From an uncultured bacterium (lineage in GTDB: Bacteria; Patescibacteriota; Minisyncoccia; Phycocordibacterales; CAIJYI01), in contig CAIJYI010000004.1 of assembly GCA_903824855.1 (NCBI GenBank), positions 1 through 41,151 of the forward strand: a DNA stretch of 41,151 nt. Direction: 5' to 3'. Every line of letters starts with the position of its first letter. Position 1 is the stretch's first letter. Position numbers and translations under genes: made by a program. The notes under the pieces are model-generated. The model searched no databases, had not been told where the DNA came from, and was given only the letters and a program-made list of their open reading frames with translations. This document shows, piece after piece, positions 1 through 41,151 of this stretch.

Positions 1-239
1 TCATTATAGGCGGTTAAAATAACGTAATAATTTGATATATTTCCCATTGTTTTTTATATCTTGTTATCGGTAACATAAACATATCTAGCAAATTTGTCAA
101 ATTTTCCATCGCACGCAAAGATGTACCTTCGCTAATTGATTAAATCGCGCAAAGTGCTTTTTGCAACCCCGGACTACTCTCATAATACTCCCAAAACCGC
201 GCAAGGTATTCCTTCAACCGGTTCAATGTTTCCCCCCCC

Positions 240-300
240 CATCTCCACAATTTTAAAAACCGTTCGCTTGTGGCGAACGGTTTTTAAAATTGTGGAGATG
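240..300. repeat. Perfect 28-bp inverted repeat, 5-base loop
   Basis: Bases 240-267 are the exact reverse complement of 273-300, with loop TTGTG. The inner part (ACCGTTCGC / GCGAACGGT followed by T5) looks like a terminator, and the outer part extends it with CATCTCCACAA and its inverse. The outer sequence resembles the acceptor end of a tRNA or tmRNA lying next to its own inverted copy. That is the arrangement seen behind tRNA-Val and tRNA-Ser in this window. Confidence 0.85.
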
Positions 301-301
301 A

Positions 302-323
302 GCAAGTGACCTGTGTCACTTGC
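302..323. repeat. Perfect 9-bp hairpin
   Basis: GCAAGTGAC and GTCACTTGC flank the loop CTGT. It lies directly between the 28-bp inverted repeat and the inverted T-arm-like segment that starts at 326. Confidence 0.75.
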
Positions 324-324
324 G

Positions 325-431
325 CGGGGGAATCGAAAAGTTTGAGCATGTCGCAGTGAGTCCTGAGCCGCGTCGAAGGACGAAACGAGACGCGAAAACT
401 GTACCGTCCCTGTAAGGGAAGATATCCCCCG
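325..431. repeat. T-arm-like repeat element A
   Basis: Bases 326-337 (GGGGGAATCGAA) are the inverse of a canonical tRNA T-arm (TTCGATTCCCCC). CGGGGGA at 325-331 can pair with TCCCCCG at 425-431, closing a stem over about 93 bases. Inside is the palindrome GTCCTGAG...CGAAGGAC (359-380), a type of repeat common in bacterial genomes. The order and wording (GAAAAGT, GAGC-ATG, GAGACG, CGCGAAAA) resemble the element behind tRNA-Val, but no intact tRNA is visible nearby. Confidence 0.45.
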
Positions 432-475
432 TAAAATAGCGTGCAAAGCACTCAATTCCCAATCGTACCCGACCA

Positions 476-1480
476 TTATTTCTCGCCGATTTTTTCCTTT
501 AGTTCCTTAATTTGCGTTTTTAATTCAATTATTCGGAGTTCCCTATCCACCATAAAAGTGTTCATCGTTTCCAATTCTTTTATTTTTACAACCAATTGTT
601 CTTCCGCGTTTTTTCTCGCGGTTATATCTTCCGTGTGAACAACAAAATACAGCGGTTCATTTGTATTTTTATCACGAACAAGAGCAATGCTTAAATTTAC
701 CCAGACGATATGACCGTCTTTGTGTATGTATCTTTTTTCAATAATTCCATGGTCAATTTCGCCCGATAATATTTTTTTTGAAGTTTCTATACTCAGCTCT
801 TTATCCTCCTCATAGGTAATATCGTTAAATTCATTCTTCAACATTTCTTCTCTCGATAATCCGGTAATTTTACAGAGGGCATTGTTTACCTCCAGCCATT
901 TTCCCTTCGGACAAACCAAAGAAACCCCGACGGTGGAATAATCAAAAATATTTTTAAATTTCTTTGTGCTTTCCTCAATTTTCTTCTCATTTTCTTTACG
1001 TTCGGTGATATCTGTTGTTATCACCACCCAACCGCCCCTTATTAAAGACAATGGGGCTGCTGTAACATTTGTCCAAAGAAGAGATCCGTCTTCTTTAATT
1101 ATTCCAATTTCCTTATTTCTCACAATTCTTTGCTCGAGCACTGCCATATTACTCGGAAATTCTTCCGGTAACATTGGAGAACCATCAGAATGAATATATT
1201 TTCTATTCTGATAGGTACCTTTCATAATATCAGCCGTTGAAATCCCAAGTATCTCTGACAATCTTTCGTTTGTTTCAATAATTTCCCTCTTTTCATTTAA
1301 GATAGAAACTCCGACAGGCAAAACCTCAAAGAGATGGTGCCATTTCGCTTCACTTTCCGCGAGTTCTTTTGAAGTCTTTTCCAACTGAAAATAAGCGTTT
1401 TTGTTTAAGCCAGCTTCAATCTTCAAATTTTTAATTTCTTTCTCAAGATTGCTTTTAATTTTTATATCATCATCCGCCAT
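476..1480 (-). CDS. Tandem PAS-domain sensory protein without kinase domain
   Basis: A soluble protein of 334 residues with two PAS/PAC modules (about residues 45-165 and 172-290), each ending in the usual DIT-ER/DITARK PAC tail. Coiled-coil stretches sit at the N-terminus (about 5-45) and C-terminus (about 290-334). There is no HisKA, HATPase, GGDEF or other output domain. It is the last gene of a three-gene operon, 8 bases behind the receiver protein, so it probably feeds a signal to the MASE1 kinase or the receiver, perhaps by coiled-coil contact. The ligand cannot be told from sequence. The start at 1480 has no Shine-Dalgarno site, only an A/T-rich leader. Confidence 0.85.
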   Translation of the reverse strand: MADDDIKIKSNLEKEIKNLKIEAGLNKNAYFQLEKTSKELAESEAKWHHLFEVLPVGVSILNEKREIIETNERLSEILGISTADIMKGTYQNRKYIHSDGSPMLPEEFPSNMAVLEQRIVRNKEIGIIKEDGSLLWTNVTAAPLSLIRGGWVVITTDITERKENEKKIEESTKKFKNIFDYSTVGVSLVCPKGKWLEVNNALCKITGLSREEMLKNEFNDITYEEDKELSIETSKKILSGEIDHGIIEKRYIHKDGHIVWVNLSIALVRDKNTNEPLYFVVHTEDITARKNAEEQLVVKIKELETMNTFMVDRELRIIELKTQIKELKEKIGEK

Positions 1481-1488
1481 ATATTTTT

Positions 1489-1872
1489 TTATTTATTTTC
1501 CATTGCTTTTTTAACACGTGCGATAAAATCCTCGCGATCAAATGGTTTCTTTATATAATCTTTAATTCCTGCATCCAGAAGTTCTTTTATTTTATTTTCA
1601 GGCAAATCAAGAATCGTTAGAAAAATTACTTTGTAATCCGGTTTTATTGTTCCGATACGATTGAAAAGTTCCCATCCTGACATATCCGGCATCATGATAT
1701 CGAGAATCAGTAAGTCAAAACCGTCTTTCTCGATTTGAGTTAAGGCATATTCACCCCTCGTTTCGCTGACGACGTCGTATCCTTCAGATTCTAAAATTGT
1801 CTTTACGACTTCAAGAATATCATGTTCATCGTCGACATGGAGTATTCTTTTTTTCTTGATTTCATTTTCCAT
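1489..1872 (-). CDS. Single-domain response regulator (receiver)
   Basis: This 127-residue protein is a complete CheY-like receiver and nothing more. Acidic pocket Asp14-Asp15, phosphoacceptor Asp58 (LLILDIMMPD), switch Thr86 and Lys109 (YIKKPF) are all present. With no DNA-binding or enzymatic output it must act by protein contact. It sits 11 bases behind the histidine kinase gene and 8 before the tandem-PAS gene, so the three are surely co-transcribed and the kinase is its likely phosphodonor. Initiation is SD-less in an A/T-rich gap. Confidence 0.93.
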   Translation of the reverse strand: MENEIKKKRILHVDDEHDILEVVKTILESEGYDVVSETRGEYALTQIEKDGFDLLILDIMMPDMSGWELFNRIGTIKPDYKVIFLTILDLPENKIKELLDAGIKDYIKKPFDREDFIARVKKAMENK

Positions 1873-1883
1873 ATATTTATTAT

Positions 1884-3614
1884 TTATTTAATTGGCAACG
1901 CAAAACTAACAGTTGTTCCTTTTCCTTCCCCCTCGCTTGAAATCCACATATTTCCCTGGTGGGCTTCGATGAGTCCTTTGCAAATAGAAAGGCCTAGCCC
2001 GTTTCCGCGAATTTTTCTGTTGAGATCACTATCCACTTGAAAAAATGGCTCAGATATTTTTTCAATATTTTTCAAATTGAGACCGATGCCATTATCTTGT
2101 ACTGAAACAATAATATATTTCGCATTTCTTTTTACTGAGACAAAGACTTTTCCGCCCTCCGGTGTAAACTTTAGGGCATTATCAAGAAGATTTCGAAGAA
2201 CCTGTTCTATTTTTTGAGGGTCAATTTTTATCATCGGTAACTGTGGAATATGGAAAACCATAAGAGTTATATCTTTTTGACGAAAAACAACCATATAAGA
2301 TTCCACTACGTTTTCGATAATACGAGCAAGATCAACACTTTGCATAGATAAGAGCATCTTTCCTGAACGAATTTTTGTAACATCAAGAACGTCGGAAGCA
2401 AGCAATCTGAGCGATTCCTCGTTTCGAAGAATCATCTGTACGGCATTTAGTTGTTCCGGCTTGAGAGATCCGTGTTCTCCGGCAAGCAATAATTGCGCTT
2501 GTGCTTTTATGGGGACTAATGGCGTTTTTAACTCATGTAGCGTTATGGAAAGGTAATCATCTATCAACTTATCTTTTTCCTTCAGTTTTTTAAAAATAGT
2601 GCTTAAGATGAGACTTGAAAAAACAATGACGAAAATAAATATTTGCACCGAGAAAACATTTTGTTCCGACGAGCTTTGTGAAAATGCAAAAATGCCATAT
2701 CCTCTAATCGTGCCAGTGATAGCAATAATGGAAATTAATAAAAGCCCGCTTATCATTTCTTTCGGAGTAAATCTGAGAGCAAAAAAAATCAATAAAGGAA
2801 ACAACATATAATTTCGCAATAAAGGATTTTCAGCAATTGTGAACGGCCCAAAAAGCAAACCGGAAAAAACAACAAGCAAAATGAAGATAAAGATTTTTTC
2901 AACCTTACTCAATAAAGATTTTTTTTCTCCGTTATTTTTAACGGTTATCCAATTAACGATAAATGGCGTAATGAGGATAATACTTTCTCCATTGGTTAAA
3001 ATTTCTCCAAGCCAGCTTTTTACAAACGCCGCGCTGAAAAAAAATAACGAGAGCGAAGCATCAAATGCCGCCGTCACCGCAATGACAATAATAGCTACAA
3101 AAAAAAGAGAATAAATTTCTCTTGTGGACTCAAATGTTATTTTACCATGACAGAAATAAGTAAAGACCGTAGCACAAAGCACGGTCTCAAACACTCCGGA
3201 TAATGAAAAACTAAGACTTGCAACAGGTGTAAATCCTCCTGCCCAAGTAATCAAAGTACTCAATAAGAAAATAAGTAAAGAGAGTTTAAGCCACCTCTCT
3301 TTAGGATTAAGAAGAAATACTGCCAGAGCAAACCCGCTAACGGGCCAGAGAGCAGAAAGTCCGTTGCTCCATACGGTAAAATAAATACCCAATTGATACA
3401 CCAAAGCATAGGCAACGGCGATGATGAAAAATCCGAAGAGTTCCTGAGATAAAGAGAGTTTTTCTGATTCCTCCGGAAAAATGCACATACGAAGTTTGTC
3501 TGCAATACGTCGAAAAAAAGATTTTTCAACCGGAGATTTTTCACCGATTATCGAGAAGATGTCAATATTTTCCGTGTCTTTTTCTGAAGCGGAATGAAAA
3601 GATTTTTTTTCCAT
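1884..3614 (-). CDS. MASE1-domain membrane sensor histidine kinase
   Basis: 576 residues. An N-terminal cytoplasmic stretch is followed by a MASE1-type integral membrane sensor (about residues 58-330, eight or more hydrophobic segments, with the conserved WPVSGFALA stretch). Then come a short linker and a complete kinase core: H-box with His360 (ITLHELKTP), N-box with Asn479 (LLDNALK), G1 box DNGIG (507-511) and G2 box GNGLGL (537-542). It should autophosphorylate His360 and pass phosphate to the receiver encoded next. MASE1 ligands are unknown. A -10-like TATAAT lies at 3648-3653, giving a short leader without an SD site. Confidence 0.93.
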   Translation of the reverse strand: MEKKSFHSASEKDTENIDIFSIIGEKSPVEKSFFRRIADKLRMCIFPEESEKLSLSQELFGFFIIAVAYALVYQLGIYFTVWSNGLSALWPVSGFALAVFLLNPKERWLKLSLLIFLLSTLITWAGGFTPVASLSFSLSGVFETVLCATVFTYFCHGKITFESTREIYSLFFVAIIVIAVTAAFDASLSLFFFSAAFVKSWLGEILTNGESIILITPFIVNWITVKNNGEKKSLLSKVEKIFIFILLVVFSGLLFGPFTIAENPLLRNYMLFPLLIFFALRFTPKEMISGLLLISIIAITGTIRGYGIFAFSQSSSEQNVFSVQIFIFVIVFSSLILSTIFKKLKEKDKLIDDYLSITLHELKTPLVPIKAQAQLLLAGEHGSLKPEQLNAVQMILRNEESLRLLASDVLDVTKIRSGKMLLSMQSVDLARIIENVVESYMVVFRQKDITLMVFHIPQLPMIKIDPQKIEQVLRNLLDNALKFTPEGGKVFVSVKRNAKYIIVSVQDNGIGLNLKNIEKISEPFFQVDSDLNRKIRGNGLGLSICKGLIEAHQGNMWISSEGEGKGTTVSFALPIK

Positions 3615-3647
3615 AACTTAAATTGAAATTTACAAATCGATAATATT

Positions 3648-3653
3648 ATTATA
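3648..3653 (-). promoter_or_regulatory. Putative -10 box of the kinase operon
   Basis: TATAAT on the minus strand, 34 bases before the kinase ATG. No clear -35 hexamer at 17 bases. Confidence 0.4.
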
Positions 3654-3741
3654 TCGCTATTGCCTTAAAAGCAACAGGTAAACATGTGGATATTACCTCT
3701 TTAAACAATCACAAAAAAGCTCTTCCCTTCTTTGGTAAAAA

Positions 3742-3767
3742 AAGGTATGAATAAGGGCAGATACCTT
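3742..3767 (+). other. Short hairpin in leader of aminopeptidase gene
   Basis: AAGGTAT (3742-3748) pairs with ATACCTT (3761-3767) around a 12-base loop, just upstream of the AGGGGGA ribosome binding site at 3781-3787. It could be a small leader structure, but no regulatory role can be shown. Confidence 0.3.
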
Positions 3768-3792
3768 CTTTGAAAATTACAGGGGGAACCCG

Positions 3793-4869
3793 ATGAATAT
3801 CTTAAAAAAATGGCGCATTGTTTCAATCGTCATATTTATTACCACTCTCATTCTTCTCGGCTCGTGCGCATCAATTACCGGCCCCGCCTATTACTCACAC
3901 ATGATAGCGGGCGAGGCGAAAATTCTTGTTGCGAGCACTCCCATCTCCAAACTTCTCGCTGATAAAACCATCCCTAATGAATTGAGGCGAAATCTGCAAC
4001 ATGTACAAGAAATGCGAGATTTTGCCGTATACGAACTCGGACTTCCAAAGACCGATAGCTACACCTCCTACTCAGACACAGGTCGTGAATTCGCCGCATG
4101 GGTAGTTACCGCGACACCGGAATTTTCTGTGAATCCGAAAATGTGGTGCCATCCGATTGCGGGCTGTTTTTCCTATCTTGGTTTTTTTGATAAAGACCGT
4201 GCAATACAGGCGCAACAAACCCTCATTCATCAAAAATATGACGTATCTATACGCGGATCAGTCGCATATTCTACGGTAGGTTGGTTCTCAGATCCCGTCC
4301 TAAATACTGTTTTCAGGTACTCCGACGCTTCGCTGGCGGGAACGATTTTTCATGAGATTTCTCACGAAAGGGTTCGCATTAATGATGACCCGACTTATAG
4401 AGAATCATTTGCCAGCTTCGTTGGAAAAATGGGCCAATATCTTTGGATGAAAAAACACAACGACGGAGAATCGGCTGAAAAATTTCTCATAAAATCCGAA
4501 CGCAATTTACAATTCGCAAAATTGCTTTCAAAGACAAGAAAAGAACTCCGGTCATTGTACAAAAAAGACATTCCCGAAGAAACTATGCGCCGAATGAAAG
4601 CAGAAACAATATCAAAAATGAGAGAACGATATTCGGAACTGGCGAAAACATGGGACGGATATCCTGATTACTCAACATGGATAGCCGGGCCACACAATAA
4701 TGCCGACATTGCGGGTGAGGATGAATATAATAGTCTTATCCCCTTTTTCCAAAAATTATTTGATCTTTCTCATCAGAAGTTCCCTGCGTTTTATGCGAGA
4801 GCTGAAGCCATCGCAAATCTTCCAAAGATAGAACGATATATTGAAATAGAAAAAATAATGGCAAAATAG
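3793..4869 (+). CDS. Predicted lipoprotein zinc aminopeptidase (COG4324 family)
   Basis: 358 residues, about the normal length for this family (putative aminopeptidase, PF10023). The N-terminus is a lipoprotein signal: basic start, hydrophobic core and lipobox L-G-S-C with Cys25 as the lipidated residue. The zincin motif HEISH (187-191) gives two zinc ligands and the catalytic Glu188, and Glu204 in YRESFASF is the likely third ligand. It is probably anchored on the outer face of the membrane. The start follows a good SD (AGGGGGA, 5-base gap). It stands alone with its own terminator. Substrates are unknown. The family is common in Proteobacteria, so transfer is possible but not shown. Confidence 0.85.
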   Translation: MNILKKWRIVSIVIFITTLILLGSCASITGPAYYSHMIAGEAKILVASTPISKLLADKTIPNELRRNLQHVQEMRDFAVYELGLPKTDSYTSYSDTGREFAAWVVTATPEFSVNPKMWCHPIAGCFSYLGFFDKDRAIQAQQTLIHQKYDVSIRGSVAYSTVGWFSDPVLNTVFRYSDASLAGTIFHEISHERVRINDDPTYRESFASFVGKMGQYLWMKKHNDGESAEKFLIKSERNLQFAKLLSKTRKELRSLYKKDIPEETMRRMKAETISKMRERYSELAKTWDGYPDYSTWIAGPHNNADIAGEDEYNSLIPFFQKLFDLSHQKFPAFYARAEAIANLPKIERYIEIEKIMAK

Positions 4870-4885
4870 AAAATGCCCAAAATAA

Positions 4886-4923
4886 AATCCCGCGATGACT
4901 CAGTCATTGCGGGATTCTTTTTT
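4886..4923 (+). terminator. Rho-independent terminator
   Basis: AATCCCGC...GCGGGATT stem extended by ATGA/TCAT, followed by CTTTTTTT. It ends the aminopeptidase transcript. Confidence 0.85.
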
Positions 4924-5092
4924 GCTATTTCTTTGCTCCTTTTTTTGGTTTTTTCACCTCTTTTCTTTTGTCTTGTCCTTTTGCCATAAAAAATAAATTT
5001 TATCGCTAATAAATACTCTTCTATAAAATAGTATACCATCAAATATTTTATAAGTGAAATTGCGGTATCTTCTCCTTCACTGTATATTATCA

Positions 5093-5185
5093 CGCCTCCG
5101 TTCTTCATCCCGTGCCACGACACGGGATCCATGTACGCACACAACAAACATGGATTCCATCTCGCGGGATGGAATGACAAACGGG
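5093..5185. repeat. REP-like palindromic repeat, copy 1
   Basis: Contains CCCGTG/CACGGG and ATTCCAT/ATGGAAT hairpins plus the phrase GGATTCCA...CGCGGGATGGAATGAC. This type of intergenic repeat is widespread in bacteria. A shorter relative with the same phrase order lies at 6994-7052. It is non-coding although an open frame crosses it. Confidence 0.6.
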
Positions 5186-5210
5186 GTTTCAATCGTTATC
5201 TCGAAGTTGC

Positions 5211-5239
5211 TTGACAAATCCACTAATCGGATATATTGT
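5211..5239 (+). promoter_or_regulatory. Promoter of alanine dehydrogenase
   Basis: TTGACA (5211-5216), 17-base spacer, TATTGT (5234-5239). The leader to the start codon is about 60 bases. Confidence 0.75.
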
Positions 5240-5307
5240 GATTTCGGTAGGAAGTTCTTTTATATTAAAGAATTTTATTCAATTTCATAACCCGAAAGGA
5301 GGGTGTG

Positions 5308-6456
5308 ATGAAGATAGGTGTTCCAAAAGAAATAAAAACTAACGAAAACCGGGTAGGTGTTACCCCAGCAGGTGTAGAAGCTCTCGTTTCAGCCGGCCAT
5401 CAACTTTTTGTTGAAACCGGTGCTGGACTTGGCAGTGGTTTCAGTGACGAAAGTTACGTTGAAGCCGGAGCCGTAATAATGAGAACTGCGGATGGAGTCT
5501 GGAAAATCGCGGATATGATTATCAAAGTCAAAGAACCGATTGCCGTAGAATGGCCTCGCATGAAAAAAAACCAAGTGATATTCACTTACTTTCATTTTGC
5601 CGCGGATAAGAAATTAACCGAAGCGCATTTGAAATCAGGCGCAATATGCATCGCCTACGAAACTGTTGAACTCGAAAATCATGAGCTTCCTCTTTTGACT
5701 CCTATGTCAGAAGTGGCTGGACGTCTCGCAACTCAAGAAGGTGCGAAATATCTGGAAAAACTGTATGGCGGACGCGGTGTGCTCTTAGGTGGCGTTACCG
5801 GTGTTCCTCCTGCGAAAGTTGTCGTTTTAGGCGGTGGTATCGTCGGATATAATGCGGCTGAAGTTGCTTTGGGAATGGGTGCAAGTGTTACCATTCTTGA
5901 TAACTCACTTCCCCGTTTGAGACATCTGCACGAAGTTATGCCACGAGCACGCGGAGTTTTCTCTAATCGTGCCAACATCCTGAAAGAAATTCGCGACGCT
6001 GATTTAGTCGTCGGAGCAATTCTAATTCCGGGAGCGGCAGCACCAAAACTTATCAGACGAGAAGATTTAGCTCTGATGAAACAAGGTTCTGTACTCGTTG
6101 ACGTAGCTGTTGACCAAGGCGGTTGTATTGAAACAATTCATGCAACCACCCATCAAGATCCTGTGTATACCGTTGATGGAATTATCCATTACGGTGTAGC
6201 GAATATGCCGGGCGCAGTGCCTCGCACCTCCACTTTGGCTCTGACCAATGCAACACTTCCTTATGCTTTGCTTTTGGCAAACAAAGGATGGAAATTGGCT
6301 CTTGCAGAAAACGAAGCACTTCTTAAAGGCTTGAACGTGGTATACGGAAATGTTACCTACAAAGCCGTTGCCGATGCGTTTGGAATGGAATATATTCCAC
6401 CCGAAAAATTTATCGGACCAGAGAAAGAAATAGAAGATTTCTTGAGTATTCAATAG
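5308..6456 (+). CDS. ald: Alanine dehydrogenase
   Basis: 382 residues, near the usual 370. It interconverts L-alanine and pyruvate plus ammonia with NAD+/NADH in the cytoplasm. Substrate residues Arg15, Lys75 (IKVKEP) and His96 (YFHF) are present. The Rossmann glycine loop VLGGGIVGYNAA follows at about 175, and the family's C-terminal stretch ANMPGAVPRTST is intact. I chose ATG 5308 rather than GTG 5305 because the SD (AAAGGAGGG, 5295-5303) leaves only one base before the GTG. It is a single-gene unit with its own promoter and terminator. It could supply ammonia and pyruvate or reoxidise NADH during fermentation. Confidence 0.95.
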   Translation: MKIGVPKEIKTNENRVGVTPAGVEALVSAGHQLFVETGAGLGSGFSDESYVEAGAVIMRTADGVWKIADMIIKVKEPIAVEWPRMKKNQVIFTYFHFAADKKLTEAHLKSGAICIAYETVELENHELPLLTPMSEVAGRLATQEGAKYLEKLYGGRGVLLGGVTGVPPAKVVVLGGGIVGYNAAEVALGMGASVTILDNSLPRLRHLHEVMPRARGVFSNRANILKEIRDADLVVGAILIPGAAAPKLIRREDLALMKQGSVLVDVAVDQGGCIETIHATTHQDPVYTVDGIIHYGVANMPGAVPRTSTLALTNATLPYALLLANKGWKLALAENEALLKGLNVVYGNVTYKAVADAFGMEYIPPEKFIGPEKEIEDFLSIQ

Positions 6457-6463
6457 TATTTAA

Positions 6464-6503
6464 AATGGCGTCACGATTACTTCGTGACGCCATTCTTTTT
6501 TTT
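6464..6503. terminator. Terminator between convergent genes
   Basis: A perfect 13-bp stem AATGGCGTCACGA / TCGTGACGCCATT with T8 downstream on the plus strand. It separates ald from the convergent minus-strand membrane gene and overlaps its last bases. Confidence 0.9.
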
Positions 6504-6957
6504 AGTGAAGGGTTGAACAATAATAGAGCAAGGTCGCAATCGGGATAAAGATAAAATAATCTCTCGGAGCAAACCACCACCAATGTCTTTCGTGCCACCA
6601 GATAAACTTTTTCTTAAATTTTGTTATACCGAAAGCGGGATTAAGAAGAAACCACATGAAATCTTCGACTACCCATATATAGAAAATAAACGATAAAAGT
6701 TGCAATTCTATTTTCCAACTCCACGAAACAAAAACAAATACAATGTGCAAGAGAGAAAAAACAAAAGTCTGCACCCAGAGATGATAGCCGGTAAGCTCCC
6801 TTCCTCCCGCCAAAAGACGGCTTAAGACGTGATCTTTCGAAATACGCCATGTCGGCAAATCATCCGCCCAACCCTTCTCTCCTTCTATTTCGATTTCCAT
6901 TTTGGCAAAGCAAAAACTTGCCCAAAACATTACCGCAAAAAATAATAACGTATGCAT
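6502..6957 (-). CDS. Small integral membrane protein, unknown function
   Basis: 151 residues from the ATG at 6957, beginning MHTLLFF. Four hydrophobic segments are visible: N-terminal, about 60-75, about 85-105 and C-terminal. Between the third and fourth is a striking aromatic/basic stretch, WWHERHWWWF. I cannot assign it to a family. An in-frame ATG 15 bases upstream is rejected because those codons are the promoter: TATACT (6964-6969) sits 6 bases before ATG 6957, so the message is probably leaderless. Its neighbours give no functional hint. Confidence 0.65.
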   Translation of the reverse strand: MHTLLFFAVMFWASFCFAKMEIEIEGEKGWADDLPTWRISKDHVLSRLLAGGRELTGYHLWVQTFVFSLLHIVFVFVSWSWKIELQLLSFIFYIWVVEDFMWFLLNPAFGITKFKKKFIWWHERHWWWFAPRDYFIFIPIATLLYYCSTLH

Positions 6958-6963
6958 GAATAT

Positions 6964-6969
6964 AGTATA
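6964..6969 (-). promoter_or_regulatory. -10 box, leaderless start
   Basis: TATACT exactly 6 bases before the ATG at 6957. It decides the start of the membrane protein. Confidence 0.65.
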
Positions 6970-6993
6970 CAAGAAAACGATTTCGTCGTCATC

Positions 6994-7052
6994 TCAGGCC
7001 TGACCCGAGATCCACGTCACTACACCCGGATTCCAGCTCGCGGAATAAAATG
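6994..7052. repeat. REP-like palindromic repeat, copy 2
   Basis: Carries GACCCGAGATCCACGTC and then GGATTCCAGCTCGCGGAA, the same order of phrases as the copy at 5093-5185 but decayed. Confidence 0.45.
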
Positions 7053-7085
7053 ATGGACTTGGGTCAGAAATGAAGTGAACCATCA

Positions 7086-7114
7086 TTGACTTTTTTCGTA
7101 AACTGTACCATGAT
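7086..7114 (+). promoter_or_regulatory. Promoter of 51-residue gene
   Basis: TTGACT (7086-7091), 17-base spacer, CATGAT (7109-7114). About 35 bases of leader before the SD. Confidence 0.5.
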
Positions 7115-7154
7115 GTAAAAAGGATGTTGTTCTTATAACCAAGGAGGTGTAGCA

Positions 7155-7310
7155 ATGTTTCCGGCACACGAATCAAAAAAAACCCTTCCCCCATGGCCAT
7201 ATCAATCCATGGAACGATGGCTCAAAGCGAGAGTAGAACCTCTTAAGAAAAAAAACGATAAACCTTTCTATCCTGATTTTGATAACGACGTATTTGCGGG
7301 GGTTTTATAA
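7155..7310 (+). CDS. 51-residue protein of unknown function
   Basis: A short gene supported by signals rather than homology. It has a near-perfect SD (AAGGAGGTG, 7141-7149), a spacing of 5 before ATG, a TTGACT/CATGAT promoter upstream and a terminator right behind the TAA. The product is soluble, rich in Pro, Lys and aromatic residues (PPWPYQSMERWLK, then KPFYPDFDNDVF). No membrane segment or known motif is present. The strong ribosome site suggests high expression. It sits alone between two minus-strand genes. Confidence 0.65.
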   Translation: MFPAHESKKTLPPWPYQSMERWLKARVEPLKKKNDKPFYPDFDNDVFAGVL

Positions 7311-7320
7311 TCTCCACATA

Positions 7321-7355
7321 AAAAGACCCGGAATTCCCGGGTCTTTATTTTTTCA
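7321..7355. terminator. Bidirectional terminator
   Basis: AAAGACCCGG / CCGGGTCTTT stem with T-rich flanks on both strands. It serves the small plus-strand gene and the convergent ftsX. Confidence 0.85.
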
Positions 7356-7358
7356 TTT

Positions 7359-8285
7359 TTATATCTTCAAATATTTTCGAACGGCAAGGAAACTGGAGAT
7401 TGCACCGAGCAACATCCCCGCACCAAGCACAATAATAAATATCTGGAAGAAGTTCTGAATATAATAGTGGTAGAGATTCACACCGCCAAAGAAATCAGTC
7501 GTTGCCCCTGCGAGCCAGAGAGTAATGGGCCAAAAGAGGATCATTGCTAACACCGCAGAAATTACCCCATATATCATACCACCGACAATGAACGGCCCAC
7601 GGACATACATATTACTCGCACCAACAAGACGCATGATATTAATTTCTTCGCGTGACATATAAATAACCAATCGAATCGTATTCAATGTAATCAAAACGGA
7701 AATGATTATCATAACGAGAGCAAGAAGAAATCCGAATTGTTTCGCCCCGACAATTATCGCAGATAATCGGTCTATGACGACTTTGTTCTGTTGATAATTC
7801 ACTTTATCGATGATGCTTGCTTCCGGAGTGGCGAGTGCATTCTTTTCTTCTATCATTTTTACGATACCTTCATACTGTGAAGGATCTTTTGCTACGATAT
7901 TTAAACGTGCACCGAGCGGATTATCGCCGAGTTCGTTTAATCCTTGAATGGTCAGATAATCATCTTTGTGTTTGTCTTTAAATTCAGCGAGTGCTTGTTC
8001 TCTGGATACATATTTCACAGAAGCAACTTCGGCAAGTTTTTCCAAAGTCCCTTTCATCTGCATAATATCCGATTCTCCGGCGTTAACGATAAAATAAACA
8101 TTCACGTCAACTTTTGATTTCAGGTCATTGAGTACCGACTCGAGAATGACGTTTGTGAAGATGACGGCGATAATACTGAAAAGAGTTACCGTCATAACAA
8201 GAATGGAAGAAAGTGAAACAAACCCGTTTCTCCAGAAACTAAGGAATCCTGTTCGTATTATTCTCTTTGTATTTACCCAAAGCAT
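7359..8285 (-). CDS. ftsX: Cell division protein FtsX
   Basis: 308 residues, normal length. Cytoplasmic N-terminus, first membrane helix at about 20-48, extracytoplasmic domain about 50-165 with the typical DVNVYF start, then three membrane helices at about 180-205, 230-255 and 275-300. FtsX is the membrane half of the FtsEX complex, which in other bacteria activates peptidoglycan hydrolases at the septum. The gene follows ftsE by 22 bases in the normal order ftsE-ftsX. No SD is seen; the gap is A/T-rich. Confidence 0.95.
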   Translation of the reverse strand: MLWVNTKRIIRTGFLSFWRNGFVSLSSILVMTVTLFSIIAVIFTNVILESVLNDLKSKVDVNVYFIVNAGESDIMQMKGTLEKLAEVASVKYVSREQALAEFKDKHKDDYLTIQGLNELGDNPLGARLNIVAKDPSQYEGIVKMIEEKNALATPEASIIDKVNYQQNKVVIDRLSAIIVGAKQFGFLLALVMIIISVLITLNTIRLVIYMSREEINIMRLVGASNMYVRGPFIVGGMIYGVISAVLAMILFWPITLWLAGATTDFFGGVNLYHYYIQNFFQIFIIVLGAGMLLGAISSFLAVRKYLKI

Positions 8286-8307
8286 AATATTAATTTTAAA
8301 TTATTTA

Positions 8308-8994
8308 TTATAAAACGTATTTCCCGCTGGCGTCATCGCGAATAATTCTTCCTCCTTCCATGGTGATAACGCGTTTACCGAGAAGGTCGATGATTCCTTT
8401 ATTGTGAGTTGTTAAAATAACCGTTGTACCGATGTCGTTGATTTTTTTGAGAATTTGTACGATTTCATAAGTATTAACGGGGTCAAGATTTCCGGTAGGC
8501 TCGTCGGCAATAATGATATCCGGTTGATTCACGATAGCCCTGGCAATGGCAACGCGCTGTTTTTCTCCACCAGAAAGATGTCCGGGGAAATCCCACATTT
8601 TGTGAGTAAGATCTACCAATTCTAGAACGTGAGGAACATCAAAGGCAATTTCATCATCCCCTCTTCCCGCTGCCTCCATGGCAAAAGCAATATTTTCATA
8701 AACGGTTTTATCCGGCAAAAGACGAAAATCCTGAAAAATCATTCCTATTCTTCGGCGCAATTTTGTAACTTCATTTCGATGAAGCTCGTTAACATTAACC
8801 GATTCAAAAAACACTTTTCCTTCGGTCGGTCTTTCTTCGGCGAGCAGCAATTTTAGGAGCGTCGTTTTCCCTGCGCCGGAATGCCCGACGATAGAAACGA
8901 ACTCATTATGCGCAATAGAAAAATTAATATCCTTGAGCGCAAACCCATTGGGATCGTTTGAGTATGTTTTGGTTACTTTATCAAAATAAATCAT
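8308..8994 (-). CDS. ftsE: Cell division ATP-binding protein FtsE
   Basis: 228 residues, a canonical small ABC ATPase: Walker A GHSGAGKTT (about 37-45), signature LSGGEKQRVAIARA (about 140), Walker B IIIADEPTGNLD (about 160), H-loop TTHN. It powers FtsX to control septal hydrolases and sits in the cytoplasm at the membrane. It lies downstream of prfB across an 87-base gap of short repeats, so it may be co-transcribed from the prfB promoter. No SD or -10 box directly precedes the ATG. Confidence 0.96.
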   Translation of the reverse strand: MIYFDKVTKTYSNDPNGFALKDINFSIAHNEFVSIVGHSGAGKTTLLKLLLAEERPTEGKVFFESVNVNELHRNEVTKLRRRIGMIFQDFRLLPDKTVYENIAFAMEAAGRGDDEIAFDVPHVLELVDLTHKMWDFPGHLSGGEKQRVAIARAIVNQPDIIIADEPTGNLDPVNTYEIVQILKKINDIGTTVILTTHNKGIIDLLGKRVITMEGGRIIRDDASGKYVL

Positions 8995-9000
8995 GGACGA

Positions 9001-9029
9001 GGTTTTAGATTTTAGGTTTTAGGTTTCCG
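9001..9029. repeat. TTTTAG-type short tandem repeat
   Basis: Repeats of TTTTAGAT/TTTTAGG in the prfB-ftsE gap. A similar array is at 27084-27119. Confidence 0.5.
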
Positions 9030-9043
9030 GCAAAAACCATTTT

Positions 9044-9084
9044 GACTTTATGAACTTTATAACTTTATGAACTTGATGAACTTA
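9044..9084. repeat. 9-bp tandem repeat (GAACTTTAT type)
   Basis: About five degenerate copies of GAACTTTAT running into the prfB stop codon. A cleaner array of the same unit is at 11130-11180. Confidence 0.65.
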
Positions 9085-9954
9085 CAAGTCTTTCTCCGCT
9101 TCAATGAACTCGTCGATTTCTCCATCTTCCAATACTGCGTCAACTTTGCTTGTTTCAAATCCTGTGCGATGGTCTTTTACCATTTTGTACGGATGAAGAA
9201 CATAAGAACGAATCTGATTTCCCCATTCTATTTCTGTCGTCTTACTTACATACATTCCGGATTCCCTACTCTTTCTTTCATCTTCTTTTAGCTTGTATAA
9301 TTTTCCGCGAAGGATATCTAGTCCTTTTTCTTTGTTTTGTTGCTGGGAGCGTTCTGAGTCTACATGAACGGAAAGTTTGGTGGGAAGATGCACAATGCGC
9401 ACGGCCGTTTCTCTTTTGTTCACGTTCTGTCCGCCGGGACCGCTTGATTTGGAAAATTCCACAGAAAGCTCATCTTCCGGTATGGCGAGGTCTTCAGTCT
9501 TACTGAATTTAGGAATAACTTCTACCATCGAAAATGATGTGTGCCGGAGCTTCTTCGCATTAAAAGGAGAAATTCTCACGAGTCGATGTACTCCTGATTC
9601 GTTTTTTAATCTTCCATAAGCGCCCTTTCCTGAAACTTCAAAAGTGATATTGCGAAATCCACCGTGATCATTTTCATTCTTATGAAGAATACTTTCGCTC
9701 CATCCTTCCTTTGCAATATACTTTTCATACATGCGAAAAAGCATCGACGAAAAATCTTCCGAGTCATCACCGCCGGCTCCGGAAAAAATGGTAATAATGG
9801 CGGGGCCTTTGTCATACTTCCCTCCTCCTGATACGGCTTCTTTCAGATCTTCATGTTCTTTAATGAGAGCATGGGCTTTAGGTTTATCGTTCCAAAAATC
9901 AGGGGCGAGCATGAGTTTTTCTATTTCTTCGATTCGTGCATTCTTTTCTTCCAT
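9082..9954 (-). CDS. prfB: Peptide chain release factor 2, short form
   Basis: 290 residues, whereas class-I RF2 is about 365. The anticodon-like tripeptide SPF (129-131) marks it as RF2, which reads UAA and UGA, and the catalytic GGQ is at 174-176 in SGPGGQNVNK. Domains 2-4 look complete. Domain 1 is cut to about 50 residues: the WND motif is followed after about 25 residues by GPAIITIFSGAGG, so roughly 75-80 residues of helical hairpin are absent. There is no upstream frameshift leader; a terminator and promoter lie directly before the start. ATG 9954 is preferred over GTG 9957 because TGG-TATACT (9963-9968) ends 8 bases before it, giving a leaderless message. Confidence 0.9.
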   Translation of the reverse strand: MEEKNARIEEIEKLMLAPDFWNDKPKAHALIKEHEDLKEAVSGGGKYDKGPAIITIFSGAGGDDSEDFSSMLFRMYEKYIAKEGWSESILHKNENDHGGFRNITFEVSGKGAYGRLKNESGVHRLVRISPFNAKKLRHTSFSMVEVIPKFSKTEDLAIPEDELSVEFSKSSGPGGQNVNKRETAVRIVHLPTKLSVHVDSERSQQQNKEKGLDILRGKLYKLKEDERKSRESGMYVSKTTEIEWGNQIRSYVLHPYKMVKDHRTGFETSKVDAVLEDGEIDEFIEAEKDL

Positions 9955-9962
9955 CACTTTAG

Positions 9963-9968
9963 AGTATA
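9963..9968 (-). promoter_or_regulatory. Extended -10 box of prfB, leaderless start
   Basis: TGG-TATACT, 8 bases before the ATG. No SD is possible in that space. Confidence 0.65.
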
Positions 9969-9990
9969 CCAGAAAAAGAACGGCAATAAA

Positions 9991-10022
9991 ACACCCGCCA
10001 TGTGAAAATGGCGGGTGTGTTT
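9991..10022. terminator. Terminator of the M48-like gene
   Basis: ACACCCGCCA / TGGCGGGTGT, 10-bp stem, T-rich on both sides. It lies between the M48-like gene and prfB, both minus strand. Confidence 0.85.
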
Positions 10023-10883
10023 TTATACGTCTATCGGTTTTTCTTCGAGAATAAATAAAAGAGCTTTTTTTCTTTGTTCGAAACCGGGGAAATTATTTTT
10101 ATTTTGTAATGTCTGGAGACAATTCTTTATAGAATTAGCCGAATCAGGGATTAAAGCGGCCCTGACGTCAGCTAAAATATCATGAATGAGACATAGAGCT
10201 GTGTCACATTTTAACTTTATCGATATCAAAAAATAAAGGACAAAATAAGAAACAACAAAATAAACAACCGCAGGATAAAGAAGTTCTGATTGAAGAAAAA
10301 GAAGACACACAATAATCTTAAGAAGAACAAAAACAGAAAACCACCAAGCAAAAAACATAAGTATGTTCGCCACTCTTATTCGAAGATTATCATGATTTAA
10401 AAAATGTCCTTTTTCGTGAGCCAATATCGCCCAGATATCGGTAATGGAACAATCTCTAAATACTCGTTCTGTCATCAAAAAAATCTCTTTATCTCTAAGA
10501 CGAATCGCAAAAGCATTATAGCAATCCGGTTCATCAACGGTAAAACAAAACGGTACTTCAAAATCATTTTTTTCAAAGAAGCTTTTTGTTATATTCCTTT
10601 CCGTAGGAGTTTGTTCTCTGCAGTGAACTCCGTGAAAAAAAAGCCATCGGTTTAAATTAATCAGTAGAGACGATGAATCTTCCGTTTCGGAAAGATCCCG
10701 ATAAAGAAAACATAAAAAGAATATCCCAAATAAAAATACGTTAATTCCTTCAAATCCGTCTTTTCCAAAAAATAATATGTGACCGAGAATTGAGGTATAC
10801 AGAACCACAAGAGTGATAATACCGTATTCAAAAAATCTCATACATCTTTGTAAATTCCGAACTTTCTTTATGTTAAAGTCCAC
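10023..10883 (-). CDS. M48-like membrane zinc protease
   Basis: 286 residues. Two N-terminal membrane helices (about 18-38 and 48-62), a cytoplasmic catalytic region with the zincin motif HEKGH (156-160), then two more hydrophobic segments (about 175-200 and 205-222). This is the layout of HtpX-type M48 peptidases. After the helices comes DILAD (235-239), where the third zinc ligand of M48 enzymes (a Glu in ExxAD) is expected; here it is Asp235. It may still bind zinc or be weakened. GTG start at 10883 is supported by SD AAGGGAGG five bases upstream. A weak TTGATA-17-TACTCT promoter is at 10920-10948. Confidence 0.7.
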   Translation of the reverse strand: MDFNIKKVRNLQRCMRFFEYGIITLVVLYTSILGHILFFGKDGFEGINVFLFGIFFLCFLYRDLSETEDSSSLLINLNRWLFFHGVHCREQTPTERNITKSFFEKNDFEVPFCFTVDEPDCYNAFAIRLRDKEIFLMTERVFRDCSITDIWAILAHEKGHFLNHDNLRIRVANILMFFAWWFSVFVLLKIIVCLLFLQSELLYPAVVYFVVSYFVLYFLISIKLKCDTALCLIHDILADVRAALIPDSANSIKNCLQTLQNKNNFPGFEQRKKALLFILEEKPIDV

Positions 10884-10919
10884 TCAAACCTCCCTTGTTT
10901 CGGTATTGAATCTGTCCAA

Positions 10920-10948
10920 AGAGTAACAGAAAGATAGGAGTTTATCAA
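10920..10948 (-). promoter_or_regulatory. Possible promoter of M48-like gene
   Basis: TTGATA (10943-10948), 17-base spacer, TACTCT (10920-10925) on the minus strand. The -10 is a poor match. Confidence 0.35.
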
Positions 10949-10990
10949 GCCCGTTCTGTAAATGAAAAAATCCCCCGAAGGAGATTTGTC

Positions 10991-11066
10991 TGGAGCCACC
11001 TCGCAGAATTGAACTGCGGACCTTCTCGTTACGAGTGAGATGCTCTACCAACTGAGCTAAGGTGGC
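10991..11066 (-). tRNA. tRNA-Thr (anticodon CGT)
   Basis: 76 bases including an encoded 3' CCA. Acceptor GCCACCT pairs with AGGTGGC, the D-arm GCTC/GAGC is present, the anticodon loop is CTCGTAA with U33 and anticodon CGT, and the T-loop is TTCAATT. The innermost anticodon-stem pair is an A-C mismatch. It reads ACG codons. Confidence 0.93.
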
Positions 11067-11129
11067 CTCACGCACGGAGTTAAAAGTTTATAATGTTCAT
11101 CAGGTTATAAAGTCACATCAACAACGTCC

Positions 11130-11180
11130 GAACTTTATGAACTTTATGAACTTTACAAACTTTACGAACTTTACAAACTG
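11130..11180. repeat. 9-bp tandem repeat between two tRNA-Thr genes
   Basis: Five full copies and a part copy of GAACTTTAT/GAACTTTAC/AAACTTTAC. Just upstream, about 11090-11114, lies a partly inverted version (GTTCATCAGGTTATAAAGT). The same unit recurs at 9044-9084. Confidence 0.8.
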
Positions 11181-11183
11181 CGT

Positions 11184-11259
11184 TGGAGCCTGGTCGCAGG
11201 ATTGAACTGCGGACCTCGTCATTACCAATGACGTGCTCTACCAACTGAGCTAACCAGGC
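11184..11259 (-). tRNA. tRNA-Thr (anticodon GGT)
   Basis: 76 bases with encoded CCA. Acceptor GCCTGGT / ACCAGGC, anticodon loop TTGGTAA with anticodon GGT, T-loop TTCAATC. It reads ACC/ACU codons. It lies upstream of the CGT gene on the same strand, so the two may be one transcript. Confidence 0.94.
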
Positions 11260-11296
11260 TTATGAATTTCATCATATATCATTTTTTGGCAAAAAG

Positions 11297-11325
11297 AAAG
11301 GGGTTTACAAGAAACCCCTTTTTTA
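11297..11325. terminator. Terminator of the GGDEF gene
   Basis: AAAGGGGTTT / AAACCCCTTT, 10-bp stem flanked by T-rich sequence on both strands, directly behind the GGDEF gene. Confidence 0.85.
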
Positions 11326-12003
11326 CTACAATTCCTCGCCTGAAAGGCAAGAAACTTTTCGATCCATTTTTCTTAAATCTTTCCAATCGTGCATGTCTTT
11401 ACTTGCGTTTTCAAATGCTTCTGCGATTTGTGTTTCCGTAAAACTGAGATCAATTTCACGAACACCAAAAGAAAAGCTAACTTTTCCTGCCAATCCGGGA
11501 AAACGTGTTTCTATAACTTTTTCAAAACGTTTTCTATTTTCCAAAAGAACACGTTCTGATTCAGTTTTTGAAGATTCCGGAAACAGAAGTAAAAACTCAT
11601 CTCCACCTTTTGAACGGCGGACAACCAAGTCGTCAGAACGACGCCAGCGGTTCAAAATGTTAGCAAGTGCCACTAAAATACGATCGCCTATTACATATCC
11701 GAATTCCGGATGGTTGTTTGTCCACTGAAGCCCATCCATGTCAACGAAAGCGACCGAATGGCTATGTTTACGACGTCTTGAAACGTGTTCTTCTTCCGAA
11801 GCAAGTGCAGACATCTCTCTTTTCTTTTCAACATGACTCATAACCGTGAGACATTTTTTTTCAAAATTTCTCATAATTTTAAGCCCTGTCAAAGGATCGT
11901 GAGACAGATCATTTTTTAAATTTTCGATTTTTCCGTGCTGCTGGTAAACAACAAAGGAAAGAATCAGTATTACCAGTAAAGACGCCACTAGTAAATAGTG
12001 CAT
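11326..12003 (-). CDS. Membrane-anchored GGDEF protein (probable diguanylate cyclase)
   Basis: 225 residues from ATG 12003. One N-terminal membrane helix (residues 2-20), then a GGDEF domain with the opening DPLTGL (about 36), the metal/nucleotide stretch VDMDGLQW...GYVIGD (about 87-107) and an intact GGDEF (133-137). That predicts c-di-GMP synthesis from two GTP. A possible RxxD inhibitory site (RRSDD, 121-125) is two residues farther from GGDEF than usual. The start is fixed by SD AAGGAGGG at a 7-base spacing. The promoter is near consensus. c-di-GMP would fit control of the type IV pili in this window, which is inference. Confidence 0.88.
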   Translation of the reverse strand: MHYLLVASLLVILILSFVVYQQHGKIENLKNDLSHDPLTGLKIMRNFEKKCLTVMSHVEKKREMSALASEEEHVSRRRKHSHSVAFVDMDGLQWTNNHPEFGYVIGDRILVALANILNRWRRSDDLVVRRSKGGDEFLLLFPESSKTESERVLLENRKRFEKVIETRFPGLAGKVSFSFGVREIDLSFTETQIAEAFENASKDMHDWKDLRKMDRKVSCLSGEEL

Positions 12004-12049
12004 AATTGTTCCCTCCTTAGGTAAATGTATAGAACATAAAACTCTTTTT

Positions 12050-12078
12050 AGTATACTATATATCGTTAAAAATGTCAA
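12050..12078 (-). promoter_or_regulatory. Near-consensus promoter of the GGDEF gene
   Basis: TTGACA (12073-12078), 17-base spacer, TATACT (12050-12055) on the minus strand. The leader is about 40 bases and contains a strong SD. Confidence 0.85.
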
Positions 12079-12155
12079 TCTATAATTTTTTCTTTGGAAA
12101 TCAGTGTTTCCGTGATATTCTATAGCTACAATTACTTAATTAAAAAGAACTTTTT

Positions 12156-13082
12156 ATGGATATATTTTCCGCTATACTTATTATTTTAGGACTCGCATTG
12201 TTCGAAGGAATAAGCAGTTTTGATAACGCAATAATAAACGCAGATGTTTTGCAGACGACAGGAAAACAGGCGCGCAAATGGTTTCTCACGTGGGGCCTTT
12301 TCTTCGGAGTTTTTGTTGTTCGCGGAGTTTTGCCGTGGCTCATTCTTTGGCTGGCAACCCCGGGAGTAAGTGCTTTTGACGCACTTTTTGCGATGTTTCA
12401 AAGTAACCCGAATGCAAAGGATGCAATAGAGGCAGCCGCCCCGATTTTACTTTCAGGAGGTGGTGTTTTTCTTCTTTTTCTTTTTCTTCATTGGTTGTTT
12501 ATTGAACCGAAAAATTATGGCATTCGCGGAGAAAAGTTTTTTCACTCAAATGGAATTTGGTTTTATGCAGTCGTATCAGTTTTGCTTTCTGCGATTGTCT
12601 GGTTCTCAATCAAAATTAATCCCATGATGGCCTTTGGTGCGGTCATCGGTTCGTCCGCATTTTTCATCACTCATGGATTTAAACAACAGGCAGAAAAAGG
12701 TGAGGAGGAGCTTTTGAAGAAAAAAGGCTCACTCTCCGATATCAGCAAAATCGTATACCTTGAAGTCATTGATGCAACCTTTTCCATAGACGGAGTACTC
12801 GGTGCTTTTGCTTTCACTTTTTCTGTTCCGCTCATTCTTCTCGGAAATGGCTTTGGTGCTCTCATTGTACGGTATTTCACCGTCAACAATATTGATAATG
12901 TTAAAAAATATATTTATCTCAAAAATGGAGCGATGTATTCCGTTCTTTTCCTTGGAATCATCATGCTAAGCGAATCTTTCGGTCTTGATGTCCCTTCATG
13001 GCTTGCACCCATCACGACCTTCGGCTCTATTGGTTGGTTCTTCTTAAAATCAAAAAAAGAATTATCCCTTTCTTCCACATAA
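12156..13082 (+). CDS. TerC-like integral membrane protein (DUF475)
   Basis: 308 residues, almost entirely membrane helices (about eight). The two acidic signature motifs of the TerC/DUF475 group are present as inverted repeats: EGISSFDNAIINADVL near residue 18 and EVIDATFSIDGVLGAF near residue 208. Members are linked to metal ion export (manganese, calcium) or tellurium resistance. The acidic residues inside helices suggest cation binding. It stands alone, divergent from the GGDEF gene, with its own terminator. The ATG is preceded by an A-rich leader without SD; a possible -10 TACAAT is 21 bases upstream. Confidence 0.85.
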   Translation: MDIFSAILIILGLALFEGISSFDNAIINADVLQTTGKQARKWFLTWGLFFGVFVVRGVLPWLILWLATPGVSAFDALFAMFQSNPNAKDAIEAAAPILLSGGGVFLLFLFLHWLFIEPKNYGIRGEKFFHSNGIWFYAVVSVLLSAIVWFSIKINPMMAFGAVIGSSAFFITHGFKQQAEKGEEELLKKKGSLSDISKIVYLEVIDATFSIDGVLGAFAFTFSVPLILLGNGFGALIVRYFTVNNIDNVKKYIYLKNGAMYSVLFLGIIMLSESFGLDVPSWLAPITTFGSIGWFFLKSKKELSLSST

Positions 13083-13084
13083 AA

Positions 13085-13118
13085 CAAAAGCCCTTCTTAA
13101 AAAAGAAGGGCTTTTTTA
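13085..13118 (+). terminator. Terminator of the TerC-like gene
   Basis: AAAAGCCCTTCTT / AGAAGGGCTTTTTT hairpin between the convergent TerC-like and transpeptidase genes. Confidence 0.9.
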
Positions 13119-13124
13119 TAATCA

Positions 13125-14483
13125 TTACTGATATATTTTTTGAATATAATCTATAATTTTTTGTACCTCATTTTTAAGATCTTTAGAGTTTTCCAGAAGA
13201 ATAAATATCTGTCTATTCCCTGTTTGTATTCTGACGGTAAAAACGCCAAAAAACGATTCTGTTCCGTCTGTGTTAACGACAGCTTTTCCTCCAACAAAAG
13301 AAGGGTTATCCGAGAAAATATTTTGATTCGGAATATCTGAAAAGATTGATTTTGAATACGCTGTGTTCGTCCTTCTTCCTGCGCTTATATCAAAAACAAA
13401 CATTCGGTTATTGTAAATATATTTTGAGAGAGAAAAAAGATCTTCCGGAGTCGTAAAGGACAAACTATCTTTATCTGAAAAAGAGAAAACTGTATTTTTC
13501 ATCCCTAAGGATTTTGCTTTATCGTTCATGAGGGTTATAAATCTTTTTTCCGTAAGATAGTTGGAAAATATCGTCATCGGCGCTTCGTCAGATTGGCGCA
13601 AAGATAAATGAAGAAGATCAAATGGGGTTGTTTCACTTCCCTTTTTTAATCGAGTACTCGAAACATCGGAGTATGTTTCCGACGATAAATAAATGTTTTT
13701 TTCTATATTAATATAATCTGTTGCTACTAGAGAACCAAGAACCGGAGAAAAAGATCCGAAAGGAATTTTATCCGCTTGTGCTTTACTTAAAAAAACAAAA
13801 TTGTTTTTTATATCCGCAACCAAATATTTTGAAGCCGTTAAAGGAGGAATACTATTTTGATATACAAAAGTATCAGGAGCAAACTCTTCTTTGTAAACGA
13901 TGACGGGCATTCCTACCTCAGATAAATCATAAACGGCTTTAGCACTTTCATCAGAAAGCCGAATGCACCCACCTGAATAAGTGGAAGCTACCGGCGTTCC
14001 ATCAGCATAATGCGGCCAACCATGAATAAAGAAATTACCCTGAAACGACATACTCCATGGTTGATATACATGACCAAAACTGGAAAAATGGCTTTTTTCT
14101 TTACTCGCTATTTTGTAGATTCCCGCGGGCGTTTCCCACCAAGAACCTTCTTTTCCTTTGGTAAGAATTGGAAATTCTGCCGAAAAAACACCTGATTTGT
14201 ATACAAACAATTTCATTTGAGAAAGGTCAGCTTCAATAAAACTTGTTTTCTGAGCAACCATGTCATCTTTAATTTTTTTGAAAAAATCCGGATTTGAAAG
14301 AGACGGTTCTTCTCCATAAGAAAAAACAGGCGCTGATCTTTTTTCGGCGGGAGGCAATGATAATGAATAATTTAGTACATTTGGGCGAATAGTCGAAAAA
14401 ACAAAAAGCATTCCTGCTCCCATTCCAACAAGGACAATGATTACCTGCCAAACAGGCAAAGGAAATGTAAAAATTTTCTTCAT
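13125..14483 (-). CDS. L,D-transpeptidase fused to a degenerate D,D-carboxypeptidase domain
   Basis: 452 residues. Membrane anchor at about 11-32, then a YkuD catalytic domain (about 80-198) with His154 (FFIHGWP) and nucleophile Cys173 (YSGGCIRLSD). It should form 3-3 peptidoglycan cross-links or attach tails to meso-diaminopimelate in the periplasm. Residues about 215-450 align by eye with PBP5-type S11 D,D-carboxypeptidases, but every active-site motif is altered. SxxK is SFSP (244-247), SxN is SDE (298-300) and KTG is KAV (400-402). The second domain is thus probably a binding or regulatory module. TGG-TATCAT (14490-14495) is 6 bases before ATG, so the message is leaderless. Confidence 0.85.
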   Translation of the reverse strand: MKKIFTFPLPVWQVIIVLVGMGAGMLFVFSTIRPNVLNYSLSLPPAEKRSAPVFSYGEEPSLSNPDFFKKIKDDMVAQKTSFIEADLSQMKLFVYKSGVFSAEFPILTKGKEGSWWETPAGIYKIASKEKSHFSSFGHVYQPWSMSFQGNFFIHGWPHYADGTPVASTYSGGCIRLSDESAKAVYDLSEVGMPVIVYKEEFAPDTFVYQNSIPPLTASKYLVADIKNNFVFLSKAQADKIPFGSFSPVLGSLVATDYINIEKNIYLSSETYSDVSSTRLKKGSETTPFDLLHLSLRQSDEAPMTIFSNYLTEKRFITLMNDKAKSLGMKNTVFSFSDKDSLSFTTPEDLFSLSKYIYNNRMFVFDISAGRRTNTAYSKSIFSDIPNQNIFSDNPSFVGGKAVVNTDGTESFFGVFTVRIQTGNRQIFILLENSKDLKNEVQKIIDYIQKIYQ

Positions 14484-14489
14484 AAATAC

Positions 14490-14495
14490 ATGATA
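14490..14495 (-). promoter_or_regulatory. Extended -10 box, leaderless start of transpeptidase gene
   Basis: TGG-TATCAT exactly 6 bases before the ATG at 14483. Confidence 0.6.
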
Positions 14496-14526
14496 CCACG
14501 AGAAAAAGGAAAAATTAACGGAAAAG

Positions 14527-14555
14527 TTGAAAAAAAACCAAAAATCAGGTATTAT
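14527..14555 (+). promoter_or_regulatory. Promoter of tRNA-Val
   Basis: TTGAAA (14527-14532), 17-base spacer, TATTAT (14550-14555), 30 bases before the tRNA. Confidence 0.7.
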
Positions 14556-14585
14556 AAGAAAAGAAGTGAAATCACCGAAAATTCC

Positions 14586-14658
14586 GCATCCTTAGCTCAG
14601 TTGGTAGAGCAGCGCATTTACACTGCGAAGGTCGGGGGTTCAAATCCCTCAGGATGCA
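14586..14658 (+). tRNA. tRNA-Val (anticodon TAC)
   Basis: 73 bases, no encoded CCA. Acceptor GCATCCT / AGGATGC, D-arm GCTC/GAGC, anticodon loop TTTACAC with anticodon TAC, T-arm GGGGG TTCAAAT CCCTC. It is followed by a terminator and then by partial inverted and direct copies of its own 3' end. Confidence 0.92.
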
Positions 14659-14666
14659 CAAAACGG

Positions 14667-14688
14667 ACCGCCATCAGGCGGTTTTTGC
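14667..14688 (+). terminator. Terminator of tRNA-Val
   Basis: ACCGCC-ATCA-GGCGGT followed by TTTTT. Confidence 0.8.
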
Positions 14689-14693
14689 GTATA

Positions 14694-14725
14694 CTCCGCA
14701 AAATGAACTACTTCATTTTGCGGAG
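14694..14725. repeat. Perfect 14-bp hairpin
   Basis: CTCCGCAAAATGAA and its exact inverse around the loop CTAC. It runs directly into the inverted T-arm of element B. Confidence 0.85.
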
Positions 14726-14829
14726 GGATTTGAAAGTCGGAGCCATGCACGCACCGGGCAGGCGAGACGGGGTCGCGGAAAATTTTTGCGACCAAAAATT
14801 TATCCGTGACCAAATCGCTCAGGATGCAC
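14723..14829. repeat. tRNA-tail element B (behind tRNA-Val)
   Basis: Starts with GAGGGATTTGAA (14723-14734), the exact inverse of the tRNA-Val T-arm (14639-14650). It ends with a 19-base near-copy (one mismatch) of the tRNA 3' end, 14811-14829 against 14641-14659. The two ends can pair with each other. The interior has a GTCGC...GCGAC hairpin. A second terminator follows. No gene is visible in it. Confidence 0.65.
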
Positions 14830-14835
14830 CACAAA

Positions 14836-14860
14836 AAAACCGCATCTTGCGGTTTTTTTC
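14836..14860 (+). terminator. Second terminator behind tRNA-Val
   Basis: AAAACCGCA-TCT-TGCGGTTTT followed by TTT, immediately after the tRNA-tail copy. Confidence 0.8.
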
Positions 14861-14918
14861 GTACTTTACAAAATAGTGCTCTTATCTTTAAATATTTAAC
14901 TTTTAAAGATTTTTCGTG

Positions 14919-14990
14919 TCCCCCCGGTAGGAATCGAACCTACATCTAAAGCTTAGAAGGCTTTCGTTCGATCCATTGAACTACGGGAGG
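14919..14990 (-). tRNA. tRNA-Arg (anticodon TCT)
   Basis: 72 bases, no encoded CCA. Acceptor CCTCCCG / CGGGGGG with one T-G pair, D-arm GTTC/GAAC with a short loop, anticodon loop CTTCTAA with anticodon TCT, T-arm GTAGG TTCGATT CCTAC. It reads AGA/AGG. Confidence 0.92.
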
Positions 14991-15016
14991 ATCTCTTTTT
15001 TACTTATCAATTTAAT

Positions 15017-15328
15017 CTATATAGTTTTTGTTTTTCCAAAACAATTAAATTGCTTATAGGTCTTACGGCGATGACAGTTAGAACACCTAACCTCACATTT
15101 TCCTATCTCGAACAGAACGGAATCCCACGAATAATGACCTGACAACATTTGCGATATAGACTTAAACTTCATTTGAACACCAGAGTGATCAAAATCAAGA
15201 ACTATCGGATCTTTTTCTCCACAATCAACACAAGCTTTGGCTGACAAAAAAATTAATAATTTTTCCCGAACTTTTATCCGGTGTCTTTTTTGAGCTTTGT
15301 ATAAATCGTCTCTATTTTTATAAGGCAC
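15017..15328 (-). CDS. HNH-type zinc protein (putative endonuclease)
   Basis: 103 residues with a compact HNH layout: CxxC (CVDCG), DFDH about 12 residues later, then CxxCH (CSNCHRRKT). The DH and final H are where the HNH catalytic residues lie; the paired cysteines should hold a structural zinc. The C-terminus is basic. Such small HNH proteins cleave or nick DNA in mobile elements, but no other mobile-element gene is seen here. I chose the GTG at 15328 because TGG-TATAAT (15335-15340) sits exactly 6 bases upstream. A longer frame would read through the promoter. Confidence 0.7.
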   Translation of the reverse strand: MPYKNRDDLYKAQKRHRIKVREKLLIFLSAKACVDCGEKDPIVLDFDHSGVQMKFKSISQMLSGHYSWDSVLFEIGKCEVRCSNCHRRKTYKQFNCFGKTKTI

Positions 15329-15334
15329 TATTGG

Positions 15335-15340
15335 ATTATA
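15335..15340 (-). promoter_or_regulatory. Extended -10 box, leaderless GTG start
   Basis: TGG-TATAAT, 6 bases before GTG 15328. It decides the start of the HNH protein. Confidence 0.7.
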
Positions 15341-15465
15341 CCACAACACTCTAACCCAACCAAGTTCTTATACGACTAAAAACGATAGCAATTTTTACTC
15401 CCTGAATTTACTTCTTCGTATCAACCACAATACAGATTTCTTGCTAAAAAGTCAATCATTCCCTC

Positions 15466-15855
15466 TTATTTTGTCGGAACGATTAGTGTTGTCGAAGAAG
15501 CATTATTAATTTTTGGTACTTCACCTGATACTGACAGTGAAGGGTCTCTTACTAAAACAGGATTATTGATAATGGTATTGAATTTTTCTTTCTTGATTTG
15601 AAATTCAGCAATTACATCATTCAAATCTTTTTGTCGAATTTTTTTTGTGGGGGTAATTATTGAAGAACTTTCAATAATAAAATAATTGTCCGAAGATATG
15701 ATGAAATAAAGATAGGCATTATAAGCTAAAAAACAACAAATAATGAGAGCTATTGTCCACACGATAATTGTCCAGTCGCGATGAAAATTCGGGAGCCATT
15801 TCCTTTTATCGTTATCATTGCTCATTTTAAATTCTATCATAGAAAAACTTGCCAT
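15466..15855 (-). CDS. Membrane protein of the pilMNO operon, unknown
   Basis: 129 residues with one membrane helix (about 27-50), a short cytoplasmic N-terminus rich in charged residues and a polar outer region of about 80 residues. It is the fourth gene behind pilM-pilN-pilO, 5 bases after pilO, where pilP stands in other bacteria. I see no lipobox or clear PilP similarity, so I only infer a role in the pilus alignment complex. A second ATG (MSNDND, 15825) is possible; a TATGAT lies 10 bases before it. Confidence 0.6.
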   Translation of the reverse strand: MASFSMIEFKMSNDNDKRKWLPNFHRDWTIIVWTIALIICCFLAYNAYLYFIISSDNYFIIESSSIITPTKKIRQKDLNDVIAEFQIKKEKFNTIINNPVLVRDPSLSVSGEVPKINNASSTTLIVPTK

Positions 15856-15860
15856 AATAT

Positions 15861-16397
15861 TTAAGGAAGATAACTTTCAAGGACAATAGTAAATGAACCA
15901 TCCCAAAGATCCGATGAGCTTACTTGATCAGTACTTGAAATCTCTTTTGTGAGCGTCATATTTTTAACAAAAATACGATAAGGCATCTCTCCAATCAAAG
16001 AAAAAAGTCTATACATATTATCAAACTCTCCCTTTGCGCTGAAACTCAAGAGAAACGGGCTATTCGATTTTAACGGTGGGGTTACTGAATCTATTTTTAA
16101 ATCAACATTTGCATATCCCCCAAGTTTTTCTATTTGTCCGATAAAAGATACCGCATCGGTCGGGGTAACAAAATATGAAGCTAAAAATTTTCGCGTTTCA
16201 ACGGAATCCGCAATTGATTTCTCCATAAGCCGAATCTCTTCCTTTTCTGACGTTTGTTCATAAAGAGATGAGTGTAATTGTAGAGTTTTCAGCTTTCTTT
16301 CGTTTGTTGTAAACACCATGAACCCATAGGCGCATAGTAAAAGAGCGTTGATTCCCAAAAACAGCCATATTATATACTGAATCTTTTTTATGTGCAT
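15861..16397 (-). CDS. pilO: Type IV pilus assembly protein PilO-like
   Basis: 178 residues. A single N-terminal membrane helix (about 8-30), a coiled-coil stretch (about 32-70), then an alpha/beta domain. This is the PilO layout, in which PilN and PilO form heterodimers linking cytoplasmic PilM to the outer parts of the pilus machine. Sequence identity to known PilO cannot be judged by eye; position behind pilN (3-base gap) is the main support. Confidence 0.7.
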   Translation of the reverse strand: MHIKKIQYIIWLFLGINALLLCAYGFMVFTTNERKLKTLQLHSSLYEQTSEKEEIRLMEKSIADSVETRKFLASYFVTPTDAVSFIGQIEKLGGYANVDLKIDSVTPPLKSNSPFLLSFSAKGEFDNMYRLFSLIGEMPYRIFVKNMTLTKEISSTDQVSSSDLWDGSFTIVLESYLP

Positions 16398-16400
16398 TGA

Positions 16401-16937
16401 TTAATTTTTAACGACAATATTTATACTATATGGAAAATTCGACTCACTCACTAGTGAGGAAATCGGTAAGTCCACTGACCTAAAAGATTTATTCTGCTTG
16501 AGAGCATCAGAGAAAGATTGAATAATATCTCTGTTTTTTGAAGTGCCCTGAATCACTATCGAGGAAGAAGATGGGGCGTAATTATAGGAATAATTTGTTA
16601 TCGCCATGCCCGTTCGCCTTACGTTGACGATTTCATTAAAAAAATCTAGCGAGCTTTTTGATGGACGGGGTTTCATCAATAATGAAAGTTGTTGATTTGT
16701 TTCCTCTACTGTATTTAACATATCGGCTTGCTGTGTTTTCTTACTCAAGGCTTCGGCACTTTGTGATTCCTTCACTATTTTTTGATATGCGTCCATCGTA
16801 AAGAAATATGTCGGGAGGAATGATATTATTATAATAATAAGACCAAATGATAAAAGCGGAAGAAATACGGAAATAACCCTGGCATAATAGTCCAAACGAA
16901 GTTTTTTCTTTTCTTCTAATAAAATAAGATTAATCAT
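16401..16937 (-). CDS. pilN: Type IV pilus assembly protein PilN-like
   Basis: 178 residues from ATG 16937, starting MINLILLEEKKKL, the typical PilN N-terminus that binds PilM. One membrane helix (about 20-43), then a coiled coil and a small alpha/beta domain. A TTG start at 16961 would overlap pilM and add residues before the conserved MINL, so I reject it. The gene lies 14 bases behind pilM. No SD is visible. Confidence 0.78.
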   Translation of the reverse strand: MINLILLEEKKKLRLDYYARVISVFLPLLSFGLIIIIISFLPTYFFTMDAYQKIVKESQSAEALSKKTQQADMLNTVEETNQQLSLLMKPRPSKSSLDFFNEIVNVRRTGMAITNYSYNYAPSSSSIVIQGTSKNRDIIQSFSDALKQNKSFRSVDLPISSLVSESNFPYSINIVVKN

Positions 16938-16951
16938 TTTTACTATAAAAT

Positions 16952-18043
16952 TTATTCCCAATGTGTATACAACGAAAGCCCGATGGCTGTCGAATAAAGA
17001 AGTGAATCGTGAAATGATATCTCAGGAATCGTATCATCAAAAGAAAAAAGATTTCCCCAAACATTGGCTATTTCCACCGGTATTTTCAATTCTGAAGAAA
17101 GATACTCCTGTAATCCAAAAATAGTGGCACCGGATCCGCAAAGAATAATCTTTTCAATTTTGTCTTTTTTTTGTCCGTTTTTATCTTTATATGTATTCCA
17201 AAAAATAAAATGTTTATTTACTTCTTCTTTTATATCTGAGAAAACACGCAAAACAATTTCATAATTTCTTTTGTCTTCAGGCTTTTCGTTTTGTTCCAAT
17301 TTTTTGTACATTTCTTTCACCTCTTCAATTGTTAAAACTGAATCCTTCATTATTGCGGCAATGATATCTTTTCCTCCAATCTCAATATCGGAAACAAAAG
17401 AAACAATACCCTTACTGACAATATACACGCCTGTTTTTGTTCTTCCCATGTCGAGAATTAAGGTAGTTTCCTGACTCCCTTTTGGAATGACGACGCGGAG
17501 GAGCGCCGTTGCATCGGTCTCAAGAGACAATAACGTTATACCTGCAGAAGAAAAAATATCTTGATAAGCCTGAACATTTTTTTTCTGTGTGGCCGAAACC
17601 ATCATTTTTATGACATCAGATCTCTTATTACCGGTGTCGATAATCTCATAATCAAAAGCTGCATCATCAAGATTTATAGGGACATGTTCTTCGAGTTGAA
17701 GTTCAATGCTTTCATATAAATCACCATCTTTAGTTCTGGGTATTTCCATTTCAGAAAGATAGGCGATAGATTCAGGAAGAGACGCGTGGACAAACTGAAT
17801 ATCGTGTTCATTTTTAAAACGTATTAAAATATCGCGAAGAACTTCCGGCTTTTCAATTTGACCAAGAGAAATAACACCATCAGGAATTTTATATTCACCG
17901 AAATTCAAAACATCAAAACCTTTTTTTCCATTTCCCGTAATCTTAACAAACCGAAGAGAAACCTCTGAGAGATCTACCCCTACTCCTTCCATATTCATCC
18001 GTTCCGGAACAAAAAAACTCTTTGTTAATGAAAAACGAGACAT
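16952..18043 (-). CDS. pilM: Type IV pilus assembly ATPase-like protein PilM
   Basis: 363 residues, an actin/FtsA-fold cytoplasmic protein. It has an N-terminal GVDLSEVSLRFVK phosphate-1 loop (about 22), LILDMGRTKTGVYIV phosphate-2 (about 196), and ILCGSGATIFGL adenosine motif (about 305). PilM binds the PilN N-terminus on the inner face of the membrane. First gene of pilM-N-O-(15466). TATAAT (18050-18055) is exactly 6 bases before the ATG, so the operon probably begins with a leaderless pilM. Confidence 0.92.
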   Translation of the reverse strand: MSRFSLTKSFFVPERMNMEGVGVDLSEVSLRFVKITGNGKKGFDVLNFGEYKIPDGVISLGQIEKPEVLRDILIRFKNEHDIQFVHASLPESIAYLSEMEIPRTKDGDLYESIELQLEEHVPINLDDAAFDYEIIDTGNKRSDVIKMMVSATQKKNVQAYQDIFSSAGITLLSLETDATALLRVVIPKGSQETTLILDMGRTKTGVYIVSKGIVSFVSDIEIGGKDIIAAIMKDSVLTIEEVKEMYKKLEQNEKPEDKRNYEIVLRVFSDIKEEVNKHFIFWNTYKDKNGQKKDKIEKIILCGSGATIFGLQEYLSSELKIPVEIANVWGNLFSFDDTIPEISFHDSLLYSTAIGLSLYTHWE

Positions 18044-18049
18044 AATTAC

Positions 18050-18055
18050 ATTATA
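18050..18055 (-). promoter_or_regulatory. -10 box of pil operon, leaderless start
   Basis: TATAAT, 6 bases before pilM ATG. Confidence 0.7.
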
Positions 18056-18096
18056 CAGAATTTACGACGCAAATGAAAAGAAAAGTGTGGACAGTT

Positions 18097-18426
18097 TTAC
18101 TGAACAAGGGTTCCTTGCGGTATGTCCTTTCCTATTTCAAGAAGTGAAAATTTTCCATCATCAGTACTTACTGCCATTATCATGCCGTTGCTTTCCAATC
18201 CGCGTATAGTTCGCGGCTCAAGATTTGTCGCAAATGCGCACTTTTTTCCGACGAGTACTTCTATTTCAGGAAAGTATTTTGCGATACCGGAGATAATCTG
18301 TCTTGGGTTTTCTTCACCAAAATTAACGGAAAGTTTAAGTAGACGATCAGCCCCTTCCACTTTTTCTGCAGAAAGAATCTCCCCTGTTCGAATTTCTACT
18401 TTATGAAAATCATCTATATTTATCAT
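18097..18426 (-). CDS. Free-standing tRNA-binding domain (MetRS beta / CsaA type)
   Basis: 109 residues, a complete EMAP/Trbp111-type OB fold: F-KVEIRTGEILSAEKVEGADRLLKL opening, IISGIAKY, FATNLEPRTIRGLESNGMIMA. This matches the C-terminal domain of methionyl-tRNA synthetase, which also occurs as a separate protein that helps dock tRNA. The MetRS catalytic protein is not in this window. A TATACT lies 19 bases before the ATG (18446-18451), leaving a short leader without SD. Confidence 0.88.
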   Translation of the reverse strand: MINIDDFHKVEIRTGEILSAEKVEGADRLLKLSVNFGEENPRQIISGIAKYFPEIEVLVGKKCAFATNLEPRTIRGLESNGMIMAVSTDDGKFSLLEIGKDIPQGTLVQ

Positions 18427-18457
18427 ATTGAAAGATTAAATAATTAGTATAAGAAAA

Positions 18458-18886
18458 TTAAAAATTAAAATTATCGAGCAATGAGCCAGTTGCCTTTCCG
18501 CTTTTGTTTTTTACTTTATCCAGATAGCTTTGTAAAATAATTGCCGCAGCCGAAGCATCGTTCAGTTCTCCGCTGTCGTGAACATTTCTTGCCTGTTTTG
18601 AGCTAAGAAATTCTGATTCAAAAAATACGGGTACCGAGGTCTTTTCCTCCAATAAAGTTTTAAAGGGTGTAATTTGATCCATTACCTTGTTTTTCTCTCC
18701 TTTAAAATTTAATGATTCGCCTATTACAATACCTTCAATATTTTCTTTTTTGCAAAAATCGCAGATGACAAGCATCGCGTTTCCGTCATTCTTTAAAACA
18801 ATTCGAGGAAAAGCTATTCTTCCCTCCTCATCAGAAACGGCTAGCCCTATTTTTTTTGTCCCATAATCGATTCCGAGCATTTTCAT
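18458..18886 (-). CDS. ruvX: Putative pre-16S rRNA nuclease / Holliday junction resolvase YqgF
   Basis: 142 residues, the usual size. RNase H-like fold: MLGIDYGTKKIGLAVSD with the first catalytic Asp (Asp6), IVIGESLN middle motif, and DSGELNDASAAAIILQSYLD with the last acidic residue. In other bacteria the family matures the 5' end of 16S rRNA. An open frame extends 51 bases upstream, but TGC-TATGAT (18893-18898) sits 6 bases before ATG 18886, so this is the start and the message is probably leaderless. Confidence 0.9.
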   Translation of the reverse strand: MKMLGIDYGTKKIGLAVSDEEGRIAFPRIVLKNDGNAMLVICDFCKKENIEGIVIGESLNFKGEKNKVMDQITPFKTLLEEKTSVPVFFESEFLSSKQARNVHDSGELNDASAAAIILQSYLDKVKNKSGKATGSLLDNFNF

Positions 18887-18892
18887 AAATAA

Positions 18893-18898
18893 ATCATA
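18893..18898 (-). promoter_or_regulatory. Extended -10 box of ruvX, leaderless start
   Basis: TGC-TATGAT exactly 6 bases before ATG 18886; it decides the start. Confidence 0.7.
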
Positions 18899-18975
18899 GC
18901 ATAAAATTATTGAACCTCCCAGATAAAACACAAGCAAAACACTAAGGGAAAAATTATTAGTAAAAATATTTTATA

Positions 18976-19004
18976 TTTACAAATCGTTTGAAATAATGTA
19001 TAAT
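18976..19004 (+). promoter_or_regulatory. Promoter of glycerophosphodiesterase gene
   Basis: TTTACA (18976-18981), 17-base spacer, TATAAT (18999-19004). The leader is about 90 bases. Confidence 0.7.
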
Positions 19005-19102
19005 TATTTTAGATTTTGACAACACAAAGATATTCCTTCGAATTTTTTGTGAATCCTTTCGTCATTAAATTTCATTTATTAAAACCATAAGGAGAATATC
19101 AC

Positions 19103-19882
19103 ATGATTCCTCTTTCTCAACCGCTCGTTATTGCTCATCGGGGAGCAAGCAAACAAGCACCGGAAAACACATTACCGGCTTTCACAAAAGCTCTCACCTA
19201 CAAACCGAGCTTAGTTGAACTTGACTATCATCATACAAAAGATAATATTCTTGTTGTTTTGCACGATGAATATCTGGACAGAACGACGAACGCAGCGGAA
19301 GTATGGGGGCGATTTGAAAATCGAGTAATTGAACATACTCTCGAAGAAATAAAAAGATTGGATGCGGGAAAATGGAAAAGCCCCGAATTTGAGGGAACAA
19401 AAATTCCGACACTGAAAGAGGCCATGGATGTCATTCAAAAAACCAGCTTTACTCTTATTGAGAGAAAAGATGGCGAACCAAAAGATCTCGTGAGCTTCTT
19501 AAAAAGAGAAGGATGGATTACGGATGTAATAGTCCAGTCTTTTGATTGGGATTTTATTGAAGAACTCGGAACATATAGTTCAGCCATCACTCTGGGATCT
19601 CTCGGACCTCCCTCCGGAAAATACAAGGGAAAAGTGTTAACCGAAAAAGAAAAATGGCTTAATGCCGAATTTATCGAAGATATCGCCTCTCGTGGAGCAA
19701 AATTCATCGGCTGGAACGAGTGCGTTACCGCAGAATCTATTGCTCTCGCTCACGAAAAAGAGCTTCGTGTTCTCATCTATACGATTGATGACCCCGATTT
19801 CGCCGAACATCTTGTCTCTTTGGGAGTTGACGGTATTATTACCAATGACCCTGAAACTATCGCGAAAAGATTAAGAAAATAG
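19103..19882 (+). CDS. Glycerophosphodiester phosphodiesterase
   Basis: 259 residues, a TIM-barrel GDPD. The catalytic and calcium/magnesium residues are visible: His12-Arg13 (AHRGA), Glu21-Asn22 (ENT), Glu39 and Asp41 (VELDYH), His54-Asp55 (LHDEYLDRTT), and late VDGIITNDP. It should hydrolyse glycerophosphodiesters to glycerol-3-phosphate and an alcohol. No signal peptide, so cytoplasmic. This could be scavenging of host or community lipid head groups, which is inference. SD AAGGAG precedes ATG by a normal spacing; the unit is monocistronic. Confidence 0.92.
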   Translation: MIPLSQPLVIAHRGASKQAPENTLPAFTKALTYKPSLVELDYHHTKDNILVVLHDEYLDRTTNAAEVWGRFENRVIEHTLEEIKRLDAGKWKSPEFEGTKIPTLKEAMDVIQKTSFTLIERKDGEPKDLVSFLKREGWITDVIVQSFDWDFIEELGTYSSAITLGSLGPPSGKYKGKVLTEKEKWLNAEFIEDIASRGAKFIGWNECVTAESIALAHEKELRVLIYTIDDPDFAEHLVSLGVDGIITNDPETIAKRLRK

Positions 19883-19887
19883 ACGAA

Positions 19888-19923
19888 CAGCCGACCTCAA
19901 ACCAAGGCCGGCTGGTTTTTTTT
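19888..19923 (+). terminator. Terminator of glycerophosphodiesterase gene
   Basis: CAGCCGACCT / AGGCCGGCTG with one mismatch, then T8. Confidence 0.85.
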
Positions 19924-19934
19924 AGAAAAACGTG

Positions 19935-19940
19935 TATAAT
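19935..19940 (+). promoter_or_regulatory. -10 box of tRNA-Ser
   Basis: TATAAT, 23 bases before the tRNA. Confidence 0.55.
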
Positions 19941-19963
19941 GTAGTAAATAATATTAGTAGAGC

Positions 19964-20050
19964 GGAGGAGTGGCTGAGTGGTCGAAGGCGCTAGTCTTGA
20001 AAACTAGAGGGCTCGAAAGGGTCCCGTGAGTTCGAATCTCACCTCCTCCG
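19964..20050 (+). tRNA. tRNA-Ser (anticodon TGA)
   Basis: 87 bases with the long variable arm of class II tRNAs (GGGCTCGAAAGGGTCCC). Acceptor GGAGGAG / CTCCTCC, anticodon loop CTTGAAA with anticodon TGA, T-arm GTGAG TTCGAAT CTCAC. No encoded CCA. The T-arm's 3' half and acceptor strand are repeated 118 bases downstream. Confidence 0.95.
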
Positions 20051-20100
20051 CTTTGTTAATATTAGAGAATATAAAAATACCACAATCTGTGGTTATTTTT
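20035..20100. repeat. 66-bp direct repeat, copy 1 (tRNA-Ser tail plus terminator)
   Basis: Identical to 20153-20218 base for base. It covers the last 16 bases of tRNA-Ser and the hairpin terminator AAAAATACCACA...TGTGGTTATTTTT. Confidence 0.97.
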
Positions 20101-20107
20101 ATTTATA

Positions 20108-20163
20108 GAGGTGAGATTCGAAGTTTATGCTCGGTAGCGAAGCGGACGGGTAAATCTCACCTC
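20108..20163. repeat. tRNA-tail element C (behind tRNA-Ser)
   Basis: GAGGTGAGATTCGAA (20108-20122) is the exact inverse of 20031-20045 in the tRNA. Its first 11 bases can also pair with AATCTCACCTC at 20153-20163, closing a hairpin over a 34-base loop containing GTAGCGAAGCGGACGGG. Same layout as the element behind tRNA-Val. Confidence 0.75.
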
Positions 20164-20218
20164 CTCCGCTTTGTTAATATTAGAGAATATAAAAATACCA
20201 CAATCTGTGGTTATTTTT
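20153..20218. repeat. 66-bp direct repeat, copy 2
   Basis: Second perfect copy of the tRNA-Ser tail and terminator, offset 118 bases. It is followed by unrelated sequence and a protein-gene promoter at 20246. Confidence 0.97.
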
Positions 20219-20245
20219 GTGTACGTCCAAGCAAGAGTGTTTTGT

Positions 20246-20274
20246 TTGACAAAAAAACAATGCCGTGCTAGATT
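20246..20274 (+). promoter_or_regulatory. Promoter of small basic protein gene
   Basis: TTGACA (20246-20251), 17-base spacer, TAGATT (20269-20274), with leader and SD AAGGAG before the ATG at 20321. Confidence 0.75.
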
Positions 20275-20320
20275 ACTTTCTGGGTGTAGTTTGTAGTAAA
20301 AAACAAAAAAGGAGAAGTAG

Positions 20321-20506
20321 ATGTCCGAACAAAAAAACAAAAACAATGAATTTGAAAAATCCGGTTTAAAAAAATCGCGAAAACAACAATTTTTCAATGT
20401 TCTCATTGCGAATGAAGAAATCAAACGCTTATCCGAAAAGAAACGAGCACGCGAAGAAGAATTTTATCCCTCAGTGTCTGAACTGATGAAATCAATCAAA
20501 AAATAA
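20321..20506 (+). CDS. Small basic protein, unknown function
   Basis: 61 residues, about one third Lys/Arg, helical and soluble by composition, with the core FFNVLIANEEIKRLSEKKRA. No known motif. It is a real gene by its signals: consensus promoter, SD AAGGAG at a good distance, and a terminator right behind. The basic charge might mean nucleic-acid or ribosome binding, but this cannot be shown. Confidence 0.65.
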   Translation: MSEQKNKNNEFEKSGLKKSRKQQFFNVLIANEEIKRLSEKKRAREEEFYPSVSELMKSIKK

Positions 20507-20516
20507 AGATACCCAC

Positions 20517-20545
20517 ACACTGCCTTCCTGGTAGTGTTTTTTTAT
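20517..20545 (+). terminator. Terminator of small basic protein gene
   Basis: ACACTGCC-TTCCT-GGTAGTGT followed by T7. Confidence 0.85.
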
Positions 20546-20580
20546 GGAAATAAGCATTTTTTTGTGTTATTATATGCGCA

Positions 20581-21495
20581 TTGAACATGAATAGAAAATA
20601 TTTCAAAGCCATAATCGTTTTAGCCGTCTTTGTTTCCCTCTTCCTGGTTTCAAAGGAGTTCATTCACGAAACCAAATCCCCTTCAACAGAAGGAAAAATG
20701 ATTGTTACCGCGAGTTTCTATCCTCTCGCTTTTTTGGCAAATGAAATCGGCGGAGATAAAGTATCTGTTCACAATCTTACACCGGCCGGTGCGGAACCGC
20801 ATGAATACGAGCCTTCACCGAGAGATATGGTAGAAATGGAACGCAGTCAAATTATCCTCGTAAACGGGCTTGGTCTTGAACCGTGGATTGAGAGTGCTCA
20901 AAAAAATCTTGATCCCAAAAAGACTCTTTTACTTCAAGTCGGTGAAGGCCGGGATATCTCTCGAAAAGGAGATCCGCATATTTGGCTCAGCAATACAATC
21001 ATGTACAGTATGGCAAAACAAATTGAGACAACATTTGAAAAAACAGATCCTGCAAATAAAGCCGAATATTCTCAAAACTTAGAAATATTTAAAGAACGTA
21101 TTAATGCACTTTCCGATGAGTATCGTTTCGGTTTGGCCAATTGCGAGAGCAGAAGTTTTGTCACCTCACACAATGCTTTCGGCTATCTGGCGGTTGAGTG
21201 GAACCTAAAACAAATTCCTATCGCAGGGCTCTCCCCCGACGCAGAACCGTCACCAAAAGAACTTGGAAATATTGTATCTTTTGCAAAAGAAAATAAAGTA
21301 AAATACATTTTTTTTGAAAGTCTTGTGAGCCCAAAACTTGCTCAAACAATCGCGAACGAAATCGGAGCCAAAACTCTCGTACTAAATCCGCTTGAAGGTT
21401 TAAGTGACAAAGATATGGCACAAGGAAAAAATTATTTTAGCGTTATGCGTGAAAATCTTACCAATTTACAAATTGCGCTATCTTGTACAAAATAG
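20581..21495 (+). CDS. znuA: Metal ABC transporter substrate-binding protein (ZnuA/TroA family)
   Basis: 304 residues. N-terminal membrane anchor/signal (about 8-25), then a cluster A-I binding protein. Metal ligands by family pattern are His in AEPHEYEPS, His in GDPHIWLS and His in TSHNAFGYL. The fourth position, usually Asp in a VLDPLG-like motif, reads VLNPLEG (Asn). No His-rich loop is present. Zinc or manganese import is likely but the metal is open. The start is uncertain: TTG 20581 has TATTAT (20568-20573) 7 bases upstream, fitting a leaderless start, while ATG 20587 would give a short leader without SD. First gene of a znuA-C-B operon. Confidence 0.85.
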   Translation: MNMNRKYFKAIIVLAVFVSLFLVSKEFIHETKSPSTEGKMIVTASFYPLAFLANEIGGDKVSVHNLTPAGAEPHEYEPSPRDMVEMERSQIILVNGLGLEPWIESAQKNLDPKKTLLLQVGEGRDISRKGDPHIWLSNTIMYSMAKQIETTFEKTDPANKAEYSQNLEIFKERINALSDEYRFGLANCESRSFVTSHNAFGYLAVEWNLKQIPIAGLSPDAEPSPKELGNIVSFAKENKVKYIFFESLVSPKLAQTIANEIGAKTLVLNPLEGLSDKDMAQGKNYFSVMRENLTNLQIALSCTK

Positions 21496-21533
21496 TATGC
21501 GATCAATAAAACATATTTTTAATAAATAAATAT

Positions 21534-22343
21534 ATGACCACACAAGAAAACGAACAGAGAGAAACCTCGCCGAGGCCAAGCTCTATAAAGCGTGTAGATC
21601 ATACAAAAAAAATAATTGAAGTTATTGATGTTTCATTTTCATACGGAAATGGAGATGCTTTGAGCGGAATAACACTTGATGTTCATGATGGCGATTATCT
21701 CGGATTAGTTGGGCCAAATGGCGCAGGCAAAACAACACTGTTAAAAATAATGCTTGGGCTTCTTCTTCCCACAAAAGGCCAAGTAAAAATTTTCGGGCAA
21801 GAATTAAAGAAATTCAAACAATGGTCAGACATAGGATACGTTCCTCAAAAAGCAACGAATTTTGATCCTAATTTTCCTGCGACGGTAAAAGAGGTTGTTC
21901 TCATGGGAAGATATGGAAGAAAGGGGCTCTTTCGTCAAATAAACAAGGAGGATGAAAACGCCGCAGAGAAAGCTCTCAAAGAAGTCGGAATGAATGAATA
22001 TGAAAATCGACTTATTGGAGATTTATCGGGAGGCCAACAGCAAAGAGTATTTATTGCGAGGGCACTTGCCGGAGAACCAAAGATTATTTTTCTTGATGAG
22101 CCAACTTCCGGTGTCGACACAAAAACCCAAAATGAATTCTATGAAATTATGAAGAAACTTAATCAGGAACTCGGGCTTACTCTTATCCTCGTTTCTCATG
22201 ATATCAAAAAAATCATGGGTGAAGTTATGCATGTCGCCTGTGTAGACAAAACGCTTGTCTGTCATGAGACCCCCGAAGAATATTTAAAAAATGGCCTTCA
22301 TGGGGACGTTATGGGCTTTATCAGTCATCACCACGAAATATAA
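21534..22343 (+). CDS. znuC: Metal ABC transporter ATP-binding protein (ZnuC type)
   Basis: 269 residues. A polar N-terminal extension of about 25 residues precedes the ATPase core. The core has Walker A GPNGAGKTT, Q-loop YVPQKA, signature LSGGQQQRVFIARAL, Walker B IIFLDEPTSGVD and H-loop VSHD. The C-terminus ends in HHHEI, a possible metal-sensing tail as in some zinc transporters. It drives the permease encoded 2 bases downstream. No SD; A/T-rich leader. Confidence 0.9.
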   Translation: MTTQENEQRETSPRPSSIKRVDHTKKIIEVIDVSFSYGNGDALSGITLDVHDGDYLGLVGPNGAGKTTLLKIMLGLLLPTKGQVKIFGQELKKFKQWSDIGYVPQKATNFDPNFPATVKEVVLMGRYGRKGLFRQINKEDENAAEKALKEVGMNEYENRLIGDLSGGQQQRVFIARALAGEPKIIFLDEPTSGVDTKTQNEFYEIMKKLNQELGLTLILVSHDIKKIMGEVMHVACVDKTLVCHETPEEYLKNGLHGDVMGFISHHHEI

Positions 22344-22345
22344 AT

Positions 22346-23173
22346 ATGGACATAAATATTTTTCAATATGGTTTTATGGTAAGAGGCCTTGAAGCAGGCG
22401 TCATTGTCGCCCTCATCGCTCCGGCAATTGGAATTTTTCTTGTTCTTCGAAGATATTCTCTTATTGCCGACACACTTGCTCATGTTTCCTTAGCGGGAAT
22501 CGCCCTCGGACTTCTTCTCGGGTTAAATCCCATTTTCACAGCCGTCGGATTAACGTCTCTTTCCACTATTGGGATTGAACGTTTAAGAACGACAAAAAAA
22601 GTTTACGGCGAATCTTCCCTTGCCCTTTTTCTTTCCGGAAGTTTGGCCGTTGCTGTTATTCTTCTCAGTTTGGCGAATGGATTAAACACAAATCTTTTTT
22701 CCTATCTTTTTGGAAGTATTGTGACGGTTACTATGAGTGATGTCTACACGATTCTCACTCTCTCGTGTATTGTTTCTCTGATTTTATGTATTTTTTATAA
22801 GGAGCTTATCTACATTTCTTTCGATGAAGAGGCGGCAAAAGCAAGCGGAATTCCAACCCGTTTGATAAATTACATACTCATACTCCTCACGGCACTTGTC
22901 GTAACCCTTTCTATTCCCATCGTCGGAATTTTGCTTATTTCGGCGCTAGTAGTTATTCCGATTATCTCAGCCCTTCAACTCAAAAAAGGATTTTCTTCCA
23001 CTATTATGATAGCTGAATGCATTTCCGTCTTTTCCGTCATTTTTGGCATAATCGTCTCATTTTATTGGAATTTGTCGACGGGTGGAACTATTGTCCTTAC
23101 GATGCTTGCCCTGTTCATAATGATTCTCTTTTTTACTTCCAAAAAAAAAAGAATAAGCTCAAATATTACTTAA
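22346..23173 (+). CDS. znuB: Metal ABC transporter permease (ZnuB type)
   Basis: 275 residues, eight or nine membrane helices of the ABC-3 permease family. The conserved region LVLRRYSLIADTLAHVSLAGIALG lies near the start, the coupling-helix stretch YISFDEEAAKASGIPT at about 152-167. It completes the importer with the binding protein and ATPase encoded upstream. The gene starts 2 bases after the ATPase stop, so translation is probably coupled. Confidence 0.9.
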   Translation: MDINIFQYGFMVRGLEAGVIVALIAPAIGIFLVLRRYSLIADTLAHVSLAGIALGLLLGLNPIFTAVGLTSLSTIGIERLRTTKKVYGESSLALFLSGSLAVAVILLSLANGLNTNLFSYLFGSIVTVTMSDVYTILTLSCIVSLILCIFYKELIYISFDEEAAKASGIPTRLINYILILLTALVVTLSIPIVGILLISALVVIPIISALQLKKGFSSTIMIAECISVFSVIFGIIVSFYWNLSTGGTIVLTMLALFIMILFFTSKKKRISSNIT

Positions 23174-23192
23174 TAAAAGAATAGCAAAAACC

Positions 23193-23933
23193 ATGTCATT
23201 ACAAGAAAAAACTGTAGTAGTTGTCGGAGTTGAACATTCTGTTGGGCACGCAATAGCCCTCGCTTTTTCTAAAATAAATTATAATGTGGTCGTCACAGGA
23301 TCCGATTACACAGTAGTCGAAAATATAGTGAACGAAATAATAGGGCTTGGGGGTGAAGCTCTCGCTGTTAAATGTGATGTCACAAAAAAAGAGGAAGTCG
23401 ATGACATGATGATAAAAGCAACCAGCCGATATAAAAAAATTAACATTGTGGTAAACGATGCTGAAGTTGTCGAATCAAAACCATTTTTAGATATTACCGT
23501 TACCGACTGGGAGAACCTCATGAACGTTAATCTTCGCGGAGCATTACTCATCTCTCAGGCTGCCACAAGAGAAATGAAAGACGGCGGAAAAATTATTTTC
23601 ATCTCTTCAATTGCCGGATCGATAGCATGGAACGAAATGGCTCATTACAGCGCATCAAAAGGAGGGCTTGAATCGATGATGAGATCTATGGCTTTTGAAC
23701 TTGCTCATAAAAAGATTACCGTAAATGCCGTAGTTGAAGGCGTTCTTGACGTTCCGGAAATAAGCGCCGAAAATAAAAATTTAGCGACTGAAAAAATGAT
23801 CTCTACCGATCCGGAAAGAAGAATAGGAAAGGCGGAAGACATTGCCGGGACGGTTCTCTTCATCGCATCAGACGCGGCAAATTACATTACCGGTCAAACG
23901 ATAGTCGTCGATGGAGGATATACTCTCCGATAA
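23193..23933 (+). CDS. Short-chain dehydrogenase/reductase family protein
   Basis: 246 residues, classical SDR length and fold with the catalytic triad Ser (FISSIAGS), Tyr and Lys (YSASKGG) and the C-terminal GQTIVVDGGYT. Two cofactor motifs deviate: the TGxxxGxG loop reads VGVEHSVGH (one Gly replaced by Ser) and NNAG reads NDAE. NAD(P) binding may be altered. It lies 19 bases behind the metal permease and 9 before the DUF6390-like gene, so it is in the same operon. Substrate unknown. Confidence 0.85.
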   Translation: MSLQEKTVVVVGVEHSVGHAIALAFSKINYNVVVTGSDYTVVENIVNEIIGLGGEALAVKCDVTKKEEVDDMMIKATSRYKKINIVVNDAEVVESKPFLDITVTDWENLMNVNLRGALLISQAATREMKDGGKIIFISSIAGSIAWNEMAHYSASKGGLESMMRSMAFELAHKKITVNAVVEGVLDVPEISAENKNLATEKMISTDPERRIGKAEDIAGTVLFIASDAANYITGQTIVVDGGYTLR

Positions 23934-23942
23934 AAATTTATT

Positions 23943-24674
23943 ATGGACGGGCTTCTCAGATGTTCGAGATACGCATTCGGACCAAACCGTTTGTATTATT
24001 GTGGACCCGATCAAAATCGAGAGATTTTTTCGCACATTGTTGAAAATGAAGGCGACCTTGGATTGGTTGAATTACTCACAAAATTCGAAACCATGTACCC
24101 ATATCTCCGACACATCGCGCTGGCAAATAAAATCCGCGAACCTCTTGATGAAAAAGTCGTTGAAGCCTATTGGATCGGCAACAAATTGCTCGATAATATT
24201 CCAAAACAAAAATTTTATTCATATCTTGTCGATGATTTGCGAATCAAAGATAAACTTGATACGAAATCATTTGAGCTGGTAAAAAGTAAAATCGGAACAG
24301 GCGCACTTCCCCACCATTCATTTCACGTGTTAGATATCTGGAGAAGATCTGGAAAAGAAGAGCGAATACACTCTATTTCAAACATGAGTGAATGTCTCGT
24401 AAGAGTCGGCGAAGTTATTTCCGTATCGGGACCATTCATCACAATAAAATCAGAACCGCTCGTTTATGAAAATGGAAAACTCTCTTTCGGGCCGATGGAA
24501 AAAACCCAACTTCTCCGCGAACTCGAATCGGATTATGATATTGAACAATTGAAAGCGGGAGATTTGGTATCAATCCATTGGAGTGTCATCTGTGAGAAAA
24601 TCACAAAAAGACAAGCGGAGAATTTAAAAAAATACACAAACTGGCATATCAAGTTAGCGAATGAAACACTATAA
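23943..24674 (+). CDS. DUF6390-like protein linked to hydrogenase
   Basis: 243 residues, soluble, no membrane segment. The N-terminus GLLRCSRYAFGPNRLYYCGPDQN and the later GALPHHSFHVLD and SMSECLVRVGEV-type stretches match what I know of DUF6390, a family of unknown function often encoded beside [NiFe] hydrogenases. Conserved Cys and His suggest metal binding. Here it is followed by the hydrogenase maturation protease gene and lies 3.3 kb from the hydrogenase, which supports a maturation role. The family name is from memory. Confidence 0.65.
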   Translation: MDGLLRCSRYAFGPNRLYYCGPDQNREIFSHIVENEGDLGLVELLTKFETMYPYLRHIALANKIREPLDEKVVEAYWIGNKLLDNIPKQKFYSYLVDDLRIKDKLDTKSFELVKSKIGTGALPHHSFHVLDIWRRSGKEERIHSISNMSECLVRVGEVISVSGPFITIKSEPLVYENGKLSFGPMEKTQLLRELESDYDIEQLKAGDLVSIHWSVICEKITKRQAENLKKYTNWHIKLANETL

Positions 24675-24678
24675 ATTT

Positions 24679-25071
24679 ATGCAAATATTCATTTTTGGAA
24701 ACCCGGACTTGGAAATGGATTCGCTTCCCATTCGGCTTTTACCGGTACTTGAAAAACGTTTTCCTGATATTGATTTTGTTGTTCTTGATCCGAATGAAGA
24801 ATGGAAAATTCCGGAAGAAATGGTGATGATTGATACCGTTGTCGGAATTAAGGAACTTACCGTTTTTAACGACCTCAAGCACTTTATAGAAGCCCCCAGA
24901 GTTTCTGTTCATGATTTTGATGCCTTCTTTAACCTCATTTATCTCCAAAAACTGGGCAAGCTGAAGAAAATTAAGATATTCGGCCTTCCTTCAGGTGTCG
25001 ACGAATTCACCGCCGAAGATTCGTTGACAAAGGAGATTGATAAGTGGTATAATAGTTTCAGATTAAATTAG
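24679..25071 (+). CDS. Hydrogenase maturation protease (HyaD/HybD family)
   Basis: 130 residues from ATG 24679, beginning MQIFIFGNPDLEMDSLP, the GNxxxxDD/E start of these endopeptidases. The three nickel-probing residues of HybD have counterparts: Asp in LEMD, Asp in MIDTVVG and His in SVHDFD. It should remove the C-terminal peptide behind DPCMSCGAH of the large subunit encoded at 28012 once nickel is in place. An upstream ATG (24661) overlapping the previous gene would add six residues before the conserved start. Its 3' end contains the promoter of the next small gene. Confidence 0.8.
   Translation: MQIFIFGNPDLEMDSLPIRLLPVLEKRFPDIDFVVLDPNEEWKIPEEMVMIDTVVGIKELTVFNDLKHFIEAPRVSVHDFDAFFNLIYLQKLGKLKKIKIFGLPSGVDEFTAEDSLTKEIDKWYNSFRLN
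25024..25053 (+). promoter_or_regulatory. Consensus promoter inside the protease gene
   Basis: TTGACA (25024-25029), 18-base spacer, TATAAT (25048-25053). Both hexamers are perfect. It drives the two small genes behind. Confidence 0.8.
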
Positions 25072-25088
25072 CTCAAAGGAGAGCCATC

Positions 25089-25313
25089 ATGACAAAAAAA
25101 GAAGAAGATAAAATCTACGGTCACATAAAAACGGTACACATCGAAATCCCGAAAGAGATAGTTGATCTTCCACAAAGTGATAAATGGTTGTACGCAATGT
25201 GTGGCGCGCCTGTCTGGAAAAAAGACGAATATGCCGCACAATCCCTTGCTTGGGAAGAATACGAGGGGTTCAACGAACATCCAAACTGGTGTAATCCGCT
25301 CGCTCGTTCTTAG
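25089..25313 (+). CDS. Small soluble protein, unknown function
   Basis: 74 residues, acidic, with several tryptophans and two cysteines (AMCGAPVW, NWCNP). No family is recognised. It has a perfect promoter, SD AAAGGAG and good spacing. It is separated by 12 bases from a second small gene, so the pair forms its own transcript between hydrogenase-related genes. Coincidence with the hydrogenase cluster cannot be excluded. Confidence 0.7.
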   Translation: MTKKEEDKIYGHIKTVHIEIPKEIVDLPQSDKWLYAMCGAPVWKKDEYAAQSLAWEEYEGFNEHPNWCNPLARS

Positions 25314-25325
25314 AGGAATACTGCG

Positions 25326-25532
25326 ATGAATAAAGACGAAACAATACGAGCCAAACGATATCTCGTTTGCTCCCAAACAGTACGGGAACTCGAAAGAAAA
25401 TTGAGGGATTATATTCCCTCCTATTCAAATCAGGAACGAAATGTCGAAGTTATCGCTTCAACAAAGAAATTACTTGCTGCGTTCCGCAAAGAAGTCGCTT
25501 TCATGGAAGCCGAAATGGAACTAGGATTTTAA
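25326..25532 (+). CDS. Small helical protein, unknown function
   Basis: 68 residues, predicted helical throughout (TVRELERKLRDY, then STKKLLAAFRKEVAFMEAEM), with heptad-like spacing of Leu. No known motif. SD AGAGGA lies before the ATG, and a strong terminator follows. Second gene of the two-gene unit with 25089. Confidence 0.68.
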   Translation: MNKDETIRAKRYLVCSQTVRELERKLRDYIPSYSNQERNVEVIASTKKLLAAFRKEVAFMEAEMELGF

Positions 25533-25537
25533 CAGAA

Positions 25538-25573
25538 CTCCCGCCCCAAATAAATGGGGTGGGTTTTTATTTT
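25538..25573 (+). terminator. Terminator of the small-gene pair
   Basis: CCCGCCCCA / TGGGGTGGG stem, then TTTTTATTTT. Confidence 0.88.
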
Positions 25574-25668
25574 ACTATTGACTTTTTTCATTTTATTGGT
25601 TATTGTCTGTTTGGGATATAGAACAGCCGTTCCTTGAAATTTTCCACAAACATACAAAGGAGAACGTT

Positions 25669-27078
25669 ATGATTACTAAAGTTTATAACAAACAAGTACT
25701 TATTCCTGTAGCAGGAATTTCGATTAAACATCTTGGTCGTTATATAGCCTCCCATCTTGCAAAAATTTTAAAACCAAACGAACAAATTCTTCGTCATTCG
25801 GTCAATTTTGTAAAGGATGGAGTAGCGACAGTAGAAATGGCAATTGCGGAAGCAAACCGCCCTCTTTCAAAAGATATATATCCGAACTATGAACACGGAA
25901 AAGGAAATAAAAAAGTCGTCGTTCATATCGTTCCGACAGGAGTACGTGCTTCAATTGGCGGATACATCGCTGATGCTTCACCGGTAACAAATTTACTGGC
26001 ATCCATTACTGATTACTGTATAACCAATCCAAATGCAGTCAATGCGGCTGTGACCACCTATATGGCACCAAACGTTGTCTATACGGAAGGACATTCCATT
26101 GATAACTTTTTTATGAACCGTATTGTTTTACGGCCCACAAAAAAACTCAATCAAATCGGATTGATATTAGACAAAGGCGAAGACTATGATTCCATCAGAA
26201 GGTTTGTTTTTCAAACCGCTGAAATGTGTCGTCTTGCCGGAGGTATCAATATTTCAAATTATGTTATTACCGATGAACACGTCGGAAGCCGTTCGTTCCA
26301 AAGTGAATCCGGCGCAATAACAGGAGAAATCGGAAACCCCGGAACACTCATTCGAGGAATGGATAAATTACTACGAAATCGCGCTCACGAAATTGACGCT
26401 TTTGTCGTTGGTACCCAAATCCAAGTTCCTGAAGGAGCTCTTGATCTTTACCACGCCGGCGATATTCCGGATCCTCATGGTGGACTTGAAGCCATTGTAT
26501 CCCATATGCTTTCTTGGAGATCGGGAAAAATGGTGGCTCATGGACCGTTGCTTTACAAAGATGAGATATACGGATTGCTTGAAAGAGAACAATTTGACGC
26601 CAGAGCGACCGGCGAGATAATCGGAAGTATCGGATATCTTGGTTGTGTACTCGCGGGACTATCACGCGCACCTCGAATTCATTTCTTGAATTCAAACGTC
26701 AAAGAAAATCTTTCTCCCGACTGGTTAAAAGTTGCCGATGTTGCCGCAGTAGTGGCTCCTTGGAACTCACTTGGCGGACTTCCCATGCTAATCGCTGCGG
26801 AACGCGGAATCCCCATCATTGCCGTTAAAGACAACGATACACTTTTGAATGTCACCAAAGAAACGCTCGGCTATGGCGATTCCGTTATCGAGGTTGAAAA
26901 TTACCTTGAAGCGGCAGCTCTCGTCAAACGCATCGTTGAAGGCGGAAGTTATCGTCTTTCAGAAAAAGAACGTTCTAAACTTCTTTCAGAAGGTTATGAA
27001 ATTGCGGAAAATACCGGCATGGCACTCGAATCACTCGTTCGACCTGTCGTAGCATTTGAAGACTTCGCGAGAACGTAA
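25669..27078 (+). CDS. DUF3326-like protein
   Basis: 469 residues from ATG 25669, chosen for its SD (AAAGGAGAA) although the frame is open further up. The middle part carries the signature I associate with DUF3326: IVPTGVRASIGGYIADASP, then ITNPNAVNAA and VYTEGHSIDNF. The C-terminal third is another alpha/beta segment with VVAPWNSLGGLPMLIAAERGIPIIAVKDND. The family occurs in cyanobacteria and candidate phyla and has no known function. No signal peptide. It stands alone between two terminators. The family assignment is from memory. Confidence 0.72.
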   Translation: MITKVYNKQVLIPVAGISIKHLGRYIASHLAKILKPNEQILRHSVNFVKDGVATVEMAIAEANRPLSKDIYPNYEHGKGNKKVVVHIVPTGVRASIGGYIADASPVTNLLASITDYCITNPNAVNAAVTTYMAPNVVYTEGHSIDNFFMNRIVLRPTKKLNQIGLILDKGEDYDSIRRFVFQTAEMCRLAGGINISNYVITDEHVGSRSFQSESGAITGEIGNPGTLIRGMDKLLRNRAHEIDAFVVGTQIQVPEGALDLYHAGDIPDPHGGLEAIVSHMLSWRSGKMVAHGPLLYKDEIYGLLEREQFDARATGEIIGSIGYLGCVLAGLSRAPRIHFLNSNVKENLSPDWLKVADVAAVVAPWNSLGGLPMLIAAERGIPIIAVKDNDTLLNVTKETLGYGDSVIEVENYLEAAALVKRIVEGGSYRLSEKERSKLLSEGYEIAENTGMALESLVRPVVAFEDFART

Positions 27079-27083
27079 ACGAG

Positions 27084-27119
27084 CTTTTAGCTTATAGCTG
27101 TTAGCTTTTAGGTTTTAGA
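27084..27119. repeat. TTTTAG-type short repeat
   Basis: CTTTTAGCTTATAGCTGTTAG followed by TTTTAGGTTTTAGAC; degenerate 7-9-base units like those at 9001-9029. Confidence 0.5.
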
Positions 27120-27133
27120 CGAAATATACAAAA

Positions 27134-27172
27134 ATCCCGCTCTTGGCAATTGCCTTGAGCGGGATATTTTTA
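27134..27172. terminator. Shared terminator between convergent genes
   Basis: ATCCCGCTC / GAGCGGGAT with an inner GGCAATTGCC palindrome and T-rich flank; it lies between the DUF3326-like gene and the prepilin gene. Confidence 0.85.
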
Positions 27173-27179
27173 TTTTATA

Positions 27180-27617
27180 TTAGGATTCACAGAGCGGTGC
27201 ATTAGCAAACCATGTTATATCAACACCGGTTCCTCCTGTTTTGCAGGTAGGAGCATTTTCATACTGCATCCGAATAGAATATACACTGCCCGTTGAGTTT
27301 GTTCTATATAATGGATTATAATCAGAACTTTTTGGATCAGAAGGAACGCCGTTTGGCATAAACGGAGCAATCGCAGTTGTTACAATTGAATCACTCCATT
27401 GTGTGGTTTCATTGTTTGCAAGAGGAAACCCTGAATTATCGTTAAAATATAATTCAAGAGAAAGTCGTACGGAAGATAAATTAGCTCTTCTTGTCGCATC
27501 CCTTCCTTTGCTTGTTGCCATTCTTACCGAAGCAAGAATAATCGTCGATAACAAACTGATTATGGCGATAACCACCATAAGTTCTATTAATGTAAAACCA
27601 TTTTTTTTATTCGACAT
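27180..27617 (-). CDS. Type IV prepilin / pseudopilin
   Basis: 145 residues with a textbook class-III signal: SNKKNG-FTLIELMVVIAIISLLS. PilD would cut between Gly7 and Phe8, and Glu12 is the conserved Glu5 of the mature protein. The helix runs to about residue 30; the globular part has two cysteines near the C-terminus (TCKTG, PLCES) that can form the D-loop disulfide. The single-pass helix followed by a small domain is that of minor or major pilins. It lies 5 bases behind a small membrane-protein gene. No SD. Confidence 0.92.
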   Translation of the reverse strand: MSNKKNGFTLIELMVVIAIISLLSTIILASVRMATSKGRDATRRANLSSVRLSLELYFNDNSGFPLANNETTQWSDSIVTTAIAPFMPNGVPSDPKSSDYNPLYRTNSTGSVYSIRMQYENAPTCKTGGTGVDITWFANAPLCES

Positions 27618-27622
27618 AAATT

Positions 27623-27892
27623 TTATTTTGAAAGATTTGATGTCTTTTGCATCGAATAAGGGGTTACTTGGTCTGTATGGACGAGTATGAAAACGGATGC
27701 ACTAAGCATGAGAACAACTAAAAACCACAGGACAAAAGTCGCCTGTCTAGAATTTTGAATCATTCCATGGGAGTGAGCGATAACCCAACGTGCCATGGTC
27801 GGAGTCCCTGTTCCTTTTTTTACAGTTATCTCTTGCTTTTCTTCATAATACCCGACACTTAAATCTATTCCTTCGTCGTTTTTCTCAATATC
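27623..27892 (-). CDS. Small membrane protein upstream of the prepilin
   Basis: About 89 residues from an ATG at 27892 (MDIEKNDEGIDLSV). A longer frame from 27961 is also open and I cannot decide between them. A hydrophilic N-terminal half is followed by a single membrane helix near the C-terminus (VLWFLVVLMLSASVFILV). Directly upstream of the prepilin gene, so a pilus-related role is possible. No recognised family. Confidence 0.5.
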   Translation of the reverse strand, partial: DIEKNDEGIDLSVGYYEEKQEITVKKGTGTPTMARWVIAHSHGMIQNSRQATFVLWFLVVLMLSASVFILVHTDQVTPYSMQKTSNLSK

Positions 27893-28011
27893 CATAAAAT
27901 AAAAAAATTTTATTACGAGATATATTTCTCCTGCCTTTATAATAAATCCTCTCTTATACATTAACTATCATCTTTTTTGACTAAATTAACAAGGGAAAAA
28001 TGAAAAGTTTT

Positions 28012-29304
28012 TTATATCCAACTTACCTTCAGGAAGTGAGCCCCACAGGACATACAAGGATCAAAGGCGCGGATAAGTTTCTCTATTTCCATCGGGATTT
28101 TGTCTTCAGTCATTCCCTCCGCTAACAATTTCTCAACTAATTTTCCAATACCCTCCTCAATGTTTATTTGGTTTTGCCCTGTTGGCACAATAACCTCCCC
28201 TTCTCTAATTATTCCGTCTGCTCCGAGTACCACCTTGTGATACAAGGTACCGCGGGGCGCTTCAACGACGCCGACACCAACGGCCTCCCTTGCCGGTTTC
28301 TTTATGATTGGTTCCGGAACAAAAGTATTGTTTTTAAGCAAATCAAGAGACTCGTCGATTGAGTGTAAAATTTCTATTGCCTGTGCAAGATTATTGAGAA
28401 ATACATCAGTTGACGGGAAGAGTGCGAGCGCTTCCTTTGCCGATTCTTTTGTTTTTGGATGTAAATTATCTTTCGCAATATTCAAACGAGCAAGAGATCC
28501 AACCATATAACTTTCACCTTTATATTTATAGGCGCTTGCGGTTGAGTACGGAACAACCGTATGTTCCAAGTGTGCACGATATTCTGACTCGGGATATTCC
28601 TCTCCTTTACTGGTGCGAATTTTTCCGTTGAGATAGCCAAAACCTTCATCGGCGATAAGCGCCATATAATTTGATTTCCAATCAAAATGATCCGGTGCAT
28701 CTTGAAAAACTTTTATCAGGCGAAGTGCTGCAGGACGAATGGATTCAAGTTTTGCAATCGCTTCATCAACTCCCTCTTTGGAAGGAAAATGAAGGAATCC
28801 GCCGATAACAGGATACATCGCATGAACAGAACGCCCGGCAATAAGTGTCGCCAAATAATTTCCCGCCGCTTTAATATCAAAACCATCATGAAGCATTTGA
28901 TGTTGCACTTCATCATTTTCGTCAAAATCCAAAAAGGCGTCTTTTCCAAAAATATCGGGCATGCAGAAAAGGTAAAGATGAAGAGCGTGATCGCGGACAA
29001 TAAGTCCGTGCATGGTGAGAGAACGTAAAATCTCAGTTTGCTTTGTCGGTTGTATATCGAGAGCGTTCTCACACGCCTCTATCGCCGCCATAATATGGGC
29101 GTTCGAACACGTCCCGCAAATACGCGCGAGATGAGAAGGAATAGCCGCGATTGGCTTCCCTTTCATTGCCTCCGTGAAAAATCTTTTGTATTCAGTAATA
29201 CCAAATTTAACTTCGGTTACTTTTCCGTCTTCAGCATGAATAGAGAGAGCGGCATCCCCTTCTATTTTCGTTATGTGCTCCATTGATAAATCGACTTTGT
29301 GCAT
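28012..29304 (-). CDS. [NiFe] hydrogenase large (catalytic) subunit
   Basis: 430 residues. L1 motif RICGTCSNAH (61-70) and L2 motif DPCMSCGAH (415-423) supply the four cysteines of the NiFe centre. The seven residues FLKVSWI behind His423 are the tail removed by the maturation protease. No signal, so cytoplasmic; the size and small partner suggest a group 3-like enzyme. It forms the H2-activating core with the small subunit encoded at 30485. Exceptionally, another gene stands between the two subunit genes. No SD. The group assignment is inference. Confidence 0.92.
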   Translation of the reverse strand: MHKVDLSMEHITKIEGDAALSIHAEDGKVTEVKFGITEYKRFFTEAMKGKPIAAIPSHLARICGTCSNAHIMAAIEACENALDIQPTKQTEILRSLTMHGLIVRDHALHLYLFCMPDIFGKDAFLDFDENDEVQHQMLHDGFDIKAAGNYLATLIAGRSVHAMYPVIGGFLHFPSKEGVDEAIAKLESIRPAALRLIKVFQDAPDHFDWKSNYMALIADEGFGYLNGKIRTSKGEEYPESEYRAHLEHTVVPYSTASAYKYKGESYMVGSLARLNIAKDNLHPKTKESAKEALALFPSTDVFLNNLAQAIEILHSIDESLDLLKNNTFVPEPIIKKPAREAVGVGVVEAPRGTLYHKVVLGADGIIREGEVIVPTGQNQINIEEGIGKLVEKLLAEGMTEDKIPMEIEKLIRAFDPCMSCGAHFLKVSWI

Positions 29305-29352
29305 AAAATGAGAAGTTAGCGGTTAATTTTTTTCTATTTTTTTATTTTTATA

Positions 29353-30474
29353 TTATCGTCTTGGCCATTTCTTTAATGGAACACCTGACAATAATGCAAT
29401 GGCAAATTCAGGAGAATTTTCTTTTGATATTCGGTTGAACACTTTTTCACTTTCTTCAAGAACTTGAGGATAATCGGAAACGACAATTTCTTGCCAAAGC
29501 TTTTCCCAAGCATCTTTCATATTTTCATCAGTTTCACTCTTCATTCGTTTTTCCGCTTCTGAGAAATAATCATATAAACCACCTTCATTCTTCGGTTCTA
29601 AAAGTATGTATGGGACATTACGTTCATCACGACTTTTCTTGTGTGCGATAATTTCATCTTTTGATCTCTCCAGAGCCAATTTTTCTTCCGCAAGTAAATA
29701 TTTTCGAAGAGATTTCTCCTTTTCTTCTTTTTTCTCTTCGCTCTCAGAAGTTTTATTGAGATACTCACCCCACAGAGAAGCGATTTCTGCAGACGAATTC
29801 ATTTCGTTAAATTCTTCTTGAAAAAGCTGATTCGTAACATGTTCAATTTCGTGTATTTGCGTTCTTTTTGTGTTCTCCGCCGGGACAACGGTCACGGTAT
29901 ACATAATGGGGTTTTTCCCTTTTGTTATTTCTTTAAACCCGGCAAGCATTATACGGTCATCGGGATCTGGGTCTTTTTCTCCACGCATTCGACGTGCGGT
30001 CAGATTATCGGCAAAAAAATTAACAGACATAATCCCCTCCTCCATTTCAAGCATTGAATCTTGTTTGCAGTCTACACCGGTCAATTCCCGAGCGACAAGG
30101 CACGCATTGCCATTGTTGCGATTGCATATTTCTTTCATATTTTCTCTGTAACGGTAATATGAATCAATCAATCTTTCGGCAGTATCGCGCTGTTTTTCCC
30201 CAAAACCATGTATCTCCGAAAAAGTGTCAACGACGGAGAGAAGTTTTTCTTTTGAAATATCGGGGTTTTTCACTACTTCACTCTCAACGACATTTCTGCA
30301 ATCAGCCAAAGCATTTTCCTGCTCGGCCAATCGTTTTTTGAATTTTGCAAGAGCGTTTTTTCTTTCCTCTTTTGGAAATGCCAATACTTTGCGAATCTCT
30401 TTTTCTGCAACAAAATTTTCAGATTTTATCTGTTCCGAAGAAATATTTTCATTTTGGGACTCGTTCATCTTCAT
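29353..30474 (-). CDS. Zincin-like protein encoded inside the hydrogenase operon
   Basis: 373 residues, soluble, highly charged and helical, with long Lys/Glu-rich stretches (about 245-272). At 208-212 it carries HEIEH (TQIHEIEHVTN), a HExxH zinc-peptidase motif. Glu274 in SKDEIIAHKK may be the third ligand, as in gluzincins. I recognise no family. It lies 10 bases behind the small-subunit gene and 48 before the large-subunit gene, so all three share a transcript. It might be a maturation or regulatory protease or simply a passenger. No signal peptide. Confidence 0.65.
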   Translation of the reverse strand: MKMNESQNENISSEQIKSENFVAEKEIRKVLAFPKEERKNALAKFKKRLAEQENALADCRNVVESEVVKNPDISKEKLLSVVDTFSEIHGFGEKQRDTAERLIDSYYRYRENMKEICNRNNGNACLVARELTGVDCKQDSMLEMEEGIMSVNFFADNLTARRMRGEKDPDPDDRIMLAGFKEITKGKNPIMYTVTVVPAENTKRTQIHEIEHVTNQLFQEEFNEMNSSAEIASLWGEYLNKTSESEEKKEEKEKSLRKYLLAEEKLALERSKDEIIAHKKSRDERNVPYILLEPKNEGGLYDYFSEAEKRMKSETDENMKDAWEKLWQEIVVSDYPQVLEESEKVFNRISKENSPEFAIALLSGVPLKKWPRR

Positions 30475-30484
30475 AAAACTTAAA

Positions 30485-30973
30485 TTAACTATTTGGTCGT
30501 AAGGTCTTTATCAATGTATCCACCGCCTTCAGGAACATCTCGGTATTCATCGGACAACCGGGCAATTCCACATCTACTTTCACAACATCGGAAACTTTAA
30601 GAACTTTTGGAAGTGCACCAAATCTGGTAATAAGAAAATCTATTTCAGCATTTTGTGCCTCGGTAAAAGTATTGCGTTGACCTGCAGGAAGTCCGACGAC
30701 AGCACAAGCTCCGACGGCGACGAGGTATTTTGTTTTGCTTCTAATTTCTTTTACCTTCTCTTCTTGATCCGGCCCTGCGATAGCTCCTTCAACGAATGCG
30801 ACATCGAATTCGTCCATAATATTATGAGATTTCAAAACCTTCACATGGCGAAAATCAAAAATTCTTTTCCAATCCTGCCAGTGGTCGTTCATGATTTCGG
30901 TCATCATAATCGTGCTGTCTTCACAGCAAGAAAACGAAAACCATCCTAACTTAATTTTTTCTTGATTTTCCAT
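30485..30973 (-). CDS. [NiFe] hydrogenase small subunit
   Basis: 162 residues, a minimal small subunit with only the flavodoxin-like proximal-cluster domain. Cluster ligands visible are Cys16/Cys17 (FSFSCCEDS), Cys90 (VGACAVVG) and Cys140 (ELPGCPMN). The usual CxxC reads CCEDS, so the second position is Ser20. There are no extra ferredoxin domains and no signal peptide. It passes electrons from the NiFe centre to a partner not encoded here. First gene of the hydrogenase operon. TATAAA (30979-30984) lies 5 bases before the ATG, suggesting a leaderless start. Confidence 0.85.
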   Translation of the reverse strand: MENQEKIKLGWFSFSCCEDSTIMMTEIMNDHWQDWKRIFDFRHVKVLKSHNIMDEFDVAFVEGAIAGPDQEEKVKEIRSKTKYLVAVGACAVVGLPAGQRNTFTEAQNAEIDFLITRFGALPKVLKVSDVVKVDVELPGCPMNTEMFLKAVDTLIKTLRPNS

Positions 30974-30978
30974 AAAAC

Positions 30979-30984
30979 TTTATA
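30979..30984 (-). promoter_or_regulatory. Possible -10 box of the hydrogenase operon
   Basis: TATAAA, 5 bases before the small-subunit ATG, the same spacing as for the APC permease gene. Confidence 0.45.
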
Positions 30985-31014
30985 ATTTAATTCAATACTA
31001 ATTTATTATATTAT

Positions 31015-31437
31015 CTACTTAGGTGAAGACATAATTCCAATAGGTGCGGCGCCGTCTATTTCAGGAAATGTCTGCAATTTATTTATGGCTTTAATAATGT
31101 TACTAGAATCAAAAGCACGAGGTAAGGAAATTCTCCATATATGAGATTGTGGTTTTTGGCTTTCAACACGACCGTTTATTTCTTTTATTATTTCATTAAT
31201 TCGCGAATCAGGAATACCCGCCTTTGAAACGACGATGACACAATTAGCAATAACATTTCCAAATCCGGGAAGATTGGTGGTTTTCATTTCACGGCACGTT
31301 GTATAGTTATTACTCATAAACAAAGGAAAAACTATCACAAAAGTAACCGCACAGATAATTATAGAAATCAGCGAAATCCACCATTTTTGATTTTTCTTAA
31401 AACTAAACTTTTTCTTTGATGTATTTTGATTTTCCAT
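31015..31437 (-). CDS. Membrane-anchored small protein, unknown function
   Basis: 140 residues. A basic N-terminus is followed by one membrane helix (about 21-41) and an outer domain of about 95 residues. The part VSKAGIPDSRINEIIKEING...IWRISLP...LQTFPEIDGAAP has the rhythm of a protease propeptide/inhibitor-like fold, but this is a loose impression. It lies 41 bases upstream of the hydrogenase small-subunit gene on the same strand. No SD; TAATAA lies 5 bases before the ATG. Confidence 0.55.
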   Translation of the reverse strand: MENQNTSKKKFSFKKNQKWWISLISIIICAVTFVIVFPLFMSNNYTTCREMKTTNLPGFGNVIANCVIVVSKAGIPDSRINEIIKEINGRVESQKPQSHIWRISLPRAFDSSNIIKAINKLQTFPEIDGAAPIGIMSSPK

Positions 31438-31594
31438 AGTATTTATTATGTGTTACCAACGGTTTTATTATACCAAAAAGTAACGTTTTGGGACAATTAT
31501 TTTTGTATTTTTTATTTTATGGGTGTATGATTATGGCATCCTTATCAGTTTATCAAATTACCTTTTATAGTTTGGTAAATAAAAAAATAAATTT

Positions 31595-31777
31595 ATGTCT
31601 TTGGAATCAAAGCCGGAGCGTGAAGCCCCCATTGGCGATTTTATTACGATTGCGACGATGCACATAAAAGATGGAAATCTTGCCGAAGCAAACAAAGTCA
31701 TGCAAAGTGCCATACTGGCAAAAAGATATGATGACGCTGAAATAATCGGACAACTTCTCGACAGTTCTCGAGAATAA
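31595..31777 (+). CDS. Small protein, unknown function
   Basis: 60 residues, soluble and probably two helices (IATMHIKDGNLAEANKVMQSAIL, then YDDAEIIGQLLDSS), resembling half of a tetratricopeptide-type hairpin. A TATAGT lies 23 bases before the ATG. No SD. A good terminator follows directly, which supports a real gene. Confidence 0.5.
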   Translation: MSLESKPEREAPIGDFITIATMHIKDGNLAEANKVMQSAILAKRYDDAEIIGQLLDSSRE

Positions 31778-31782
31778 ATAAA

Positions 31783-31818
31783 AAACTCATCCGCCTTGCA
31801 ACGAATGAGTTTTTTTGT
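31783..31818. terminator. Terminator between convergent genes
   Basis: AACTCAT...ATGAGTT stem and T7; it separates the 60-residue gene from the convergent APC permease gene. Confidence 0.8.
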
Positions 31819-31831
31819 ATTATTTTTTGAA

Positions 31832-34153
31832 TTATCGAACCCAATTCATAAATCTTTCCCATTTTGCTTCAACCATCCCCTGGTGCCCTCGAACAATCAT
31901 AACAGAAGCATCTACGTGTTTTGCGAGAAGTTCGGGAATCGCACCCAGTCTGATTTCTCGAAGCATGTGAGGAGCCGAGGCACTAATGATAACGAGTTTT
32001 CCTTCCTTTTGGAAATTTGCCTCTTTAATAATTGCCATTATGACGGATTTTGCGGGAACAACCTTTACTTGTTCAAAATCCTCAAACTTACGATTCAGAG
32101 AAGTCAGGAGGTCCTTAGTAATGTCGTTCCCCATTTCTTTCTGTTCCGGAGGAACGACAGAAATGAGTTTCATTTTTGGATGGTAATGTTTGTGGACAGC
32201 ATCAAGAATTTCTCCTGTTAATGAAAGATACGGCGAGCCGACGCGCAATTCTTTTGCCAACAAAACTGAGGTGATTGGTTGAGGATTTTTCAACAAAAGT
32301 ATATCAATGTTTGTTTCTCTAAGAATTCGGTCTATTTTACTTCCGAAGACAACTCCCTTCGTTGATGTAAATCCACCCCAGTTTAGGAGAAGCATGTCAC
32401 ATTCCTCCATTTTTATAACATCAAGTAATGTATCAACCGTGTCGCGTCCGACCATGGCTAATCCGTGAAAATTAATATCTTCTTCACCTTTATTGTTGTG
32501 GTTAAATTCTTGGACCCATTCTTTCATGTGTTCGAACAGGTGCTGATCTCTCGTCATTGTGGCCCCGTCAACCAACATAAGTGGGTGCGGAATGGTGTGC
32601 ACGGTCGCAGCGATAACTTCGCCGTGATATTTACTTGCGATAGCAAATGACATTTCAGCCAGGTGTTTCAATTCATCGACAGTGATATAAGGAGGAATTG
32701 GAAGAAGAATTCGTTTTCCTGTTTTAGCGATAACCCTCACTGATTCTTCGTAGAAGATTTCACCCTCAAAACTCGCTCGATTTTGTTTCATCGCGTAACT
32801 AAAATAATTAATGAGCCCGATGAGCGACCAGAAAATGGTAACAATCCATGCAACAGGATTTACGTTGAGCATAGTAAGCGCCAAGATGAGATAAATGAAA
32901 GTAGCCAAAAGTGGAATGAATGGGAACATTGGAATTTTATAATTCCATTTTGTTTTTGGATATTTATAGTGAATTCGGATACCGGCAATATTAAGTTGTA
33001 AGAACAATAAAACAAAGAGAAGAGAGGCGGCAGAAGCGACATCAAAAAGAGGAAGTGTCATAACCATCACAGAAATAAGGATTACGGAAACGATAACAGC
33101 CAAGTGAGGAGTGAAGTTTTTCTCATGAATTCGAGAAAGTCGCACCCAGAAATTTTTATCTCTCGCCAGCGCAAAAGCCACGTGACTGGAAGAAAAAATT
33201 GTTGTATTCAAGGCTGCAAGATTTGCCAAAAATCCTCCGATAGCGAGAAAGAGTGCTCCATAAGGCATAAACATTTTCGCCGACTCCACGATGGCTCCTT
33301 CTTTGTAACTTCCAAGCAATTGCCATACGGGAATTCCGGTAGATGTCGTAGCTCCCATAATAATAATACTTAAAAGAACGTAAATGGCAGAAACAATCGC
33401 CCATGAGGTAAAGAGCCCGACTTTAATATCATGCGCAGGATTTTTTGTTTCTTCTCCCGCTTGTACTTGAATTTCAGATCCCTCGAAGGCAATATAGAAA
33501 AAACAAGTCGCAGCAAAAACACCAACAACACCATGAGGAAGAAAGGGGTGGAAGTTTACAAAAGGAAGTGGCATTCCAATCATTTGTTTAATGCCAAAAT
33601 AGGCATATCCCGCTAAAATGGCGAGAAGTCCAACCGTAATATAATTTCCGATGCTTCCGGTTGCTTTCGCTCCTTTCCAGTTGATATATCCAAAGAAAAT
33701 AATCATCGCGAGTGCCGCCATTTTTTCACCGGCAAAAAAACCTGATGTCGCAAAGAAATTAAGCCCAAACATATTGAGAATCCAGATTGCGTAATATCCG
33801 AAAGAAAGCGCATACACACCACAGGCGGCGGCGTGAGCGAACCACGAAAGCCAACCGGACATAAATCCTTGAAAATTACCGAGACCTTTTCGAACCCAAA
33901 GATATCCTCCTCCCGCTTCAGGGAAAGTCGTCCCGAGAGCAACGTACATTTGGAGATTAAGAAAAGCGACAAAAGCACCGAGTATCATCGCAAGAAAGAG
34001 TCCGGGGCCTACTAAATTAATTGCCGGTCCGAGTAATGAGAAAATTCCTCCTCCGATAAGCGAACTTATTCCGATGAAGACTATCGAAGCTGGCCCAAGG
34101 GTGCGTGCCATTTTCACTTCATAGGGAGCCTTCTCTTTTTGTTTTGTTGTCAT
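31832..34153 (-). CDS. APC-family permease with C-terminal UspA-like region
   Basis: 773 residues. Residues about 15-470 form a twelve-helix amino acid/polyamine/cation permease with the helix-1 motif GISSLIGGGIFSL. Residues about 490-770 are a cytoplasmic tail with two regions like universal stress proteins (ILLPIPPYITVDELKHLAEMS..., later KLVIISASAPHMLREIRLGAIPELLA and VDASVMIVRG). Fusions of this kind occur in bacteria and archaea; the tail may sense nucleotide or energy state. Substrate unknown, probably amino acids or their derivatives. TATAAA lies 5 bases before the ATG, so the message may be leaderless. Confidence 0.87.
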   Translation of the reverse strand: MTTKQKEKAPYEVKMARTLGPASIVFIGISSLIGGGIFSLLGPAINLVGPGLFLAMILGAFVAFLNLQMYVALGTTFPEAGGGYLWVRKGLGNFQGFMSGWLSWFAHAAACGVYALSFGYYAIWILNMFGLNFFATSGFFAGEKMAALAMIIFFGYINWKGAKATGSIGNYITVGLLAILAGYAYFGIKQMIGMPLPFVNFHPFLPHGVVGVFAATCFFYIAFEGSEIQVQAGEETKNPAHDIKVGLFTSWAIVSAIYVLLSIIIMGATTSTGIPVWQLLGSYKEGAIVESAKMFMPYGALFLAIGGFLANLAALNTTIFSSSHVAFALARDKNFWVRLSRIHEKNFTPHLAVIVSVILISVMVMTLPLFDVASAASLLFVLLFLQLNIAGIRIHYKYPKTKWNYKIPMFPFIPLLATFIYLILALTMLNVNPVAWIVTIFWSLIGLINYFSYAMKQNRASFEGEIFYEESVRVIAKTGKRILLPIPPYITVDELKHLAEMSFAIASKYHGEVIAATVHTIPHPLMLVDGATMTRDQHLFEHMKEWVQEFNHNNKGEEDINFHGLAMVGRDTVDTLLDVIKMEECDMLLLNWGGFTSTKGVVFGSKIDRILRETNIDILLLKNPQPITSVLLAKELRVGSPYLSLTGEILDAVHKHYHPKMKLISVVPPEQKEMGNDITKDLLTSLNRKFEDFEQVKVVPAKSVIMAIIKEANFQKEGKLVIISASAPHMLREIRLGAIPELLAKHVDASVMIVRGHQGMVEAKWERFMNWVR

Positions 34154-34230
34154 AAATGTTTATAAGCAAATAATGTTCCGTAAATAAAAAAGGTGCTGCA
34201 TGATAAAAGCAGACCAAAAAAAATATATTA

Positions 34231-34374
34231 TTATATGTCGCTCGGATTAGCAAACATTGTTTCTGTTCCGCTAAAATAGCGACTGGAAAAAACAACACCG
34301 CACAAGCCGAATATTATGATAAAAATAAACCCGATTAAAAACTTGAAAAATGACTTATTTAAGACAGGTTTCAT
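34231..34374 (-). CDS. 47-residue single-pass membrane protein
   Basis: A short gene supported by its promoter: TGG-TATAAT (34383-34388) ends 8 bases before ATG 34374, the arrangement seen for many genes here. The product has a basic N-terminus (MKPVLNKSFFKF), one membrane helix (about 11-30) and a short polar tail (SRYFSGTETMFANPSDI). No family recognised. It lies alone between the APC permease and the gatA-linked gene on the same strand. Confidence 0.55.
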   Translation of the reverse strand: MKPVLNKSFFKFLIGFIFIIIFGLCGVVFSSRYFSGTETMFANPSDI

Positions 34375-34382
34375 GTACGTAT

Positions 34383-34388
34383 ATTATA
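34383..34388 (-). promoter_or_regulatory. Extended -10 box of the 47-residue gene
   Basis: TGG-TATAAT, 8 bases before the ATG. Confidence 0.6.
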
Positions 34389-34440
34389 CCACAAGATAAA
34401 ATGACCATGCAAGAAAAGGATTAGACAGAAATTTGAAATT

Positions 34441-35025
34441 TTAAATATATTCAAACTCCTTAAACACTTTTTCATAAAGCCTGACGGCACGGTTCGCCTG
34501 ATGCTTCGTCAATAGAAATGTTGAACCTTGATGAGCTATATAATTTCGAACTTTATGAGCTTCCCATGCGTCATTTATGGTGGCAAAATCAGCAACCTTG
34601 ATTTGTTTCATCATTTCACCCAGAGTCGTTCCCGGGTAACCCAATTTTTTAACAAGTTCTTCCAACATTGAATCAGCTTCCATAATGGCAAGTTTCCATT
34701 CCGCCGGATTAGCGCTCGCAATGTACCCTTCCACAATGTCCCATCTTTTTGATTTAACTTTTTCTAATTTAATTCTTCTTAAGGCTGAGTCTTTTCTATT
34801 TTTCCTTACTCTCTCATTTATTCGTATTATTAAAAACGCGATACCGACAAAAAAAGCGACAGAAATTGTGAATAAAAAAAGTTGGAAATAGAAAAAAGCG
34901 TTGCTCGCATAAAAACCGGCTGCGTATCTTCCCGGGTTAGTAATCATTCCTAATAACTGCCCCGCTGCGGGAACATTATTAAAAATTCCATTATCTTGAA
35001 GGGGTACGTTGTAAGTGACGTTCAT
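34441..35025 (-). CDS. Membrane protein with HEPN-like domain
   Basis: 194 residues. An outer or periplasmic N-terminal segment (1-43), one membrane helix (44-68), a basic linker, and a helical C-terminal domain (about 95-190). That domain contains RNYIAH (160-165), the Rx4H pattern of HEPN domains, many of which are RNases or tRNA-linked. The stretch EADSMLEELVKKLGY preceding it fits the HEPN helix bundle. The ATG is one base behind the gatA stop, so expression is tied to gatCA. Function unknown; RNase activity is a guess. Confidence 0.6.
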   Translation of the reverse strand: MNVTYNVPLQDNGIFNNVPAAGQLLGMITNPGRYAAGFYASNAFFYFQLFLFTISVAFFVGIAFLIIRINERVRKNRKDSALRRIKLEKVKSKRWDIVEGYIASANPAEWKLAIMEADSMLEELVKKLGYPGTTLGEMMKQIKVADFATINDAWEAHKVRNYIAHQGSTFLLTKHQANRAVRLYEKVFKEFEYI

Positions 35026-35026
35026 T

Positions 35027-36448
35027 TTATTTCGTCGCGTCTTTGGCGACCCTAAATAATATATCTTCTCTCATGTACGGAGCAATAATGTGGAAACCTG
35101 CGGGAAGCTCGTTTTCTCCTTCTTTAACAGTTCCCGAAGGAACAGAAATAGCTGGCAATTCGGCGATATTTGCAGGAACAGTGAAAATATCTGCGAGATA
35201 CATCTGGAGAGGATCATCCATTTTAGCCCCGAGTTTCCATGCGGGCGAGGGTGTTGTTGGAGTAACAATTACGTCAACATCTTTAAAAGCGGTATCGAAA
35301 TCTTTTCGAATGAGCTTGCGAGCTTGTATTGCTTTATTGTAATAGGCGTCAGCGTAGCCGGCAGAAAGAACGTACGTCCCGAGCAAAATTCTTCTTCTCA
35401 CTTCTTCCCCAAAACCGATGTGTCTGGTTTTTTTATACGAATCGGAAACATCTTTTCCTATTTCTGAAAGCCCGAAACGAATACCGTCAAAACGGGCAAG
35501 ATTTGATGAAACTTCGGCTGGCATTAAAATGTAATACGTCGCGAGAGAATATTTCATGTACGGAAGCGAAACATCTACGATTTCGTATCCTTTATTTTTA
35601 AGCGCAGTAATCGTCGCTTCAAAATTTTCAAGCATCGAAGCATCCAAACCTTTCATGGATAGAAAATCTCTCGGGATACCGATTTTTAATTTTGTCTTTT
35701 CTTCTTTTTTAGGATAGAGGTCTCCCGGAATCGTAGTGCTATCCATCGGGTCACATCCACGAATGGCGTCAAAAATAATTTCAGCGTCTTCAACTGTTTT
35801 TGTGAAAGGTCCTATTTGATCAAGAGAAGAAGCCATCGCCATAAGTCCAAAACGGGAAACTGCGCCATAGGTAGGTTTCATTCCGACAATTCCACAAAAA
35901 GCCGCCGGCTGTCTGATAGAACCGCCGGTATCTGAACCGAGCGAACCGAGTGCCATATCGGAAGCGACGACAGCGGCAGAACCACCCGATGAACCACCGG
36001 GAACGCGAGTCATGTCTCTTGGGTTTTTTGTTTTTCCGTAGGCGCTCGTTTCTGTCGAACTTCCCATGGCGAATTCATCCATGTTTGTCCTGCCGAGAAG
36101 AACAGCGCCCGCTTCTTTTAATTTTGCGATGACTGTCGCATCATACGTTCCAATGTGACCTTTTAAAATTTTTGAAGAGGATGTCGCTTCTTTGCCGAGG
36201 ACGAGCATGTTATCTTTAACAGCCAAAGGAATTCCTGTTAAGGAAACAGCCTTCCTTGCTTTTATCATTTCATCAGCGCGTTTTGCTTGTTCAAGAACAT
36301 CAGAATACACTTCAATGTATCCAAAAATTTCCTCATTCTTTTTTGCAATATTTTCAAGATAGGATTCGGCTAATTCAACTGCGGTAAAATCACCGTCATC
36401 CAGATGTTTACGGGCTTTTGCAATGGTTAGTTCTGAAAGATTAATCAT
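35027..36448 (-). CDS. gatA: Glu-tRNA(Gln)/Asp-tRNA(Asn) amidotransferase subunit A
   Basis: 473 residues, normal length. Amidase-signature catalytic triad Lys78 (AVKDN), Ser153 (PGGSSGGSAA) and Ser177 (TGGSIRQP). GatA releases ammonia from glutamine or asparagine, which GatB uses to amidate mischarged Glu-tRNA(Gln) or Asp-tRNA(Asn). The gene follows gatC by 11 bases; gatB is not in the window. No SD. Confidence 0.97.
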   Translation of the reverse strand: MINLSELTIAKARKHLDDGDFTAVELAESYLENIAKKNEEIFGYIEVYSDVLEQAKRADEMIKARKAVSLTGIPLAVKDNMLVLGKEATSSSKILKGHIGTYDATVIAKLKEAGAVLLGRTNMDEFAMGSSTETSAYGKTKNPRDMTRVPGGSSGGSAAVVASDMALGSLGSDTGGSIRQPAAFCGIVGMKPTYGAVSRFGLMAMASSLDQIGPFTKTVEDAEIIFDAIRGCDPMDSTTIPGDLYPKKEEKTKLKIGIPRDFLSMKGLDASMLENFEATITALKNKGYEIVDVSLPYMKYSLATYYILMPAEVSSNLARFDGIRFGLSEIGKDVSDSYKKTRHIGFGEEVRRRILLGTYVLSAGYADAYYNKAIQARKLIRKDFDTAFKDVDVIVTPTTPSPAWKLGAKMDDPLQMYLADIFTVPANIAELPAISVPSGTVKEGENELPAGFHIIAPYMREDILFRVAKDATK

Positions 36449-36459
36449 ATGAAATTATT

Positions 36460-36750
36460 TTACAAAATTTTCCTCACTTTAATGTAATTCCCTTCCTTCT
36501 CAGGAGCATTTTTTACAATGGATTCGGTATACTTCCCCGTTTCGTGCGGGTCTCCATCTTCACGCAAAACATTGTGGTTCAGCCCGATGACGGGAGTATC
36601 AGAAGATTCATCTTCTTTTGAAAGCCCTTGAACTTCGGAGACGTACTCCAAAACACCCTCCATTTTTTTTCGGATGCTTTCTGTTTCATTATCAGCAACC
36701 TCAATGCGAGCCAAATTGGCAAGATTTTGAATATCTTCTGTGGTAATCAT
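36460..36750 (-). CDS. gatC: Glu-tRNA(Gln)/Asp-tRNA(Asn) amidotransferase subunit C
   Basis: 96 residues, the typical size. Opening IQNLANLARIEVADNE and the C-terminal GNYIKVRKIL are characteristic; GatC wraps between GatA and GatB and stabilises the complex. First gene of gatC-gatA-(HEPN-like). TATGAT (36757-36762) is exactly 6 bases before the ATG, implying a leaderless operon mRNA. Confidence 0.93.
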   Translation of the reverse strand: MITTEDIQNLANLARIEVADNETESIRKKMEGVLEYVSEVQGLSKEDESSDTPVIGLNHNVLREDGDPHETGKYTESIVKNAPEKEGNYIKVRKIL

Positions 36751-36756
36751 TGCTTT

Positions 36757-36762
36757 ATCATA
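36757..36762 (-). promoter_or_regulatory. -10 box of gatCA operon, leaderless start
   Basis: TATGAT, 6 bases before gatC ATG. Confidence 0.65.
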
Positions 36763-36793
36763 CCGTATTTTCCGGAGAATTGGAAGAATCGAT

Positions 36794-38815
<2,022 letters not shown>

Positions 38816-38821
38816 TTAGAC

Positions 38822-38827
38822 AGTATA
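38822..38827 (-). promoter_or_regulatory. Extended -10 box of ligA, leaderless start
   Basis: TGT-TATACT, 6 bases before the ATG, directly joined to the T-run of the pilD terminator. Confidence 0.7.
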
Positions 38828-38854
38828 ACAAAAAACCCTCCAACAGTGGAGGGT
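38828..38854 (-). terminator. Terminator of pilD
   Basis: ACCCTCCA-loop-TGGAGGGT with T6 on the minus strand. The T-run serves as spacer of the ligA promoter. Confidence 0.85.
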
Positions 38855-38867
38855 CTGGAAATTTTGT

Positions 38868-39713
38868 TTAATACATCCAGAGGGTAATAATGTTTGTAAA
38901 AGAGGGAATGAAAAATACGAGGAAAATTCCGACCAAGAGAAACGGAGCAAAAGGAATCTCACTCTTCAAAGTAATTCGATGTCGAAGGACAGTATATTGA
39001 GAAAGCTTGCCGGCTAAAATAATCAAAATTCCGACGATTGCTCCAATCCAAAAAGCTAATACAATAGCAATCAACCCTGCTTTAATTCCAAGAAACCAAC
39101 CGAGTCCAAGGGTAAGCTTTGCATCCCCGAGCCCCATCCAGCGACCACCTGAAACAAGCCATAATATAGCAAAAGGCGCGGCAAGTAATGGGCCGGCGAA
39201 AAAATCCCACATCGAAGGGGCAACGGAAAAAGTTTCAGGCATAAAAATTATGCGAAGAAGCGCAATCGCGGCAAAAGAATAGGCCCAGAAATCAGGAATG
39301 ATTTTATGTTTGAAATCATACACCCCAATACAAAGGAGGAGACCGAAAACAATAATACATACAGCGATATACAAAAACCAGACCGTATTAAGATTTTCCG
39401 AAGAAATATTACTTATGAAATTCTCAAATCCACCCATTTTCCAAAAAATCAGAGATGAGAGCACCCCCATTATGACTTCAACGATGGTATATTGTTTTGA
39501 AATTTTACTCTTGCAAAAATGACATTTTCCACGAAGAGCGAGGAAAGAAAATACAGGAAAAAGTTCTTTCCATGTGAGCTGTTTATTGCACGAAAAACAG
39601 AATGATCTTCCAAGAATCGTTATTCCCGTATTATAACGATAAATAACTACATTGAGAAAACTCCCAATAATCGCACCGAAAATAAATGTAAAAAAGTAAA
39701 AAATATATTCCAT
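38868..39713 (-). CDS. pilD: Prepilin peptidase (A24 family)
   Basis: 281 residues, about seven or eight membrane helices. N-terminal motif GSFLNVVIYR, two CxxC pairs (Cys39/42 and Cys64/67) of the methylase-type zinc region, and the two catalytic aspartates in YDFKHKIIPD and GLGDAKL. It cleaves and N-methylates prepilins such as the one at 27180. The gene stands alone, not with pilMNO. TGT-TACAAT (39722-39727) is 8 bases before the ATG. Confidence 0.94.
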   Translation of the reverse strand: MEYIFYFFTFIFGAIIGSFLNVVIYRYNTGITILGRSFCFSCNKQLTWKELFPVFSFLALRGKCHFCKSKISKQYTIVEVIMGVLSSLIFWKMGGFENFISNISSENLNTVWFLYIAVCIIVFGLLLCIGVYDFKHKIIPDFWAYSFAAIALLRIIFMPETFSVAPSMWDFFAGPLLAAPFAILWLVSGGRWMGLGDAKLTLGLGWFLGIKAGLIAIVLAFWIGAIVGILIILAGKLSQYTVLRHRITLKSEIPFAPFLLVGIFLVFFIPSFTNIITLWMY

Positions 39714-39721
39714 ATAGAGTT

Positions 39722-39727
39722 ATTGTA
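39722..39727 (-). promoter_or_regulatory. Extended -10 box of pilD
   Basis: TGT-TACAAT, 8 bases before the ATG. Confidence 0.55.
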
Positions 39728-39844
39728 ACACAAAAAAGTTGTTGGGCAATGTATATAAAAATCATGAGGATGCGATGTGCTATGAATTTATACCGTTTTA
39801 TAGGGCAAATTTGCGGGCGAATTTAAAAAACGATATACTACTAC

Positions 39845-39850
39845 TATAAT
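39845..39850 (+). promoter_or_regulatory. -10 box of ABC exporter ATPase gene
   Basis: TATAAT, 8 bases before ATG 39859. Confidence 0.6.
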
Positions 39851-39858
39851 TAATCTAT

Positions 39859-40575
39859 ATGATAAAAGTTGAAAATCTCACAAAAAGCTATAATGAGCGC
39901 ATCGTTGTTCGGGGTCTTTCTTTTGAAGTAAAAAAGGGTTCAATTCTCGGATTTCTTGGGGCGAATGGCTCGGGAAAAACGACGACAATTAAAATGATGG
40001 TGGGAATTACCACACCTGATTCCGGGAAAATTTTTCTTGACGGAAAATCAATCTCCGAGTGGGAAACAAAAAAGATACTTGGATTCATGCCGGAATTGCC
40101 CAGTTTTTATGAATATCTTACCGGTGGTGAATTTCTTAGTTTTTGTGAAGATTTATCAATTTCGGGCGATTCTCGCAAAAAGAAGGAACTCGAAGAAATT
40201 TTTACAAAAATCGGACTTCTTGAAGCAAGAGATATTCCGATTCGAGAATATTCAAAAGGAATGCGCCAAAGGCTTGCGTTTGCTCAAGCTATCATTCATA
40301 ACCCTGAATATATTTTTCTTGACGAACCCCTTGATGGCCTCGACCCTTTGGGGAGAAAAGCCTTCAAACAATTTATTAAAGAACTCAAAAATGAAGGGAA
40401 AACAATTTTCTTCAGCTCTCATATCCTTTTTGACGCAGAAGAGCTTTGCGATGAAATTGCAATAATAAACAAAGGAGAACTTTTATATAAAGGAAATATT
40501 CCTGATTTCTGCAAAGGAAGAACACTTGAAAGACAATTTGTCGATACCGTTGAAGCCGCCAATAATCCGCAGTAA
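39859..40575 (+). CDS. ABC-2 type exporter ATP-binding protein
   Basis: 238 residues. Walker A GANGSGKTT (about 35-43), Q-loop region FMPELPSFYEYLT, signature YSKGMRQRLAFAQA, Walker B YIFLDEPLDGLD, H-loop SSHIL. The signature reads SKGMR rather than SGGQ, usual for the CcmA/NosF exporter group. Its partner permease begins 49 bases downstream. The exported substrate is not evident. Near-leaderless start as judged by the -10 box. Confidence 0.9.
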   Translation: MIKVENLTKSYNERIVVRGLSFEVKKGSILGFLGANGSGKTTTIKMMVGITTPDSGKIFLDGKSISEWETKKILGFMPELPSFYEYLTGGEFLSFCEDLSISGDSRKKKELEEIFTKIGLLEARDIPIREYSKGMRQRLAFAQAIIHNPEYIFLDEPLDGLDPLGRKAFKQFIKELKNEGKTIFFSSHILFDAEELCDEIAIINKGELLYKGNIPDFCKGRTLERQFVDTVEAANNPQ

Positions 40576-40608
40576 AGACAGCCTGCTATGTTCGGAAACA
40601 GAGTAAAC

Positions 40609-40614
40609 TATAAT
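40609..40614 (+). promoter_or_regulatory. Possible -10 box before ABC-2 permease gene
   Basis: TATAAT, 10 bases before ATG 40625; the permease may have its own start besides read-through. Confidence 0.4.
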
Positions 40615-40624
40615 TTAAATCATC

Positions 40625-41151
40625 ATGAAAAATATATTCACCATCGCAAAAAATACGTTTAAGGAAAGTATTCGTGACAAAATTTTTTATACTATCGGAT
40701 TTTTTGCCGTTATTTTTGCCGTTATTCTTTTTTTCATTAGCACCGCCTCTCTCGGAGAAGAATCCCATGTTTTGCGTTCTCTTGGGCTTGGAGGGGTATA
40801 TGTTTTCGGAATCATACTTACCATATTATTAAGCTCTTCCCTTCTTTCGAAAGAATTTGAAAAAAAGACCATATATTTTATATTTTCGAGACCGGTTACT
40901 TCTGTTGAAATGATATTTGGAAAATTTTTGGGCTTATTTTTCACACTTACTTGCGCAATAACCTTATTTTCCGGGGTTTATTTTCTTATGGTTTATCTGG
41001 GAGCTAATGTTTTTGATGCTTCCGCGCTTCTTGCTTTTATTCTTCAGCTTTGTGAAATGTCCATTTTTGTGGCGCTCACCATTTTCTTCTCCTCATTCGC
41101 GAGACCTTCCCTCTCTGTTGTCGCGACCGTAACGCTCCTCTATCTTGGCCA
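40625..41151 (+). CDS. ABC-2 type exporter permease (partial, runs off the end)
   Basis: The first 175 residues of a membrane permease: MKNIFTIAKNTFKESIRDKIFY, then helices at about 20-40, 55-75, 105-125 and 145-165, with the stretch FEKKTIYFIFSRPVTS between helices that is typical of ABC-2 permeases of the NosY type. It pairs with the ATPase at 39859. The gene is cut by the window end. Confidence 0.85.
   Translation, partial: MKNIFTIAKNTFKESIRDKIFYTIGFFAVIFAVILFFISTASLGEESHVLRSLGLGGVYVFGIILTILLSSSLLSKEFEKKTIYFIFSRPVTSVEMIFGKFLGLFFTLTCAITLFSGVYFLMVYLGANVFDASALLAFILQLCEMSIFVALTIFFSSFARPSLSVVATVTLLYLG

Follow-up and report, generated by a model that had tools for sequence, protein, structure and literature searches.

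Hairpin elements behind bacterial tRNA genes have inverted and direct arms that match the adjacent tRNA

Introduction

T-loop-class integrases duplicate the 3′ end of a tRNA gene with the crossover in the T-loop, and the islands and prophages integrated in this way leave the tRNA whole. The elements described here, found behind tRNA genes of Patescibacteria, also show a duplication of the tRNA 3′ end starting from the T-loop and an intact tRNA. Unlike such islands, however, they lack an integrase, they include an inverted copy of the tRNA end, and one core is found at many different tRNAs. Integron attC sites share with them a long imperfect hairpin, a variable terminal part and an extra-helical feature on one side, but neither an IntI-type integrase nor cassette arrays were found here, and the arm sequence is set by the tRNA. 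REP/BIME repeats with RAYT (TnpA_REP) are likewise short, intergenic, multi-copy, hairpin-forming, non-coding and patchy between species, whereas the present elements lie strictly behind tRNAs on one strand, have arms copied from the target and are not always accompanied by a RAYT. With MITEs they have in common a small non-autonomous format, inverted terminal arms and a target duplication (in this case the tRNA tail plus terminator), yet their terminal inverted sequences are those of the target tRNA rather than element-specific, and no parent transposon was found. Finally, quasipalindrome template-switch mutagenesis would perfect imperfect palindromes and could thus rewrite arms, although it is known as a mutation process rather than as a component of any family of mobile elements. 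Because tests of these known systems failed, no Rfam match was obtained, and a search of the open-access literature (subscription papers and preprints lay outside it) returned no description of such elements, we regard them as novel.

Two elements in one contig

The window, a stretch of 41,151 nucleotides, is contig C4 of a 1.1-Mb Patescibacteria genome (G000) and contains an element behind tRNA-Val and another behind tRNA-Ser (Table 1). For the first, the first-pass annotation had listed a terminator, a hairpin, an inverse copy of the T-arm, a copy of the tRNA 3′ end and a second terminator in that order behind the tRNA, and a check of the sequence located every one of these parts at the positions it gave. 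The consensus layout of the family is tRNA - X - terminator - X′a - H - X′t - core - X - (terminator), where X denotes the part of the tRNA between nt 56 and the 3′ end, X′a and X′t are the reverse complements of the acceptor part and the T-arm part, and H is a hairpin at a fixed point of X′, flanked by the complements of tRNA nt 64 and nt 65. Elements measure ∼100–300 nt and contain no gene. The outer left arm of the Val copy, corresponding to the acceptor part, is mostly decayed, the 3′ side of H overlaps the inner arm, and the H loop reads CTAC as opposed to CTGC in the family consensus. The RNA fold z-score of this copy is −7.4.

The matches to tRNA-Val were compared with 2000 mononucleotide shuffles of the 241 nt downstream. 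The longest inverse match in the shuffles averaged 5.7 with a maximum of 12, which equals the observed length, while direct matches did not exceed 9 as compared with the observed 12 exact nucleotides, or 19 with one mismatch. In random segments of the window, inverse and direct matches both reached at most 9. Taken singly, the Val inverse copy could be a chance match and makes a suggestive case; the family of copies behind many tRNAs certainly rules chance out.

Table 1. Features of the two elements in the window
Feature	Position	Strand	Evidence
tRNA-Val (TAC), host tRNA	14586..14659	+	ARAGORN; Rfam RF00005, 70.6 bits
X, 3′ part of tRNA-Val	14641-14659	+
First terminator-like hairpin T (GACCGCCATCAGGCGGTTTTT)	14660..14690	+	sequence; direct-repeat partner D2 at 14843-14857
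Decayed outer left arm X′a, reads ~GCGTATAC, expected GTGCATCC	14684..14693	+	sequence compared with intact X′a of other copies
Hairpin module H, 14-bp perfect stem (14694-14707/14712-14725), loop CTAC	14694..14725	+	sequence; family H statistics
Inner left arm X′t, exact 12-nt reverse complement of tRNA-Val 14639-14650	14723..14734	+
Core C, type A (AGTCGGAGCCATG..GGCGAGACGGGGTCGCGG..hairpin..ATCCGTGAC)	14735..14810	+	own-genome copies; covariation among 7 type-A paralogues
Right arm X, 19-nt direct copy of tRNA-Val 3′ end	14811..14829	+	95%, one mismatch to 14641-14659
Second terminator hairpin	14833..14859	+	stems 14833-14844/14848-14859
tRNA-Ser (TGA), host of second element	19964..20051	+	ARAGORN; Rfam
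Left X-T copy (tRNA 3′ end + terminator), tRNA-Ser	20035..20105	+	97% identity over 71 nt to 20153-20223
Inverted arm X′ of tRNA-Ser element, 15 nt exact	20108..20122	+
Core type D (GTTTATGCTCGGTAGCGAAGCGGACGGGTA), without H hairpin	20123..20152	+
Right X-T copy of tRNA-Ser element	20153..20223	+

One earlier proposal did not hold: the wording GATTtGAA, which had been taken as common to the Val and Ser cores, corresponds to the near-universal T-loop in reverse complement and is therefore part of the arm. Beyond it, the two cores are of different types, A at Val and D (without H) at Ser-TGA. The type D core also occurs at tRNA-Ser-GGA of a sister species (L316).

A family behind tRNA genes of at least two phyla

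The regions downstream of 45 distinct tRNA genes in G000 were read, out of 47 matches above the cut-off, and ∼19 of the ∼47 tRNA genes were found to have an element or a remnant. BLASTN identified seven further copies of the Val element in this genome, behind Ser-CGA, Gly, Met, Trp, Leu-CAA and Phe, plus one with tRNA-His arms ∼3.2 kb downstream of tRNA-His. Four core types were distinguished: A (GTCGGAGCCATGCCC...), B (GATGTTGAATATACCGCAACGAGCC...), C (at Val-GAC and Gln) and D (at Ser-TGA). Elements were found only behind tRNA genes and on the same strand as the tRNA; core matches in G000 with at most one mismatch were all behind tRNAs or, in the case of His, had the arms of the tRNA 3 kb upstream. 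Right copies have decayed in many elements, and truncated elements or decayed right arms are present at Lys, Leu-TAG, Trp and Leu-GAG of G000. The elements therefore appear to be dispensable.

Other Patescibacteria, and Elusimicrobiota as well, have similar elements behind most isotypes. A pattern scan, from which the host range is a minimum, yielded at least 36 loci behind tRNAs in named genomes, 33 of which, among the matches listed, have zero or one mismatch in the 11-nt X′t, an agreement eased by the pattern itself, which partly fixes eight of the eleven positions. Among the matches listed, the patescibacterial hosts include Nomura-, Yanofsky-, Zambryski-, Lloyd-, Moranii-, Falkow-, Giovannoni- and Kuenenbacteria, and at least seven elements belong to Elusimicrobiota. 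Within the order, in a comparison set of one genome per species with fragmented contigs, 59 of 247 genomes matched the A-type pattern when one mismatch was allowed, and one genome matched a reversed control pattern. Pattern matches in other phyla were discarded, being without an upstream tRNA and resembling chance coding matches. Carriage by phage was likewise dismissed: the single match in a viral contig is a chance one, in apparent coding sequence with no tRNA.

Arms follow the local tRNA, cores do not

Across 80 complete elements behind many isoacceptors, the ends match the tRNA upstream. Over the ten acceptor nucleotides, the right copy has on average 0.36 mismatches to its own tRNA versus 6.02 to permuted ones (minimum 5.54). 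The use of arm matches in detection biases some of the counts, and a second search was made without arm information. It found 61 CTGC-loop hairpins within 220 nt of 289 tRNAs and none in shuffles. When anchored on these hairpins, X′t showed 1.34 mismatches to its own tRNA versus 3.37 permuted, and X′a 2.41 versus 4.41, both beyond all 200 permutations. Arms that mismatch at other tRNAs, the contrary result named in the first-pass annotation, were looked for, and the arms elsewhere do match in this search as well.

The cores behave differently. In G000 the A-type cores at Gly and Met share 95% identity although their arms are unrelated, and mean core identity is 0.73 for the same genome and different tRNAs, 0.64 for different genomes and the same tRNA, and 0.61 where neither is shared. 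A core tree, though weakly resolved, places several tRNAs in each lineage group: Falkowbacteria Gln/Leu/Arg/Pro (99), G029 Pro/Leu/Phe (95) and G000 Gly plus Met (88). Both the near-identical cores with unrelated arms and the grouping of cores with lineage more than with tRNA bear out the earlier idea that the element adapts its ends. Since near-identical cores stand behind different tRNAs with unrelated arms, the arms must have been re-made and not inherited with the core. An identical H is common to His (core A) and Pro-GGG (core B); H and core modules are exchanged between elements.

A directly duplicated tRNA 3′ end with its crossover in the T-loop is also what remnants of ordinary tRNA-integrated islands (attL/attR) would leave, the direct repeats then being attachment-site duplications. 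Such an origin is nevertheless very improbable, for it leaves unexplained the inverted copy X′, the hairpin H and the same covarying core at many tRNAs of one genome, and the shared cores and the inverted arms already go most of the way to refuting it.

At positions where the tRNA and the right copy differ, X′ sides with the tRNA in 120 cases and with the right copy in 2, a count biased by detection; the hairpin-anchored set gives 48 versus 8, and the way elements were detected introduces some bias into the comparison as a whole. The agreement of X′ with the tRNA is what one would expect if X′ is copied, or corrected, from the tRNA across the terminator palindrome, and it is less easily reconciled with selection on an X′–X helix.

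Gain, loss and target duplication

Of the tRNAs with an element in at least one of three congeneric species, most are not occupied alike in all three. At tRNA-Phe, G002 has an empty site that reads X - terminator - flank, while G001 reads X - terminator - X′ H X′t - core - X - terminator followed by the same flank as in G002, and its two terminators are alike. The comparison of filled and empty sites shows that insertion duplicates the tRNA tail together with the terminator. Sister species also differ in the core type found at one tRNA. In ∼13 of 60 elements the direct duplication extends 20–40 nt beyond the tRNA into local non-tRNA sequence (local score 12.2 versus 6.6 permuted, with a maximum of 7.5), and therefore the duplicated material derives from the target. 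The inverted copy, too, continues into the trailer (5.27 versus 3.91 of 8 positions). At L161, L193 and L204 the right direct copy runs on through X′a into H and ends in or after the H loop; an end of the duplication in H may mark a break site there.

Folding and the possibility of a tRNA-linked RNA

The consensus of seven type-A paralogues has 47 pairs, 24 of them with double compensatory changes. For H, delimited by the arms alone, 54 of 61 cases have a stem of at least 7 bp; the stems comprise 48 different sequences, and the loop is CTGC in 40. Because stems are conserved in H and C despite sequence change, a folded single strand is maintained, in the form of either RNA or single-stranded DNA. 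The conservation of loops and internal motifs between phyla suggests that selection acts on a structure recognized by some protein or RNA function.

The strongest rival explanation, which we nonetheless judge unlikely, builds on this folding. It holds that the elements are a structured RNA family co-transcribed with tRNAs, that is, RNAs with a role in regulation or processing, each tuned to its tRNA. In the proposed fold, X′a-H-X′t-C-X would be tRNA-like, with an acceptor strand and a T-stem, H replacing the D and anticodon arms and the core replacing the T-loop, and the element is predicted to be cut out by RNase P and the 3′-end machinery. The position of H, the strong covariation, the conserved loops and the invariable location just downstream of a tRNA on the same strand are all as expected for such an RNA. 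On the other hand, a terminator stands before the element, elements are often missing or decayed in sister species, and X′ agrees with the tRNA where the right copy departs from it, which argues against selection on an internal helix. There is also no Rfam relative: with Rfam 15, tRNA was the sole match above threshold in the window, and the same was true of seven element loci searched permissively. Should they prove to be an RNA instead, the elements would constitute a new tRNA-linked RNA class.

Candidate enzymes

No dedicated enzyme for the element was found among reverse transcriptases, Xer-like recombinases and Y1_Tnp proteins. Models of reverse transcription, whether by self-primed extension of the pre-tRNA terminator or by tRNA-primed copying, were attractive because they would give X-T-X′; they were set aside since the element-rich genomes G000, G001, G002, G017 and G029 contain no RVT_1 domain.

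Mobilization as REP/BIME elements by resident Y1 (RAYT) transposases was considered in view of the four Y1_Tnp copies in G000 and a weak co-occurrence of Y1_Tnp with the A-type pattern (43/59 versus 107/188, p = 0.03, a value that ignores relatedness). We find it improbable: Y1_Tnp was not seen in 16 of the 59 genomes with the pattern, the palindromes beside RAYT genes are of a kind of their own, unlike H or the core (20 regions around Y1_Tnp matches, with the ORF flanks read), and REPs are dispersed and neither keep to tRNA tails nor match their arms to a target. In contigs C27, C41 and C44 of G000 (L346, L347, L348, L349) a second family of dispersed repeats was noted, consisting of CTTGGCGGAGACACCGCC..GGCGGAGTCACCGCCAAG palindromes similar to the palindrome that flanks the RAYT gene at C41:88.5 kb.

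An integron-like system has also been weighed, with the tRNA T-loop as the attachment site and X′-H-C-X as a folded single-strand, attC-like site for a tyrosine recombinase, most sites being empty and the tRNA-His locus holding cargo. It would account for the presence of a putative radical-SAM gene and a short peptide gene in the ∼3.2 kb that separate tRNA-His from its matching element, for the start of X in the T-loop, and for the resemblance of the variable core to the variable terminal structure of attC. However, only one displaced element was encountered among ∼40 tRNAs searched in ∼350 kb of genome, a single Xer-like recombinase is present in G000 and none was detected in G002, and there is no common recombinase box because the arms differ at every tRNA, so that there is little prospect of this system being the right one. 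Kilobase-spaced matches in G029 and G014 that looked like cassette arrays are separate tRNAs of a cluster. The His locus is the only element site with intervening genes. Between tRNA-His and the displaced element (L090:1602-5001; G000:C24 ∼21.6-25.0 kb) lie, judged by eye from translations, a radical-SAM/SPASM-like gene, a short Asp-rich peptide gene and two further ORFs. The Asp-rich peptide gene seems to resemble a RiPP precursor, and the region looks like a small cargo at a tRNA.

Template switching on palindromes as a possible origin

Known insertion elements bring their own ends. Here the core travels and the ends are the target's, which argues for a target-copying insertion or for a maintenance process that keeps palindromes perfect. 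The agreement of X′ with the tRNA and not with the right copy, the missing reverse transcriptase and the weak Y1/RAYT link together favor target-copied arms made by template switching. We thus give even odds to the elements being a family of small, non-autonomous, modular hairpin elements with arms copied from the target tRNA, produced or kept up by template switching at palindromes. Evenly balanced, too, is the view that they are a new class of mobile or self-propagating hairpin element that rewrites inverted and direct arms to match its tRNA, has spread among tRNA genes within genomes and is present in at least two phyla, Patescibacteria and Elusimicrobiota.

In the mechanism we envisage, the H and C modules would insert, or be replaced, at the tRNA T-loop, and copying of the target would follow or accompany this step. 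At two points, the terminator palindrome and the core hairpin, DNA synthesis may reverse direction by template switching, as in quasipalindrome correction. This would make X-T-X′ and X′-C-X perfect palindromes and so rewrite the arms to the resident tRNA. The near-universal T-loop (GTTCRAnnC) could be the shared seed by which a single core is able to use any tRNA, and since the direct copy X keeps the tRNA intact, insertion would be harmless. Simple template switching alone does not explain the fixed place of H in X′ or the arrival of H and C. The loops and internal motifs conserved between phyla, the many decayed right copies and the detection bias in comparing arm with right copy also weigh against this explanation.

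Target-copying insertion and palindrome maintenance would both leave tRNA genes intact in reduced genomes. The many tRNAs as parallel targets and the sister species with empty sites provide a natural test system for the origin of inverted duplications, and the same system bears on how the small genomes of Patescibacteria tolerate insertions.

Related sequence variants

A recurrent arm variant, GACGAGAA instead of the expected GACTCGAA, is present at L027, L168, L188, L205 and L243; it follows tRNAs with the T-loop TTCGAGTC, as if CTCG were inverted. Some tRNA-element cores (L320, L298) contain a module GACCTAATTTT..GGAGYRAAGCGACTA..AAAATGGAARTACTCTTGTGG that is also seen away from tRNAs, in L347 shortly downstream of position 875, in the loop of a palindrome ATTCTGAAC[..]GATTCAGAAT. 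Downstream of tRNA-Ile-TAT (G000:C37:89639-89884; L016, L353) there is a different duplication, which starts at the anticodon loop and has a GTAGCGAAGCGAAG hairpin; contig C37 ends inside this repeat.
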